A stretch of DNA of 56,494 nt from a virus: positions 1 to 56,494 of the IMG/VR virus record IMGVR_UViG_3300005613_000078; one strand, given 5' to 3'. The notes under the pieces were generated by a model. It was not told where the DNA came from and did no database searches. It was given only the letters and a program-made list of their open reading frames with translations. This document shows positions 1-56,494 of the stretch, piece by piece (position 1 is the stretch's first letter; each line of letters starts with the position of its first letter). The position numbers were made by a program, and so were the translations under genes.

Positions 1-45
1 GATTCACATTGTGCCGCATGGATTTAAACTGCTGAAGATTGTGTA

Positions 46-216
46 ATGTACGATGAGAATGATGAACCGACTTATCCTTGCGACAAACATCCTGAACTTG
101 CTGAAAGAATCTTCAACGATGTAGGAAACATCGACTACATTTACACTGTTATTCAAGAATGTGTTGATGATCATACAGAAGAGCAATATATGTTACTTCA
201 ACAAGAATTAGTCTGA
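46..216 (+). CDS. Small hypothetical acidic protein, 56 aa
   Basis: An ATG-to-TGA frame of 57 codons begins MYDENDEPTYP and ends with a Gln/Leu-rich stretch. An in-frame TAA at 25-27 means the start cannot lie far upstream, and 46 is the first ATG. The stop codon is directly followed by the first copy of the repeated junction element at 217. This is the arrangement of the following small genes, which supports it as a real gene. It is acidic, has no recognisable domain or membrane segment, and its function is unknown. Confidence 0.6.
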   Translation: MYDENDEPTYPCDKHPELAERIFNDVGNIDYIYTVIQECVDDHTEEQYMLLQQELV

Positions 217-251
217 ATTAAAGTTAGTAACCTCGAAAGTTCCCCTATAGT
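217..251 (+). repeat. Junction element copy 1
   Basis: First of nine copies of an element of about 35 bp: ATTAAAGTTAGTAACC, then a CTCGAAAG-type spacer, then TCCCCTATAGT, running straight into the ATG at 252. It begins immediately after the stop codon of the upstream gene. It contains GTTAGTAAC, an imperfect palindrome, and no Shine-Dalgarno sequence. It could be a leader or translation element, a regulator site, or a recombination junction. Confidence 0.8.
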
Positions 252-1130
252 ATGCCAAACACACACCTCGAACATCCCGAAGATACCATTTTAACAGGTG
301 ATTTATCTGTCTTCGATGATCTTTACGGCAATGCCTTTCATATTAGTTTGAAGATGGATGGTGCGCCTGCTGTTGTATGGGGAACGCACAATGATCGGTT
401 CTTTGTATGCACCAAATCTGCATTTAACAAGAAAAAGATTAAACTATGTTATACAGTTGATGATATTCATCAACACTTTGGTCATCAGGAAGATGTTGCT
501 GATCTTTTATATTTGATGCTTAAGTATCTTCCCCGTGTGGAAGGTGTGTATCAAGGTGACTTCCTAGGTTACGGTCGGAAACATATACTTAGCAACAACA
601 CGCTAACATATGTTTTCCCTGAAAAGATTGACCAAAAACTTGTTATCGCACCACATACAAAGTATTATGTTGATGGTGAATTGTGTGATGCTGTTCCACT
701 TCCACTAAGGGAATGTTTCGACAATACTCCTCACGTTCGTTTCGTAATGCCTGCGGTTGATCGTATCAATCCAAGACAAAATGCACCTAAGATTGATACA
801 TCTGTTGTGCAGTTCTTGACAGATAAGGAAGCATATCAGGCAAAGCAAAGTATCAATGCAGTTATCAAATCTGGTCAGGAACTTGATGATGCTACCCTAA
901 CAGATATTCTAGGTTGTCAACACCTTGCTAACCTTTATCAGTGGGTGATTGAAGTCAAGGAAGATCTAATTGATAGCATGATTGTTTACAGTGACTTCAT
1001 GACTTTTCTTCCTAATCATGAACAAACTGTCGGTGAAGGTTTTGTATACTGGACCGAACAAGGTGCGTTGAAGCTAGTGAACCGAACTGTATTCAGTTAT
1101 GCAAACTTTACTGAAGGTAGATTTGGTTGA
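252..1130 (+). CDS. Ligase-like nucleotidyltransferase (DUF6267-type)
   Basis: A 292-aa protein with motifs of the covalent nucleotidyltransferase (DNA/RNA ligase) superfamily. These are K34-M-D-G37 as motif I, with the Lys as candidate AMP acceptor, GDF near residue 103, E262-G-x-V265 as a motif IV candidate and K274-L-V as motif V. The length is close to the catalytic core alone, with no clear OB-fold or DNA-binding domain. It resembles the DUF6267-type proteins of large myophages as I remember them. It could be an RNA ligase, a DNA end-modifying enzyme or a non-ligating relative. The superfamily call is fairly safe; the substrate is unknown. It is preceded and followed by junction elements. 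Confidence 0.6.
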   Translation: MPNTHLEHPEDTILTGDLSVFDDLYGNAFHISLKMDGAPAVVWGTHNDRFFVCTKSAFNKKKIKLCYTVDDIHQHFGHQEDVADLLYLMLKYLPRVEGVYQGDFLGYGRKHILSNNTLTYVFPEKIDQKLVIAPHTKYYVDGELCDAVPLPLRECFDNTPHVRFVMPAVDRINPRQNAPKIDTSVVQFLTDKEAYQAKQSINAVIKSGQELDDATLTDILGCQHLANLYQWVIEVKEDLIDSMIVYSDFMTFLPNHEQTVGEGFVYWTEQGALKLVNRTVFSYANFTEGRFG

Positions 1131-1166
1131 ATTAAAGTTAGTAACCTTGAAATGTCCATTATAGTG
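1131..1166 (+). repeat. Junction element copy 2
   Basis: ATTAAAGTTAGTAACC followed by TTGAAATGTCC and ATTATAGTG. It begins directly after the stop of the ligase-like gene and lies 14 bases before the ATG at 1181. It shares the first 16 bases exactly with copy 1. Confidence 0.8.
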
Positions 1167-1180
1167 TAAGAACGAAACCT

Positions 1181-1432
1181 ATGAAACCATTTCCCTACAC
1201 TGAAGTCAACGCAATCGAGCGTGAAATGTGTGATCTTCGTGCTGAAGTCTCCAGTCTTCAGATTCAACTTGAAAACACACAACGTTGCCTTAATTCACTG
1301 CAACGTAAGCGTCAGGATCTAATCAACTTCTCCCGCGAAGGTAATCTTTTCGAGCAAATGTTTGGTGAAGAAGTATCAGTGCCAAGTATCTACACTGATA
1401 CTCCCATGGCAGAAGAAGTGTACGGAGGTTGA
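1181..1432 (+). CDS. Small coiled-coil hypothetical protein, 83 aa
   Basis: An 83-aa protein whose residues about 8-50 form a heptad-like stretch rich in Glu, Gln, Leu and Arg, predicting a short coiled coil. A Tyr/Glu-containing tail with no known domain follows. The gene follows junction element copy 2 and overlaps the next start (ATGA at 1432), suggesting translational coupling. No function can be assigned. Confidence 0.65.
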   Translation: MKPFPYTEVNAIEREMCDLRAEVSSLQIQLENTQRCLNSLQRKRQDLINFSREGNLFEQMFGEEVSVPSIYTDTPMAEEVYGG

Positions 1433-1602
1433 TGATGATTACCAAAAAAGCACAAATGCTCAACATCATGAAAAAATGTGATGGTGGGTCTACATTAACA
1501 CGGGAAGAAAAGTTTGAAGTTTTCTGTCGTGTGTGTGATAATATGTTAAAAGAGGGAAGATTGTCCAAAGCAAATCATAAACGCTGGACAAATATCTGGT
1601 AA
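1432..1602 (+). CDS. Small hypothetical protein, 56 aa
   Basis: A 56-aa frame starts MMITKKAQML and ends RWTNIW. Its ATG overlaps the TGA of the preceding gene (1432-1434), a typical phage overlap. It is basic, with the pair CRVC and no other Cys pair, so a zinc site is not supported. Its TAA (1600-1602) is shared with the start of junction element copy 3. Function unknown. Confidence 0.65.
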   Translation: MMITKKAQMLNIMKKCDGGSTLTREEKFEVFCRVCDNMLKEGRLSKANHKRWTNIW

Positions 1603-1636
1603 TTAAAGTTAGTAACCTCGAAAGGTCTGCATTGGT
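1602..1636 (+). repeat. Junction element copy 3
   Basis: ATTAAAGTTAGTAACC then TCGAAAGG and a degenerate TCTGCATTGGT in place of TCCCCTATAGT. It ends exactly before the ATG at 1637 and overlaps the last base of the upstream stop codon. It is the most diverged copy in its second half, while the first 16 bases remain unchanged. Confidence 0.75.
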
Positions 1637-1840
1637 ATGGAAAGCACAATCGCCCGAAAGATGAACATTCTGGATCAAATCAAAGGTTACAAAGTTCAGG
1701 ATGATGATGGTTCGATCTATACCGTTGTTGATGTTAAGTTCTTCAATGGTATTGTTGACTTGATTGGGTTAGAAACAACTGATGATCGGGTTGTATATTG
1801 CCCCATCAATCGTTATATGGAAATGGCATCAATCGCCTAA
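1637..1840 (+). CDS. Small hypothetical protein, 67 aa
   Basis: A 67-aa protein starting MESTIARKMNIL. Its alternating pattern (YKVQDDDGSIYTVVDVKFF) suggests a small beta-barrel such as an SH3-like fold, but no family is recognised. The ATG sits directly after junction element copy 3 without a Shine-Dalgarno sequence. A similar pattern (VVTDGSNEYVVYDFK) occurs in the 67-aa gene at 3034, so the two may be distant paralogues. Confidence 0.65.
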   Translation: MESTIARKMNILDQIKGYKVQDDDGSIYTVVDVKFFNGIVDLIGLETTDDRVVYCPINRYMEMASIA

Positions 1841-1856
1841 ATTATTAAGGAAAACT

Positions 1857-2054
1857 ATGAACAATACCATGCGAGATTTATTCCAGGAAGCACTTCAATC
1901 ACTGCCAGATTTCATTTATGAAATGAACCCTAATTGGGAAATGGTTTATGATTATGTTTGCGAACAAATCAAAGAAGATGAACTTAATTCAGATCAGATT
2001 TCAAAGATGATTAAAGTTTATGATGATGCGATGGGTTATAGTGAAGCAGGTTAA
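1857..2054 (+). CDS. Small hypothetical protein, 65 aa
   Basis: A 65-aa acidic, probably helical protein beginning MNNTMRDLFQEALQ. I chose the ATG at 1857 over an in-frame ATG at 1782 because AAGGAAAA lies just upstream and the longer form would overlap the previous gene by 59 bases. It is one of few small genes here that start from a Shine-Dalgarno-like sequence instead of a junction element. Function unknown. Confidence 0.6.
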   Translation: MNNTMRDLFQEALQSLPDFIYEMNPNWEMVYDYVCEQIKEDELNSDQISKMIKVYDDAMGYSEAG

Positions 2055-2064
2055 TCCTTTAACA

Positions 2065-2099
2065 ATTAAAGTTAGTAACCTTGAAATGTCCCCTATAGT
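2065..2099 (+). repeat. Junction element copy 4
   Basis: ATTAAAGTTAGTAACC, TTGAAATG, then TCCCCTATAGT, ending directly at the ATG at 2100. It lies 10 bases after the previous stop codon. Confidence 0.8.
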
Positions 2100-2336
2100 A
2101 TGAATAACACTAAATCCATTACTTTCCGTCAAGCTCTTAACATTCTGGAGGAGCAGTTTGATTCAACTTATCGTGGTATTTCTACGGTAAAAGAAATGAC
2201 AACTGATCTAGTTTCTGCTATTAGTTTTGAAGGTGAAGATCCCAATAAAATCTATCATCGTTTCGAGACTGAAGTTGGTCCGAATCGTATTGTTGAAGAT
2301 GATCAAATCATTGCCCTTGCACTTCATTACGTTTGA
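2100..2336 (+). CDS. Small hypothetical protein, 78 aa
   Basis: A 78-aa acidic protein starting MNNTKSITFRQALN. It shares the MNN(T/S) opening with several neighbours, because the first codons lie next to the conserved junction element. No domain is recognised. Its stop codon is 8 bases upstream of the next ATG. Confidence 0.65.
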   Translation: MNNTKSITFRQALNILEEQFDSTYRGISTVKEMTTDLVSAISFEGEDPNKIYHRFETEVGPNRIVEDDQIIALALHYV

Positions 2337-2344
2337 AAAAAACC

Positions 2345-2575
2345 ATGATTGTTTATCAAGCAGAAAACCAAGGTTGTGCCTATTCCATTGATAGTGAAGG
2401 CACCTTATTCTACACGCCAATGTATCAAGATGGAACTGTGAATCTTGAAGATTGGTGTGAAGTAGATCTAATGCAACTATTAGGTGAAGATGAGAATCTT
2501 CGTTTGGAAGTTGATGCAATCCACGAACAACTTATCAGTATCAGTAAACTAATGGGTGAGTATTTCAAGAAATGA
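2345..2575 (+). CDS. Small hypothetical protein, 76 aa
   Basis: A 76-aa acidic protein starting MIVYQAENQGCAYS. An in-frame TTG at 2333 would add four residues but overlaps the upstream stop; I prefer the ATG at 2345. The C-terminal half is helical. The stop overlaps the next start (ATGA at 2572). No function is assigned. Confidence 0.6.
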   Translation: MIVYQAENQGCAYSIDSEGTLFYTPMYQDGTVNLEDWCEVDLMQLLGEDENLRLEVDAIHEQLISISKLMGEYFKK

Positions 2576-2778
2576 ATCAGCACAAAGCACTGCAACTTCT
2601 CGCGCAAGGTTTTAAGAATGATCTTGCCAAAAGTATCTACGAAGATGAAAAGTTCACTGAATTGATGATGGAATTGTCATTCAAGTTTGTGGAAGATAAC
2701 GTGCCAGTTGTCGAAGAAGATGTTCAATACGAACTGGCACTAATGTTAATGGAAACCCTGAATCTATCAACGTATTAA
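2572..2778 (+). CDS. Small hypothetical protein, 68 aa
   Basis: A 68-aa, mainly helical acidic protein starting MNQHKALQLLAQ. It starts four bases before the end of the previous gene, in an ATGA overlap, so the pair is probably co-translated. Its TAA stop (2776-2778) lies inside the ATTAAAG of junction element copy 5, so the element supplies the stop codon. Confidence 0.65.
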   Translation: MNQHKALQLLAQGFKNDLAKSIYEDEKFTELMMELSFKFVEDNVPVVEEDVQYELALMLMETLNLSTY

Positions 2779-2808
2779 AGTTAGTAACCTCCAAACGTCC
2801 CCTATAGT
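2774..2808 (+). repeat. Junction element copy 5
   Basis: ATTAAAGTTAGTAACC, TCCAAACG, then TCCCCTATAGT, followed at once by ATGAACAACACTTCAA. It is identical to copy 6, and the identity continues past the ATG into the first codons. The upstream gene's TAA is embedded in it. Confidence 0.85.
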
Positions 2809-2994
2809 ATGAACAACACTTCAACCAAAATCGAAGAACCAAAGTTCCTCCTTTATGGGGAATGGATTCGCCCTAATGGTCATCAAATGTACGACATCTT
2901 GGGTTATATCAAACCCACAAGAGAGGAAGCAATCGCTACATGTAGGCGACTTAATCCTCACTTCCATATCACACACATTGAGGTCGAAAAATAA
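2809..2994 (+). CDS. Small hypothetical protein, 61 aa
   Basis: A 61-aa protein starting MNNTSTKIEEPKFLLYGEW. The sequence KPTREEAIATCRRLNP followed by a beta-strand resembles small proteins that sense or bind through an alpha-beta unit, but no family is identified. The first five residues are encoded by the same bases as in the gene at 3034, an extension of the junction repeat into coding sequence. Confidence 0.65.
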   Translation: MNNTSTKIEEPKFLLYGEWIRPNGHQMYDILGYIKPTREEAIATCRRLNPHFHITHIEVEK

Positions 2995-2998
2995 AGGT

Positions 2999-3033
2999 AT
3001 TAAAGTTAGTAACCTCCAAACGTCCCCTATAGT
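2999..3033 (+). repeat. Junction element copy 6
   Basis: Identical to copy 5 over all 35 bases, and identity continues into the first codons of the following gene. The identity over such a short distance suggests recent duplication or gene conversion. Confidence 0.85.
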
Positions 3034-3237
3034 ATGAACAACACTTCAATTATGGTAGATTACACTTTGGTCAAAGAACAACTCGGAACCGTTGTCACTG
3101 ACGGTTCAAACGAATATGTTGTTTATGATTTTAAGATTGGGTGTGCTGCTTATCAACTTTGGGACAAAAAAGAACAGGCATTTTATTACACTGATTACAA
3201 TGCCTTCAATACACTTTATCAGCAAATCTCTGGTTGA
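3034..3237 (+). CDS. Small hypothetical protein, 67 aa
   Basis: A 67-aa protein starting MNNTSIMVDYTLVKEQLG. Alternating hydrophobic strands (VVTDGSNEYVVYDFKI) suggest a small beta fold similar to the gene at 1637. Its TGA abuts junction element copy 7. Function unknown. Confidence 0.65.
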   Translation: MNNTSIMVDYTLVKEQLGTVVTDGSNEYVVYDFKIGCAAYQLWDKKEQAFYYTDYNAFNTLYQQISG

Positions 3238-3279
3238 TTAAAGTTAGTAACCTCCAAACGTCCCTATTAACGTAAGCAC
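3237..3279 (+). repeat. Junction element copy 7
   Basis: ATTAAAGTTAGTAACC, TCCAAACG, TCCCTATTAACGTAAGCAC. The last part differs from copies 1-6 but matches copy 9 (ATTAACGTAAGCAC) and nearly copy 8 (TATAGCGTAAGCAC). Here the ATG (3294) is 14 bases further on, so the element need not touch the start codon. Confidence 0.8.
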
Positions 3280-3293
3280 TGATTCAAACCACA

Positions 3294-3641
3294 ATGCGTA
3301 AGATCGAAGCACAGATGATTGCTGCCATCAACAAGAATCAGAACTGGCAATCTGCTAATACTTCTGTTCACTTTGACGAAGAAACTAACACTTCTATTGT
3401 TCGTCTTCATGGTAACAAAATTGCAGAAATTGATGATACCAGCATGACAATCTTCGATGGTGGTTATCAATCAAAGACGACCAAATCACGCCTTAACGTT
3501 CTCTGTCAGGAGTTCTGTATTGCAGGCGAAGGAGTATTTCAAAAGAATTATAATTGGTTCGTTCGTCATTACGTTGGTGCCGTAAATGGTGTTGATAAGT
3601 TCATCACTAAGGAGTTCACTAATGGTTACGTTTTCGCCTGA
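3294..3641 (+). CDS. Conserved cyanophage hypothetical protein, 115 aa
   Basis: A 115-aa protein beginning MRKIEAQMIAAINKNQNW. A helix is followed by alternating strands (TSVHFDEETNTSIVRLHG), and the C-terminal half contains two Cys. I recall similar proteins as hypothetical entries in many T4-like cyanophages, but no function is known to me. It follows junction element copy 7 and is the largest simple unknown in the cassette array. Confidence 0.7.
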   Translation: MRKIEAQMIAAINKNQNWQSANTSVHFDEETNTSIVRLHGNKIAEIDDTSMTIFDGGYQSKTTKSRLNVLCQEFCIAGEGVFQKNYNWFVRHYVGAVNGVDKFITKEFTNGYVFA

Positions 3642-3669
3642 TTCATTTGCTCGCTTGATTAACACTAAC

Positions 3670-3894
3670 ATGAAAAACAACACTAACACTTTCGTTCCCA
3701 ATCCCATGCATGAAATGTTAATGGCAAGAGAACAACTAATGGAGGACATTGATTCTATTATTGAAGGTTTTTACTTTGATAATCCAGTTCAAAACTGCTG
3801 CGGCGCTGACCGTCTCCAACTAACTGCTGCTGATAGTGATGAACTCATCCGCACACTATGTGATGCCGTCTGCAAAAACTTCCCCACTAACTAA
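3670..3894 (+). CDS. Small hypothetical protein, 74 aa
   Basis: A 74-aa acidic helical protein starting MKNNTNTFVPNPMHEML with a central NCCGADRL segment. I chose the ATG at 3670 over an in-frame ATG at 3586, which lies deep inside the previous gene. There is no junction element or clear Shine-Dalgarno sequence upstream. Function unknown. Confidence 0.6.
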   Translation: MKNNTNTFVPNPMHEMLMAREQLMEDIDSIIEGFYFDNPVQNCCGADRLQLTAADSDELIRTLCDAVCKNFPTN

Positions 3895-3904
3895 CACTCT
3901 TATT

Positions 3905-4075
3905 ATGAACAAAGATTCACTAATTGAAGCATATGTTAATCGGGTTATTGATGGTTTAGACCTTGATGATTGTCTTGCTATTCTTCATGATTATATGACC
4001 AAATCGTATGAAGATTATTCACTGGAAGAGATGAAAGAAGAGGTCAATGAGTATTACCCTGAATTGTTAGAATAG
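3905..4075 (+). CDS. Small acidic hypothetical protein, 56 aa
   Basis: A 56-aa, very acidic helical protein starting MNKDSLIEAYVNR and ending EYYPELLE. The pattern resembles short conserved cyanophage proteins I remember. The ATG at 3905 is preferred over the upstream in-frame ATG at 3836, which is inside the preceding gene. It is the last gene before a 359-base gap. Confidence 0.65.
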   Translation: MNKDSLIEAYVNRVIDGLDLDDCLAILHDYMTKSYEDYSLEEMKEEVNEYYPELLE

Positions 4076-4358
4076 GGGTTGAAAATACTCCATAAATACC
4101 ACATTTTCATTGAAAACGATTAAAAAAGGTTTTTTTTAATGTATTTGTGTGTTTTGTTTGATATGTAACAAATCGTGTTAAATGCACTGGAAAGGTACTG
4201 TGAAGATGCTTACAATACGCTGTGAAGGTACTCTTTTGCAGTATTATTGTCCCTATAAAGGTGTCATCTTGTAGTGATATTAGACCGCAGTCTATCACAC
4301 CTTCCCGCATAAGTCAACACCGCCCCAGTATCAACATTGAAACCCACACATTTTTCAC

Positions 4359-4387
4359 TTGACTAACACTTACTTTTATAGTATATT
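4359..4387 (+). promoter_or_regulatory. Sigma-70-type promoter
   Basis: TTGACT (4359-4364), a 17-base spacer and TATATT (4382-4387). The predicted start near 4394 falls inside junction element copy 8, so this copy would form the 5' leader of the transcript for the gene at 4435. Confidence 0.65.
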
Positions 4388-4424
4388 GTTAGTAACCTCC
4401 GAATGTCCCCTATAGCGTAAGCAC
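4388..4424 (+). repeat. Junction element copy 8
   Basis: GTTAGTAACC, TCCGAATG, TCCCCTATAGCGTAAGCAC. It lacks the ATTAAA head, which is replaced by the promoter's -10 box. The ATG at 4435 is 10 bases downstream. This is the only copy with a clear promoter overlapping it. Confidence 0.8.
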
Positions 4425-4434
4425 ACAATCCCAC

Positions 4435-4698
4435 ATGACAGCATCACAAACCACCACCCGGACTCGTTACACTAACGACGAAGAATGGTTGCTGGCAGAT
4501 CTTATCTGTGACGGCAATACTCCTGCTGAAGTATACACTAAGTTCCGTGAGGTTTATGATACCCACAGCGAAGGATCTATCAACCTGCAGTATCGTCAGG
4601 CAGTTAATCTGTGGACCCATGGTAAACAGGGAATGTCACACAAAACTAACAGTTTCATGGAGAAACTAATTGCAATCGACCCTGATACTTTCGGTTGA
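4435..4698 (+). CDS. Conserved hypothetical protein, 87 aa
   Basis: An 87-aa protein starting MTASQTTTRTRYTNDEEW. The helix-rich pattern TNDEEWLLADLICDG then TPAEVYTKFREVY resembles a small SANT/Myb-like or other helical DNA-binding unit, but that is only a shape-based guess. It is GC-richer than the small genes upstream. A sigma-70-type promoter and junction element copy 8 precede it. Confidence 0.65.
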   Translation: MTASQTTTRTRYTNDEEWLLADLICDGNTPAEVYTKFREVYDTHSEGSINLQYRQAVNLWTHGKQGMSHKTNSFMEKLIAIDPDTFG

Positions 4699-4722
4699 TT
4701 TGTGTAAACTACAGCGGAGGTA

Positions 4723-4764
4723 ATAAAGTTAGTTACCTCCAAATGTCCCCATTAACGTAAGCAC
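4723..4764 (+). repeat. Junction element copy 9
   Basis: ATAAAGTTAGTTACC, TCCAAATG, TCCCCATTAACGTAAGCAC. It has one substitution in the otherwise invariant GTTAGTAACC core and the same tail as copy 7. The ATG at 4776 follows 11 bases later. Confidence 0.75.
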
Positions 4765-4775
4765 GAATCACGAAC

Positions 4776-4928
4776 ATGACTCAAACCGAATCATTCATTC
4801 AGGCACTCTACAATCTCATCGATCTGAAAATTATCGACCTGGATGAGTATCAGTGCCTGCTGGACAACTTCACTACCACGGAAGAATTGGATGCTTATCT
4901 AACAGCAAGGGAAGACATCACTATTTGA
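4776..4928 (+). CDS. Small hypothetical protein, 50 aa
   Basis: A 50-aa acidic protein starting MTQTESFIQALYNL and ending AREDITI, predicted to be all helical. The presence of junction element copy 9 upstream supports it. Its TGA stop (4926-4928) is embedded in a TTGACA promoter box. Function unknown. Confidence 0.6.
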   Translation: MTQTESFIQALYNLIDLKIIDLDEYQCLLDNFTTTEELDAYLTAREDITI

Positions 4929-4953
4929 CATCGGGGGGAATATGTGGTAGACT
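4925..4953 (+). promoter_or_regulatory. Possible sigma-70-type promoter
   Basis: TTGACA (4925-4930), a 17-base spacer and TAGACT (4948-4953). The -35 box is perfect and the -10 box matches 4 of 6. The upstream gene's stop codon lies inside the -35 box. The next gene starts at 5136. A separate TATAAT without a -35 box lies nearer to it at 5110. Confidence 0.4.
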
Positions 4954-5135
4954 TACAGTATTGTGAATTCGACAGTGATTGGGCGTCTTATTTGTTAGCG
5001 TCCGGCGGGCGTAGCGTGTATAAGGTATCGGTATAATGTTTAATGTCCCCCCCCCCTACCTAAAAAAGCGGGTCCCTTCTAACCTACAAAAGTATATACC
5101 CGGTCGCTATATAATTCGTTGAATGAAATAAGTTT

Positions 5136-5357
5136 ATGATAAAAAATTCCCCAGAAAAAATTATGCCCCAAAAGGTTTTTCACATATACGCGAAGGATGA
5201 ATGTTTATATCCAAATCTAACTGAAGAACAATTTAATAATACTTGGACAACCCTTAATGGAATGGTTGGTCTCATGAAGACTGACTATGAAGTTGAGGAT
5301 TTATCTTATGAAGAATTAGAGAAACCCGAACTAGATACAGAAGAATCGTCGTATTGA
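5136..5357 (+). CDS. Conserved cyanophage hypothetical protein, 73 aa
   Basis: A 73-aa acidic protein. The conserved part begins MPQKVFHIYAKDECLYPNL, encoded from an in-frame ATG at 5163, and the ATG at 5136 adds nine residues. I recall homologues starting at the MPxKVFHIYAKD sequence, so 5163 may be the true start. TATAAT at 5110-5115 could be its -10 box. The stop overlaps a perfect promoter for the next gene. Confidence 0.7.
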   Translation: MIKNSPEKIMPQKVFHIYAKDECLYPNLTEEQFNNTWTTLNGMVGLMKTDYEVEDLSYEELEKPELDTEESSY

Positions 5358-5382
5358 CAGCGCATATATATCACGTTATAAT
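5354..5382 (+). promoter_or_regulatory. Consensus sigma-70 promoter
   Basis: TTGACA (5354-5359), exactly 17 bases, TATAAT (5377-5382). This is a perfect match to the bacterial consensus in both boxes. The start would be near 5389, 15 bases before the ATG of the glycosyltransferase-like gene. The stop codon of the upstream gene (5355-5357) is inside the -35 box. Confidence 0.85.
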
Positions 5383-5403
5383 TGAGTTGAGTTTTAAAGA
5401 CTT

Positions 5404-6189
5404 ATGGCAAAAGGATTTACTGTGAAGGCAAAAACGCCCGTCAAAAGTGAAAAGAAAGAAGGTCCAGAATGGGACTATGCTGCAATCAAAGAAAGGATGC
5501 GCGGTAAGGCAATTGTATTCTGTCTTCCAGGGCGTGGATGTTCTTATGCATTCATGAAGAATTTTGTACAACTGTGTTTTGATCTAGTACAGAACCAGAT
5601 GAGTATTCAGATCTCACAGGACTACAGTTCAATGGTTAACTTTGCACGTTGTAAGTGTCTGGGGGCAAACGTACTTCGTGGACCGGATCAGCTTCCATGG
5701 GATGGTAAGTTGAAGTATGACTATCAGTTGTGGATTGATAGTGATATCATATTCAACACTGAAAAGTTCTGGCAGTTGTGTGATATGGCAATTGCTGAAG
5801 ATGGAACAGAGAAAGAAATTGTTGCTGGTTGGTATTCTACTGAAGATGGTAAGACCACTTCTGTTGCACACTGGTTGGAAGAAGATGACTTCCGTAACAA
5901 TGGTGGTGTGATGAACCATGAAATGGTTGATGGTATCAGCAAGCGTAAGAAACCATTTACTGTTGACTACACTGGTTTTGGATGGGTGATGATTCAGAAT
6001 GGTGTGTTTGAAGATCCTAAGATGAAGTATCCTTGGTTTGCACCGAAGATGCAGGTCTTTGAATCTGGTGCAGTACAAGACATGTGTGGTGAAGACGTTT
6101 CATTCTGTCTTGATGCGATTGAAGCAGGATATGAAATTTGGTGTGACCCACGCATTCGTGTTGGTCATGAAAAGATGCGGGTGATCTGA
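5404..6189 (+). CDS. GT-A-type glycosyltransferase-like protein
   Basis: A 261-aa protein with a basic N-terminal tail (about 30 residues) and then an alpha-beta domain. D112-S-D114 in the context YQLWIDSDIIF is the classic DxD metal/nucleotide-sugar site of GT-A glycosyltransferases. GEDVSFCLDA near the C-terminus looks like the acceptor-side acidic motif. No signal peptide or membrane segment is seen, so it would act in the cytoplasm on a virion protein, DNA or sugar precursor. The strongest promoter of the window drives it, suggesting early and high expression. The fold call is good; the substrate is unknown. Confidence 0.65.
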   Translation: MAKGFTVKAKTPVKSEKKEGPEWDYAAIKERMRGKAIVFCLPGRGCSYAFMKNFVQLCFDLVQNQMSIQISQDYSSMVNFARCKCLGANVLRGPDQLPWDGKLKYDYQLWIDSDIIFNTEKFWQLCDMAIAEDGTEKEIVAGWYSTEDGKTTSVAHWLEEDDFRNNGGVMNHEMVDGISKRKKPFTVDYTGFGWVMIQNGVFEDPKMKYPWFAPKMQVFESGAVQDMCGEDVSFCLDAIEAGYEIWCDPRIRVGHEKMRVI

Positions 6190-6219
6190 TAAGATTACGG
6201 AAGTGATCTGATGTACACT

Positions 6220-6244
6220 AAAGGGGGTTGACACCCTCTTTTTT
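6220..6244 (+). terminator. Probable intrinsic terminator overlapping a promoter
   Basis: AAAGGGGGT pairs with ACCCTCTTT (9 bp, one G-U pair) around a TGAC loop, and the U-tract continues after the stem. It would end the transcript of the glycosyltransferase-like gene. The -35 box of the next promoter lies across its loop and inner stem. Confidence 0.6.
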
Positions 6245-6256
6245 ATTGGATATACT
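6228..6256 (+). promoter_or_regulatory. Sigma-70-type promoter
   Basis: TTGACA (6228-6233), 17 bases, TATACT (6251-6256). The predicted start is near 6263, 17 bases before the ATG at 6280. It is a very strong match and overlaps the terminator of the preceding unit. Confidence 0.8.
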
Positions 6257-6279
6257 TACAAAGTAATTAATAAGGTCAC

Positions 6280-6426
6280 ATGGCAAAGGTAAGCAAGTCA
6301 CTAATGGGCAATCAGTTTATTGAAGCAACTCCCAAAAAAACCCGACAGGGTCAAGGGAAGCATACAAAGTATGCGTCATCCAGTAGAAACAATGCTAAGA
6401 AACCATATCGTGGCCAAGGACGTTGA
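6280..6426 (+). CDS. Conserved basic cyanophage protein, 48 aa
   Basis: A 48-aa, strongly basic protein starting MAKVSKSLMGNQFIE and ending KKPYRGQGR, rich in Lys, Arg, Gln and Gly and probably unstructured. I recall near-identical short proteins in many T4-like cyanophages. Such a composition fits binding of nucleic acid or ribosomes, but that is inference. It has its own strong promoter, and its stop overlaps the TTG start of the next gene. Confidence 0.75.
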   Translation: MAKVSKSLMGNQFIEATPKKTRQGQGKHTKYASSSRNNAKKPYRGQGR

Positions 6427-6797
6427 AGTTTAATACTTTATTGTACACCTACCTATCACCTAGTACAGTGTGTGATGGGGTGGGTGTTTTTTCTTTAGTT
6501 GATATACCTGCTGATACTGTTATCTTTAGTCCAAAATCCCGCGAAAAAATACGTTTCTCTGAAGTATCTGAAGAAGTGGGCAAAAAAATGCGAGAACTAA
6601 CGTATTGTGATGAAGATGGTTTTTGGGTTGATGATGATTTAGATCGTTTAGGTCCGCAGTATTATATCAATCATTCATTAAATCCAAATGTGTCCTATAA
6701 TAAGGATACTGGTTGTCTATATGCCACAAGGGATATTGATGCTAACGAAGAACTACTAGACTATTATTTTCCTGAAGAACGAGAATGGCCTACCTGA
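6423..6797 (+). CDS. SET-domain protein (lysine methyltransferase-like)
   Basis: A 124-aa protein that is essentially a bare SET domain. It has G-V-G-V-F with S-L-V-D-I-P near 19-29 (the GxG and ripple strand), N83-H-S-L-N-P-N89 matching the cofactor-binding NHxxxPN, and R103-D-I-D-A-N-E-E-L followed by D-Y-Y near 113-115 (the catalytic-Tyr region). No pre- or post-SET zinc clusters are seen. There is no ATG near the N-terminus, so I use the TTG overlapping the upstream stop (TTGA). It ends inside the start of the next gene. Known bacterial and viral SET proteins methylate protein lysines; the target here is unknown. Confidence 0.7.
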   Translation: MKFNTLLYTYLSPSTVCDGVGVFSLVDIPADTVIFSPKSREKIRFSEVSEEVGKKMRELTYCDEDGFWVDDDLDRLGPQYYINHSLNPNVSYNKDTGCLYATRDIDANEELLDYYFPEEREWPT

Positions 6798-7447
6798 ATC
6801 ATAGTTTACCTGATTGGTCTTGTTACATCCGTAATGAATTCCTTTTTAATCATAAGAAGGGTCATGGAGAAGTAACACGATGTGATGTGCATAGCGTTGC
6901 TAGTATAGAAAAAAGAACACCCCTGTTTGAAGCATTCCTAGAGAATGGTGTGAACTGGACTAGAAGACCACTACATGCGTTCTGCTGGCGTCCTGACGCG
7001 GAAATAGAACCATTAGAGGACACAATGTACTGGGACTGCTTTTCGCCTTATGTGGACGTACAGAGACGGCATAGATTGGCAGGATTGAAAGCAGAGTTGA
7101 TTCGTCCTGATGGTAAAAAGGCAGTTGGTAATTATATGTTTACCTTAGACTGGTCATGGGAGAATAAGGGAATGCCTGACTTGAACTATTCAGAAACACC
7201 TGAACATAAGTGTGCCCACTTGTTCAAGATGGAGAACGGCAACTATTATGCTTATCCAAACAATCGTATTATCTGGTATGATGATGCATGGACTTTTAAT
7301 CGTATTAAGAAAAATCCTGGATATGAAATTGATCTAACTGTTTATTCCGTTGAAGGGAGACGGACAATTGAAACCGGTGATGATTACATGTATGAAGTCA
7401 CACACCTAGATAATGATGATTCTATCGAAGTGATTAACTATGACTGA
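6785..7447 (+). CDS. Conserved cyanophage hypothetical protein, 220 aa
   Basis: A 220-aa Trp- and Tyr-rich protein starting MAYLNHSLPDWSCYIR. I see no catalytic motif, signal peptide or membrane span. The composition, with many Trp, His and Asp, fits a compact enzyme-like or binding domain. Its position just before gp25 is one I associate with a conserved unknown in cyanomyoviruses. It overlaps its neighbours at both ends (13 and 8 bases), so the three genes are probably translated together. Confidence 0.7.
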   Translation: MAYLNHSLPDWSCYIRNEFLFNHKKGHGEVTRCDVHSVASIEKRTPLFEAFLENGVNWTRRPLHAFCWRPDAEIEPLEDTMYWDCFSPYVDVQRRHRLAGLKAELIRPDGKKAVGNYMFTLDWSWENKGMPDLNYSETPEHKCAHLFKMENGNYYAYPNNRIIWYDDAWTFNRIKKNPGYEIDLTVYSVEGRRTIETGDDYMYEVTHLDNDDSIEVINYD

Positions 7448-7601
7448 TGATAACTTATTGAGGGAGATTGCTAACGACAATCAAACTCCTAAAAATAAGA
7501 AAAAAGTAAATAGCGATGGTTTATTTGAAACCACTGATTGCTCTGACCCTGATCATCAGTGTACTTGCGGACCACAGCAGGTAATAATTACCGAAGATTA
7601 G
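7440..7601 (+). CDS. Small Cys-containing hypothetical protein, 53 aa
   Basis: A 53-aa protein with a Lys-rich middle (TPKNKKKVNSDG) and the cluster CSDPDHQCTCG. The three Cys plus His could bind one metal ion, but the spacing matches no family I know. Its ATG overlaps the end of the preceding gene. The stop is four bases before the late promoter of gp25. Confidence 0.6.
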   Translation: MTDDNLLREIANDNQTPKNKKKVNSDGLFETTDCSDPDHQCTCGPQQVIITED

Positions 7602-7605
7602 TGTT

Positions 7606-7612
7606 CTAAATA
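7606..7612 (+). promoter_or_regulatory. Late promoter, CTAAATA
   Basis: CTAAATA lies 22 bases before the gp25 start. It is a variant of the T4 late promoter TATAAATA read by RNA polymerase with gp55. The same sequence recurs before several structural genes of the window. Confidence 0.6.
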
Positions 7613-7633
7613 AGGTAGAATTCTTGTATTAGT

Positions 7634-8035
7634 TTGCCAGTCCAAAGGAAATCTAAAGGTTTCAAAGATATTAGCGCATCATTCAAGATCAATCCAGTCA
7701 ATCAAGACTTGATTGGTCTTGTAAATTTTAATGCGATTGCTCGTTCGGTTCGTAATTTGATTCTTACACAACCTGGCGAAAGACCTTTTAATCCTTCCCT
7801 TGGTTCTGGCGTTAATGCGTTATTGTTTAATAACTTGGATCGTTTAACTGCCAGTAGTATTAAAAGCGAAATTGAAAATACAATTGAAAATTTTGAACCC
7901 AGAGTGGAATTGAATGAAGTTACAGTTGAAGCTAACGCTTCAAAGCATAAGTTTGATGTAAAGATTCAATATTATATTATTGGTATTCCGGCAGACTTAC
8001 AAGAAGTATCACTTGCATTAGTTCCTACTAGGTAA
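7634..8035 (+). CDS. 25: Baseplate wedge protein gp25
   Basis: A 133-aa protein, almost exactly the length of T4 gp25 (132 aa). It has the family pattern of an N-terminal F-K-D-I-S segment, the central L-I-L-T-Q-P-G-E-R-P-F-N-P motif typical of gp25/lysozyme-like wedge proteins, and a C-terminal beta unit. It belongs to the inner baseplate wedge that starts sheath assembly. The only start consistent with the frame is the TTG at 7634; an in-frame TAG at 7616 blocks extension upstream. Gene 6 follows one base after its stop. Confidence 0.9.
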   Translation: MPVQRKSKGFKDISASFKINPVNQDLIGLVNFNAIARSVRNLILTQPGERPFNPSLGSGVNALLFNNLDRLTASSIKSEIENTIENFEPRVELNEVTVEANASKHKFDVKIQYYIIGIPADLQEVSLALVPTR

Positions 8036-8036
8036 A

Positions 8037-10169
8037 ATGCCGTTAGTTAATTTCAGCAATTTAGATTTCGATCAGATCAAAACGTCCATCAAGGACTATC
8101 TTCGTGCGAATTCTAATTTCACCGATTATGATTTTGAAGGGTCTAACCTTTCTACAATTATTGACACATTAGCGTATAACACTTATATCACTTCATACAA
8201 CGCCAACATGGTGACTAATGAAGTGTTTATTGACAGTGCGACGTTAAGAGAAAACGCCGTGTCATTAGCGAGAAATATTGGATATATGCCACGCTCTAGA
8301 AGAGCAGCAAGAATGGTTATATCCTTTCAGGTGTCTAACTTAAGTAATATAGCATCTCTAACATTAAACAAAGGATTGGTAGCAGTCACAAGACAACGTT
8401 TTGGTAATGCTGACTTTGTATTTTCTATTCCTGAAGATATTACCGTTGCTGTAAGTCAAAGTGGTATCGCTGAATTCAATGATATCATGATCTATGAAGG
8501 AACATATTTAACACAGACATATAATATTTCTTCAAGAGATCCAAATCAGAGATTTATACTACCCAACACTGGAGTAGATACCACTACAATAAGCACAATA
8601 GTAAGAGAGTCCTCAACGTCAACAGTAACGAATAAGTTTAATCTTTATGATAGTTTAGTAGATATTGGACCTGAGGCAAAGATTTATTTTATACAAGAAA
8701 TAGACGGGGAAAGATATGAACTATTATTTGGTGATGGAATTATTGGTAAAAAATTAGAAGAACCTAATCAGGTCAATATTAGTTACATTGTAAGTAATGG
8801 ACAATTTGGAAATAATGTATCTTTCTTGTCCTTTGCTGGTTCATTGACCGCAAACAATGGTGATGCTGTTACAACTGGCATCTCACAAATTTCTATTGAT
8901 GGACCATCAACTGGTGGCGCACCAATTGAAAGTGTAGAATCCATTAAAAAATATGGACCACAGATTTATGCTTCACAAAATAGAGCGGTGACTGCTGCTG
9001 ATTATGAAGCACTAATTCCTAAACTTTATCCCGAAGCAGAATCAGTATCGGCATATGGCGGTGAAGAATTAACGCCACCACAATATGGTAAAGTATTTGT
9101 TAGTATAAAACCCATTAACGGAGTATTTCTTTCTAATTGTTTGAAAGATAATTTAAATGCAGCATTAGCAAAATATAAAGTAGCAGGTATTAAAATTGAT
9201 TTGATTGATTTAGGATATCTTTATATTGAAGCAAACTCCAATGTGTATTATAACAGTAATTTAACTCCTTCACCAGATGCTGTGAAAACAAAAGCATTGG
9301 ATGCAATTGAAAAATATGCAAATTCAACTGAACTTAATAAATTTGGTGCTAGATTTAAGTACAGCAAATATCAATGTGTTATTGATAAATCAGACCCATC
9401 CATCACATCAAATATAACCACAATCGACATTAGAAGAGACCTAGAACCTAAAATTAGTTCATTTGCTGAGTATGAACTTTGTTATGGAAATAGATTTAGA
9501 ATTAAAAATCATTGCCGTAGTATATCTGAAAACGCTAAAAATGGATTTAATATTAAATCATCAGGATTTAAGGTAAGTGGAATTGCTGATACTGTTTACA
9601 TAGGAGACTATCCAAACGCTAATCAAATAACTGGAGAACTTTTTCTTTTTAAACTTAATTCACCCCGCAACCCAGTCATAGTAAAAAGAAACATTGGTGT
9701 TGTAGATTATGTAAAAGGAGAAATTATGATCAGTCCAATTAAGATTATTTCTACAGAAGTATCCAAAGGTAACACACCAATAATTGAAATATCTGCTGTA
9801 CCTTTTTCAAATGATGTCATTGGTCTTCAGGACCTTTATCTTCAATTAGATATGAATTATACTGTGGTAAATACTATTATAGATCAGATTGATTCTGGCA
9901 ATGATGTATCAGGAACAAACTTCATTGTATCACCAAGTTATGGTGGAAGTGAATTAGTTCGTGGTGTTCCAATCTTGGGAACTCAAAGTGGTGGTTTATC
10001 ATCAGAAACAACTGAACAACAAATGAGTCCCACAGTGCTTGAAGGATCCACTCTCCCTGTGATGCAACAAAACTCTAACACAGGGACATCGGTTGTCACA
10101 CCTGCAAGACCTTCTACATCTTATACACCACCCTCATCTTCATCTTCCGGTTCTTCTAGCGGTTACTAA
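8037..10169 (+). CDS. 6: Baseplate wedge protein gp6
   Basis: A 710-aa protein; T4 gp6 is about 660 aa. The opening (LVNFSNLDFDQIKTSIKDYL, then DYDFEGSNLSTIIDTLAYN) is typical of gp6/gpJ-type wedge proteins. In T4, gp6 forms the dimer that joins wedges into the ring of the baseplate. The last 60 residues are a low-complexity Ser/Thr/Pro tail (SYTPPSSSSSGSSSG), probably a flexible end. It sits between gp25 and the gp7-like giant, as in T4. Confidence 0.9.
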   Translation: MPLVNFSNLDFDQIKTSIKDYLRANSNFTDYDFEGSNLSTIIDTLAYNTYITSYNANMVTNEVFIDSATLRENAVSLARNIGYMPRSRRAARMVISFQVSNLSNIASLTLNKGLVAVTRQRFGNADFVFSIPEDITVAVSQSGIAEFNDIMIYEGTYLTQTYNISSRDPNQRFILPNTGVDTTTISTIVRESSTSTVTNKFNLYDSLVDIGPEAKIYFIQEIDGERYELLFGDGIIGKKLEEPNQVNISYIVSNGQFGNNVSFLSFAGSLTANNGDAVTTGISQISIDGPSTGGAPIESVESIKKYGPQIYASQNRAVTAADYEALIPKLYPEAESVSAYGGEELTPPQYGKVFVSIKPINGVFLSNCLKDNLNAALAKYKVAGIKIDLIDLGYLYIEANSNVYYNSNLTPSPDAVKTKALDAIEKYANSTELNKFGARFKYSKYQCVIDKSDPSITSNITTIDIRRDLEPKISSFAEYELCYGNRFRIKNHCRSISENAKNGFNIKSSGFKVSGIADTVYIGDYPNANQITGELFLFKLNSPRNPVIVKRNIGVVDYVKGEIMISPIKIISTEVSKGNTPIIEISAVPFSNDVIGLQDLYLQLDMNYTVVNTIIDQIDSGNDVSGTNFIVSPSYGGSELVRGVPILGTQSGGLSSETTEQQMSPTVLEGSTLPVMQQNSNTGTSVVTPARPSTSYTPPSSSSSGSSSGY

Positions 10170-10175
10170 TATAAA

Positions 10176-13100
10176 ATGGCAATAGATAGAGTAAAAATTC
10201 AGGACATTCTTGCTTCTCAGGTTCCCGAGTATGTCAAGGATGATTTTCCTCTTCTGGTAGAATTTTTAGAGCAATATTATATCTCACAAGAAACAAAGGG
10301 AGGAACATTTGATCTGATTCAAAATCTAGATCAATATGTAAAAGTTGATCAATTATATAATCTAAAAACAGATACGATTCTAAATTCAGACATTAGTTCT
10401 ATAGACACCACGATTGTAACTGATGTTAATAGTAACTTTACTGAGGGATTTGCAAAAGAAAATGGTTTAATCAAAATTGATAATGAAATTATTGCATATG
10501 GATATAAGACAGAAACAACCTTTGAGGACTGTGTAAGAGGTTTCAGCGGCATTTCAAGTTATGTTGGGACTAATTCATCAGACGAGTTAGTATTTGATGA
10601 AACAATAGCATCCTCCCATAAAAAAGGTTCTTCAATTCAAAATTTAAACGTACTTTTTCTTCAAGAGTTTTTTGCAAAACTTAAGCGTCAAGTGCTGCCA
10701 GGTTTTCAAGATAGAAAACTTTTTGATAATTTAGATCAAAGAAACTTTATTTTTGGTGCTAGTTCTTTTTATCAATCAAAAGGAACTGATGCCTCTGTTG
10801 AAATTCTTTTTAGAGCACTTTATGGAAAAGAAGCAGAAGTAATCAGACCCAGTGAATTTTTAATTAGGCCATCCGATGCTGATTATAGAATAACTAAAGA
10901 CTTTGTTGTAAAATCATATATTGGTGACCCTTTAGATTTAAAAGGACGCACCCTCTATCAACCAATCATTAGTGCAAATGGTTCTATAGTGGGTATCAAT
11001 ACTATTACAGGTGAAATTGATAATAATACAATCATTAGAGGGTCTGTTTGTGACATTGAAAGATTGCCTTTTGATGAGGGGCAATATTATCAAGTTTCAA
11101 TTGATATTGGATATGATAGGGATACTGACGTAGAAGGAAGTATCCGTGGACTTTATCAATCAAATCCCAAAACACAAATCGTTAATACCGTAGGTGCAGG
11201 TTCTAGTATTATAGATGTTGATTCAACTATTGGATTTCCAGATAAGGGATCTTTATTTACTTCTGATATTGATAATAATGTTATCAAAATTAATTATGGT
11301 TCAAAAACAATAAATCAATTTAATGAGATATCAACGTCCGATATAACAGGTGAAATAGCAGAAGGTTCAAACTTAAATTATAATAATACTTGTTTTGCTT
11401 TTAAAGGTGATGATAAGATAGAAGTAATAATGACTTCTACTTTAACTAACCTTTTATTAAAAGAACAAACTAAGAATTTAAATGTTGGTGATACTATTAA
11501 TGTAAAGTCTATTGGTCTTCCTGCCACTTATAAAAAAGCAACAAACTGGTTTTATAATATAAAAACTAAATTTCAGTCAAAAGAAATAACTGAAATAGAC
11601 AGAACAGAGTCAATTTATAGATTTCAATTATTCAATAGACACTTTTTTAAAATTGGATATGCGATAAGAGTATCAGGTTCTGATGGTGTGATTAGAACTG
11701 GTAATGTAACTTCTGTAAACTCAGATTTTTCATTTACTGTAAAACTGAGCACTTCTTTAAGTGATCTTCAACTATCACTGAATTATACTGTCACTAATTT
11801 ATTATCGAAAAGTGATTCCTCAGATTACACTCAATTAAGAAATTATACAACTAATGTTCAGAATATCTACACTAAGTTCAACAAAGATATTTTAGTAGCA
11901 TCTAACTCTATACCAACATATCTTCAGACACCCCTCAATCCTTACGATAAAAAAATTACTTTTTCGGGATCTGCTTCAAGTGATGGTACAATCATCATTA
12001 CCCCAACCACAGAACATGGATTCTTTACAGGTGATTCTGTATTTTATAAAGGAAGTATCACAACTACAACCACAACGACTCCAGACGGTAATCAAATCAT
12101 CACCGAAGTAACTAATAAGTTCACTAATATGGATGAACTTGTTTATTTTGTTAAAAGGATAGATTCGACTAGTATAAAACTTGCAAGAAGCAAATCAGAT
12201 CTCTTTGATAATAAATTTATAGTTCCATCTGGAACTGCTATTAATAATCAATTAATTTACTTTGATTTCTATCAAAAGAGCGTAAACCAGCAAACATTAT
12301 ACAGAGAATTTGTAGAACCCAACAACAAATCTGGAACTTTTAATACGACACCAGGATATGTTGGTATGCTTATCAATGGTGTTGAAATTCTGAACTTTAA
12401 ATCACCAAAAAGTGTATATTATGGTAATATCAATGAAGTTGAAATTGTTGATCAAGGATATGGATATGATGTAATCAATCCACCTCTTTTGAATATCACT
12501 GACATACTCGGTGTAGGTGCTACAGGCACATGCTCTGTTGATGGTTCATTAGAAAGAATTGATCTTAAAGATACTGGTTATGATTATGTTGATACCCCCA
12601 TTGTAAGAATAACTGGAGGTTTTCCAGAGGAAGATGCCTCTGCGAAAATAAACTTATCGTCTATTAACCATAGTGTAGTTTTTAATGCTGGTGCGGCAAG
12701 TACAAATGTAAAACTTAATCCAAATAATACGATTGGATTCGGCACCTTTCATAAATTTAGAGATTTTGAAAGAGTAGTATATAACACTTATGGTTCAACA
12801 TCTGTCACAGGAATATCGACCAACTCATTATACTATGTCAAGGTAGTTGATGCCTTCACTATTAATCTTCATAAAAGTGAATCTGATGCCATATCAGGAA
12901 TTAATACAATTAGTCTTACTGCATATGGAAATGACACCCATTCAATAGATGCACATGAAAGAAAGAAAATCGTTACGAATATTATTGTAACAAATCCAGG
13001 AAAAGGATATAAGAACAATGAAAGAAATATCAATCCAATAGGTGTTGTTACTTCACTGAACACTATTAATATTCTGAATCATAATTACAATGAAAAAGAT

Positions 13101-16100
13101 ATTATTAGATACACACCGGGCACTAGTCCGATAAGTGGTATTAATTCAAATACTGATTATTTTGTAAAAGTTGATGATAAAGACTCAATAAGATTATTTG
13201 AAATAGGTGTAGGGGGAACTGATAGAAACTATTACTATGATAATGATATTGAAGTTAGTATTGCTTCTACAGGTAATGGTTCATTGAATTATGAAAGGAT
13301 CAATGTTTCGGTTGAAGGAACAATTGGAGTCAATTCTCTTACTGATCAAGATTTTACTTGTAAAGTTATTCCAGTATTCAGAGGTTCAATTACCTCAACA
13401 AACATAACAAGCAAAGGTGTTGGATATGGTGCATCAACAATTTTAAATTTTGATAGACAACCCGATATTACATTTGATAGTGGAAGTAATGCTCAACTTT
13501 TCCCTGTCGTATCTAATGGAAAAATCATTGATGTAATAGTTCAAAATTCTGGAACAGGATACAACTCCCCACCAGATTTAGAAATCGTTGGTGTTGGAAG
13601 TTTTGCTAAATTAACACCCATTATTCATAATGGATCAATTGTAACGGTTAATATCATATCTGGTGGTATAGGATACAATCAAGGCGATATACAATTAAAA
13701 GTCAAACCATCTGGTCTTGATGCTACTGCAGTGGCAAAAATTCAAGAATGGAATGTAGATATTTTTACCAATGATTTTGAAAACATTGATAGTGATGATG
13801 GGTTTTTAGATGATAATATTTCTTCCACCAATCTTCAATATGGACACGTTTATGCTCCAAGAAAACTTAGAGAATCCATATATGCGATTGATTTTCAAGG
13901 AAATACACTTTACGGGGAACCTGACCTAAAAGTAGAAAATGGCATAGAAATTGATTCATTGCAGCACTCACCAATAATCGGTTGGGCATATGATGGTAAT
14001 CCAATTTATGGTCCGTATGGTTATTCTAATGGAACTGGAGGTGCAATTAAACAAATGCGCCCTGGTTACGAATTAGTAACAAATCAATCACAAAGACCAC
14101 CATTTTCTAGTTTTAAAGAAGGTTTCTTTGTTGAAGATTATGTTTTTAAAGGAACAGGCGATCTTGATGAAAATAATGGAAGAATTTGCGTAACACCAGA
14201 TTTCCCAGATGGTGTTTATGCTTACTTTGCTACTTTCAATCTTTCTGTCGATACAAGTGGAACTTTTGACAAGTATAAAAGACCTCAATTTCCATATTTG
14301 ATTGGTCCAACATTTAAATCTGAACCAAATCCTTTTAACTTTAAAAAAACCTCCAATCAAACTGAATATGATATAGAAAAAAATGATTGGTTAAGAAACA
14401 CATATTTTTATTATATTAACAATCAATATGCAGAATATGATTATATCTTCAATTCAGATAAGATAAAGGCACAATATTTAAAAATTACTGGTGCCTCTTC
14501 CGGTGTGATTAATACCGTTGGTATTGTGACTGGTGGTACACAATATCGTGTTAATGACAGAGTATTCTTTGACAATAAAGGAACAGGCGGAATAAATGCT
14601 AGAGCGTCTGTATCTAGAGTTGATGGTAAAAAAGTCAACACGGTAAGTATAGCGACTACCACAGTAAACAATTTTGAATTTGTTCCGTTTGGTTCTAGAT
14701 CAAGATTTATTGGAATTTCTTCAACACCACATAAGTTTAACAACGGTGAATTTATCACTATTGATGGTTTATCTCAATATTATAGCAATTTAGACGGAAC
14801 TTATCGTATTGGTGTAAGCACAAGCAATTTTGTGTTGACTGAAGCAGTAGGGGCAGCATCAACCACAGGAATCAATACTTTCATTTCTGTTTCAGGTAAT
14901 CTTCAATACCCCAGATTAGTTGTTAATGATATCCTAAAAATAGGAAATGAAAAAGTAAAAGTTCTTAACATAGAACCAAATAGAATTCGTGTGTCTAGAA
15001 AGCAAGAGGACACTGTATCATCAGCACACACATCTACAACACCCATCACCTCTGATCCTAACAAATTAACTGTTGAGGTAGGATCTGCTAAAACTACAAA
15101 AATATTAACTTTTAACAGAGAACTTTATTTTATTCCATCTGAGTCTGTTGGTATTGGAACTTCTATTGGTGTTGGTATTGGAAACACTCTTTCAATAACA
15201 AATCCAGGCGCTGGTGTTTCTGAAATTTTTGTTGGACCAAGACAGATTTATTTCCCTGGACATGGATTACGTCTTAATGATAAGTTAAGATATAACTTGA
15301 ATGGTGGTTCATCAATCAACTACTGGAACGGAATTGCTGGGGTGGCAAACACAAACCTAACTGGCATTACAACACTTTATGCTGTTCCATTTAATGAAAC
15401 TTTTATTGGTGTAAGTTCAAATCTAGTTGGACTTGGCACTACAGGAAAATATATTGGTATTAATACGAACACTGGTTTACTTTACTTTACTGGTATTGGA
15501 ACTGGAGACAATCATAGCTTTAAAACGGACTTGACAAATGTCATAACTGCTAATGTATCGAGAAATACCGTAACTGTTGCTACAGATGAAACACATGGTC
15601 TTACTTATCTTGATAATATTAATTTTGATCTTAAACCAAAAAGAGAAATCACTATTGATGTTAGATATGACGATTTTAATAGAAGAATTATTTTTAATCC
15701 AAAAAATTTCACTGCAGGGGATATCAATCTAAGTCAAAATACTATATCATTTTCAGATCATAACTTTAGAACTGGTGATAGAGTTATTCATACTTCATCA
15801 TCTCCCTCTGGAGGATTAGATAATGAAGGAATGTATTTTGTTTATCTTTATAAGAAAAATGAAATCAAACTCGTTAATAATAAATCTGATTTAAATCTCA
15901 TTGAACCAACATTTGTTAATATTACTTCTGCTTCTAATGGAACCCTATCAAGAATTAATCCATTCATTGAAGTTAGTAGAAAGAATACTTTGAAATTTGA
16001 TTTATCTGATCAATCGCTCTCTTTTATTTCAAACGGAATTAGATATTCTGCTTTTGACATGAAAGTCTTTAGTGATATAGAATTTAATAATAGATTTTTA

Positions 16101-19100
16101 ACATCAGGGAAAACTAATTCTTTTGAAGTCGCATCCTCTGGTAAAGTTGGCATTACGTCAACAGCAAATCTTACAATCAGTGCTACGGAAAATCTTCCCT
16201 CAATTTTGTGGTACAGATTTGAAACCACTAATAAGTCAATTATCCCCTCTGTAAAAAATGAATTAATTATTGATAAAGATGTTAATGCTTATAATCAAAT
16301 AAATGTCATAAGGACAGAAATAGATGGACCAAGAACCGTCACAGGTATTGGAACCACTACTTTTACATTTATTGTTAAGAAATCACCTGATGTTTTATCT
16401 TATGATTCAACTAATTCGGAACCTTTTTATTCTACAAATTCAAAATCAGCATATGGACCAATCAACGATGTAAGAATTATTGATCCTGGTTTTGGTTATA
16501 GAACTATTCCATCAATTTCTTCTATCAGAAGTGGTTTTGGAACAGGTGCTTTAGTTGAAGTTGATGGAGACATAGGAAAACTTTTTAATGTACAATTTAT
16601 TTCAAACAATATAGGATTTGATTATCCTAATGACTCTACATTAGATGTAGTGGCAGGAATTCCAGAAATTATTAAATTAGATCCGCTTTCTTCTTTCCAA
16701 AGTATTGGAATTACTTCTAGTGGCATAAATTATCTCAATTCTCCTGACTTAGTTGTTATAGATGGACTTTCTGGAAAAACAGTTGATGTAGAACTTGAAT
16801 ATGAACTGGGTGATACTGAAGTTACCATTCTTAAAAATACTTCTTCTCTTTTCTATGTGCCACCAACATTTATCCCTGTTAATAACTCAAATGGATTTTC
16901 AATCTCTTCGCTGACTTATAATAACACTAGCAAGGTGGTTAGACTTTTCCTTTCTCATCAATTTGCATCTAACTCGAATTATCCGTTTGAAATTGACAAA
17001 CCAATTCTAGTTGAAAATGTTAGTATTGGTATTGGTTCTACGGGTTCAGGATATAACTCAAAAGACTATTCTTACACATTATTCCCTGTAACTGGTGTTA
17101 ATACAAATGCTGGCGGTAGTGGTGCCTGGGTTGAATATGATTTAAGTGAGCAAGTAGGTGATTCTGGATTTCCTGGTAATTTTAGCACCGATTCTATTGG
17201 TAAAGTCATTCCAAAGACTCACTTTCCAACATTTAACGCACAACTTCGTAAAAATATATTTGTTGATGGTGAAAAATTAGTAAGTGAAAATTTCACAGGA
17301 AGAGTTCAGAATTGGAATCCAAACAATGAGACTTTGAAGGCAACAATTAATGGTGTTGCATCACCTAATGATACGGTTCGTGGATTTACCTCTGGAGCGG
17401 TAGGCGTAATTCAATCCATAGATATTTTTGATTCTCGTATTGAGGTTGGTGCTGGAGCAACCATATATGATGGATGGCAAAGAAATACTGGATTCCTGAA
17501 TGATAATCTTCAAAGGATCCCAAACAATGAGTATTATCAAGAATTATCGTATTCAATTTCCTCTGAAATTGATTTAGATACATGGAATGATCCTATAAGC
17601 ACCCATACACACACTGCTGGATTCAGAAAATTCTCTGATCTTCAAATTTATAGTGGTGCTAGCACTGAAAATTCTGCGATTGTTGATACAAATAATTCTA
17701 ACGTAGTTACAATTGTTGATATTGTCAGCAATGGTGATCTAAATTGTCACACAGACTTTGACGAAGCCACTGAAAGAGGTAAATTTATTGATAATGTTTA
17801 TATTTCTGATGAAATTATTTTTAAGAATAGAGTTGTAACCGATTTCCTTCAATCAATTGGAAACAGAGTTCTTGAAATTGATGACTTTTCAAATCAGTTT
17901 AATAGTAATGCAAGAGCAACTCCTTTCTCTATTGTAGCTTCTTACGAAGCAAATTATAATTATAATAAAATTTTCACTTATGTGAAAGATAGAACATTCA
18001 CTGACGAAAGACAGTTCGCTATTGTTTCTATTCTCCAGGATGATCAAATTGGATACATGAGTCAGTATGCAAGCATTGAAACATATCCTTATCTTGGTTA
18101 TTTTGATTATGCCTCCACAGCAGAAGGTTGGAACTTACTGTTCTATCCTGTTAAGTTTGAATCCAATATTTACGATGTGACCACATCGGCAATCAATATC
18201 CTTGCTGGTGTAGCTGATACTTCAATTAGAGCATTTGGTGATGTTTCTTACATTGTTGGTTCAACTGTCGATATTCCAGCAAGCACAACAACTTCTATCG
18301 TTTCATTTGGAACCACATATAGAGCAGCAAAACTTATCAACCTGTTCGTAGGAACTGATGATAAGATGTATGGTGCTGAATTAAATATCGTACACGATGG
18401 AACTGATTGTTATCAAATTGAAATGAATGCCATTGATGAAAATCAAGGATTATATGGTGCTGGATTTGGAACGTTTGATTCTAGAATCGTTGGTAGTAAT
18501 GTTGTCGTTGACTTCACGCCAGATGCTTCAGTATCTGTAGCACTTACTTGTTCTACTGCTTCAATTCTTGTTTCAGATAACAATACAACTGCTGGTAATG
18601 AATTTTTAGATGTTACAAGAGTCGGATCTTCTTATAGTTCTATAGCAGCATCGGGTTCTCCAACAGCAAATGTTGTTGCTTCTTATGAAAGTCCTTCAGA
18701 ATCTGCATATTACTTTGTAACGATTGAAAATACCACAGATAATGAGTATGAAATTTTAGAACTTGGTTCTATTAATTCAGATACCAATGAAGCATATGTT
18801 GAGTTTGCTAACGTAAGAACCGGTGGTAATATCGGAACAATTGGCGTTCAAACTGGAACTGACAGTATTGATGTTGTCTTCACACCAATAGCAAATAAAG
18901 CAGTTGAGGTTAGAACATACTTCACTGAAATGAATATCTTTGACTCAAATGAAAGATCTGGAGTCATAGACATTGATAATGTTCAAGTTACCGCAGATCA
19001 CCGTGATTATCAAGGAACATTACTTGATGTTAAGACACAATTTGAACTAAAACACGATGGTGACAATATCTTCAGAAGAGTATTTGAAGGTAACAATTCT

Positions 19101-22100
19101 TCAATTGTTGATGTATCAAATAATACAATTACAATTCCCAATCACTTCTTTGTAAGTGGTGAACAAGTCAAATATAGCAATCCTGGAACCGGTTCCACGA
19201 TGGCAATCAGAATTGACTCTACCACTTTCCCAGGAGTCGGTGCTACAACATTACTTCCAACTAATGTATTTGTTATTAAAGACGATGAAGCAAAAATCAG
19301 GTTAGCTTCAAGTGCCGAAAACGCTCTTGCCGAAACACCTGTATCTATTGGATTCTCTGGTGTAGGAATTGGATTATCACATGCTATCAATTCAATTAAT
19401 CAGAATGCTAAAGCAATTGTGGCAATTGATAATATTATTCAGTCACCGGTTGCTCAAACTGATTTGACCACAACTTTAGATCAAGATATTAATTTTGAAA
19501 CTAGATTTAACACGACCGGAATTACATCATTTATCGCTGGTGATATTATCAAAGTCGATGATGAGTTTATGATAATACAAGGTACTGGAATTGGCAATAC
19601 AGTTTCAGTATCAGTTGAAAGAGCAGCTCTAGGTTCAGCAATAGGAGTTCACACCACTGGTGCAACCATAACAAAATTTACTGGTAATTATGATATAAGA
19701 GATAATTCAATCAATTTTATTTCCGCACCATTTGGTAATATACCTCTTAGTACAACTACAGGTGACCCTAGTGCTAGAGACTGGACTGGTATTACAACCA
19801 GTTCTAAGTTTCAAGGTAGAACATTTATGAAACGTGCTGCTGTAGGCACGACTGAAGAAACCTATCACGGCAACTATGTCTTCGATGACATCTCAGATAG
19901 ATTTACTGGTGTTGGAAAGACATACACATTACAAAATGATGGCAACAATGTAACTGGCATTGACACTAGCACAGTTGTACTTATAAATGGAATCTATCAG
20001 GTCAACCAGGGTGTTCAAGCATATGATGGAGATTATGAAGTAATTGAAAATTCTGGAATTAGTTCTATTGTATTCTCTGGAGAAGCAGTAACACAAGGAT
20101 ATGATCCTAATAGATCCTCACTTCCGGTTGGTGGTAGATTTATTTCTGTTGGATCAACTGAGGGATTTGGATATCAACCACTAGTCTCCGCTGGGGGAAC
20201 CGCAGTTATCTCTGCTGCTGGCACAGTTTCATCAATCAGTATTGGCAACAGTGGTTCTGGATACAGAGTTGGACTTAATACTGTTTATAATGTTGGTGTT
20301 CAAACATTTAGTGGTGTTCTTCCTAATATTGAAAATATTGGCACTGCTGTCGTTCAGAACGGACACGTTGTTAGTGTTGCAATTACAAACCCTGGAACAG
20401 GTTATACATTTACTAATGCACCTGTGGTCGTATTTGATTCACCACTTAGTTATAGCAACGTCCCATTAATCTACAGTTCAGAAAGTCCTTCTTCAAATGG
20501 AAGAGAAGCGACTGTTGATATAGTTGTGGGTCAAGGTTCAAGTGTTATTGACTTTGAAATCAGAAATCAGGGATATGGATATCGTGACGGTGATGTTTTA
20601 ACTGTTGCTATAGGTGGAACAACAGGTATACCCACAAACACATCATTAACATATGATGAATTTCAGATAAGAGTTGAGGACACTTATTCTGATCAGTTTA
20701 ACGCTTGGTCTATTGGTGAATTCCAAGTATTCGATAGACTTGATTCTCAGTTTGATGGATCTACGAAGTCTTTTAGACTCACCATTAATGAAGAAGTCGT
20801 TTCTATTAAGGCAGCAGTTGGTTCAAACATTGAAGTTGAACAAACTCTTCTGGTATTCATCAATGATATTCTTCAAAAACCAAATGAAGGATTTACATTC
20901 AGTGGTGGTAGTGTAATTACATTTAGTGAAGCGCCTAAGGGTCCCGTTGGAGGAGGACAAATAGGGGATACATCCAAAATTCTGTTCTACAAGGGTGCTG
21001 GTTCTGTTGATGTGAAGTTTACAGAAGTTTTAAAAACTGTAAAAGTTGGCGACACACTAGAACTTAATAATAATCCTGAAAAAGGACAAAATATCACACT
21101 TGATCAAGTTCCCAGAACCATTGTTGGTATCAATACACTTGATACCGTTGAAACTGTTTCATATACACAACCTGGAGTAACAACAGATACTACTTTAGAA
21201 AGACCAGTTACCTGGTGTAAGCAAACTGTTGACAAGATTATAAATGGTGACAAAATTGGCAAAGATAGAGAAGCATATGAACCTTCTATCTTTCCAGCAT
21301 CATACTTAACTCAACCTGTTGGTGTCGGCACGACTATTATTCACGTTGATACAGTTAGACCACTATTTGATGCTGACAATGAGCAAAATCTAAGAACCTT
21401 CCAGAATAAAATAAACATCAACTCACAGGACACCTTGGTTGGTGCCACTGTTACTGCAATTATCGGTGCTGATGGTGGTGTTTCATCCTTTGGTATTACT
21501 AATGTTGGTCAAGGATATAGTGGTCTTTCTACCGTATCAATTAAAGTTGCCGCACCTATTGGACTTGGTAACACACAAGCAGCAACTGGTATCGGAACGC
21601 TTAATGCTTCTGGAACATTAGTTTCTGCTTCTGTTATTACACCTGGCACTGGATATACTTATACTGCACCACCCGTAACATTGATTCAAACACCCACATT
21701 AACCGAAGAAGATATGTCCGTTAATACTTACACGGGCGATCATGGCATTATTGTTGGATTTGGAACAACCACATTCACTGCAGGTCTTGGAACACAAACT
21801 CAAGTCATCTTTGACTTCTACATTCCAGTTGATTCTGATATGCGTGATACTGATTTGGTTGGAACTGCGGTTACTGTCAGTGGGATTTCAACTGGTGATT
21901 ATTTCACAATTTATAATTCCAACATAGGACTTGGAACACCTGCTGCTGGAACACTTGAAAGTCTTTACAATGATAATGTAACGGTTCTTGGTATCACTAC
22001 CACATTCTGTGATTGTGTATATCAAGTTGAGGATGTTCAAACACTTCAAGTTAATGTTACAGGTGTAGGCACGACATCGGTTAGAAGAATCTTCTCTAAT

Positions 22101-22373
22101 GTCGGTTCAATTAGCACCGTATCGTTTGGAACCACAACAATTACATTTGACTCCACACAATTCACGTTTGACAGTCAAGTGTTTACAGTCTATCAAGGTG
22201 GAATTAGTACTTCACACAACTTCGGTAGATTCAGTTGGGGTCAGATAGGTGTAAGTAGAGGCACAAATACCAAGTCATTCAACTTCTATGGTGAAAAGGG
22301 ATATGCAGGTATCAACACCTCAGGATTGGTCACCAGATTCAATCCATTGAAATTCAATAATTATGTATCCTAA
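10176..22373 (+). CDS. Giant baseplate/tail protein with gp7-like N-terminus, 4065 aa
   Basis: A 4065-aa virion protein filling 12 kb. Residues about 15-50 (DFPLLVEFLEQYY) and 170-260 (SSFYQSKGTDASVEILFRALYGKEAEVI, split here as one motif region at nt 10756-10850) resemble, from memory, the C-terminal part of T4 gp7. Its place between gp6 and gp8 is that of gene 7. The rest is beta-rich with a YHYH domain near residues 1255-1300 (GWAYDGNPIYGPYG). At least a dozen G-x-G-Y repeats follow the pattern (I/V)xN-x-G-x-G-Y-x-x-x-P. Several VKI-type adhesive modules are also present. T4 gp7 is only 1032 aa, so the protein has gained about 3000 residues, perhaps forming wedge-attached whiskers or receptor-binding arms. 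There are no frameshifts or stops. Confidence 0.8.
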   Translation: MAIDRVKIQDILASQVPEYVKDDFPLLVEFLEQYYISQETKGGTFDLIQNLDQYVKVDQLYNLKTDTILNSDISSIDTTIVTDVNSNFTEGFAKENGLIKIDNEIIAYGYKTETTFEDCVRGFSGISSYVGTNSSDELVFDETIASSHKKGSSIQNLNVLFLQEFFAKLKRQVLPGFQDRKLFDNLDQRNFIFGASSFYQSKGTDASVEILFRALYGKEAEVIRPSEFLIRPSDADYRITKDFVVKSYIGDPLDLKGRTLYQPIISANGSIVGINTITGEIDNNTIIRGSVCDIERLPFDEGQYYQVSIDIGYDRDTDVEGSIRGLYQSNPKTQIVNTVGAGSSIIDVDSTIGFPDKGSLFTSDIDNNVIKINYGSKTINQFNEISTSDITGEIAEGSNLNYNNTCFAFKGDDKIEVIMTSTLTNLLLKEQTKNLNVGDTINVKSIGLPATYKKATNWFYNIKTKFQSKEITEIDRTESIYRFQLFNRHFFKIGYAIRVSGSDGVIRTGNVTSVNSDFSFTVKLSTSLSDLQLSLNYTVTNLLSKSDSSDYTQLRNYTTNVQNIYTKFNKDILVASNSIPTYLQTPLNPYDKKITFSGSASSDGTIIITPTTEHGFFTGDSVFYKGSITTTTTTTPDGNQIITEVTNKFTNMDELVYFVKRIDSTSIKLARSKSDLFDNKFIVPSGTAINNQLIYFDFYQKSVNQQTLYREFVEPNNKSGTFNTTPGYVGMLINGVEILNFKSPKSVYYGNINEVEIVDQGYGYDVINPPLLNITDILGVGATGTCSVDGSLERIDLKDTGYDYVDTPIVRITGGFPEEDASAKINLSSINHSVVFNAGAASTNVKLNPNNTIGFGTFHKFRDFERVVYNTYGSTSVTGISTNSLYYVKVVDAFTINLHKSESDAISGINTISLTAYGNDTHSIDAHERKKIVTNIIVTNPGKGYKNNERNINPIGVVTSLNTINILNHNYNEKDIIRYTPGTSPISGINSNTDYFVKVDDKDSIRLFEIGVGGTDRNYYYDNDIEVSIASTGNGSLNYERINVSVEGTIGVNSLTDQDFTCKVIPVFRGSITSTNITSKGVGYGASTILNFDRQPDITFDSGSNAQLFPVVSNGKIIDVIVQNSGTGYNSPPDLEIVGVGSFAKLTPIIHNGSIVTVNIISGGIGYNQGDIQLKVKPSGLDATAVAKIQEWNVDIFTNDFENIDSDDGFLDDNISSTNLQYGHVYAPRKLRESIYAIDFQGNTLYGEPDLKVENGIEIDSLQHSPIIGWAYDGNPIYGPYGYSNGTGGAIKQMRPGYELVTNQSQRPPFSSFKEGFFVEDYVFKGTGDLDENNGRICVTPDFPDGVYAYFATFNLSVDTSGTFDKYKRPQFPYLIGPTFKSEPNPFNFKKTSNQTEYDIEKNDWLRNTYFYYINNQYAEYDYIFNSDKIKAQYLKITGASSGVINTVGIVTGGTQYRVNDRVFFDNKGTGGINARASVSRVDGKKVNTVSIATTTVNNFEFVPFGSRSRFIGISSTPHKFNNGEFITIDGLSQYYSNLDGTYRIGVSTSNFVLTEAVGAASTTGINTFISVSGNLQYPRLVVNDILKIGNEKVKVLNIEPNRIRVSRKQEDTVSSAHTSTTPITSDPNKLTVEVGSAKTTKILTFNRELYFIPSESVGIGTSIGVGIGNTLSITNPGAGVSEIFVGPRQIYFPGHGLRLNDKLRYNLNGGSSINYWNGIAGVANTNLTGITTLYAVPFNETFIGVSSNLVGLGTTGKYIGINTNTGLLYFTGIGTGDNHSFKTDLTNVITANVSRNTVTVATDETHGLTYLDNINFDLKPKREITIDVRYDDFNRRIIFNPKNFTAGDINLSQNTISFSDHNFRTGDRVIHTSSSPSGGLDNEGMYFVYLYKKNEIKLVNNKSDLNLIEPTFVNITSASNGTLSRINPFIEVSRKNTLKFDLSDQSLSFISNGIRYSAFDMKVFSDIEFNNRFLTSGKTNSFEVASSGKVGITSTANLTISATENLPSILWYRFETTNKSIIPSVKNELIIDKDVNAYNQINVIRTEIDGPRTVTGIGTTTFTFIVKKSPDVLSYDSTNSEPFYSTNSKSAYGPINDVRIIDPGFGYRTIPSISSIRSGFGTGALVEVDGDIGKLFNVQFISNNIGFDYPNDSTLDVVAGIPEIIKLDPLSSFQSIGITSSGINYLNSPDLVVIDGLSGKTVDVELEYELGDTEVTILKNTSSLFYVPPTFIPVNNSNGFSISSLTYNNTSKVVRLFLSHQFASNSNYPFEIDKPILVENVSIGIGSTGSGYNSKDYSYTLFPVTGVNTNAGGSGAWVEYDLSEQVGDSGFPGNFSTDSIGKVIPKTHFPTFNAQLRKNIFVDGEKLVSENFTGRVQNWNPNNETLKATINGVASPNDTVRGFTSGAVGVIQSIDIFDSRIEVGAGATIYDGWQRNTGFLNDNLQRIPNNEYYQELSYSISSEIDLDTWNDPISTHTHTAGFRKFSDLQIYSGASTENSAIVDTNNSNVVTIVDIVSNGDLNCHTDFDEATERGKFIDNVYISDEIIFKNRVVTDFLQSIGNRVLEIDDFSNQFNSNARATPFSIVASYEANYNYNKIFTYVKDRTFTDERQFAIVSILQDDQIGYMSQYASIETYPYLGYFDYASTAEGWNLLFYPVKFESNIYDVTTSAINILAGVADTSIRAFGDVSYIVGSTVDIPASTTTSIVSFGTTYRAAKLINLFVGTDDKMYGAELNIVHDGTDCYQIEMNAIDENQGLYGAGFGTFDSRIVGSNVVVDFTPDASVSVALTCSTASILVSDNNTTAGNEFLDVTRVGSSYSSIAASGSPTANVVASYESPSESAYYFVTIENTTDNEYEILELGSINSDTNEAYVEFANVRTGGNIGTIGVQTGTDSIDVVFTPIANKAVEVRTYFTEMNIFDSNERSGVIDIDNVQVTADHRDYQGTLLDVKTQFELKHDGDNIFRRVFEGNNSSIVDVSNNTITIPNHFFVSGEQVKYSNPGTGSTMAIRIDSTTFPGVGATTLLPTNVFVIKDDEAKIRLASSAENALAETPVSIGFSGVGIGLSHAINSINQNAKAIVAIDNIIQSPVAQTDLTTTLDQDINFETRFNTTGITSFIAGDIIKVDDEFMIIQGTGIGNTVSVSVERAALGSAIGVHTTGATITKFTGNYDIRDNSINFISAPFGNIPLSTTTGDPSARDWTGITTSSKFQGRTFMKRAAVGTTEETYHGNYVFDDISDRFTGVGKTYTLQNDGNNVTGIDTSTVVLINGIYQVNQGVQAYDGDYEVIENSGISSIVFSGEAVTQGYDPNRSSLPVGGRFISVGSTEGFGYQPLVSAGGTAVISAAGTVSSISIGNSGSGYRVGLNTVYNVGVQTFSGVLPNIENIGTAVVQNGHVVSVAITNPGTGYTFTNAPVVVFDSPLSYSNVPLIYSSESPSSNGREATVDIVVGQGSSVIDFEIRNQGYGYRDGDVLTVAIGGTTGIPTNTSLTYDEFQIRVEDTYSDQFNAWSIGEFQVFDRLDSQFDGSTKSFRLTINEEVVSIKAAVGSNIEVEQTLLVFINDILQKPNEGFTFSGGSVITFSEAPKGPVGGGQIGDTSKILFYKGAGSVDVKFTEVLKTVKVGDTLELNNNPEKGQNITLDQVPRTIVGINTLDTVETVSYTQPGVTTDTTLERPVTWCKQTVDKIINGDKIGKDREAYEPSIFPASYLTQPVGVGTTIIHVDTVRPLFDADNEQNLRTFQNKININSQDTLVGATVTAIIGADGGVSSFGITNVGQGYSGLSTVSIKVAAPIGLGNTQAATGIGTLNASGTLVSASVITPGTGYTYTAPPVTLIQTPTLTEEDMSVNTYTGDHGIIVGFGTTTFTAGLGTQTQVIFDFYIPVDSDMRDTDLVGTAVTVSGISTGDYFTIYNSNIGLGTPAAGTLESLYNDNVTVLGITTTFCDCVYQVEDVQTLQVNVTGVGTTSVRRIFSNVGSISTVSFGTTTITFDSTQFTFDSQVFTVYQGGISTSHNFGRFSWGQIGVSRGTNTKSFNFYGEKGYAGINTSGLVTRFNPLKFNNYVS

Positions 22374-22376
22374 ATA
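22370..22376 (+). promoter_or_regulatory. Late promoter, CTAAATA
   Basis: CTAAATA overlaps the TAA stop codon of the giant gene and lies 25 bases before the next ATG. It fits a gp55-dependent start site. Confidence 0.6.
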
Positions 22377-22401
22377 TTTTTACGAAAAAGAGCTGTAGGA
22401 A

Positions 22402-23430
22402 ATGGCAAAACAAGGCATTGGAACAGGTAGCTCCCCCAATGACGGAACTGGCGATACTTTATTAACGGGCGCTGGTAAGATTAATGACAATTTTGATGAG
22501 GTTTATGGTGTCATCGGTGATGGCACTTCACTTTTTGTTGGCGTTGTAACCCAGATTACTGCTGGAACTAATGTTAGTATTTCTACAGCATACGGATCGG
22601 TTCAAGTTTCTGCTGGATCTACAGCAAATGTGAGGGCAGATACTTTAGTTGTTACTGGCGTATCAACATTAGGCATTGTAACTGGTGCGACTTATTTTGG
22701 TGATGGATCCAATCTTACTGGTATGGCAAATACCAGTAATGTTAGAACAAATTCACTTAATGTTTCTGGCGTATCCACCGTAGCATCATTAAATTCAACT
22801 GGTGTTGTGACTGCCACTTCTTTTGTTGGAAGTGGCGTAAATCTTACTGGAATCACTACTTTGATTAAAGCGGGTGATAATGTTACACTAACAACTGATT
22901 CTGGTATTACCACAATCACATCTACTGCTATCGCATCAACTGCAGAATTAAGAGCAAACACATTAGAAGTCACTGGTATTTCAACATTCAGCTCTTCTGG
23001 TGTTGCTGTTACTGTTACCAATAATATTTTTATTGGAGGTGACTTTGAAGTTGGATTTGCAGGTTCCATGCGTGGTAATGGATCATACGTTACAGACCAA
23101 AGATGGTCAATATCAGGTGCTAACCCCATCTATACCTTTACTGGTATTGGTATCACATCTGGTAACAGAAATAATCCATATCTTTATTTTCAAAGAGGTG
23201 GTGTTTATGAAATTGAAAACACCACACCTAATTCTCATCCACTTCAAATCAGAGAATCTGCTGGTGGTGTTGAATGGACTGCCGGAGTAAGCACCTATCG
23301 TTCAAGTGCTAGTTCTGTAACGACCAGAATTGAAGTTCCATTGAATGCTCCAAATACACTTGTTTATCAGTGTACCATACATTCGGGAATGTACTCAACC
23401 ATTTCGGTATACCCTAATGCCCTCACATAA
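22402..23430 (+). CDS. Fibre-like protein with cupredoxin-like C-terminus
   Basis: A 342-aa protein. Residues 1-35 (GIGTGSSPNDGTGDTLL, then INDNFDEVY) are a head domain I know from many marine phage virion proteins. Residues about 70-200 are stalk-like repeats of the type FGDGSNLTG and VSGVSTV. The last 115 residues look like a cupredoxin: H279 in N-S-H-P-L, then C324-T-I-H327-S-G-M330, a possible type-1 copper ligand set. It lies between the gp7-like giant and gp8, so it is probably a baseplate-attached fibre. The virion role is well supported; copper binding is inference. Confidence 0.7.
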   Translation: MAKQGIGTGSSPNDGTGDTLLTGAGKINDNFDEVYGVIGDGTSLFVGVVTQITAGTNVSISTAYGSVQVSAGSTANVRADTLVVTGVSTLGIVTGATYFGDGSNLTGMANTSNVRTNSLNVSGVSTVASLNSTGVVTATSFVGSGVNLTGITTLIKAGDNVTLTTDSGITTITSTAIASTAELRANTLEVTGISTFSSSGVAVTVTNNIFIGGDFEVGFAGSMRGNGSYVTDQRWSISGANPIYTFTGIGITSGNRNNPYLYFQRGGVYEIENTTPNSHPLQIRESAGGVEWTAGVSTYRSSASSVTTRIEVPLNAPNTLVYQCTIHSGMYSTISVYPNALT

Positions 23431-23434
23431 TACC

Positions 23435-23442
23435 TATAAATA
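23435..23442 (+). promoter_or_regulatory. Late promoter, TATAAATA
   Basis: An exact T4 late promoter box, 19 bases before the gp8 ATG. It is one of three perfect TATAAATA boxes in the window. Confidence 0.75.
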
Positions 23443-23461
23443 ACAAAAAAGTCCTAATAAA

Positions 23462-25036
23462 ATGGCAGCGATAATTACTGATCAATTAAGAATTTTGAAT
23501 GCTAAGAATTTTGTTGCTGGCGTTCAGTCATCATCAAATTCTTATTATACTTTTATTGGTCTTCCCAATGCATCTGATTATCAGTCGGACTGGAATACGA
23601 ATCCTCCCTCTCCGAAGGATAATTTGAATCAGTCCAATGATTATTGGGACACGATGCTTGCTATGAAAAAGATTTCAAGCAGCGACGTAAGTCAAGTCAT
23701 TAGAAAAGTAACTTGGTCATCAGGAACCACATACGATATGTGGAGAAATGATATTAACAGAGATAATCCTTCGCAACCATCTGGTGCATTTGATATCTAT
23801 GATGCTAATTTTTATGTAATGAATTCTGATTATAGAGTTTATATTTGTCTCTTTAATAATGCTACCCCTGAAAATGCATATCAAGGCGGACCATCACTTG
23901 ATGAACCCACTTTCACTGATTTAGAACCAAGAGCAGCAGGCAGCAGTGGTGACGGATATATTTGGAAATATCTTTACACTATCAAACCCAGTCAAGCAAT
24001 CAAATTTGATTCAACAGATTATATCCCTGTTCCCAATAATTGGTCCACTAGCACTGATGATGCACCAGTAAGACAAAATGCATCTACAAGTGGTCAGTTA
24101 AAGATTGTTACAGTTAGAGGGCGTGGTGTAGGATTAGGAACAGCAAGAACATATACTAGAGTTCCCATTGAAGGTGATGGGAGAGGTGCAGAAGCAACTG
24201 TTGTTGTTAATAATGATGCTAAAATTGAATCAGTAACAGTATCAAACGGTGGTTCTAACTATACGTTTGGAACCGTTGATCTAGAAGCAGGTGGGGTTCC
24301 TACTGGAACAACGGCACCAGTGTTCAATGTAATCGTTCCACCAAATGGTGGTCACGGTGCTGATATTTACCGTGAACTTGGTGCTTATAATGTTCTAACA
24401 TATGCCAGATTTGAAAATGATACCGAAAATCCAGATTTTATCACTGGTAATGAATTTGCTAGGGTTGGATTAATTGAAAATCCGCTAGATAACGATTCAA
24501 ATGCAATTCTATCTAAAGATAAAGCAAGTGCTGTTTACGCTCTAAAACTAACTAGTGGTGGTGATGAATACACGACAGCGACATTTACACCCGATTCGGA
24601 AGTTACACAAACGGTAGGTGTTGGTTCTACCGCTGTTGGTAGAGTTATTTCTTATGATCAACTTACTGGTGTTCTTAAATATTGGCAAGACAGAACCAAT
24701 GCTGGTTTTAACTCAGATGGTACTCTGAATTCAAATCCAACATATGGTTTTGAAACACTAAGATTTACAGGAGATCCTGCCACAGGAGGAACGCTTGATA
24801 TCGTAGGCGGTTCAGTCACTTTAGGCATTGATACAAACTTTGGAACTAGCACTTCTCCAGGTATAAGTACGGTAATAAATAGTCGTACATACTTTCTTGG
24901 TCAGAGTTTTGTTCAGGGAGTGGCACAACCAGAGTCTAAGAAGTATTCTGGAAACATTATCCACGTTGACAACAGACCTTCAGTTACAAGGTCATCCTCA
25001 CAGAAAGAAGACGTAAAGATTATCTTGCAGTTCTAA
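23462..25036 (+). CDS. 8: Baseplate wedge protein gp8
   Basis: A 524-aa protein; T4 gp8 is 334 aa. The N-terminal 200 residues carry the gp8 pattern (YTFIGLPNASDYQ, then V-S-Q-V-I-R-K-V-T-W-S-S-G-T-T-Y-D-M-W, and the GDGYIWKYLYTI segment typical of cyanophage gp8). The C-terminal extension includes one G-x-N-Y beta repeat (VTVSNGGSNYTFG). In T4, gp8 is a dimer in the wedge that binds gp7 and gp10. It has its own late promoter and lies 6 bases before the next gene. Confidence 0.85.
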   Translation: MAAIITDQLRILNAKNFVAGVQSSSNSYYTFIGLPNASDYQSDWNTNPPSPKDNLNQSNDYWDTMLAMKKISSSDVSQVIRKVTWSSGTTYDMWRNDINRDNPSQPSGAFDIYDANFYVMNSDYRVYICLFNNATPENAYQGGPSLDEPTFTDLEPRAAGSSGDGYIWKYLYTIKPSQAIKFDSTDYIPVPNNWSTSTDDAPVRQNASTSGQLKIVTVRGRGVGLGTARTYTRVPIEGDGRGAEATVVVNNDAKIESVTVSNGGSNYTFGTVDLEAGGVPTGTTAPVFNVIVPPNGGHGADIYRELGAYNVLTYARFENDTENPDFITGNEFARVGLIENPLDNDSNAILSKDKASAVYALKLTSGGDEYTTATFTPDSEVTQTVGVGSTAVGRVISYDQLTGVLKYWQDRTNAGFNSDGTLNSNPTYGFETLRFTGDPATGGTLDIVGGSVTLGIDTNFGTSTSPGISTVINSRTYFLGQSFVQGVAQPESKKYSGNIIHVDNRPSVTRSSSQKEDVKIILQF

Positions 25037-25042
25037 AGAATT

Positions 25043-28000
25043 ATGCCACAGGAAACTAACCTCAATGTTGCTCCTTATTTTGACGACTTTGATCCTCGTA
25101 GCAACTACTACAAGGTGCTTTTTAAACCTGCCTATCCTATTCAGGCGAGAGAATTAAACAACCTTCAATCTATCCTTCAGGATCAGATTGAAAAGATGGG
25201 AACGAACATCTTTAAGGAAGGGTCTGTTATTATACCTGGTGCTCAAACATATAATTCACTTTTTCATGCTATACAAATTCAACCAGAATTTTTAGGGATT
25301 CCTGTTGAGATTTATCTTGATCAACTTTTAGGTAAAAGAATTGTAGGAAGAACTTCTGGCATTACTGCTGAGGTTGTCACATACATCACCAACGCAGAAT
25401 CTACCAAAGGAAACTATACACTTTACATAAATTATGTCAATTCAAGCACAACTGATGATTCTACTGAAGAATTTTTCGATAATGAAGTTCTAGAAACTGA
25501 AGAATCTATTTCTTTTGCAACAACATTTATTGCTGCTGGTGAAGGTTTTGCTAACACTGTTGTGGAGGATGCTGCTCAAACAGGATCAGCGTTTGTTTTA
25601 TCTGAAGGTGTGTTTTTCATTCGTGGATATTTTGTAACTGTTCCTAGTCAACTGATTATTCTTGATCAATATGGCACAGATCCTAGTTTTAGGATTGGTT
25701 TGACCATAAGGGAACAAATTATTACCTCAGACACAGATCCACAACTTACAGATAATGCTTCTGGTTTTAATAATTATTCAGCTCCTGGTGCAGATAGATT
25801 AAACATAACTGCAGTATTATCAACGAAGGATTATGGTGATTACAATACAGAGAATTTCATTCAACTTGCTGAAATTCAAAATGGCAATCTTAGAAGAAAA
25901 TCAAATGATACAAAATATAACCTTATAGGTGATGAGTTAGCAAAAAGAACATTTGATGAGTCAGGAGACTACTACATTAAAGAATTTGTCACCACAGTCA
26001 AAGAAAGTTTAAATAATCAACAAGGAAATAGAGGAATTTACGAACCAGGACAAGTCACACAACAAGGAAACGTTCCTAGTGATGATTTGATGGTTTATAA
26101 AGTATCTCCTGGTAAAGCGTATGTGAAGGGGTTTGAAGTTGATGTAAGAACACCTTCTCTTATCGATGTTATAAAACCTAGAACCACTCGTTTGGTTGAA
26201 AATCAAGCAGTAAATTTTGCGTTTGGTCCCACGTTTACTGTTAATAACGTTAATGGTTCACCTGTTGTTGGTTTTAATACAACTACAGTTTTAAGTTTAA
26301 GAAATCAAAGAGTAGGAAGTAGTGCTACAGAAGCACCTGGTTCAGAAATCGGTCTTGCAAGAGTTTATGATTTTGCTTTAGAATCTGGATCATACAATAC
26401 TTCAACACCTCAAATTAATCAATGGGATCTTTCTTTATTTGATCTTCAAACATACACTGATATTGATATAAATGTCAGTGTCACGTTAGATGCTTCAAAT
26501 TCAATTCATATTGAGGGAGAGCAAAGTGGAGCTAGTGCTTTCCTTAGATATGATGTAAATGCAGGGACAGCACTTACCACATATAGCAAGCAAGGTGATT
26601 TTGTATTTGGTGAGAGACTTAAATTTAATGGAGTTCTTGACAATTCAAGATTTATCACTGATATTAATAATCGCACTATTTCAGATGTAAAGTCTGTTTT
26701 CTTACAAAGAGTTGGTACTGCAAATACATTTAGTGCTGATATAATTCAATCTGATGGAATTCAGATTGGAATTGCTTCAATCACAGCTAGAGATGCAACT
26801 GGTGTTTCTACTATTACTAGTCCATCACTTATTTCTAGTGGATTTGTTGGGATCGTGACTGTTGGAAATTTACTTAAGTTTAGTATTCCAGAAAATAATG
26901 ATCCCACTTTTGTAAGAATAACAAATATTGACGGAAAAGATGCAACAGTTGAACCAACAACGACAGTCACTGGGGTTAATGTAGGCACGTTACCCACAAC
27001 AGCCACAAGTGTAACAGATCTCACAGTCCTTACTTCAAGACTTCAAGGATCACAAGGAACTGGTAATTTCTCTTCTAACGACTCAATTTTTAGTGCCCTT
27101 CCAAAAGAGAACATTCAATCAGTTAATATCGGATCTGGCAATATTATTATTAGAGATAATTTTGACATTACAATTGATTCTAATGGTGATACACAAGTAA
27201 TTCAAGTTAACGATCCGTCTAAAGAAGTTTTTCTTCCGTTTGATGAAGAGAGATATTCACTTATTAGACAAGATGGAACCACTGAAATTCTTACAAACGA
27301 CAAGTTCCTCTTTACAGAAGGGAGCACGCAACTTCAGATCAAAGGATTAGGAAGTGCCGATTCAAATTCAAAACTTATAGCTACCATTAGAAAGTCAAAT
27401 CCAACTTCAAAAATTAAATTAAAGCAAAACAATTCTATTATTATTAATAGATCAATTGATAGTGCTTCCGGTGTTGGAACCGGAACGCTAAATGACGGAC
27501 TTTCGCATGGTTTATTCCCATTTGGAACAAGGGTTCAAGACTCAATTATTTCTTTGAATGTACCTGATGTTATTGACATTTATGGAATTTTTGAATCAAC
27601 TGGAACCACGGATCCACAATCACCCAATGCTACTGTACAAGCACTTAATGGTCCATCTGCCACTACGAATGACTTGATCATCGGTGATACATTCACTGGT
27701 AGAACAAGTGGTGCAAAAGCCAGATATATTGATAGACTTTCAGATACCAGTATTGGGTACATTTATTTAAATGATATTGTATTTGAATCTGGTGAACAAA
27801 TTGAGTTTACTCAATCTACAGTGATTGGCAATATTGTTAATATTAACATTGGATCAAATAACATAACAAGAAACTATACTCTTGCAAAAGGACAAAGAAA
27901 TTCTTTCTACGATTTTTCTAGAATTGTGAGAAAGGGTAATTTTCCAGCACCATCCAGAAAACTAAGAGTATACTTTACAAATGCTTATTATGAAACGTCG

Positions 28001-31000
28001 GATAATGGTGATATTACAACAGTAAATTCGTATAATGGATTTGATTATACGAATGATATTGGACTTGTGGATGGAAAAAGAGTAACTGATATCATCGATG
28101 CAAGACCAAGAGTCAAAAGTTACACCACAAGACCTGGAACTAGATCTCCATTAGAATTTTATGGTAGAAATTTTGATGGTGGTCAGCACAGTTCCGCTAA
28201 AGTTATCGCATCAGATGAATCACTCACATTAGACTATAATTACTATCTTGGAAGAGCAGACAGAGTTTATGTTGATAAAGACGGATCATTTGCTGTAAAA
28301 TATGGAGCACCTGATGATATTCCTACGCTTCCCGATCCGGTAACAAATGGACTGAATATTGCAAATATATTTTCACCAGCATATCTTTACAGTGTAAATG
28401 ATGCCAGACTTAACTTTATTGACCATAAAAGATATCAAATGGTTGATATTGCAAAGATTGAACAAAGAGTTAAAAGTCTTGAGTATTATACTTCACTTAA
28501 TACGCTTGAGCAGTCTACACTGAATAGTTTTATTCCAGATGTAAATGGACTAAACAGATTTAAGTCTGGTATTTTTGTTGATAATTTTACGACTAGAGCA
28601 CCACAAGATGATACGATTGGAGTCAAAAATGCTATTGATTCAAAGAGAAGGATCCTTAGACCAGCTCACTACACAACAGCATTTAATCTTCAATTAGGTA
28701 TTGGTAATACTATTTTTGGTGCAGGGGTTCGTAGAACAGGAAATATGCTTACCCTTGATTATAGTGACACAAGTTGGTTAGAGCAGCCTTACGCCACAAG
28801 AATTGAAAATGTAACTCCATTTTTGGTTAATTTCTATCAGGGTTCAATTGAACTTGTACCATCTGTTGATGTTTGGGTTTCAACTAATCAATTAGAAGTT
28901 CGTGATGTCCTTCAAGAAGGTTCATTCCAAGGTATTGCTGATGTAATTGGTGCAGAAATTGAAACCACTGAGGATGGTGAAAGGATTGGTGTAGCACCAG
29001 TTGTTTGGGATTCTTGGGAGACTGTTGGTGCTCAACTTAATCTTACTTCCTCACAACAAACAGAATCACTTAACGCTGCATCTCAGAGAATAGGTGAAAC
29101 TACCAATAGAATCCTTTCCAACAATGGAATAAGTAATAATAGAATTGATGCTGCAAGAACTCAGGTTCGGTCCACGACAATAAATGGTTCTATTAATTTA
29201 GAACAAACTAGAACTGGTAGACAGCAAACAGTTAATGAAGTAATTAATACCGAAAGTCTTGGAGATCGTATAGTTAATCGTGAGATCATTCATTTTATGA
29301 GATCTCGCAACATTCAATTCACCGCTAAAAAGTTAAAACCATTCACAAGAATGTATTCATTCTTTGATGGGGTTGATGTAAACAAATTTGTTTCACCCAA
29401 ACTGGTTGAAATTGAAATGACATCAGGAACCTTTACTGTTGGTGAAACTGTTGATGGTACTATGCAGTCAACTCTTAATAATGAAGAAACTTTAGCAGCA
29501 GGTTCAGCTTCAATCACGTTTAGAACTTGTGTCGCTAATCACAAATTTGGTGATTTTGATGCTCCCTCTGATGTATATGATAGTAATCCATATGACAGGA
29601 ACTCCCCAGCGGCAACAGCATACACCGAGTCATCTACTATCCTTAACGTAGATACAAACAGCCTTCAATCTGAAGATTTCCCAGAATTTGTGGGATTCAT
29701 TCAAAGAGGAATGATTCTGCGTGGTAGAACAAGTGGTGCTGAAGCAAGAATTGTATCTGTAAGATTGATTACAGATAGAGTTGGAACCCTGATTGGATCA
29801 TTTAGTGTTCCCGATGGATCAAATGCTTCTAATCCTATATTTGAAACTGGCAGATCTGAATTTAGACTTACAAGCAGTTCCACAAACAGTAAAATTAGAG
29901 GTGCAACTACTACAAGTGCTGAAGAAATTTTTTATTCACAGGGAGACTTAGATAATACACAAGAAGTCACTTTATCCCTCAGAAATGCAAGAGTTGAGAT
30001 AACTGAATTAGAACCACAAACAAGAGTCCTTGCTGGTGAAACAGATTCAGCTAGTATCGTTCAAAATATAAATGCTGTAAGAATTCCCCCTCCCCCTCCA
30101 CCGCCACCGCCACCAGATCCTCCGCGCCCACCTCGCAATCCAGATCCACCACGTCCGCGTGGTGGTGACCCCCTAGCGCAAACTTTCTTTGTTGATGACA
30201 CTACAGGTGTTTATCTTAGTAGAGTTGAACTATTTTTCCAGTCCAAAGCGCAAAATCTGCCAGTAGTAGTTCAAATTCGTGAAACAAGACTGGGAACACC
30301 CACTAATATAATCGTACCTTTTTCAGAGGTTATTCTTGATCCCAATCAGGTCAATATTTCTGATGATGGCACGACTCCTACATCATTTACCTTCCCATCG
30401 CCCGTTTACTTGAATCCAAAAACAGAGTATGCTTTAGTTGTTTTATCTGATGTTACTTCGTACAATATATGGATTTCTAGATTCGGTGAAGCAGATGTAT
30501 CCACTCTTGCCACAGAGGCGGGTCAAGTTCTTGTAACTGAACAACCTCTTTTAGGTTCATTGTTCAAATCGCAAAATGCTTCCGTCTGGACACCAAGTCA
30601 ATATGAAGATTTGAAGTTTAATATGTATCGTTGCAACTTCACTTCAAATGGATTGGTTCAATTCTTCAATCCTCAGCTTCCTACAAAACAAGAAGTAATC
30701 ACTAAAAATGGCATTTCTATTAAAAATAGAACTGTAAGTGTGGGACTTGGAACTACAGTTAATAATGATGGGAATACTGAAGGCAACAACTTTGTTGTTG
30801 GTGTTGATTTATTCCAAAATGATTCTGACTTTACAGGTGTTGTTGTAGGACTTGCAGGATCTGCCACAGGTGATCTTACAATCACTAATGCAGGTGTTGG
30901 ATACACACCATCATCTGGACAGTTTACACACACTGGAATAGGTCTGACACCCCTTACAGGAACAGGTATCAACGCAACTGCTGATATCACAACCCTTGCA

Positions 31001-32653
31001 GGTGTGGCGATTGCTGCTACCGTTAACGCTGGCGGTTCTGGATACAATGTTGCTGATGTTCTTGTTCCAATTCAAAATGCACAAAACATTGGTGAATTGG
31101 GTCGTGACATGCAATTCTCTATAGCAGAGTTACAAGGATTTAATGAGGTTGAAGTAAGTAATGTTCAGGGTGAACTGAAATTTACTTCTGACAATTATCT
31201 TAGATTTACAACATCTGCTGGAATTACATCAGATGTCAATGTTGGAACTGGAGGAAGTATCGTTCCGGTATCTCCACTTAGAGTTACTCCTGAAAATGAT
31301 GGTTTGCATATTAAGGTCTTCCAGAGAAATCATGGAATGTACTCCAATACCAATAGAGTTGAGTTAAAGAATGTTTCATCAGACATTACCCCAACCGCTC
31401 TTAGTGCTGCTTATTCTAGAACCTCAACTGATTCTATTTCAGTTGGAACCACTGCAAATCTGGCAGATTTTGAAGGTCTTCCAGTTAGCACTAATAATCC
31501 TGGTTATGTCAAAATTGGTAGTGAAATAATTTCTTACACTGGCACATCAGGAAATTCTCTTACTGGAATTACTAGTAGAGGCGTTGATAACACCATTCAA
31601 GCATCTCATGCATTAAATGAATTGGTGTTCCGTTACGAATTTGGTGGAGTGTCACTAAGAAGAATCAATAAAGAGCATCAGTTGGCAGATGTAACCATTC
31701 CTAATCCAATTGATATTGACTCTTATCATGTTAAAGTAAATATGGCTCAAAGTGGAGTTGACAGAAGTGCTACCAATACAACCTTTGCTTCACATTATTT
31801 TGAAAATACTAGAACTGGAGGTGGTGTAGGTGTCAAGGGTTCATACAATCTTCCATATTCAATTGTTATTCCTAACCTTAGAACAACTTCACCAAATGGA
31901 AGTTCTTTGAATGCTTCAATAAGAACTGTTTCTGAAACTAGTGTTGATGGAACAGAAGTTTCTTTCTTAGATAAGGGATATCAGGAAGTTTCACTCAATG
32001 AAAAAAACTACTTTGATTCACAACGTGCTGTCATTTCACCTGTGAATGAAAGAACGTATTTGAACGCACTTCCTGGTAATAAATCCATGACTATGAATGT
32101 GAACCTTAATACATCTGATGGCAGATTATCACCTGCGATTGATCTAGACCATGCTTCTGTTCTGTTTATTTCTAACAGAGCAAATGCACCTATTACTAAT
32201 TTCTCTACCGATGGAAGAGTCAAATCTGTCAAACTTGATCCTAATAGTTTGATGTATGTAACCAAGAACATTGTTCTTGAAAATCCTGCTACATCACTTA
32301 GAGTGTTTATTGATGGTTATGTTTCTGATTATAACGATATCAGAATGTTCTATGCATTAGGTCAAGATCTTCCTGCAGAAGAATGTGTATTTACACCTTT
32401 CCCTGGTATTAATAATACAAATGAATTTGGTAGAGTAGTTCAACCATTCAACTCTGATGGTGGTCCTGACATCTTTGTTCCTAAGTCTGACGTTTACACA
32501 CAGGTTCCTTCGTTAAACTATTTTAAGGAGTATAAATTCTCCATAGATAACCTGGAACCATTCAACTTCTTTAGAATTAAGTTGATCGGCACATCCACCA
32601 ATCAGGCGGTTGTCCCACAGTTTAGAAACTTCAGAGTCATTGCTGCTGTATAA
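25043..32653 (+). CDS. DUF4815-type baseplate structural protein, 2536 aa
   Basis: A 2536-aa virion protein in the place of T4 genes 9-10. The first 120 residues (YFDDFDPRSNYYKVLFKP, then ARELNNLQSILQDQIEKMG) are the DUF4815 start found in cyanophage baseplates. TSGAxA modules recur (GRTSGITAEV, GRTSGAKARY, GRTSGAEARI). A run of ten prolines in a Pro/Arg-rich linker (nt about 30085-30166) precedes a DPLAQTFFVDD domain. Later come G-x-G-Y repeats and one VKIGSEIISY module. It probably joins the wedge and carries peripheral fibres. I cannot assign it to gp9 or gp10 with certainty. Confidence 0.75.
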   Translation: MPQETNLNVAPYFDDFDPRSNYYKVLFKPAYPIQARELNNLQSILQDQIEKMGTNIFKEGSVIIPGAQTYNSLFHAIQIQPEFLGIPVEIYLDQLLGKRIVGRTSGITAEVVTYITNAESTKGNYTLYINYVNSSTTDDSTEEFFDNEVLETEESISFATTFIAAGEGFANTVVEDAAQTGSAFVLSEGVFFIRGYFVTVPSQLIILDQYGTDPSFRIGLTIREQIITSDTDPQLTDNASGFNNYSAPGADRLNITAVLSTKDYGDYNTENFIQLAEIQNGNLRRKSNDTKYNLIGDELAKRTFDESGDYYIKEFVTTVKESLNNQQGNRGIYEPGQVTQQGNVPSDDLMVYKVSPGKAYVKGFEVDVRTPSLIDVIKPRTTRLVENQAVNFAFGPTFTVNNVNGSPVVGFNTTTVLSLRNQRVGSSATEAPGSEIGLARVYDFALESGSYNTSTPQINQWDLSLFDLQTYTDIDINVSVTLDASNSIHIEGEQSGASAFLRYDVNAGTALTTYSKQGDFVFGERLKFNGVLDNSRFITDINNRTISDVKSVFLQRVGTANTFSADIIQSDGIQIGIASITARDATGVSTITSPSLISSGFVGIVTVGNLLKFSIPENNDPTFVRITNIDGKDATVEPTTTVTGVNVGTLPTTATSVTDLTVLTSRLQGSQGTGNFSSNDSIFSALPKENIQSVNIGSGNIIIRDNFDITIDSNGDTQVIQVNDPSKEVFLPFDEERYSLIRQDGTTEILTNDKFLFTEGSTQLQIKGLGSADSNSKLIATIRKSNPTSKIKLKQNNSIIINRSIDSASGVGTGTLNDGLSHGLFPFGTRVQDSIISLNVPDVIDIYGIFESTGTTDPQSPNATVQALNGPSATTNDLIIGDTFTGRTSGAKARYIDRLSDTSIGYIYLNDIVFESGEQIEFTQSTVIGNIVNINIGSNNITRNYTLAKGQRNSFYDFSRIVRKGNFPAPSRKLRVYFTNAYYETSDNGDITTVNSYNGFDYTNDIGLVDGKRVTDIIDARPRVKSYTTRPGTRSPLEFYGRNFDGGQHSSAKVIASDESLTLDYNYYLGRADRVYVDKDGSFAVKYGAPDDIPTLPDPVTNGLNIANIFSPAYLYSVNDARLNFIDHKRYQMVDIAKIEQRVKSLEYYTSLNTLEQSTLNSFIPDVNGLNRFKSGIFVDNFTTRAPQDDTIGVKNAIDSKRRILRPAHYTTAFNLQLGIGNTIFGAGVRRTGNMLTLDYSDTSWLEQPYATRIENVTPFLVNFYQGSIELVPSVDVWVSTNQLEVRDVLQEGSFQGIADVIGAEIETTEDGERIGVAPVVWDSWETVGAQLNLTSSQQTESLNAASQRIGETTNRILSNNGISNNRIDAARTQVRSTTINGSINLEQTRTGRQQTVNEVINTESLGDRIVNREIIHFMRSRNIQFTAKKLKPFTRMYSFFDGVDVNKFVSPKLVEIEMTSGTFTVGETVDGTMQSTLNNEETLAAGSASITFRTCVANHKFGDFDAPSDVYDSNPYDRNSPAATAYTESSTILNVDTNSLQSEDFPEFVGFIQRGMILRGRTSGAEARIVSVRLITDRVGTLIGSFSVPDGSNASNPIFETGRSEFRLTSSSTNSKIRGATTTSAEEIFYSQGDLDNTQEVTLSLRNARVEITELEPQTRVLAGETDSASIVQNINAVRIPPPPPPPPPPDPPRPPRNPDPPRPRGGDPLAQTFFVDDTTGVYLSRVELFFQSKAQNLPVVVQIRETRLGTPTNIIVPFSEVILDPNQVNISDDGTTPTSFTFPSPVYLNPKTEYALVVLSDVTSYNIWISRFGEADVSTLATEAGQVLVTEQPLLGSLFKSQNASVWTPSQYEDLKFNMYRCNFTSNGLVQFFNPQLPTKQEVITKNGISIKNRTVSVGLGTTVNNDGNTEGNNFVVGVDLFQNDSDFTGVVVGLAGSATGDLTITNAGVGYTPSSGQFTHTGIGLTPLTGTGINATADITTLAGVAIAATVNAGGSGYNVADVLVPIQNAQNIGELGRDMQFSIAELQGFNEVEVSNVQGELKFTSDNYLRFTTSAGITSDVNVGTGGSIVPVSPLRVTPENDGLHIKVFQRNHGMYSNTNRVELKNVSSDITPTALSAAYSRTSTDSISVGTTANLADFEGLPVSTNNPGYVKIGSEIISYTGTSGNSLTGITSRGVDNTIQASHALNELVFRYEFGGVSLRRINKEHQLADVTIPNPIDIDSYHVKVNMAQSGVDRSATNTTFASHYFENTRTGGGVGVKGSYNLPYSIVIPNLRTTSPNGSSLNASIRTVSETSVDGTEVSFLDKGYQEVSLNEKNYFDSQRAVISPVNERTYLNALPGNKSMTMNVNLNTSDGRLSPAIDLDHASVLFISNRANAPITNFSTDGRVKSVKLDPNSLMYVTKNIVLENPATSLRVFIDGYVSDYNDIRMFYALGQDLPAEECVFTPFPGINNTNEFGRVVQPFNSDGGPDIFVPKSDVYTQVPSLNYFKEYKFSIDNLEPFNFFRIKLIGTSTNQAVVPQFRNFRVIAAV

Positions 32654-32877
32654 TGTTAGTCCCAATTGAAGGAAAAGACAATCTCTTCCGTGATAAAAAC
32701 ACGGGAGCGATTGTCAATAAAGATCAAACCGAATATAATAATTACATCGCTGCTAGGAATCGGCTTGCTGCCGAAAAGGACAGGGTTGATTCGCTTGAAC
32801 AAAAAGTTGATGATATTAAGGGTGATTTAGACGATATCAAATCTTTACTTAAGGCATTAGCACAAAATGGCGAATAA
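32653..32877 (+). CDS. Small coiled-coil virion-associated protein, 74 aa
   Basis: A 74-aa protein starting MLVPIEGKDNLFRDKNTGA. Residues 35-70 (RLAAEKDRVDSLEQKVDDIK and on) are a regular coiled coil. It starts on the last base of the preceding gene and overlaps the next by 11 bases, so it is made together with the baseplate genes. I recall similar small proteins at this place in cyanophages. It could be a fibre trimerisation peptide or an assembly helper. Confidence 0.7.
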   Translation: MLVPIEGKDNLFRDKNTGAIVNKDQTEYNNYIAARNRLAAEKDRVDSLEQKVDDIKGDLDDIKSLLKALAQNGE

Positions 32878-33508
32878 TACAATTACATTCGACCCTATAG
32901 TAGGAACACCTTATGCTGTTAATTTAACAATTAACACGGGAGCTACCTTTGACTCTACGTTCAAAGTTATTAATAATGATAAGTCAGCATATGACTTGAC
33001 CGGTTGGAGTGGTTCTTCGCAAATGACAAAAACTGTTTCGATTGGTTCGTCAAGAGTGCCTGCTGCGTCTTTTACAGTGGGTATTACAAGTGCGGTTGAT
33101 GGTGAATTTAAATTATCATTATCACCAACCCTCACAAGAAATCTAAAAGGTGGTAGATATGTTTATAATATTTTGATGACTGGTTCAAAAACTACCTTAG
33201 ATATTCTTGATACTTCTGTTTCTGTAGGAAACACTGTGGGGATTGGTTCCACTACGATTATTTTAAACAAAATTACTAATGTTGCTGTTGGTGATTCCGT
33301 CTCTGTTGGATCTTCGATTACTGGTGCTTCTGTCGTTAGTTTAGCAACATCTACAAGAACGATAACTATAGGAACTGCCAGTACGATTTCAACAGAAATT
33401 TTGCCAGGAACAGCAGTTACATTCACAAGACCAGGAACAGCATCCACAATTTATGAGATGGTGACTGGCAATATATTGGTGCAGACCGGAGTGTCTTCGA
33501 CACCCTAA
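32867..33508 (+). CDS. Beta-rich virion protein, BppU-like N-terminus
   Basis: A 213-aa protein. The first half (FDSTFKVINNDKSAYDLTGW, then GEFKLSLSP and LKGGRYVYNILMT) follows the pattern of the N-terminal domain of baseplate upper proteins that anchor receptor-binding proteins. The second half is a repetitive V-G-S/I-G-S-S sequence ending with the strand YEMVTGNILVQTGVS, which completes the first domain. The repeats therefore look like an insertion into that domain. It is translationally linked to the coiled-coil gene upstream. Confidence 0.6.
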   Translation: MANNTITFDPIVGTPYAVNLTINTGATFDSTFKVINNDKSAYDLTGWSGSSQMTKTVSIGSSRVPAASFTVGITSAVDGEFKLSLSPTLTRNLKGGRYVYNILMTGSKTTLDILDTSVSVGNTVGIGSTTIILNKITNVAVGDSVSVGSSITGASVVSLATSTRTITIGTASTISTEILPGTAVTFTRPGTASTIYEMVTGNILVQTGVSSTP

Positions 33509-33511
33509 ATA
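33505..33511 (+). promoter_or_regulatory. Late promoter, CTAAATA
   Basis: CTAAATA overlaps the TAA stop (33506-33508) of the upstream gene and stands 21 bases before the gp13 ATG. Confidence 0.6.
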
Positions 33512-33532
33512 ATAAAAAAGTAATGTCTTATA

Positions 33533-34399
33533 ATGGCGCAACCATCTTCCAGACAAGAACTTATTGATTATTGTTTAAGACAATTAGGTGCTCCTGTAGT
33601 CGAAGTCAACGTTGCCGATGAGCAACTACAGGACTTGATGGATGATGCCATTCAATTCTTTCAAGAAAGGCATTTTGATGGGGTTCAACAAGTTTATCTT
33701 AAATATCAAATAACACAAGACGATATCGATCGAGGAAAGGCAAGACCATCTGGGGCACCCCCAAGCAATGCTGGTGGGTTAGGAATCACCACATCAACTG
33801 CTACTGCCAACATTGATGGAGTAAGTACAACATTCACATATAACGAAAATAGCAATTATCTTCAGGTTCCACCAGATATTATTGGGATCAATAAGGTATT
33901 TCAGTTTGATGATGCCCAATCGGTGAATTCATCAAACATGTTCAATTTTGAGTATCAATTATTTTTGAACGATATCTATTTCTGGGGAACAACTGATATC
34001 TTATCATATTCAATGGCGAAGAGTTATATAGAAACTCTTAACTTTTTGTTGAATACGCACAAACAAATTAGATTTAATCAGCGCCAAGACAGACTATATC
34101 TTGATATAGCATGGACTAAATTAAGAAAAAATGATTTCTTGATTATTGATTGCTGGAAAGCAATGAATCCTAATGATTATTATAAAGTTTACAATGACTC
34201 CTTCCTTAAACCATATTTGACTGCCCTAATCAAACGCCAATGGGGACAAAATCTAATTAAATTTCAGGGAGTAAAATTACCAGGTGGTATTGAATTTAAT
34301 GGTAGACAAATTTATGATGATGGTCAGCGTGAACTTGATGAAATCAAAGCGAAGATGTTAAGCACGTATGAACTTCCTCCACTTGATCTTATTGGGTGA
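33533..34399 (+). CDS. 13: Neck protein gp13
   Basis: A 288-aa protein; T4 gp13 is 309 aa. The N-terminus (SSRQELIDYCLRQLGAP, then ADEQLQDLMDDAIQFFQERH) is the characteristic gp13 sequence of cyanophages. T4 gp13 and gp14 complete the head and form the neck to which the tail binds. The gene is followed after five bases by gp14 and preceded by a late promoter. Confidence 0.9.
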   Translation: MAQPSSRQELIDYCLRQLGAPVVEVNVADEQLQDLMDDAIQFFQERHFDGVQQVYLKYQITQDDIDRGKARPSGAPPSNAGGLGITTSTATANIDGVSTTFTYNENSNYLQVPPDIIGINKVFQFDDAQSVNSSNMFNFEYQLFLNDIYFWGTTDILSYSMAKSYIETLNFLLNTHKQIRFNQRQDRLYLDIAWTKLRKNDFLIIDCWKAMNPNDYYKVYNDSFLKPYLTALIKRQWGQNLIKFQGVKLPGGIEFNGRQIYDDGQRELDEIKAKMLSTYELPPLDLIG

Positions 34400-34404
34400 T
34401 TTAG

Positions 34405-35790
34405 ATGTTAAATCCATTTTTTCAAAACGGCACCAATAGTGAACAAGGTCTAATTCAAAGTCTTGTAAATGAACAGTTAAGAATGTATGGTGTTGAGGTA
34501 TATTATATGCCTCGTAAATATATTACAAAATATAAAGTAATTAAAGAAGCAATACAGTCAGAATTTGACAATGCTTATCCGATAGAGGCATATGTTGATA
34601 ATTATGAAGGATATGGTGGACAAGGAACTCTTCTTTCTAAATTTGGCATTCAAGAACAAGATGATTTAACATTAATTATATCAAGGGAAAGATTTGAAAA
34701 CTATATTACACCCCTTACAAAAAATCTTCCAAATATTGAACTTGCAACTAGACCGAAAGAGGGAGATATAATTTATTTTCCACTTGGGGATAGATTGTTT
34801 GAAATCAAATATGTAGAACACGAACAACCTTTCTATCAGTTACAAAAGAATTACGTTTATCAGCTTAGATGTGAGTTGTTTAGATATGAAGATGAAGTTC
34901 TGGATACTGGTGTTGAGACAATTGATGATGAAATAGAACAAATTGGATATATTCAAACACTTACACTTGTTGGTAGTGGTGTGACAGCGACCGGAACAGC
35001 AAGCACTTGCGCTAGTGGTAGTGTTCAGCAAATTAGTATTCTTAATATGGGTGGTGGATATACATCACTTCCTAAAGTTGCATTCTCTTCTGCCCCATCT
35101 GGTGGTGTGACTGCTGTTGGATTTGCATCACTCAGTTATGACTATGTTGGTTGCGATGGAAAATCTGGAAAGGTTGTATCAATCAATCTTACCAACGCAG
35201 GTTGTGGTTACACTGTAGCACCTCTAATCACAATTCAGGGTGGAAATGGATCTGGTGCAATAGCAACCGCTGGCATCACCACTCGTATGTCAGTTCAAAC
35301 AATTACTATCACAAACGCAGGTTCTGGATATACATTTGGACCAAGTATCACAATGTCAGATCCGCCATCAGGCCAAGCAGGAGCAGGAATTGGAACTATC
35401 AGTGCTGCTGGCATTGTTACTGCGGCATACATCACTAATTCTGGATTCGGTTATACCGAAGCACCCACAATTACTTTCCAAGGTCCAGGTGTTGGAACAG
35501 ATCTTGGTGGTTCTTTCATCTACAATGAAATTATCACAGGTTCTATCAGTAGCACGACTGCAAGAGTCAAAGAGTGGGATGCGGTCACAAATAAATTGGA
35601 AATTTCCATCGTATCTGGAGAATTCCAAGTCGGTGAAAATGTTACCGGAGAAGAATCTGGTGCTAAGTTTATGATATTTGATACTAAAACTGATGACCTT
35701 GTAACACCATATGCAGATAATGATAACATTGAAACTGAGGCAGATGCGATTATTGACTTCTCCGAAAGAAATCCATTTGGAATGCCCTAA
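34405..35790 (+). CDS. 14: Neck protein gp14 with inserted beta repeats
   Basis: A 461-aa protein; T4 gp14 is 256 aa. Residues 1-180 (the opening MLNPFFQNGTNSEQ and VEVYYMPRKY) are typical gp14. Residues about 205-360 (nt 35017-35484) are an insertion of four G-x-G-Y repeats: ISILNMGGGYTSLPKV, INLTNAGCGYTVAPLI, ITITNAGSGYTFGPSI and YITNSGFGYTEAPTI. The end (residues 375-461) returns to a gp14-like segment with a TSGA-type module. The repeats may form a collar decoration or whisker-like projection. The gp14 call is firm from position and N-terminus; the role of the insert is inferred. Confidence 0.85.
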   Translation: MLNPFFQNGTNSEQGLIQSLVNEQLRMYGVEVYYMPRKYITKYKVIKEAIQSEFDNAYPIEAYVDNYEGYGGQGTLLSKFGIQEQDDLTLIISRERFENYITPLTKNLPNIELATRPKEGDIIYFPLGDRLFEIKYVEHEQPFYQLQKNYVYQLRCELFRYEDEVLDTGVETIDDEIEQIGYIQTLTLVGSGVTATGTASTCASGSVQQISILNMGGGYTSLPKVAFSSAPSGGVTAVGFASLSYDYVGCDGKSGKVVSINLTNAGCGYTVAPLITIQGGNGSGAIATAGITTRMSVQTITITNAGSGYTFGPSITMSDPPSGQAGAGIGTISAAGIVTAAYITNSGFGYTEAPTITFQGPGVGTDLGGSFIYNEIITGSISSTTARVKEWDAVTNKLEISIVSGEFQVGENVTGEESGAKFMIFDTKTDDLVTPYADNDNIETEADAIIDFSERNPFGMP

Positions 35791-35801
35791 TTAAAAAATA
35801 G

Positions 35802-35808
35802 TTAAATA
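35802..35808 (+). promoter_or_regulatory. Possible late promoter, TTAAATA
   Basis: TTAAATA lies 28 bases before the gp15 ATG. It is a one-base variant of the CTAAATA boxes used elsewhere in the window. Confidence 0.45.
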
Positions 35809-35836
35809 GTAGTATATTCATATACGATTTGGGATC

Positions 35837-36853
35837 ATGTTTGAGTATTTTTATAACGAGATCTTAAGATCCACAATCATTGCATTTGGTTCGTTATTCA
35901 ACGACATTCAAATCAAACATAAGAATGATGACGATGACGTTTGGAGTGTCATCAAAGTTCCTCTTGCTTATGGACCTACACAAAAGTTTCTGGCAAGATT
36001 AGAACAAACACCAAATCTGAATACTCCTGTCCAAATGACTCTTCCTAGAATGTCATTTGAATTTACAGACCTCGTATATGACCCAGAAAGAAAAGTTACC
36101 AAGACTCAACAGTTTGTGGCAACCACCTCTGATGGTTCGCAAACTAAAAGAGCATATATGCCCGTTCCTTATAATATGACATTTGAGTTGTCAGCAATGA
36201 CAAAGTTAAATGATGACATGCTTCAAATCACTGAACAAATCTTACCTTATTTCGCTCCAGGATATACAATCCCCATTAAAGTTCTTGGTGCTATCAACGA
36301 AATCATGAATGTTCCTGTGGTTCTTGATGGAATTACAATGGAAGACGACTATGAAGGCAATTTTGATACAAGAAGAGCACTAGTATATACCTTCAGGTTC
36401 ACTGCTAAAGTGAATATGTATGGACCTGTCAAGGATATCTCTAGTTCTATCATTGATAAAGTCAATATCGGTTACATTGGTGGAACAAGAACAACAGTGA
36501 AAGGTTCTGCTCAGACATATGAAAGAGACGTTACTTACAGTGTAACACCAAGAGCACTTAAAGATTACGATGGTGTTGTCGTAACTAATCTTGCTGCTGA
36601 TATTACAGATGAAACTGAAGTCATCACTGTTGTTGACGGAACTAAGATAACTGACGGAACAGATATCTACATTGGTGAAGAACTGATGCTTGTCAGAAAT
36701 ATTACTGGCAACAAAATTACCGTTACAAGAGGCAAAGATCAGACTTCAGTACAAACACATGTCAGTGGAGCACCCATTTATGGCATAACTGCCAATGACG
36801 CTAATTTCATTAATGTAGGAGACAACTTCGGATTCGATGGTGGATTTATCTAA
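35837..36853 (+). CDS. 15: Tail sheath terminator gp15
   Basis: A 338-aa protein; T4 gp15 is 272 aa. The opening M-F-E-Y-F-Y-N, the segment LFNDIQIKHK, and D-D-M-L-Q-I-T-E-Q-I-L-P-Y-F all match the T4 gp15 pattern. T4 gp15 is a hexamer capping the sheath at the head-proximal end. The last 90 residues are extra and carry an adhesive-type module (IYIGEELMLVRN, then VTRGKDQTS) also found in the two giant baseplate proteins. Its TAA overlaps the start of gp16 (TAATG). Confidence 0.9.
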   Translation: MFEYFYNEILRSTIIAFGSLFNDIQIKHKNDDDDVWSVIKVPLAYGPTQKFLARLEQTPNLNTPVQMTLPRMSFEFTDLVYDPERKVTKTQQFVATTSDGSQTKRAYMPVPYNMTFELSAMTKLNDDMLQITEQILPYFAPGYTIPIKVLGAINEIMNVPVVLDGITMEDDYEGNFDTRRALVYTFRFTAKVNMYGPVKDISSSIIDKVNIGYIGGTRTTVKGSAQTYERDVTYSVTPRALKDYDGVVVTNLAADITDETEVITVVDGTKITDGTDIYIGEELMLVRNITGNKITVTRGKDQTSVQTHVSGAPIYGITANDANFINVGDNFGFDGGFI

Positions 36854-37284
36854 TGACAACTATGACAAAAAAATACGACAAGTTGGATGATGCATTTGAT
36901 GTTGAAGCAACTTCTGTAGAAATAGAGAAAACTAACGAAAAAAAGATTGAACAAATCAGAAATTCATCAGAAGATATTCGTAAGGATTATGAATATACAC
37001 GGGGAAATCTTTATTCTATCATTGAAAAAGGGCAAGAAGCGATTAATGGCATCTTAGAACTTGCTCAAGAAAGTGAAATGCCTAGAGCATATGAAGTCGC
37101 AGGTCAATTAATTAAAAACGTATCCGATGCAACGGATAAATTGATGGATCTTCAGAAGAAATTGAAAGATGTTAATGAAGAAAAAGAGCAAAAAGGACCA
37201 ACTACAGTCAACAATGCACTCTTTGTTGGATCAACCGCAGATCTTCAAAAGATGCTAAAGAACGTTTCAGAAGGGGATAAATAA
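36853..37284 (+). CDS. 16: Small terminase subunit gp16
   Basis: A 143-aa, mainly helical protein; T4 gp16 is 164 aa. It has the DNA_Packaging_2-type core: D-Y-E-Y-T-R-G-N-L-Y, then M-P-R-A-Y-E-V-A-G-Q-L-I and L-M-D-L-Q-K-K-L-K-D. The C-terminal N-N-A-L-F-V-G-S-T-A-D-L-Q-K-M resembles the matching part of T4 gp16. It should recognise DNA and regulate gp17 during packaging. In T4 genes 16 and 17 overlap. Here 6.1 kb of structural genes lie between them. Confidence 0.85.
   Translation: MTTMTKKYDKLDDAFDVEATSVEIEKTNEKKIEQIRNSSEDIRKDYEYTRGNLYSIIEKGQEAINGILELAQESEMPRAYEVAGQLIKNVSDATDKLMDLQKKLKDVNEEKEQKGPTTVNNALFVGSTADLQKMLKNVSEGDK
37276..37283 (+). promoter_or_regulatory. Possible late promoter, GATAAATA
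   Basis: GATAAATA overlaps the stop codon of gp16 (37282-37284) and lies 27 bases before the ATG at 37311. It matches T4 TATAAATA in 7 of 8 bases. Confidence 0.5.
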
Positions 37285-37310
37285 AATATAACAGAAAGTC
37301 TTTTATTGGG

Positions 37311-39854
37311 ATGGAAGGGTTTAATAATGAGAATTTGTCAGATTTCTTTGATCTTATAGGTTCACAAAAAAAGAAATCCAGTGAAGAAACCACCAATCCC
37401 TCAGAGGAAACCTCTCTCGATGACCTTTTTGCGTCCGTTTCAGAAGAAAAAAAGAAAGAAAAGAAGAAAAGAAAAGAAATAATAGGAGACGTATCTCTTG
37501 ATGACCTATTTTCATCTCTTTCTGAAGAAAAAAAGAAGTTAAAAGGAACTGAAATTGAAAAAAAGCAAGAAATAGAACAACTTGAGAAAGAAGCAAAGGC
37601 ATTTGAATCTTTTTTATACTCTGAATCTACCAAAAAAGAAGAAAAATTAGAAGAAAAACCTCCAAAACCAAAGAAATCTAAGAAAAAGACTAGTAAAAAA
37701 GACGTTATTGTCAATAAAATTGAAGAAAAAGAAGAAATTAAGGAAAAAGTAGATCAAAATCTTCAAAAATCACTTGATATTCTTGATAAACTTAAAAGAA
37801 ATGATATAGATATTGAAAATGAAGAAGATCCTGCACTTAGAAAGTTAAAATTAGAAGTAGAACAACTAAGAAAATTAGTTGAATCATCGATAAGAACTGC
37901 TACCGCACAAGGTGGTGGAGGCGAAGTTCGCCTTGAGTTCCTTGATGATGTTGATCGTGATAGTGCTAAGGTTGATGGTAAGTTTTTAAAATATGATTCT
38001 GCGACTGGTAGGTGGGTTGGAGCAAACGCTTCAGGTGGAGGAAATCAAGATTTAAATACAACATTAGGATTAGGAAATACTTCATCTATTGGGATGAGTG
38101 TTGGTGTTATAACAGCAACCTCTTTTTTTGGAGATGGATCTAATCTTTCTGGAGTTGGTGCGGGAAATACCACAAATGTAAGAACAGATTCTTTAGTGGT
38201 AAGTGGAATATCAACTTTCAGTACAGGAATAGGAACTGTCAATATTGGAGTTGGCAATACTACTTTTTTAGTTGATGGAGATGCAAGAGTTACTGGAATT
38301 CTTACGGTTGGTAGATCGTCAATTACGATTGATGGTGTTAATGATAGGATTCTTATTGGTAATGAAGATGTAACAATTTCTGATTCAAGCATAACAATTG
38401 GAGATAATGTCACAATCAATACAGGTGCCACAGGTATAAACTCAGCGCCAAATGTTTTTTACGTTGCCAAAGACGGCAATGATAGTAATAATGGAACTTC
38501 TATTGATAATGCAAAACTAACAATATCAGGTGCAGTTTCTGTAGCTTCCTCTGGTGCAGTTATTAAAGTATTATCTGGAAATTATGTAGAAAATAATCCA
38601 ATTGAACTCCCAGCATTTACTGCTGTTATTGGTGATGATTTAAGGACTGTAAAAGTTCTTCCCAATTCGCCAACCAGTGATATATTTCACGTTAACAAAG
38701 CGTGTAAATTAGCAAATATAACTTTCTCTGGTCATCTTCATCCAGCAGCTGCTGTTGCTTTCCCAACAGGTATTGCTACTAATGTTGGTGGTGGAAAATG
38801 GAAGGGTCCTTATATTCAAAACTGCACCAGCGACACCACAACAGGAACTGGAATTCGCATTGATGGAAACTTAGCAGTGAAAACAAAGTCAATGAATGTT
38901 GATGCTTTCACTCAATACAATCAGGGTGGAGTTGGTGTTGCGGTTACTAATGAGGGATATGCACAATTAGTTTCTGTTTTTACTATCTGTTGTAATGAGG
39001 CAATATCATGTCACGCTGGAGGTCAAGCAGATTTAGCAAATAGCAATTGCAGTTTTGGTACATTTGGTTTAGTTGCTGATGGAAAAGGGACAGAACAATT
39101 TACAGGAATTGTGACTTCAACGGCTGCAGCGGCACAAGATACCGTAACGTTAAATGTTGGAGTAGGTCAAACTCGTCCATATGATGGGCAGATTGTTTAT
39201 TTTGATCAACTTTATAAAGAAGTAGAAACTATAACAATAACAAATGGTGGAAGTGGATATACCAATACCCCATCTGTCACAATATCTTCTCCTACAGGTC
39301 CTAATGGAGAAGTAGCGACCGCGTTTGCGACTATCGAAAATGGCACTGTAACTGAAATTGACATTATCAGTAATGGTAGTCAATATACAGAAAATGCCAC
39401 GATTACAATTTCAGCACCAGATAGTGGAACAACTGCCACTGCTACTGCCAATATGGCAGATATTTACTACACAATAAATAGTGCTACACCCATCGTTTCT
39501 GGGATTACTACATTAACACTTGCTGAAAATTTATTGAATACTGTTGGTGTTGGTTCAACAGTATTTTTCTTTCAACAAAGTAGAATCATAGCTAGTTCCC
39601 ATACTTTTGAATATATTGGTTCTGGTAATCAAATTACTTCAGCAACACCAAAAAGAGGTGGTGTGACAATTCAAGCGAATGAAGTGGTAAGTAAAAATGG
39701 AGGAAAAGTGATTTACACTAGCACAGATCAAGCTGGTAACTTTAGAATTGGAGATGATTTCCAAATTAATCAAAACACTGGAACAATCAGTGGAAGAGCA
39801 TTCTCGAAAAGTTTGTTCTCTGAAATGACACCCTTTATCTTAGCACTCAGTTAA
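37311..39854 (+). CDS. Fibre-like protein with beta-helix domain, 847 aa
   Basis: An 847-aa three-part protein. Residues 1-200 are highly charged (Lys/Glu) and include a tandem S-L-D-D-L-F-x-S-x-S-E-E-K-K-K repeat followed by coiled coil. Residues about 240-375 are stalk repeats (FGDGSNLSG, VSGISTFSTG) shared with the gene at 22402. Residues from about 380 (YVAKDGNDSNNGTS) form a right-handed beta-helix of pectin-lyase type with an inserted pair of G-x-G-Y repeats near 645-700. The architecture suggests a fibre or spike with a coiled anchoring base. It is the first gene of the block inserted between gp16 and gp17. Confidence 0.7.
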   Translation: MEGFNNENLSDFFDLIGSQKKKSSEETTNPSEETSLDDLFASVSEEKKKEKKKRKEIIGDVSLDDLFSSLSEEKKKLKGTEIEKKQEIEQLEKEAKAFESFLYSESTKKEEKLEEKPPKPKKSKKKTSKKDVIVNKIEEKEEIKEKVDQNLQKSLDILDKLKRNDIDIENEEDPALRKLKLEVEQLRKLVESSIRTATAQGGGGEVRLEFLDDVDRDSAKVDGKFLKYDSATGRWVGANASGGGNQDLNTTLGLGNTSSIGMSVGVITATSFFGDGSNLSGVGAGNTTNVRTDSLVVSGISTFSTGIGTVNIGVGNTTFLVDGDARVTGILTVGRSSITIDGVNDRILIGNEDVTISDSSITIGDNVTINTGATGINSAPNVFYVAKDGNDSNNGTSIDNAKLTISGAVSVASSGAVIKVLSGNYVENNPIELPAFTAVIGDDLRTVKVLPNSPTSDIFHVNKACKLANITFSGHLHPAAAVAFPTGIATNVGGGKWKGPYIQNCTSDTTTGTGIRIDGNLAVKTKSMNVDAFTQYNQGGVGVAVTNEGYAQLVSVFTICCNEAISCHAGGQADLANSNCSFGTFGLVADGKGTEQFTGIVTSTAAAAQDTVTLNVGVGQTRPYDGQIVYFDQLYKEVETITITNGGSGYTNTPSVTISSPTGPNGEVATAFATIENGTVTEIDIISNGSQYTENATITISAPDSGTTATATANMADIYYTINSATPIVSGITTLTLAENLLNTVGVGSTVFFFQQSRIIASSHTFEYIGSGNQITSATPKRGGVTIQANEVVSKNGGKVIYTSTDQAGNFRIGDDFQINQNTGTISGRAFSKSLFSEMTPFILALS

Positions 39855-39855
39855 A

Positions 39856-40188
39856 ATGGCACAGTTAGCTCTTAATAGGTTTCAGACAGAAACTTTAGAA
39901 GTTACCACTAATGAACAAACTGTATATACAACACCAACCGGATATACTGCTATAGTTTTGTATGCTCACATAACAAATTATGGTTCGGTTAGTTCCACTG
40001 TCACTATGAAACATATTAGATCATCAACTGAGACGGAAATAATAAATGATGCAAATGTTCCCATAAATGACGCTCTTGTGCCTATAACTGGAAAACTTGT
40101 TTTAGAAACAAATGACTCTATTAAGATTTCGTCAAGTGATGACAATACGTTAAAAGTAATTTTAAGTATATTGGAGACAGCGAATTAA
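39856..40188 (+). CDS. Small beta-rich virion protein, 110 aa
   Basis: A 110-aa beta-sandwich-like protein starting MAQLALNRFQTETLEV. The pattern TIVLYAHITNYGS in variant form (TAIVLYAHITNYGSVSS) and the closing ILSILETAN are familiar from small phage structural proteins. It starts one base after the fibre gene and ends two bases before the next, so it is probably part of the same structure. No specific role is assigned. Confidence 0.6.
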   Translation: MAQLALNRFQTETLEVTTNEQTVYTTPTGYTAIVLYAHITNYGSVSSTVTMKHIRSSTETEIINDANVPINDALVPITGKLVLETNDSIKISSSDDNTLKVILSILETAN

Positions 40189-40190
40189 TC

Positions 40191-40559
40191 ATGCCATACA
40201 TCGTAGGATTTAGCACAACCTTTTCTGCATTAGGAATGAGTGCAGGTGTTGTAAATTCAGCAATCAAAACAACAGGATCTGATAGTGAATCAGTTTTGTT
40301 GAGTTTATCATCCTCAGAATATAGATCTGTAAATTATCAAATTCAGGTTGTAAGAGGGGAAAATTATAACACCACAAACGTGCAGGTTATTCATGATAAC
40401 ACAAGAGCATATGTCTCCGAATATGGTACTATTAATCAACCTGTAAGTATATCAACATTCTCTTCTGATTTGAATGGAGGTAATATTAGACTTTTAGCAT
40501 ACCCTTCAAATTCTGGATTGACTACTTTTAAAGTTATTTACACTGCTACAAAGTCATAA
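40191..40559 (+). CDS. Small beta-rich virion protein, 122 aa
   Basis: A 122-aa protein starting MPYIVGFSTTFSALGM. Ser/Thr-rich beta strands end in TTFKVIYTATKS. It could be a jelly-roll or head/fibre accessory protein, judged only from composition and its tight position in the structural operon. Its TAA is part of a CATAAATA late promoter. Confidence 0.6.
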   Translation: MPYIVGFSTTFSALGMSAGVVNSAIKTTGSDSESVLLSLSSSEYRSVNYQIQVVRGENYNTTNVQVIHDNTRAYVSEYGTINQPVSISTFSSDLNGGNIRLLAYPSNSGLTTFKVIYTATKS

Positions 40560-40562
40560 ATA
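40555..40562 (+). promoter_or_regulatory. Late promoter, CATAAATA
   Basis: CATAAATA includes the TAA stop of the upstream gene (40557-40559) and lies 18 bases before the ATG at 40581. Confidence 0.6.
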
Positions 40563-40580
40563 ATTTGAGACTCTTTACTC

Positions 40581-42224
40581 ATGAAAAAAAGTTGGTCTGA
40601 CAAATACAAAAAGTCGATTGACTGTGATAATCCAAAGGGTTTTAGTCAGCGTGCTCACTGTCAGGGCAAAAAGAAGAAAATGAAAGAAGGAAAAGACCAT
40701 GAAGTCTCAATGGCACAGTCACAACTTGATAAAACCATTGACAATGCCAAGAAACTGAAGAAAAAACTTGGGACCAAAGAAAAGGATATTCCTGCTTGGG
40801 TTCAAGCAAAAGTCACTGATACTGAACATAATATGGATGCTGCTGCTTCATATTCCGAGGGAACACTTCATAAATGGTTTAAAGGATCCAAATCTAAAGA
40901 CGGTAAAGGTGGTTGGGTCAATGTAGTTACTGGTGGAACCTGTGCCAGTGATGAACCAGGAGAAGGAACACCCAAGTGCGTATCGTCTGCAAAAAGAGCA
41001 AGTATGACTCCTGCTGAAAGAAAGTCAGCAGCAAGAAGAAAGAAAGCAGCAGATCCAGGACAACAACAAAAGTCTGGTGCTGCAAAACCAACCTATGTTT
41101 CAACCGACAAACCCAAAAAGAAAATGAAAGAAGAAGCATTCAGCGAAGAAGACAAAAAGGGTAAAGGTAGTGGCAAGAAAGATGCTTGTTACCACAAAGT
41201 GAAGGCACGTTATGATGTATGGCCTTCTGCTTACGCTTCTGGTGCTTTAGTTAAGTGCCGTAAGAAAGGTGCTAAGAACTGGGGAAACAGCACCAAGAAA
41301 GAAGACTTCATGGCACTGCCTGAATTCTCAGAAATGCAGATTAGAGCAATGAGAAATCAAGGCATCGAAGTTGAAGTGGTTGGTGAAGACTGCTGGGATG
41401 GTTATGAAAAGAAAGGTATGAAGACTATGTTTGGTAAGAGATATCCAAACTGTGTCAAAAAGAAGAAGACTAAGAAAGAAGAGTTTATTCCTGAAGAAGA
41501 AAAAACTGAACTTCAGAAGAAGGCATCTCGGGGTGATAAATCTGCTATGTCTAAACTAAAGCAACTTCGTGCCGCTGGTAAGATTGGTAAAGAATATGGT
41601 TTTGAGCCAGGTGCTAAAAATGAATCAGTCACACTAGAAAAAGCAAATGGCAAAGAGTTTGCCGAAGTAATTGATTTGATTACTAACGCAGATCTTGGAA
41701 CAACAATGTCTGAAGCAGTTCAGATGCGTTCTGAGATGGGTAATATGTACATCGTTACATTTACCTGGAGAGCACAGATGAAACTACTCAAAATCTTCTT
41801 CCCTGAAGTCAGAAAACCATCAAAGATGGAAGTCGAGATGGCAATCAATAAAATCTATCCCGGTGCCAGAGTAAGATCATTCTATATCATTGACAACCCA
41901 AAGAATGATGAAATGTATCTAAACGTTGGTCCTGTTGATAAGTATGCTGAATTTGGTGAAGAGACAGAAATTGAAGAAGGAGCAGCATGGACAAAAAAGT
42001 CCGGTAAGAACCCTTCAGGTGGATTAAATGAGAAGGGTCGTAAGTCTTATGAAAGAGAAAATCCTGGTTCTGATCTGAAAGCACCAAGCAAGAAGGTCGG
42101 AAACAAACGTCGTGCTTCTTTTTGTGCTCGTATGAAAGGCATGAAAAAGAAATTAACTTCTTCTAAAACTGCCAACGATCCTGATAGCAGAATCAATAAA
42201 AGTTTGAGGGCCTGGAATTGCTAA
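40581..42224 (+). CDS. Basic multidomain protein with DUF5872 and DUF6321-type segments
   Basis: A 547-aa, very Lys-rich protein built from short Cys-containing modules. They are residues 1-35 (KSWSDKYKKSIDCDNPKGF), a DUF5872-type segment about 95-180 (LHKWFKGSKSKDGKGGWVNV, ending in PGQQQKSGAAKPTYVS), KKDACYHKVKARYDVWPSAY, and DCWDGYEKKGMK with YPNCVKKKK. An alpha-beta domain lies at about 355-460, and a DUF6321-type end (KSGKNPSGGLNEKGRKSYER to SLRAWNC) closes it. I recall such modules in marine phages and giant algal viruses, function unknown. The charge suggests DNA or polyanion binding, possibly inside the head. Its middle domain resembles the next gene. Confidence 0.65.
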   Translation: MKKSWSDKYKKSIDCDNPKGFSQRAHCQGKKKKMKEGKDHEVSMAQSQLDKTIDNAKKLKKKLGTKEKDIPAWVQAKVTDTEHNMDAAASYSEGTLHKWFKGSKSKDGKGGWVNVVTGGTCASDEPGEGTPKCVSSAKRASMTPAERKSAARRKKAADPGQQQKSGAAKPTYVSTDKPKKKMKEEAFSEEDKKGKGSGKKDACYHKVKARYDVWPSAYASGALVKCRKKGAKNWGNSTKKEDFMALPEFSEMQIRAMRNQGIEVEVVGEDCWDGYEKKGMKTMFGKRYPNCVKKKKTKKEEFIPEEEKTELQKKASRGDKSAMSKLKQLRAAGKIGKEYGFEPGAKNESVTLEKANGKEFAEVIDLITNADLGTTMSEAVQMRSEMGNMYIVTFTWRAQMKLLKIFFPEVRKPSKMEVEMAINKIYPGARVRSFYIIDNPKNDEMYLNVGPVDKYAEFGEETEIEEGAAWTKKSGKNPSGGLNEKGRKSYERENPGSDLKAPSKKVGNKRRASFCARMKGMKKKLTSSKTANDPDSRINKSLRAWNC

Positions 42225-42225
42225 A

Positions 42226-42585
42226 ATGAAAAGTTTTAAAGAATTTCTATCAGAAAGCATCACCATTAATGGTGACTTCAACGGGACCTTAAATCTAGGT
42301 GGTGGGGAAAATTCTGCACCACCTGAAGAGCAGGTTGAAGAGAATTATCAGTATCTTGCTGATGTTGTATGGATGGGAAGTATATATAGATTGAAGTTAG
42401 AACAAGGAAATTCGGTTAGACTTCCAACCAATCAAGAACTTGCCGAACAACTTCAAGGAGAATATCCTGGAGCAATTGTTCAAAGAATTTATCCAGTTCA
42501 AAATACTTCAAGGGTAAAAATATCAGGCGTTGAAAGATATCATCCAGCAAAATTAGAATGGGAAAACTATGGCACAGTGGAATAA
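42226..42585 (+). CDS. Putative capsid-targeted internal protein, 119 aa
   Basis: A 119-aa protein. The N-terminus MKSFKEFLSES resembles the capsid-targeting sequence of T4 internal proteins (IPIII begins MKTYQEFIAEA). It holds L-S-E before S, fitting the gp21 protease pattern (I/L)-x-E with a small residue after. The rest, from YLADVVWMGSIYRLKLEQ to EYPGAIVQRIYPV, aligns with the alpha-beta domain of the preceding gene. It may be packaged in the head, processed and injected. Its end overlaps the next ATG by 17 bases. Confidence 0.55.
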   Translation: MKSFKEFLSESITINGDFNGTLNLGGGENSAPPEEQVEENYQYLADVVWMGSIYRLKLEQGNSVRLPTNQELAEQLQGEYPGAIVQRIYPVQNTSRVKISGVERYHPAKLEWENYGTVE

Positions 42586-43405
42586 AAACATTCAAGACTA
42601 CCTAAAAGACGGTAGAACTTTATTTGAAGTATTCATCTGTGCAGATCAATTTGGTAATATTGGTGCTTGTGGAGGTAATACTCAGTTTGAGTTGAATGTA
42701 TCTTCAGGCATTATGACAGAAATGTCTAATGTTCATAAGTTTGGTGCTGTAGTCACATCATCATCAGATTATGACACTGTTTGGACTGAGGCAGGTGCTT
42801 ATGAGTTTCCAGTTTCTGCTGGAACTATTACGGTTGTTTCATTAAACTCTCAAGATAATCCAACAGGGACTGGTGCATCATCAGTTGTTGTTCAGGGATT
42901 GGACGCCAACTATAATGAGTTGGAAGAAACTCTTACATTAAATGGTACAGTCGGTGTTGCTGGAACTGTTGAGTTTTTAAGAACTCATAGAGCGTTCATT
43001 GATGTTGGAAATACTAACGTTGGTGACATTACAATTTCTATTGGTTCGACAGTATATTGTGCAATTGCTGCTGATATGGGACAATCTCAAGTTGCATTTT
43101 ATACAGTTCCGGCAGAGAAGGGTGCTTTCTTGAAACAATTTGTAGCAACTCAAAATAAAAATCAAGAGAATGCTGTAAGAATGTTTCAAAGGCAATATGA
43201 AGAAGGCACCACTAAACCTTTTCGCTTAGTTACAGAATTGAACTTGTATGGTAGCAATATTGTGAAACCTTATAGTTATCCAATATATTTTCCATCAAAA
43301 ACTGATATTGAAGTAAGAACATATACAGGAAGTAACTGTAATGTATCTTGTTCTTTTGATTTATTAGTTGCCAATAATAGTGTTCTTGGAATTGGTACAA
43401 CCTGA
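42569..43405 (+). CDS. Virion structural protein, 278 aa
   Basis: A 278-aa, beta-rich protein starting MAQWNKNIQDYLKDGRTLFE. Strands around TVVSLNSQDNPTGTGAS and LDANYNELEETLTL, and the closing FDLLVANNSVLGIG, are of the type seen in cyanophage structural proteins. No enzyme motif is present. It lies directly before the terminase gene and overlaps the capsid-targeted gene, so it may be a head-associated or decoration protein; this is inference. Confidence 0.6.
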   Translation: MAQWNKNIQDYLKDGRTLFEVFICADQFGNIGACGGNTQFELNVSSGIMTEMSNVHKFGAVVTSSSDYDTVWTEAGAYEFPVSAGTITVVSLNSQDNPTGTGASSVVVQGLDANYNELEETLTLNGTVGVAGTVEFLRTHRAFIDVGNTNVGDITISIGSTVYCAIAADMGQSQVAFYTVPAEKGAFLKQFVATQNKNQENAVRMFQRQYEEGTTKPFRLVTELNLYGSNIVKPYSYPIYFPSKTDIEVRTYTGSNCNVSCSFDLLVANNSVLGIGTT

Positions 43406-43417
43406 TAGGAGTTTTTT

Positions 43418-44299
43418 ATGCCAAGTGCTGATATTTACTTAGGGAATCCGAACCTTAAAAAGGCAAATACTCAAATTGAGTTTACACAAGAACAGATTGA
43501 AGAGTACATTAAATGCAAAAGCGATCCTGTTTATTTTGCTAAAAACTATGTTCAAATCGTAACGTTGGATCATGGTCTTCAACCGTTTAAGATGTATGAC
43601 TTCCAAGAGAAGTTAGTTCGTAATTTTCACGAAAATAGATTTAATATTTGTAAGATGCCACGTCAGACTGGCAAGTCTACGACTGTAGTATCTTTTCTAC
43701 TTCATTATGCTGTTTTTAATGATAGTGTTAATATTGGTATTCTAGCAAACAAGGCATCTACTGCAAGGGAACTTTTAAGTAGATTGCAAATTGCTTATGA
43801 GAATTTGCCAAGATGGATGCAGCAGGGTATTCTATCTTGGAATAAAGGTTCTTTGGAGTTAGAAAATGGCAGTAAGATATTGGCAGCTTCTACGTCTGCA
43901 AGTGCTGTCCGAGGCATGTCGTTTAACATTCTATTCCTCGACGAGTTTGCCTTCGTTCCAAACCATATTGCGGATGCCTTCTTTGCATCTGTTTATCCTA
44001 CTATTACTTCTGGTAAATCAACGAAAGTAATTATTGTTTCTACTCCACACGGTATGAATCACTTCTACCGTATGTGGACTGATGCAGAGAAGAGCAGAAA
44101 TGAATACGTCCCCACTGATGTTCACTGGTCTGAAGTTCCAGGTAGAGACGATAAGTGGAAACAACAAACTATTAAAAATACTTCTGAACAGCAATTTAAA
44201 ATTGAGTTTGAGTGTGTATCTGGAGACACAAACATTGAAATAGAATGTGAGGATGGTGTGGAAACTACTGCAATCAAGGATTTATACGATAGAATGTAA
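43418..44299 (+). CDS. 17: Large terminase gp17, N-terminal part fused to split N-intein
   Basis: A 293-aa ORF. Residues 1-265 are the ATPase part of TerL: M80-P-R-Q-T-G-K-S-T is Walker A, I-L-F-L-D-E-F-A-F (171-179) is Walker B and catalytic Glu, and V-S-T-P-H-G (207-212) is the coupling motif. Residue 266 is the Cys that opens a 28-residue N-intein (CVSGDTNIEIECEDG and on to DLYDRM), followed by TAA. The terminase sequence resumes in the ORF at 44904 with CEFLGS, so the native junction reads KIEFE/CEFLGS. A strong AGGAG precedes the ATG by six bases. It requires trans-splicing with the 44904 product to make an active packaging motor. Confidence 0.93.
   Translation: MPSADIYLGNPNLKKANTQIEFTQEQIEEYIKCKSDPVYFAKNYVQIVTLDHGLQPFKMYDFQEKLVRNFHENRFNICKMPRQTGKSTTVVSFLLHYAVFNDSVNIGILANKASTARELLSRLQIAYENLPRWMQQGILSWNKGSLELENGSKILAASTSASAVRGMSFNILFLDEFAFVPNHIADAFFASVYPTITSGKSTKVIIVSTPHGMNHFYRMWTDAEKSRNEYVPTDVHWSEVPGRDDKWKQQTIKNTSEQQFKIEFECVSGDTNIEIECEDGVETTAIKDLYDRM
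44213..44296 (+). other. Split N-intein (28 aa), AceL-TerL-like
   Basis: The coding segment runs from Cys1 to the stop of the first terminase ORF. Block A is visible as C-V-S-G-D-T. The opening CVxGDT and ending DLYxR match, from memory, the N-half of the AceL-TerL intein, found in terminase genes of Ace Lake metagenomes and about 25 aa long. Typical split N-inteins are near 100 aa, so this is the atypical early split between blocks A and B. Confidence 0.9.
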
Positions 44300-44310
44300 G
44301 TTCATAGGAT

Positions 44311-44318
44311 TATAAATA
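44311..44318 (+). promoter_or_regulatory. Late promoter, TATAAATA, inside the fractured terminase locus
   Basis: An exact T4 late promoter box 12 bases after the stop of the N-terminal terminase ORF and 23 bases before the endonuclease ATG. It could drive the endonuclease and the C-intein/terminase ORF independently of the upstream half. Confidence 0.75.
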
Positions 44319-44341
44319 TTAATAGTAGTTGAGATAATATA

Positions 44342-44911
44342 ATGTATACCATTTATGCACTCGTGGATAATGATGGAGTAGTGAAGTATGTGGGTCAAAC
44401 TACACAGGTTGATGTTCGTAAAAGAGACCATAAAAACAAAAAACCACCCCACAACTTTGTCATTATCAAAGAGAATCTTTCTGCAGAAGATGCCAAGCAG
44501 TTTGAGATTGATACTATTGCCAAATACAACACATATAAAAATGGTTGGAATATGAGTTCAGGTGGAGAAGGATTTGATGGTTACAGAAGAACTAATATTG
44601 GTGGAGTAAAGAAAGGTAATATTCCCTGGAATAAAGGTAAGAGTGGTTGTTTCAGTGAAGAAACTATCAGCAAAATGAGTAATGTCCGTAAAGGCAAAAT
44701 ACATTCATCAAAACTAACTCCCGAAAAAGTCCGATTTATAAGGAATCTATATAATACAAAACCAAGACTAAAAGGTGTTGGTGATATTCAACCCAATGGT
44801 AAAGTTCTTCCTTATGAGAGAGCATTTTCAAAGAACTACGCAGAAGAGTTTGGCATAACCCCCAGCAACTTACACAAAATCATTCTATATAAATCTTGGA
44901 CTAATGTATAA
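44342..44911 (+). CDS. GIY-YIG homing endonuclease with NUMOD3 motifs
   Basis: A 189-aa protein. The GIY-YIG nuclease domain (residues 1-80) has I4-Y5-A6 and Y16-V17-G18 in place of GIY and YIG, R26 as candidate catalytic Arg, E55 in A-K-Q-F-E-I-D-T-I as metal-binding Glu, and N70 in G-W-N-M-S-S-G-G. NUMOD3 DNA-binding motifs follow (IPWNKGK, SEETISKMSNVRKGK), then two helical segments (LTPEKVRFIRNLY and FGITPSNLHKIILYKSW) of homing-enzyme type. It lies between the two halves of the split-intein terminase, so its likely target is an uninterrupted gene 17. It overlaps the next ORF by eight bases (ATGTATAA). Confidence 0.9.
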   Translation: MYTIYALVDNDGVVKYVGQTTQVDVRKRDHKNKKPPHNFVIIKENLSAEDAKQFEIDTIAKYNTYKNGWNMSSGGEGFDGYRRTNIGGVKKGNIPWNKGKSGCFSEETISKMSNVRKGKIHSSKLTPEKVRFIRNLYNTKPRLKGVGDIQPNGKVLPYERAFSKNYAEEFGITPSNLHKIILYKSWTNV

Positions 44912-45212
44912 ACTGAACTCGTCCATTAAGGTAAAAACACCAAGAGGATTTAAAAAATTTGCAGGTATTCAGAAGGTAAGAAAATCAGTTTATCAATGGA
45001 TTATCTTTGGAGATGATAGTGAAATAAAGTGTTCTTTAGACCATTCCTTTGGTGAAGAGCAAGTTAAAGCTCACACAATAAAAACAGGAGATTTATTACA
45101 ACATAAAGAAGTAGTTTATAGTGAGATTGTTGAGGAACCTATTGATCTATATGACTTATTAGAAGTAGAGGATGGAAACTTATATAATACTAATGGTGTT
45201 GTATCTCATAAC
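44904..45212 (+). other. Split C-intein (103 aa), AceL-TerL-like
   Basis: It carries intein block B as S44-L-D-H47 (Ser replacing the usual Thr of TxxH), a block F region (D-L-Y-D-L-L-E-V, then Y-N-T-N-G), and block G as V-V-S-H102-N103 followed by Cys+1. The penultimate His, terminal Asn and +1 Cys needed for splicing are all present. No endonuclease domain is inside the intein itself. The sequence (KTPRGFKKFAGIQKV; DLYDLLEVED; TNGVVSHN) resembles AceL-TerL C-intein as I remember it. Confidence 0.92.
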
Positions 45213-46067
45213 TGCGAGTTCTTAGGATCAGTTGATACACTGATTGCTCCTAGTAAATTAAAAGCACTTGTATATGAAAATCCTATTCAAAGAAATGCTG
45301 GACTAGATGTATATGAGGCAGTAAAAAGTGGGCATGATTATGTCTGCACCGTTGATGTAGCAAGAGGTGTTGGAGGAGATTACTCCGCCTTTACAGTTGT
45401 TGATATTACAGAGTTTCCACATAAACTTGTAGCAAAATATAGAGATAACACTATTAAACCGATGCTGTTTCCTAGCGTCATTTATGAAGTGTGTAAAAGT
45501 TATAATGAAGCATTTATACTATGTGAGGTAAATGATGTTGGAGATCAAGTTGCTAGTATCTTACAATATGATCTTGAATATCAAAATCTACTGATGTGCT
45601 CGATGCGCGGAAGAGCAGGACAGGTTGTTGGACAAGGATTTTCTGGTAGTAAGACACAGTTAGGTGTTAAAATGTCTAAGACCGTGAAGAAAGTTGGTTC
45701 ACTTAACTTAAAAACCATGATTGAGGAAAATAAATTTATTTTCTGTGATTATGAAGTTATTTCAGAACTGACTACCTTCGTATCTAAGCACAATTCATTT
45801 GAAGCAGAAGAGGGTTGTAATGATGACCTGGCAATGTGTCTTGTGATTTATGCTTGGTTGGTAGCACAAGATTACTTTAAGGAGTTGACCGATCAAGATG
45901 TTAGAAAGCGACTATACGAAGAACAGAAAAATCAAATTGAACAAGACATGGCACCCTTCGGTTTTATTGTCGATGGACTCGATGATAATTCTTTTGTGGA
46001 TGATGAAGGAGACAGATGGCATACCGACGAGTATGGAGACATGTCTTATATGTGGGACTTTCAATAA
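44904..46067 (+). CDS. 17: Split C-intein fused to large terminase gp17, C-terminal part
   Basis: A 387-aa ORF. Residues 1-103 are the C-intein, and residues 104-387 are the rest of TerL starting with CEFLGSVDTLIAPSK. The nuclease domain shows its acidic triad: D151 in Y-V-C-T-V-D-V-A-R-G, E205 in I-L-C-E-V-N-D-V-G, and D304/D305 in G-C-N-D-D-L-A-M. These match the RuvC-like nuclease of T4 gp17. The gp17 C-terminal tail (M-A-P-F-G-F-I-V-D-G) is intact. With the N-part (265 residues) the spliced product is 549 aa, near the cyanophage norm. The ATG lies inside the end of the endonuclease gene, so the two are probably translationally coupled. Confidence 0.93.
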   Translation: MYKLNSSIKVKTPRGFKKFAGIQKVRKSVYQWIIFGDDSEIKCSLDHSFGEEQVKAHTIKTGDLLQHKEVVYSEIVEEPIDLYDLLEVEDGNLYNTNGVVSHNCEFLGSVDTLIAPSKLKALVYENPIQRNAGLDVYEAVKSGHDYVCTVDVARGVGGDYSAFTVVDITEFPHKLVAKYRDNTIKPMLFPSVIYEVCKSYNEAFILCEVNDVGDQVASILQYDLEYQNLLMCSMRGRAGQVVGQGFSGSKTQLGVKMSKTVKKVGSLNLKTMIEENKFIFCDYEVISELTTFVSKHNSFEAEEGCNDDLAMCLVIYAWLVAQDYFKELTDQDVRKRLYEEQKNQIEQDMAPFGFIVDGLDDNSFVDDEGDRWHTDEYGDMSYMWDFQ

Positions 46068-46261
46068 TGGATCTAGACGATCAGTTTAATCTGAATCATC
46101 TGTTTTTTAATACTAGAAGGTGTAGATCTTGTGGCAAAACAAAAAACTTGATCGAAGGATTTTATAGAACCAGAAAGGATAAAGGTCAAGTTCCTTCTTC
46201 ATATTCATATGAATGTAAGCGATGTACAATAGATAGAATTAAAAAAGGACGTGAAACTTAG
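46067..46261 (+). CDS. Small zinc-ribbon protein, 64 aa
   Basis: A 64-aa protein with C-R-S-C at about 19-22 and C-K-R-C near 50, a likely four-Cys zinc ribbon. The form R-R-C-R-S-C-G-K-T-K with FYRTRKDKGQ resembles the N-terminal ribbon of recombination endonuclease VII-like or HNH homing proteins. It has no nuclease part. Its ATG overlaps the TAA of gp17 (TAATG). A ribbon gene between gp17 and gp18 is, I believe, common in cyanophages, so it may be a packaging accessory protein and not a remnant. Its stop is in the loop of a hairpin. Confidence 0.65.
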   Translation: MDLDDQFNLNHLFFNTRRCRSCGKTKNLIEGFYRTRKDKGQVPSSYSYECKRCTIDRIKKGRET

Positions 46262-46283
46262 TGTTCACGTCCTGTTCACGTCC
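46247..46283 (+). repeat. Hairpin with duplicated 3' arm
   Basis: GGACGTGAA (46247-46255) can pair with TTCACGTCC at 46264-46272 or with an identical second copy at 46275-46283. The second arm is part of a tandem TGTTCACGTCC duplication. The loop holds the TAG stop of the zinc-ribbon gene. No U-tract follows, so it is not a typical terminator; an RNA processing or stability element is possible. Confidence 0.6.
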
Positions 46284-46301
46284 TTGTAATAGTCAGAAAT
46301 C

Positions 46302-46308
46302 CTAAATA
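46302..46308 (+). promoter_or_regulatory. Late promoter, CTAAATA
   Basis: CTAAATA followed by a T-run, 34 bases before the gp18 ATG. It would start the gp18-gp19 tail transcript. Confidence 0.65.
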
Positions 46309-46342
46309 TTTTTAGTTAATTTGAGACATTTAGGAGAGTAAA

Positions 46343-48526
46343 ATGGCAACTCCTCAATTATCTCCAGGCGTATTAGTCAGAGAGGTTGACCTTACAGTAG
46401 GAAGAGTCGATAATGTCCTCGACAATATCGGTGCTATTGCTGGTCCCTTCAAATTGGGTCCTGTTGATGAACCAACAACAATCACGACTCAATCGGAGTT
46501 GTTAAATGTTTTTGGATCTCCCATCGGCACGGATAGACAATACGAGTACTGGATGACCGCATCCGAATACCTTCAATACGGTGGCATTCTGAGCGTAGTT
46601 AGAACAGACGGCACTAATCTTAATCAGGCAAATGCTGGTGTTGGTATCGCATCAACAACTTCCCTGAAAATCAAGAATTACGACGATTATCAAGAGAACT
46701 ACAGCACTGCCAACAACTACATCTACGCAGGCAAGTATCCTGGTGAATGGGGCAACAACCTTAAGGTTTGCGTGATCGATAACGCAGCAGATCAAATTAT
46801 TGGGGTTAGCACAACAAGTCTTGCTGGAATTGGTGCCACCATCGGATATGGTGTTACCTCAACACTTTCTAGTGCTGCTATTCCTGGAGCAGGCACAACA
46901 ACAACATTTAATGGAATGTTGAAAGGTATTATCACTGGATTGTCTACTGATACTACCAACGGAAATAGCACCATTAATGTTAAGATCGTATCTAGAGTCA
47001 ATACTGCTGGAACTGAGTTTCCAATTGATTATCAAGAAAATAATCCAGCACAATCTTTTGAAGCATCGGATACACTTTCCTTTGTTAATAATTCAGGAAG
47101 TAATGAGACTACAGCAAGTGCTGTTTCAGTTGAAGATTGGTATGATAATCAGAGACTTCAGTTAGATAACAGCACAATTTTCTGGAAGACTATTGCCCCA
47201 AAACCTGTTGATTCAAATTATGTCTCTTCAAGAGGTGGTGGTGGTGATTCTATCCACTTTGCAATTGTTGATGACACTGGAGAAGTAACTGGAATTCAAG
47301 GAAACTTACTTGAAACCTGGTCATTCCTTTCAAAGGCACTTGATGCTGAAGCAGATTCCGACTCACCCACTAAGACATATTATAAGAACTATCTGGCACT
47401 CAATTCTCAGTGGATCTATGCGGGTTACAATCCTTCACAAAAGTATGACACATTCCACGCAACCCTTCCAGCAGCGACTGGATTCTCCACTGACTTCACA
47501 CCTGTAACTAGAGGTGATGGCCTGTGGGCACAGAATGCAAGAAATACTCAGTTCAGTGCGCTTGGCAATGTAGGTTACACCCTACTTGGTGGTGTTGATT
47601 ATCAGTCTGGTGGAGGATATGCATCAACACTCGGTGATCTTACAACTTCATACAACTTGTTTAACAATAAGGATGAAATTGAAGTTGACTACCTAATGAT
47701 GGGTCCTGGACTTAGTTCTGAACTGGAGTCACAAGCAAAAGCAAACTTGCTGATCAGCATTGCTGAGCAAAGAAAGGATTGCATTGCTACTATTTCACCA
47801 CACAGAGCAAATGTTGTCAACGTGACTAATACCACTACACAGACAAACAATCTTCTGAAGTATTACGCACCGCTGACATCTTCATCATACGCTGTATTTG
47901 ATAGTGGATACAAATACATGTATGATAGAATCAACAATGAGTTTAGATATGTTCCTCTGAACGGTGACATTGCTGGTCTGATGGTCAGAACTAGCATTGA
48001 ATCATTCCCATGGTTCTCGCCTGCTGGTCAGCAAAGAGGCAATATCAACAATGGTGTAAAACTTGCCTACAACCCAACTAAAGCACAAAGAGATGTGCTT
48101 TACGGAGCAAGAATAAACCCCGTCATCAATCAAAATGGTCAGGGTATTATCTTGTTCGGTGATAAGACTGCACTATCTTATGCATCTGCATTCGACAGAA
48201 TTAATGTTCGTCGCCTGTTCTTAACAGTCGAGCAAGCACTTGAGGGAGCAGCAAACGATCAACTATTTGAAATCAACGACGAAGAGACTAGAGAAAACTT
48301 CGTCAATATCGTCATTCCTTACCTGAGAGATATTCAGGCACAACGAGGAATTGATGAATTCACAGTGATTTGTGATGAATCTAATAATACTCCTGATGTG
48401 GTTGACAATAACGAGTTCCGTGCAGACATTTTCATCTCACCTGCAAGATCAATCAACTACGTCACATTGACGTTTGTTGCTACTAGATCTGGCGTATCGT
48501 TTGAAGAAGTTGTAGGTTCTGTTTGA
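46343..48526 (+). CDS. 18: Tail sheath protein gp18
   Basis: A 727-aa protein; T4 gp18 is 659 aa. It opens with A-T-P-Q-L-S-P-G-V-L-V-R-E-V-D-L-T and later has the C-terminal sheath fold (QRGIDEFTVICDESNNTPDV, then R-A-D-I-F-I-S-P-A-R-S-I-N-Y). In the T4 family this subunit forms the contractile tube that drives injection. The spacing AGGAGAGTAAAATG gives a strong ribosome site. A late promoter and the gp19 gene flank it as in T4. Confidence 0.93.
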   Translation: MATPQLSPGVLVREVDLTVGRVDNVLDNIGAIAGPFKLGPVDEPTTITTQSELLNVFGSPIGTDRQYEYWMTASEYLQYGGILSVVRTDGTNLNQANAGVGIASTTSLKIKNYDDYQENYSTANNYIYAGKYPGEWGNNLKVCVIDNAADQIIGVSTTSLAGIGATIGYGVTSTLSSAAIPGAGTTTTFNGMLKGIITGLSTDTTNGNSTINVKIVSRVNTAGTEFPIDYQENNPAQSFEASDTLSFVNNSGSNETTASAVSVEDWYDNQRLQLDNSTIFWKTIAPKPVDSNYVSSRGGGGDSIHFAIVDDTGEVTGIQGNLLETWSFLSKALDAEADSDSPTKTYYKNYLALNSQWIYAGYNPSQKYDTFHATLPAATGFSTDFTPVTRGDGLWAQNARNTQFSALGNVGYTLLGGVDYQSGGGYASTLGDLTTSYNLFNNKDEIEVDYLMMGPGLSSELESQAKANLLISIAEQRKDCIATISPHRANVVNVTNTTTQTNNLLKYYAPLTSSSYAVFDSGYKYMYDRINNEFRYVPLNGDIAGLMVRTSIESFPWFSPAGQQRGNINNGVKLAYNPTKAQRDVLYGARINPVINQNGQGIILFGDKTALSYASAFDRINVRRLFLTVEQALEGAANDQLFEINDEETRENFVNIVIPYLRDIQAQRGIDEFTVICDESNNTPDVVDNNEFRADIFISPARSINYVTLTFVATRSGVSFEEVVGSV

Positions 48527-48556
48527 TTTAAGTTAAACATCTAAAAGGAAAAAACC

Positions 48557-49195
48557 ATGGCAGTAACAAAAACGTTAACACAGTTTAAAAATAGACTAGC
48601 GGGCGGTGGTGCCCGCCCCAATCTATTTGAAGTATCCATTCCCTCTTTTCCTTCTGCTCTTGGTAGAAGAGTTTGGAGAACTGGTGGCAGAAGAGAAGCC
48701 AACAACTTCAAATTTTTAGCAAAAGCAGCACAGTTGCCTGCTTCCACAATTGCAGAAGTTCCCGTTCCCTTCAGAGGTAGAATCTTGAAGGTTGCTGGTG
48801 ATAGAACTTTTGATGTCTGGACAGTTACCGTTATTAACGATGAAGACTTCCAGTTGAGAACTGCATTTGAACAGTGGATGAACGTCATGAGCAAACTGAA
48901 CGACGCCACTGGTGTTACCAATCCTTCATCCTATATGACTGACGCTTATGTGCAGCAATTAGGTAGGGGTAGACGTGCTGAAGCAACAAGAAATAGAACT
49001 GGTGGCAGATCATCAGAACTGAGGAACTACAAGTTCTTTGATATCTTCCCAACTGAAGTATCAGCAATTGAACTGTCTTACGATAGCACAGATACTATTG
49101 AAGAATTTACTGTAACCTTCCAGGTTCAGTTCTTCACTATTGGTAATGCCCTGAATAGAAACAGAGGCGCTAGAGGTCAGGTCCTAATTCAGTGA
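48557..49195 (+). CDS. 19: Tail tube protein gp19
   Basis: A 212-aa protein; T4 gp19 is 163 aa. The tube signature is clear: ARPNLFEVSIP, then NNFKFLAKAAQLPASTI, VPFRGRILKVAGDRTFDVW and TVTVINDEDFQLR, with the closing strand F-T-V-T-F-Q-V-Q-F-F. It polymerises into the inner tube beneath gp18. An AAAGGAAAA ribosome site precedes it. The stop overlaps a GATAAATA late promoter. Confidence 0.93.
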   Translation: MAVTKTLTQFKNRLAGGGARPNLFEVSIPSFPSALGRRVWRTGGRREANNFKFLAKAAQLPASTIAEVPVPFRGRILKVAGDRTFDVWTVTVINDEDFQLRTAFEQWMNVMSKLNDATGVTNPSSYMTDAYVQQLGRGRRAEATRNRTGGRSSELRNYKFFDIFPTEVSAIELSYDSTDTIEEFTVTFQVQFFTIGNALNRNRGARGQVLIQ

Positions 49196-49201
49196 TAAAT
49201 A
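49194..49201 (+). promoter_or_regulatory. Late promoter, GATAAATA
   Basis: GATAAATA overlaps the TGA stop of gp19 (49193-49195) and lies 29 bases before the gp20 ATG. Confidence 0.55.
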
Positions 49202-49219
49202 ACTAGACAAAAGTCTAGT
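49202..49219 (+). repeat. Perfect inverted repeat upstream of gp20
   Basis: ACTAGAC, AAAA, GTCTAGT: a perfect 7-bp stem with a 4-base loop immediately after the late promoter box. It would sit at or close to the 5' end of the portal mRNA. No U-tract follows, so it is more likely a 5' stabilising hairpin or a regulator site than a terminator. Confidence 0.6.
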
Positions 49220-49230
49220 ACTCAATAATA

Positions 49231-50889
49231 ATGGCGAGATTATTTGGATTCTCAATTGAAGATAGCGATAAGACCCCGCCAGGCGTAGTATCTCCGGTCC
49301 CACCTTCTAACCAGGATGGTTCCGAGCACTACGTCTCGACGGGGTTTTATGGTTCTTATGTAGATATTGAAGGTAGATATAAGAACGAAAACGATCTGAT
49401 TAGACGTTATCGAACGATGGCGCTTTACCCAGAATGCGATAGTGCGATTGAAGATGTTGTAAATGAAGCAATTGTTTCAGATACAAATGATAGTCCGGTA
49501 ACTATTGAACTGTCAAACTTAAAAGCAAGTGACGGTATCAAAAAGAAAGTAAGAGAGGAGTTTAGATATATTCTTGAACTGCTTGACTTTGACAAGAAAG
49601 CACACGAAATCTTCCGTAACTGGTATATTGATGGAAGACTATATTATAACAAAGTCATTGATCAAAAGAATCCACAAAACGGTATTCAAGAACTGAGATA
49701 TATTGACGCTGCTAAGATGCGTTACATTCGTCAAATAAAAAAGCAAGGAAAAGATAGCCTCCAATCTGTAAAAGCAAACTTTAGTAGGGATAATCCAGAG
49801 ACATATGATTTCCCTGAAATTGAAGAATATTTCATGTATACTCCTGGAAGTTCTGGTTCTACTGGTGGATATAGTCCACAGAATCAAGGAACTAAAGGTG
49901 TAAGAATGACCCGTGACTCTGTCACCTATTGCACCTCTGGTCTGGTAGATAGAAACAAAGGAACCTCATTGTCTTGGATGCACAAGGCAATCAAACCACT
50001 TAATCAGTTAATGATGATTGAGGATTCACTTGTTATCTATCGTCTTTCTAGAGCACCAGAAAGAAGGATTTTTTATATTGATGTTGGCAATCTTCCCAAG
50101 GTAAAGGCAGAACAATATCTGCGCGATGTAATGATGCGTTATAGAAATAAACTTGTCTATGATGCTAATACTGGTGAAATTCGTGACGACAAGAAGTTTA
50201 TGTCCATGATGGAAGACTTCTGGTTGCCTAGAAGAGAAGGTGGTCGTGGAACAGAAATCACCACACTTCCTGGTGGTCAAAATCTTGGTGAAATCACTGA
50301 CATTAATTACTTTCAAAAGAAACTTTATAGAGCACTTAATGTTCCTGAAACAAGAATTCAAGGCGATGGTGGATTTTCCTTAGGTCGTTCTTCAGAAATT
50401 CTTAGAGATGAAATTAAATTCTCCAAGTTTGTTGGAAGACTTAGAAAAAGATTTTCAGCAATGTTCAATGATATTCTGAGAACTCAATTACTTCTTAAGA
50501 ATATCATTACTCCTGAAGATTGGGAAATTATGGGAGATCATATTCAATATGATTTCTTGTATGATAATCACTTTGCCGAATTAAAAGAAACTGAACTTGC
50601 CACTGAAAGAATTAACCTTGCTCAACTATATGAACCATATATTGGTAAGTACTATTCTAATGATTATGTCAGAAGACAAGTTCTTCGTCAATCTGATGAA
50701 GAAATTATAGAGCAGGATGCTTTGATTGAAAAAGAGATTGATTCAGGAATGATTCCAGACCCCACGGAACCCGAATTACCTCCAGGTTCAGAATTGGATG
50801 CTCCAGGAGCACCAACTGACCCAATTCAAGCACCTACAGTTCCTAAAGAACCTGAAGCGCCACTAACACCCAAAGGTGGAGAAATCTAA
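49231..50889 (+). CDS. 20: Portal vertex protein gp20
   Basis: A 552-aa protein; T4 gp20 is 524 aa. Diagnostic segments include ALYPECDSAIEDVVNEAI, KIIDPK-type N-K-V-I-D-Q-K-N-P, the stretch IEDSLVIYRLSRAPERRIFY, and LPGGQNLGEITDINYFQKKL. It forms the dodecameric ring through which DNA is packaged by gp17 and leaves. The last 45 residues are Pro/Glu-rich and probably disordered. The late promoter and a hairpin stand upstream, and gene 67 follows as in T4. Confidence 0.95.
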   Translation: MARLFGFSIEDSDKTPPGVVSPVPPSNQDGSEHYVSTGFYGSYVDIEGRYKNENDLIRRYRTMALYPECDSAIEDVVNEAIVSDTNDSPVTIELSNLKASDGIKKKVREEFRYILELLDFDKKAHEIFRNWYIDGRLYYNKVIDQKNPQNGIQELRYIDAAKMRYIRQIKKQGKDSLQSVKANFSRDNPETYDFPEIEEYFMYTPGSSGSTGGYSPQNQGTKGVRMTRDSVTYCTSGLVDRNKGTSLSWMHKAIKPLNQLMMIEDSLVIYRLSRAPERRIFYIDVGNLPKVKAEQYLRDVMMRYRNKLVYDANTGEIRDDKKFMSMMEDFWLPRREGGRGTEITTLPGGQNLGEITDINYFQKKLYRALNVPETRIQGDGGFSLGRSSEILRDEIKFSKFVGRLRKRFSAMFNDILRTQLLLKNIITPEDWEIMGDHIQYDFLYDNHFAELKETELATERINLAQLYEPYIGKYYSNDYVRRQVLRQSDEEIIEQDALIEKEIDSGMIPDPTEPELPPGSELDAPGAPTDPIQAPTVPKEPEAPLTPKGGEI

Positions 50890-50892
50890 ATA
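50886..50892 (+). promoter_or_regulatory. Late promoter, CTAAATA
   Basis: CTAAATA includes the TAA stop of gp20 (50887-50889) and stands 22 bases before the gp67-like ATG. Confidence 0.6.
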
Positions 50893-50914
50893 AAAGAAAT
50901 TTGCATCATACAAA

Positions 50915-51103
50915 ATGGAAGAATTAATGGATTTGTTAGTTGCTGATGAGTCACCTGCTCAAATCAGTGATAAGATTAAAGACATTCTTTTTGCTAAGTC
51001 AGCAGAAAATATCACTGCGATTAGACCTCAGGTCGCAGCTTCAATTTTTGATAATTCAGAAGAGTCTGAAGAAGAGGAAGATGAAGTAGAAACAGAAGAA
51101 TAA
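50915..51103 (+). CDS. 67: Prohead core protein, gp67-like
   Basis: A 62-aa protein with M-E-E-L-M-D-L-L, a short helical body (AQISDKIKDILFAKSAENI, then V-A-A-S-I-F-D) and a C-terminal tail of about 17 mostly acidic residues. T4 gp67 (80 aa) also starts M-E-G-L-I-E-A and ends in an acidic run, and lies between genes 20 and 21. The assignment rests on this composition and position, as the sequence is too short for more. It would be part of the scaffold core digested by gp21. Confidence 0.75.
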   Translation: MEELMDLLVADESPAQISDKIKDILFAKSAENITAIRPQVAASIFDNSEESEEEEDEVETEE

Positions 51104-51109
51104 TAAATA
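51102..51109 (+). promoter_or_regulatory. Possible late promoter, AATAAATA
   Basis: AATAAATA overlaps the TAA stop of the gp67-like gene (51101-51103), 28 bases before the ATG at 51138. It matches T4 TATAAATA in 7 of 8 bases. Confidence 0.5.
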
Positions 51110-51137
51110 TTGTATATAACTCTTGTAATTTAAGATA

Positions 51138-51683
51138 ATGGCCATTAAACCGGTAGGCATAAATTCAACACTAAGTACCAGTACATCATCTGCTCGTACA
51201 TCTGCTATTAGTCAACAGACTGAGAATGTGAGAGTTGTTGCTGAATCTGTTGGGTGTTATGTTGCCATTGGAACTGAACCAACAGCAACTAATGAAAACA
51301 TCTATGTCTCTACTTCAGATTCTGTAGAAGTCGCTATTGGTTTCCCCGCTTCTCAAAGAGTTGTTGGTATTACTACCGGTGCTACCACGATAATTGATTT
51401 CCCTGAGGGAACAGGTTGTCCATTTGATGTAGGTGAAGCAGTCACACTAACTGCTGGTCAATCCAACTTTAATTTTTCACATAAGATTATTGCTTCGATC
51501 AATAACAGTGCAAATGTAGGTGGTTATTTTAGTACAAGAATGGTTGTCAATCACGACTCTTCCTCTGTTACTGATACATTTGATCCTAACAACTATACTG
51601 AAATTAGAAAGTCAATCAAAGTTGCTGTTCTGGCAGAATCTGGAACTGGCAAAGCATACATCCAACAAGTACAGGTATCCTGA
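51138..51683 (+). CDS. Head-associated structural protein candidate, 181 aa
   Basis: A 181-aa, beta-rich protein starting MAIKPVGINSTLSTSTSSA, with strands such as GCYVAIGTEPTATNENIYVS and S-I-K-V-A-V-L-A-E-S-G-T-G-K. In T4 this place is taken by gene 68, which does not resemble it. Lying within the prohead gene group and five bases before gp21, it is probably a capsid component or decoration protein. It has no known motif. Confidence 0.6.
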   Translation: MAIKPVGINSTLSTSTSSARTSAISQQTENVRVVAESVGCYVAIGTEPTATNENIYVSTSDSVEVAIGFPASQRVVGITTGATTIIDFPEGTGCPFDVGEAVTLTAGQSNFNFSHKIIASINNSANVGGYFSTRMVVNHDSSSVTDTFDPNNYTEIRKSIKVAVLAESGTGKAYIQQVQVS

Positions 51684-51688
51684 AGAAA

Positions 51689-52339
51689 ATGAAACTCATC
51701 AGAGAAGAAATCGAAACCGTTGATTTTATCGTTGAAGAACGCAACGGTAAGAAAAATCTCTATATTGAGGGTGTTTTCCTTCAAGGAGATTTGAAAAATA
51801 GAAACGGTAGAATGTACCCAATGGAAACCCTAAGAAGGGAAGTACAAAGATACAATGAAAACCATGTCCAGTCAGGACGAGCACTTGGCGAACTTGGACA
51901 TCCAGATGGACCGACTGTTAATCTGGATCGTGTCAGCCATAAGATTGTTTCCCTTAAAGAAAATGGAACCAATTTTATTGGTAAAGCAAAAATTTTAGCT
52001 ACTCCAATGGGTAAGATTGCAGAATCCCTTATTAGCGAAGGAGTAAAACTTGGTGTTTCTTCTAGGGGTATCGGATCCCTCAAGACAACGAGAGAGGGAG
52101 TAAATGTTGTTGGTGATGACTTCATGCTTTCAACTGCTGCAGATATTGTAGCAGATCCTTCCGCACCTGATGCTTTCGTTGAAGGTATCATGGAAGGAAA
52201 AGATTGGGTTTGGGATGGTGGCATCTTAAGAGAGGCACAAGTTGCTAAGACTTATAAGACCATCAATACTCTTGTTTCACAGAAACAACTTGATGAGCAG
52301 AAAATTAATTTGTTCAATGATTTTCTGAACAATCTTTGA
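51689..52339 (+). CDS. 21: Prohead core protease gp21
   Basis: A 216-aa protein; T4 gp21 is 212 aa. It has the U9/S78-type protease pattern: F-L-Q-G-D-L-K-N-R-N-G-R-M-Y-P, the active-site His in L-G-E-L-G-H-P-D-G, and the active-site Ser in K-L-G-V-S-S-R-G-I-G. It cleaves the scaffold and capsid proteins at (I/L)-x-E sites during head maturation. It sits directly before the scaffold gene 22 as in T4. Its ATG is preceded by TGAAGAAA. Confidence 0.93.
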   Translation: MKLIREEIETVDFIVEERNGKKNLYIEGVFLQGDLKNRNGRMYPMETLRREVQRYNENHVQSGRALGELGHPDGPTVNLDRVSHKIVSLKENGTNFIGKAKILATPMGKIAESLISEGVKLGVSSRGIGSLKTTREGVNVVGDDFMLSTAADIVADPSAPDAFVEGIMEGKDWVWDGGILREAQVAKTYKTINTLVSQKQLDEQKINLFNDFLNNL

Positions 52340-52361
52340 TAAGTATCAGAAATATCAGATT

Positions 52362-52369
52362 TATAAATA
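52362..52369 (+). promoter_or_regulatory. Late promoter, TATAAATA
   Basis: An exact T4 late promoter box 40 bases before the gp22 ATG. Confidence 0.75.
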
Positions 52370-52409
52370 AATATAGATTAATTAAGGTTAATTTTCGGAG
52401 TTACAAGAA

Positions 52410-53483
52410 ATGGAGCAATCTAAAACTGCTGTGAATGCCAATGCTAAACCAGCTGAGGCACCCTCTAAGTCCGCGACACCAGTTATGACACCTGGTCAAG
52501 GTTCTTATGAGGATCTGGGAGGTCCTACCCCAGAAAATTACAGCCCCACCAACGATTCAGCTAAGCTGAAAGAACCCAAGATTAAGACCGTGCATGACGT
52601 GGTCAATAAGGGTGCTAAAGCAGCAGAACCCATGTATTCTTCTAAGAAGAAGACTTATGGAGAGGAAGCAGAGGTCGAAGAGGAAGTCCTTGAAGAGGAG
52701 GAACTTGAGACTGAAGAATTAGTTGCTGAAGAGGAAGAAATTGAAGAAGATGATGTTGACATCGAAGAAGATGTTAATGCACTCCTTGGTGGTGAAGAAC
52801 TTTCCGAAGAATTCAAAGAGAAAGCAAAAGTAATCTTTGAAGCAGCCCTTAATTCTAAAATCAAAGAAATCCAAGAATCCCTCGAACTTCAGTATGCTGA
52901 AAGGCTTGCTGAAGAAAAAGAAGGTCTTAAGGATGCACTGACTGAAAGAGTCGATGCATATCTTGAGTACGTCTGCGAAGAGTGGATGATCGAGAACCAA
53001 CTTGCTGTTGAAGCAGGTCTTAAGACCGAAATGACTGAATCATTCCTTTCTGGAATGAAGGGTCTTTTTGAAGAACATTATGTAACTATCCCTGAAGAAA
53101 AATATGATGTGCTTGAAAGCATGGTAGAAAAACTTGATGAAATGGAGACCAAGCTCAATGAGCAAATCGACAAGAATATCAATCTGAATAAGCGACTTGC
53201 TGAGTCAACTGCTTATTCTATTCTTGACGAAATCTCTGAAGGTCTTGCACAGACCCAGAAAGAGAAGCTCGCTTCACTTGCCGAAAGTGTTGAGTTTGAA
53301 AGTGAAGAAGAATATCGTGAAAAGCTGGAGACTCTGAAGGAGTCATACTTCGCAAGAACAACTCCCGCGACTAAGGCAGCAGCGCCTCAAACCCTTTCTG
53401 AGGGTGTAGATACTACCGATGCACCTGTTACGGCAGGAATGGAGTCCTACATGAGAGCACTTGGTGCTTTTAGAAACTCTTGA
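52410..53483 (+). CDS. 22: Major prohead scaffold protein gp22
   Basis: A 357-aa, strongly acidic helical protein; T4 gp22 is 269 aa. A Pro/Ser-rich N-terminus (about 80 residues) is followed by a Glu-rich block (residues 84-125) and then long coiled coils to about 320. The C-terminal V-D-T-T-D-A-P-V-T-A-G-M-E-S-Y-M-R-A-L is typical of cyanophage gp22. It forms the core around which gp23 assembles and is degraded by gp21. A perfect late promoter precedes it, fitting its high demand. Confidence 0.9.
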   Translation: MEQSKTAVNANAKPAEAPSKSATPVMTPGQGSYEDLGGPTPENYSPTNDSAKLKEPKIKTVHDVVNKGAKAAEPMYSSKKKTYGEEAEVEEEVLEEEELETEELVAEEEEIEEDDVDIEEDVNALLGGEELSEEFKEKAKVIFEAALNSKIKEIQESLELQYAERLAEEKEGLKDALTERVDAYLEYVCEEWMIENQLAVEAGLKTEMTESFLSGMKGLFEEHYVTIPEEKYDVLESMVEKLDEMETKLNEQIDKNINLNKRLAESTAYSILDEISEGLAQTQKEKLASLAESVEFESEEEYREKLETLKESYFARTTPATKAAAPQTLSEGVDTTDAPVTAGMESYMRALGAFRNS

Positions 53484-53527
53484 ATTTTATAGAATTCAAA
53501 CAAACAACTATTTTAAGGTAAAAGCAA

Positions 53528-54952
53528 ATGTTCCAATCCGAGCATCTGCAGGAAAAGTGGAGTCCTCTTCTCGACTATGAGGGTCTTGATTCAATCAAAG
53601 ATTCACACAGAAGAGCAGTCACCGCAGTCCTGCTGGAAAATCAAGAAAAATTCCTGAGAGAGGAATCAGCATTTAATTCAGGTATCAACCTGATGGAAAC
53701 CCCAACCAACAGTGGTAACGCTGCTGGTGCTTCAGGTGGTTTCAGCGGTAGTGCAGGCGCAGCTGGTCCTGTTGCTGGTTTCGACCCCGTTCTGATCTCC
53801 CTGATCAGACGCTCCATGCCTAACCTGGTCGCATATGACCTGGCAGGAGTTCAGCCAATGAACGGTCCTACTGGACTGATCTTTGCAATGCGTTCCCGCT
53901 ACACCAACCAGTCTGGCACTGAAGCATTCTACGATGAACCCGATTCCGCATTCTCTGGGCAGGATGATGGTTTCGATCTGACTGCTGGATTCAGCGACGT
54001 TAACGCTGGTCTGGGTACAACCGCACAGTCTGGCACGAACCCCTCAGTTCTGAACCCTGTTGGCACCGCAACATCCACTTCCTATGACGTTGGTCAAGGA
54101 ATGGTAACTGGTGATTCTGAGAACCTGGGCAATGGTTCAGACAATCAGTTCAACCAGATGGCATTCTCGATTGAGAAAGTCACCGTAACTGCTAAGTCAA
54201 GAGCACTGAAAGCAGAATACTCCCTGGAACTGGCACAGGACCTGAAGGCAATTCATGGTCTGAATGCTGAAGCAGAACTGGCTAACATCCTTAGCACAGA
54301 GATCTTGGCAGAGATCAACCGCGAGGTTATCCGCACCATTTATAAGGTTGCTGAGCAAGGTGCTGTTTCCAACACTGCTACTGCTGGTGTATTTGACCTT
54401 GACGTTGACTCCAACGGTCGTTGGTCTGTTGAGAAGTTCAAGGGTCTCCTGTTCCAAATCGAGCGTGATGCTAACGCAATCGCACAAAGAACTCGTAGAG
54501 GAAAGGGCAACATCATCCTGTGTTCCGCAGACGTTGCTTCTGCTCTCACAATGGCTGGTGTTCTTGACTACACCCCTGCACTCAACGCTAACCTGAACGT
54601 TGATGATACTGGTAACACCTTCGCCGGTGTTCTGCAAGGTAAGTATCGTGTTTATATCGATCCTTATTCTGCTAACCTGACTGCAGGTAATGCAACTCCA
54701 GGCAACCAGTACTACGTTGTTGGTTATAAGGGTTCTTCCCCTTATGATGCAGGTATCTTCTACTGCCCTTATGTTCCTCTCCAAATGGTTCGTGCCGTTG
54801 GTGAGAACTCCTTCCAGCCCAAGATTGGCTTCAAGACTCGTTATGGACTTGTTGCTAACCCATTCGCTGAAGGAATAAATCAGGGACTTGGCGCTCTTAC
54901 AATTAACGCTAACCGTTATTACAGAAGAGTTGCTGTTAAGAACCTCATGTGA
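53528..54952 (+). CDS. 23: Major capsid protein gp23
   Basis: A 474-aa protein; T4 gp23 is 521 aa. Known signatures are present: L-I-R-R-S-M-P-N-L-V-A-Y-D-L-A-G-V-Q-P-M, then T-G-L-I-F-A-M-R-S-R-Y, and the closing N-R-Y-Y-R-R-V-A-V-K-N-L-M. The N-terminal 65 residues should be a delta domain removed by gp21, but I see no perfect (I/L)-x-E site, so the cut position is open. The gene is visibly GC-richer and codon-biased (many CTG, GTT, AAC), as expected for the most abundant virion protein. TTTTAAGGTAAAAGCAAATG provides the ribosome site. Confidence 0.95.
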   Translation: MFQSEHLQEKWSPLLDYEGLDSIKDSHRRAVTAVLLENQEKFLREESAFNSGINLMETPTNSGNAAGASGGFSGSAGAAGPVAGFDPVLISLIRRSMPNLVAYDLAGVQPMNGPTGLIFAMRSRYTNQSGTEAFYDEPDSAFSGQDDGFDLTAGFSDVNAGLGTTAQSGTNPSVLNPVGTATSTSYDVGQGMVTGDSENLGNGSDNQFNQMAFSIEKVTVTAKSRALKAEYSLELAQDLKAIHGLNAEAELANILSTEILAEINREVIRTIYKVAEQGAVSNTATAGVFDLDVDSNGRWSVEKFKGLLFQIERDANAIAQRTRRGKGNIILCSADVASALTMAGVLDYTPALNANLNVDDTGNTFAGVLQGKYRVYIDPYSANLTAGNATPGNQYYVVGYKGSSPYDAGIFYCPYVPLQMVRAVGENSFQPKIGFKTRYGLVANPFAEGINQGLGALTINANRYYRRVAVKNLM

Positions 54953-54974
54953 TTTAAATTCACATATTTTTTCA

Positions 54975-55000
54975 GGGGAGCAGATATGCTCCCCTTTTTT
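54975..55000 (+). terminator. Intrinsic terminator after gp23
   Basis: GGGGAGCA and TGCTCCCC form an 8-bp stem around GATA, followed by six T. It is the strongest terminator in the window, 22 bases after the gp23 stop, and separates the capsid operon from the downstream unit. Confidence 0.93.
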
Positions 55001-55003
55001 ATT

Positions 55004-55010
55004 CTAAATA
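55004..55010 (+). promoter_or_regulatory. Late promoter, CTAAATA
   Basis: CTAAATA directly after the gp23 terminator and nine bases before the next ATG. The predicted transcription start would lie near that ATG, so the mRNA would be leaderless or nearly so. Confidence 0.55.
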
Positions 55011-55019
55011 ATTAGAAAA

Positions 55020-55592
55020 ATGGTTCTGAATATAAACGATAGTCAAATTAAAAATAGAAACTTTTTGTCTCCAACAGGATTCAAATTCAGTTTGAATAGA
55101 GCACCAAAAATTACTTTTTTTGGAAATTCTGCTAATATACCAGACATGACTCTTGGGGTTGCAAATCAACCAACATATTTAAAAGATATTGATACACCTG
55201 GAGACAAGATTGTTTTTGGTGATTTTTCACTAAAATTTCTTGTTGATGAAAATCTTGAAAATTATATGGAAGTGTATAATTGGATTAGGGGACTAGGATA
55301 TCCAGAAAGTTTACAAGAAATATATGATTGGCAAACTTCAAATGAAGTTATGAATCAACCAGACAAATCCCAAATGAATCTTTATTCAGATGGAACATTG
55401 CAGGTTTTAACTAGTCATCAAAATCCAAATTTTCAAGTAGTATTTAAAGATCTCTGGCCTTACTCTTTATCAACTTTACAATTTGATGCCACAAATGTTG
55501 ATGTAGAATACTTTACAGCAGAGGTAGTTTTCAAGTATACTATCTACAATATAACTGATTTATCTGGAAATAAACTTTACTATGGATCTTGA
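55020..55592 (+). CDS. Tail tube-fold protein in the gp3 position
   Basis: A 190-aa protein with the layout of tail tube proteins: S-P-T-G-F-K-F-S-L-N-R-A-P (compare the PNLF strand), N-I-P-D-M-T-L-G-V-A (compare the A-x-x-L-P-A segment), F-S-L-K-F-L-V-D-E-N-L-E-N-Y followed by a W, then K-D-L-W-P-Y-S-L-S-T-L-Q-F and a closing beta strand. This is the gp19-type fold. In T4-like cyanophages I recall gp3, the tail terminator, between gp23 and uvsY, so it may be that protein; the tube-like pattern also allows a second tube or initiator protein. It overlaps uvsY by 11 bases. Confidence 0.6.
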   Translation: MVLNINDSQIKNRNFLSPTGFKFSLNRAPKITFFGNSANIPDMTLGVANQPTYLKDIDTPGDKIVFGDFSLKFLVDENLENYMEVYNWIRGLGYPESLQEIYDWQTSNEVMNQPDKSQMNLYSDGTLQVLTSHQNPNFQVVFKDLWPYSLSTLQFDATNVDVEYFTAEVVFKYTIYNITDLSGNKLYYGS

Positions 55593-56013
55593 AAAAATTC
55601 AAGAAATGTGGGAAAAAGATGCAAAGATTGATATGGATAATCTCCATATAGAATCAACAAATATCCCCACACTTCATGCAAAATATTTTGAACTATATAA
55701 TACCATCTTTTTATTAAGAAAAAAAGCAGAACAACAAAGAAAAAATATTCGCCACGAACGATATGAATACTTTAGTGGAAAAGCAGATCCAGATGTTTAT
55801 GTCGATAATCCATTTCCCAAAAAAATTAGGGATAAAGAAACTATGCAAAAATATTTGGACGCAGATGATAAACTCTCAGGAGTTTCGTTAAAGATTGATT
55901 ACTACGATACAATGCTTGTTTACATTGAAAGCATTTTAAAGCAAATTACTAATCGCACATATCAAATTAAGAATGCAATTGAGTTTATGAGATTTAATGC
56001 TGGACTAGGGTAA
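55582..56013 (+). CDS. uvsY: Recombination mediator UvsY
   Basis: A 143-aa, helical protein; T4 UvsY is 137 aa. The order L-x-x-I-Q-E-M-W-E-K-D, I-D-M-D-N-L, Y-F-S-G-K-A-D-P-D and the closing I-K-N-A-I-E-F-M-R-F-N-A-G fits T4 UvsY (Y-Y-S-G-R-G-D and I-K-H-I-Q-D-M-R-x-F-x-A-G). In T4 it loads the recombinase UvsX on single-stranded DNA coated with gp32. It overlaps the upstream gene and is followed by uvsW, as in related phages. Its TAA starts a TAAATAAATA late-promoter-like sequence. Confidence 0.9.
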   Translation: MDLEKIQEMWEKDAKIDMDNLHIESTNIPTLHAKYFELYNTIFLLRKKAEQQRKNIRHERYEYFSGKADPDVYVDNPFPKKIRDKETMQKYLDADDKLSGVSLKIDYYDTMLVYIESILKQITNRTYQIKNAIEFMRFNAGLG

Positions 56014-56020
56014 ATAAATA
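56011..56020 (+). promoter_or_regulatory. Possible late promoter, TAAATAAATA
   Basis: It overlaps the UvsY stop codon and lies 21 bases before the uvsW GTG. UvsW is a late-expressed protein in T4, which agrees with this. Confidence 0.5.
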
Positions 56021-56041
56021 CCTATAGATGCATGGGATCAT

Positions 56042-56494
56042 GTGATTGATACAACGGCAAATCTTGTTATCTCAAAATCCAACGAAGTATTTTTAAAAAT
56101 TAATACGGAACCTCATATCGAATATGAACTTAGAGATCACTTTAAGTTTGAGGTTCAGAATGCAAAATTTATGCCACAATATCGTGGTAGGAACTGGAAT
56201 GGGGAGATACATTTATATGATATGAGATCCAAACAAATCTATGTTGGTTTGTTAGATAAGATTGTCAATTTTTGTGAGCAATACGGATATACATATAAAT
56301 TTGAAGATAATAAGTTTTACGGCACACCATATGAGGAGAATGAGCACATCTCATATGAAGGCGTTAAGGATTACATGCATTCCATTTGTGTCCATACTCC
56401 CAGGAAATACCAGATTGAGGGAGTATATGGTGCCCTAAAGCATAATAGAAAACTATTGATAAGCCCCACTGCCAGCGGCAAATCACTAATGATT
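56042..56494 (+). CDS. uvsW: Helicase UvsW, N-terminal part (cut by window end)
   Basis: The first 151 codons of a helicase running off the window. Residues about 20-105 match the UvsW N-terminal domain (LRDHFKFEVQNAKFMPQYRG, then W-N-G-E-I-H-L-Y-D). The helicase core begins with P-R-K-Y-Q-I-E-G-V and Walker A S-P-T-A-S-G-K-S at the very end. The start is taken as GTG at 56042, because the only nearby ATG is out of frame. In T4, UvsW unwinds branched DNA and R-loops, switching replication from origin- to recombination-dependent. It follows uvsY by 28 bases. Confidence 0.88.
   Translation, partial: MIDTTANLVISKSNEVFLKINTEPHIEYELRDHFKFEVQNAKFMPQYRGRNWNGEIHLYDMRSKQIYVGLLDKIVNFCEQYGYTYKFEDNKFYGTPYEENEHISYEGVKDYMHSICVHTPRKYQIEGVYGALKHNRKLLISPTASGKSLMI

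What the first reader, a model, noticed from the sequence alone, without database searches (positions are those of the whole stretch)
43418..46067. Fractured terminase gene: split intein halves with a GIY-YIG endonuclease gene between them
Gene 17 is divided into ATPase plus N-intein (43418-44299) and C-intein plus nuclease (44904-46067). A free-standing GIY-YIG/NUMOD3 endonuclease lies at 44342-44911. All residues needed for trans-splicing are visible: Cys1 at 44213, an SxxH block B, His-Asn at 45207-45212 and Cys+1 at 45213. Joining the exteins restores the motif KIEFECEFLGS and a 549-aa TerL. Established: fractured genes with split inteins and interleaved homing genes are known, and the AceL-TerL split intein comes from terminase. 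Inference: this locus is a complete, probably active homing unit placed in an essential packaging gene.
Basis: partly seen in the sequence, partly recalled or inferred. Interest (0 to 1): 0.92.

Follow-up and report, generated by a model that had tools for sequence, protein, structure and literature searches.

The report
Mobile split intein in phage terminase
A marine T4-like phage carries its essential DNA-packaging gene in two pieces that a split intein should weld together as protein, with a selfish DNA-cutting gene between them that has recently moved between phages and whose promoter sits beside a copy of the very DNA site it is expected to recognise.

Summary
Gene 17 (TerL) of a T4-like cyanophage is broken by an atypically split intein (IntN 28 aa, IntC 103 aa) with a 189-aa GIY-YIG gene between the halves. 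The intein belongs to the AceL-TerL/GOS-TerL/"Cat" family (PDB 6DSL), so splicing chemistry and fractured layout are known. New evidence: (1) about 100 IMG/VR loci share the architecture at the same TerL site; 80 sampled relatives have it empty. (2) The element is 99.5% identical between this phage and L002 while flanking exteins are 80% and 75% identical, with breaks 18 and 5 nt from the insertion point: recent homing-like transfer. (3) The endonuclease stop overlaps the IntC start by 8 nt. (4) A T4 late promoter (TATAAATA) precedes the endonuclease gene; the 20 bp directly upstream are a conserved non-coding copy of the empty TerL site, which also supplies the IntN stop codon. This is the layout of T4 I-TevI, an autorepressor; I infer the same here. 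(5) Continuous, fused, endonuclease-lost and three-piece relatives exist. Verdict: real, very probably active mobile element; new member of a known kind, with a regulatory feature not described in the papers I could read.

The parts
43418..44212 (+). TerL N-extein (265 aa, ATPase domain)
   Evidence: Terminase_6N 2.9e-22; phrog_5989/phrog_2 terminase large subunit
44213..44299 (+). IntN, 28 aa plus stop codon; Cys1 at 44213
   Evidence: sequence; matches 6DSL_A CatN; aligned with relatives
44291..44310 (+). 20-bp non-coding copy of the joined extein junction (homing-site copy, putative operator); contains the IntN stop codon
   Evidence: 15/20 to the own junction, nothing else in 56 kb reaches 15; conserved in register across the family
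44311..44318 (+). TATAAATA, T4-like late promoter element of the HEG
   Evidence: present in nearly all HEG-bearing relatives
44342..44911 (+). GIY-YIG homing endonuclease gene, 189 aa
   Evidence: Pfam GIY-YIG above cut-off; phrog_314 homing endonuclease; invariant Y5, Y16, G18, R26, E55, N70; model nearest to UvrC/I-TevI GIY-YIG domains
44904..44911 (+). 8-nt overlap ATGTATAA: IntC start codon and HEG stop codon
   Evidence: same overlap in 69 of 73 further loci
44904..45212 (+). IntC, 103 aa, ends VVSHN
   Evidence: 6DSL_B CatC 1.3e-36; intein_Cterm
45213..46067 (+). TerL C-extein (284 aa, nuclease domain), starts with Cys+1
   Evidence: Terminase_6C 3.2e-13

Best explanation
This is a mobile fractured-gene element in an essential phage gene. 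TerL is made as two polypeptides; the 28-aa IntN folds onto the 103-aa IntC and trans-splices (Cys1, block-B His, His-Asn, Cys+1) to give an unscarred 549-aa terminase. The GIY-YIG enzyme encoded between the halves recognises the uninterrupted site FE|CEFLGS in rival phages, and repair of the cut copies the whole ~1-kb element (IntN-HEG-IntC) into it. The enzyme gene has its own late promoter; a 20-bp copy of its recognition site directly upstream probably lets the enzyme bind there and shut off its own transcription, as T4 I-TevI does, and the copy also ends the IntN reading frame. IntC is probably translated by coupling to the HEG through the 8-nt overlap. Shown by sequence: anatomy, conservation, horizontal transfer, site copy, promoter motif. 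Inferred: splicing, cleavage at this site, autorepression (about 0.6 on its own), translational coupling.
For: Both intein halves match a solved, trans-splicing intein (PMC11766414). Element 99.5% identical to L002 in exteins 80%/75% identical, breaks at 18 and 5 nt. HEG dS 0.2-0.8 against TerL-C dS 1.65 to saturated, HEG dN/dS 0.10-0.24. The AU test rejects one TerL clade for the five close elements (p 6e-7). Occupied/empty pair L015/L129, 94% identical exteins, clean 993-nt insertion. All 76 further HEG loci lie in the TerL context. Homing-site copy ranks first of ~1,160 positions in 26/27 and 46/47 tests, 0 of 5,000 permutations. The I-TevI operator shows the same 15/20 similarity at a late promoter (PMC2988022).
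Against: No bench data. The HEG's cleavage site and DNA-binding specificity are unknown; homing is inferred from sequence. The site copy could be a relic rather than an operator. The T4-style RNA hairpin over the HEG start is absent. Loci are related, so ranks are not independent. The two distant relatives with GIY-YIG genes (VP-1, L066) lack promoter and copy.
Confidence: 0.82

Rival explanations
1. Same mobile split-intein element, but the upstream homing-site copy is only a scar of how the HEG entered the intein (ectopic cutting or recombination at a site-like sequence), not a working operator.
For: The copy spans the insertion point, sits at the 5' edge of the HEG cassette and ends the IntN frame. 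HEG flanks resembling homing sites were taken as invasion footprints for group I introns (own knowledge, Loizos 1994).
Against: Conserved in non-coding DNA across HEGs only 48-57% identical, while the rest of the spacer changes in length and sequence; fixed register against TATAAATA; the I-TevI precedent.
Confidence: 0.3
2. The HEG is a dead or domesticated passenger; the split intein is kept only because it cannot be lost without breaking terL.
For: Split inteins without a HEG exist (L044, L046); one HEG looks truncated.
Against: HEG intact in nearly all loci with dN/dS 0.10-0.24, catalytic residues invariant, recent transfer of the window's own element.
Confidence: 0.08
3. The halves are joined at RNA level: the insert is (part of) a group I intron with a GIY-YIG gene.
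For: GIY-YIG genes often sit in group I introns, and spliced phage terL transcripts are known (PMC10448857).
Against: No Rfam match; both intein halves match a solved split intein and IntC is conserved as protein (dN/dS at most about 0.12 where dS is not saturated).
Confidence: 0.01

Closest known systems
AceL-TerL, GOS-TerL and the consensus Cat split intein (PDB 6DSL)
   Same: Same host gene, short IntN and ~103-aa IntC, Cys+1; both halves align to CatN/CatC; reported to trans-splice (PMC11766414)
   Different: Different sequence; GOS-TerL has Ser1, here Cys1. Whether the AceL/GOS loci carry the same GIY-YIG gene, late promoter and site copy I could not check
Fractured genes with split inteins and free endonuclease genes (Dassa et al. 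2009)
   Same: Gene broken by a split intein with a free-standing endonuclease gene between the halves (own knowledge; paper not held)
   Different: The host gene here is a packaging gene; the enzyme is GIY-YIG with a homing-site copy at its promoter. Whether Dassa noted such a copy is not known to me
T4 I-TevI in the td group I intron
   Same: GIY-YIG enzyme, late promoter, 20-bp homing-site-like sequence at the promoter with 15/20 identity (PMC2988022; here)
   Different: The host is a split intein, not a group I intron; no inhibitory RNA hairpin found; the copy lies just upstream of TATAAATA
Vibrio phage VP-1 terL (MH363700, L008)
   Same: Homologous GIY-YIG (31%), intein at the same TerL site, IntC in a separate frame
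   Different: Endonuclease fused in frame to IntN, no late promoter or site copy seen; a second, continuous intein in the P-loop

Membership tests
Atypically split TerL inteins (AceL-TerL/GOS-TerL/Cat) | Short IntN and ~103-aa IntC homologous to CatN/CatC | tested here: met
   6DSL_B 1.3e-36 over 102 residues; 6DSL_A E 0.025 for a 28-aa query
Atypically split TerL inteins (AceL-TerL/GOS-TerL/Cat) | Nucleophile at 1 and +1, block-B His, terminal His-Asn | tested here: met
Atypically split TerL inteins (AceL-TerL/GOS-TerL/Cat) | Protein trans-splicing activity | not testable with these tools
   needs co-expression
Fractured gene (Dassa 2009) | Gene in two frames, split intein, free-standing endonuclease gene between | tested here: met
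   recurrent
GIY-YIG homing endonuclease | GIY-YIG domain with Tyr, Tyr, Arg, Glu, Asn conserved | tested here: met
   Pfam above cut-off, invariant residues, fold
GIY-YIG homing endonuclease | Site-specific cutting of the empty allele and homing | not testable with these tools
   indirect only: transfer pattern and empty sites
I-TevI-like autoregulated endonuclease | Homing-site-like operator at a late promoter | tested here: met
   sequence level only; binding and repression not tested
I-TevI-like autoregulated endonuclease | RNA hairpin sequestering the HEG ribosome-binding site on read-through transcripts | tested here: not met
   fold z-score 0.56, 132 of 200 shuffles fold as well; so I claim it works like I-TevI at the promoter, not that it is regulated like it in all respects
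Group I intron | Conserved catalytic RNA core | tested here: not met
   no Rfam match

The most novel reading that the evidence does not exclude
One 20-bp sequence does several jobs in a protein-level mobile element: a non-coding copy of the endonuclease's own target, brought in with the HEG, abuts the late promoter as an autorepressor operator and supplies the stop codon that breaks the intein. It would show how an endonuclease gene can invade and fracture an intein and then keep itself under control: the split-intein counterpart of I-TevI in group I introns.
Probability: 0.5. Interest if true: 0.75.

Novelty: new member of a known kind. Interest (0 to 1): 0.6.

Why it matters
The fractured layout and this intein are known, but here the whole life cycle can be read from natural sequences at one site: empty, continuous mini-intein (L067), HEG fused to IntN (VP-1), fractured with HEG (window and about 100 others), fractured with HEG lost (L044, L046), and a three-piece terminase (L058). 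The conserved homing-site copy beside the HEG promoter makes two open questions directly testable: how endonuclease genes enter and split inteins, and how such selfish genes are kept from harming an essential gene. The element also marks recent DNA exchange between wild cyanophages, and its variants extend the set of short-IntN split inteins used in protein chemistry.

Tried and rejected
Group I intron: no Rfam match. RNA hairpin over the HEG start: no better than shuffles. Assembly error or continuous gene: rejected by recurrence in many contigs and by the reading frames. Site copy by chance: rejected. One 'failed' locus (L171) is invalid because its contig ends inside the element, so the true junction is absent; L210 and L215 lack the exact promoter string but show the site copy. 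The first run of that script stopped on a short contig. Element and TerL sharing one vertical history: rejected by the AU test, with the caveat of long branches. Papers I could not open: Dassa 2009, Bachmann & Mootz 2015, Stevens 2018; statements about Dassa 2009 and Loizos 1994 are from memory. A PDB sequence search with the HEG found nothing. Two family searches failed on wrong coordinates for a neighbouring ORF.

Full report
Observation. Every coordinate in the finding is right. The window is a 56.5-kb virus record carrying the structural module of a T4-like phage (tail sheath, tail tube, portal, protease, scaffold, major head protein); its TerL is closest to those of Synechococcus/Prochlorococcus T4-like phages. 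Gene 17 is in two ORFs. The first ends in a 28-aa N-intein; the second begins with a 103-aa C-intein ending VVSHN, followed by Cys+1. The joined exteins give 549 aa. The gene between codes for a 189-aa GIY-YIG protein.

The intein. IntC matches CatC of PDB 6DSL (1.3e-36) and IntN matches CatN, the consensus of the atypically split TerL inteins AceL-TerL and GOS-TerL, which are reported to trans-splice (PMC11766414). The window has Cys1/Cys+1. No Rfam family is present, so removal at RNA level is very unlikely.

The family. A profile search of IMG/VR with IntC gave 59 loci, most of them with the same TerL-N/IntN/GIY-YIG/IntC/TerL-C order. A search with the endonuclease gave 80, of which the 76 newly fetched stretches all lie in the same TerL context, 73 with both sides visible and 3 cut by contig ends; the two sets overlap in part. 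In most loci the HEG stop overlaps the IntC start by exactly 8 nt (69 of 73), which suggests translational coupling. Tyr5, Tyr16, Gly18, Arg26, Glu55 and Asn70 are invariant in 20 aligned HEGs. The AlphaFold model (mean pLDDT 79, pTM 0.49) is closest to the GIY-YIG domains of UvrC and I-TevI (weak E-values, high probability).

Mobility. Between the window and L002 the ~1,000-nt element is 99.5% identical, but TerL upstream is 80% and downstream 75% identical; the nearest differences lie 18 nt before and 5 nt after the element. Synonymous divergence of the HEGs compared (0.2-0.8) is far below that of the flanking TerL-C (1.65 to saturated), and HEG dN/dS is 0.10-0.24. The five close elements do not form a TerL clade (AU p 6e-7). 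Occupied L015 and empty L129 are 94% identical in the exteins and differ by a clean 993-nt insertion. In all 80 sampled uninterrupted relatives the junction reads FE|CEFLGS with few DNA variants. This is what homing predicts; cutting itself is untested.

Between IntN and the HEG lies TATAAATA (44311-44318), the T4 late promoter element. ATAAATA occurs 12 times in the window, always on the + strand, and several sites lie 20-45 nt before ORFs of structural genes. The 20 bp just upstream, AGAATGTAAGTTCATAGGAT (44291-44310), match the joined extein junction TGAG|TGCGAGTTCTTAGGAT at 15 of 20 positions; apart from the sequence itself no other 20-mer of the window reaches 15. The same register is found across the family: the junction is the best of about 1,160 positions in 26 of 27 loci of the first set. 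In the set fetched with the HEG as query it is first in 46 of 47 distinct pairs, and the one failure (L171) lacks the true junction because its contig ends. Over 22 distinct copies, 18.7 of 20 letters on average lie within the alphabet of the natural empty sites; none of 5,000 column permutations comes near. Positions that vary in the copies (6, 9, 10, 12) are largely the degenerate codon positions of the gene; position 4, which varies G/A only in the copies, is the middle of the IntN stop codon (TGA or TAA). So in most loci the copy itself ends the IntN reading frame.

Interpretation. T4 I-TevI has a homing-site-like operator (15/20 identity) at its late promoter, binds it as well as the homing site, cuts it about 100-fold less efficiently, and represses itself (PMC2988022). 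The layout here is the same, and the part of the homing site upstream of position -4, where an I-TevI-like enzyme would cut, is missing from the copy. I therefore infer autorepression (about 0.6). The copy may also be the scar of the HEG's entry; the two are compatible. The T4-style hairpin over the HEG start was not found.

Stages at one site. L067 has a continuous, HEG-less intein at the same site; VP-1 has the HEG fused in frame to IntN; L044 and L046 are split without a HEG but keep the first bases of the site copy, and L046 also keeps what looks like the HEG's last bases, so the HEG was lost there rather than never present; L058, L059 and L061 have TerL in three pieces with two split inteins (Ser1 at this site) and different endonucleases.

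Novelty. Fractured genes and TerL split inteins are known, so this is a new member of a known kind. I found no paper in the library that describes a homing-site copy at the promoter of a split-intein HEG; the key paper on fractured genes could not be read and, from memory, its abstract mentions gene control elements brought in with endonuclease genes, so priority is uncertain.

Noticed in passing
L058:612-4703 (also L059, L061): Terminase in three pieces: a split intein in the P-loop and a Ser1/Cys+1 split intein at this site, with two different inserted genes (145 aa HTH; 384 aa DUF559/MTES_1575-like nuclease).
   Followed up: partly
L029:1018-2910, L041:275-2167: TerL N-half also holds a continuous LAGLIDADG intein in the P-loop, so one gene carries two inteins of different kinds.
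   Followed up: partly
L044:3403-3809, L046:1351-1765: Split intein without endonuclease gene; remnants of the site copy (and in L046 of the HEG end) point to deletion of the HEG.
   Followed up: partly
L008:2321-5663 (Vibrio phage VP-1): GIY-YIG domain fused in frame to IntN at the same TerL site, plus a continuous mini-intein in the P-loop; annotated only as terminase.
   Followed up: partly
L067:1255-3537: Continuous, endonuclease-free mini-intein at the same TerL site.
   Followed up: partly
L065:91-2276; L064:2856-6347: Related IntC at other TerL sites: L065 after an HNH/NUMOD3 gene at the LDEF motif; L064 at IIDE|C plus a further, long continuous intein.
   Followed up: no
window 46067-46261 (+): Small ORF just after terL matching phrog_4723, endonuclease VII (1e-30); the same neighbour is annotated in S-SM2.
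   Followed up: no
window, 12 sites of ATAAATA (e.g. 23436, 37277, 40556, 49195, 51103, 52363): All 12 are on the + strand although their total is below chance expectation; several lie 20-45 nt before late-gene starts (portal, scaffold, baseplate).
   Followed up: partly
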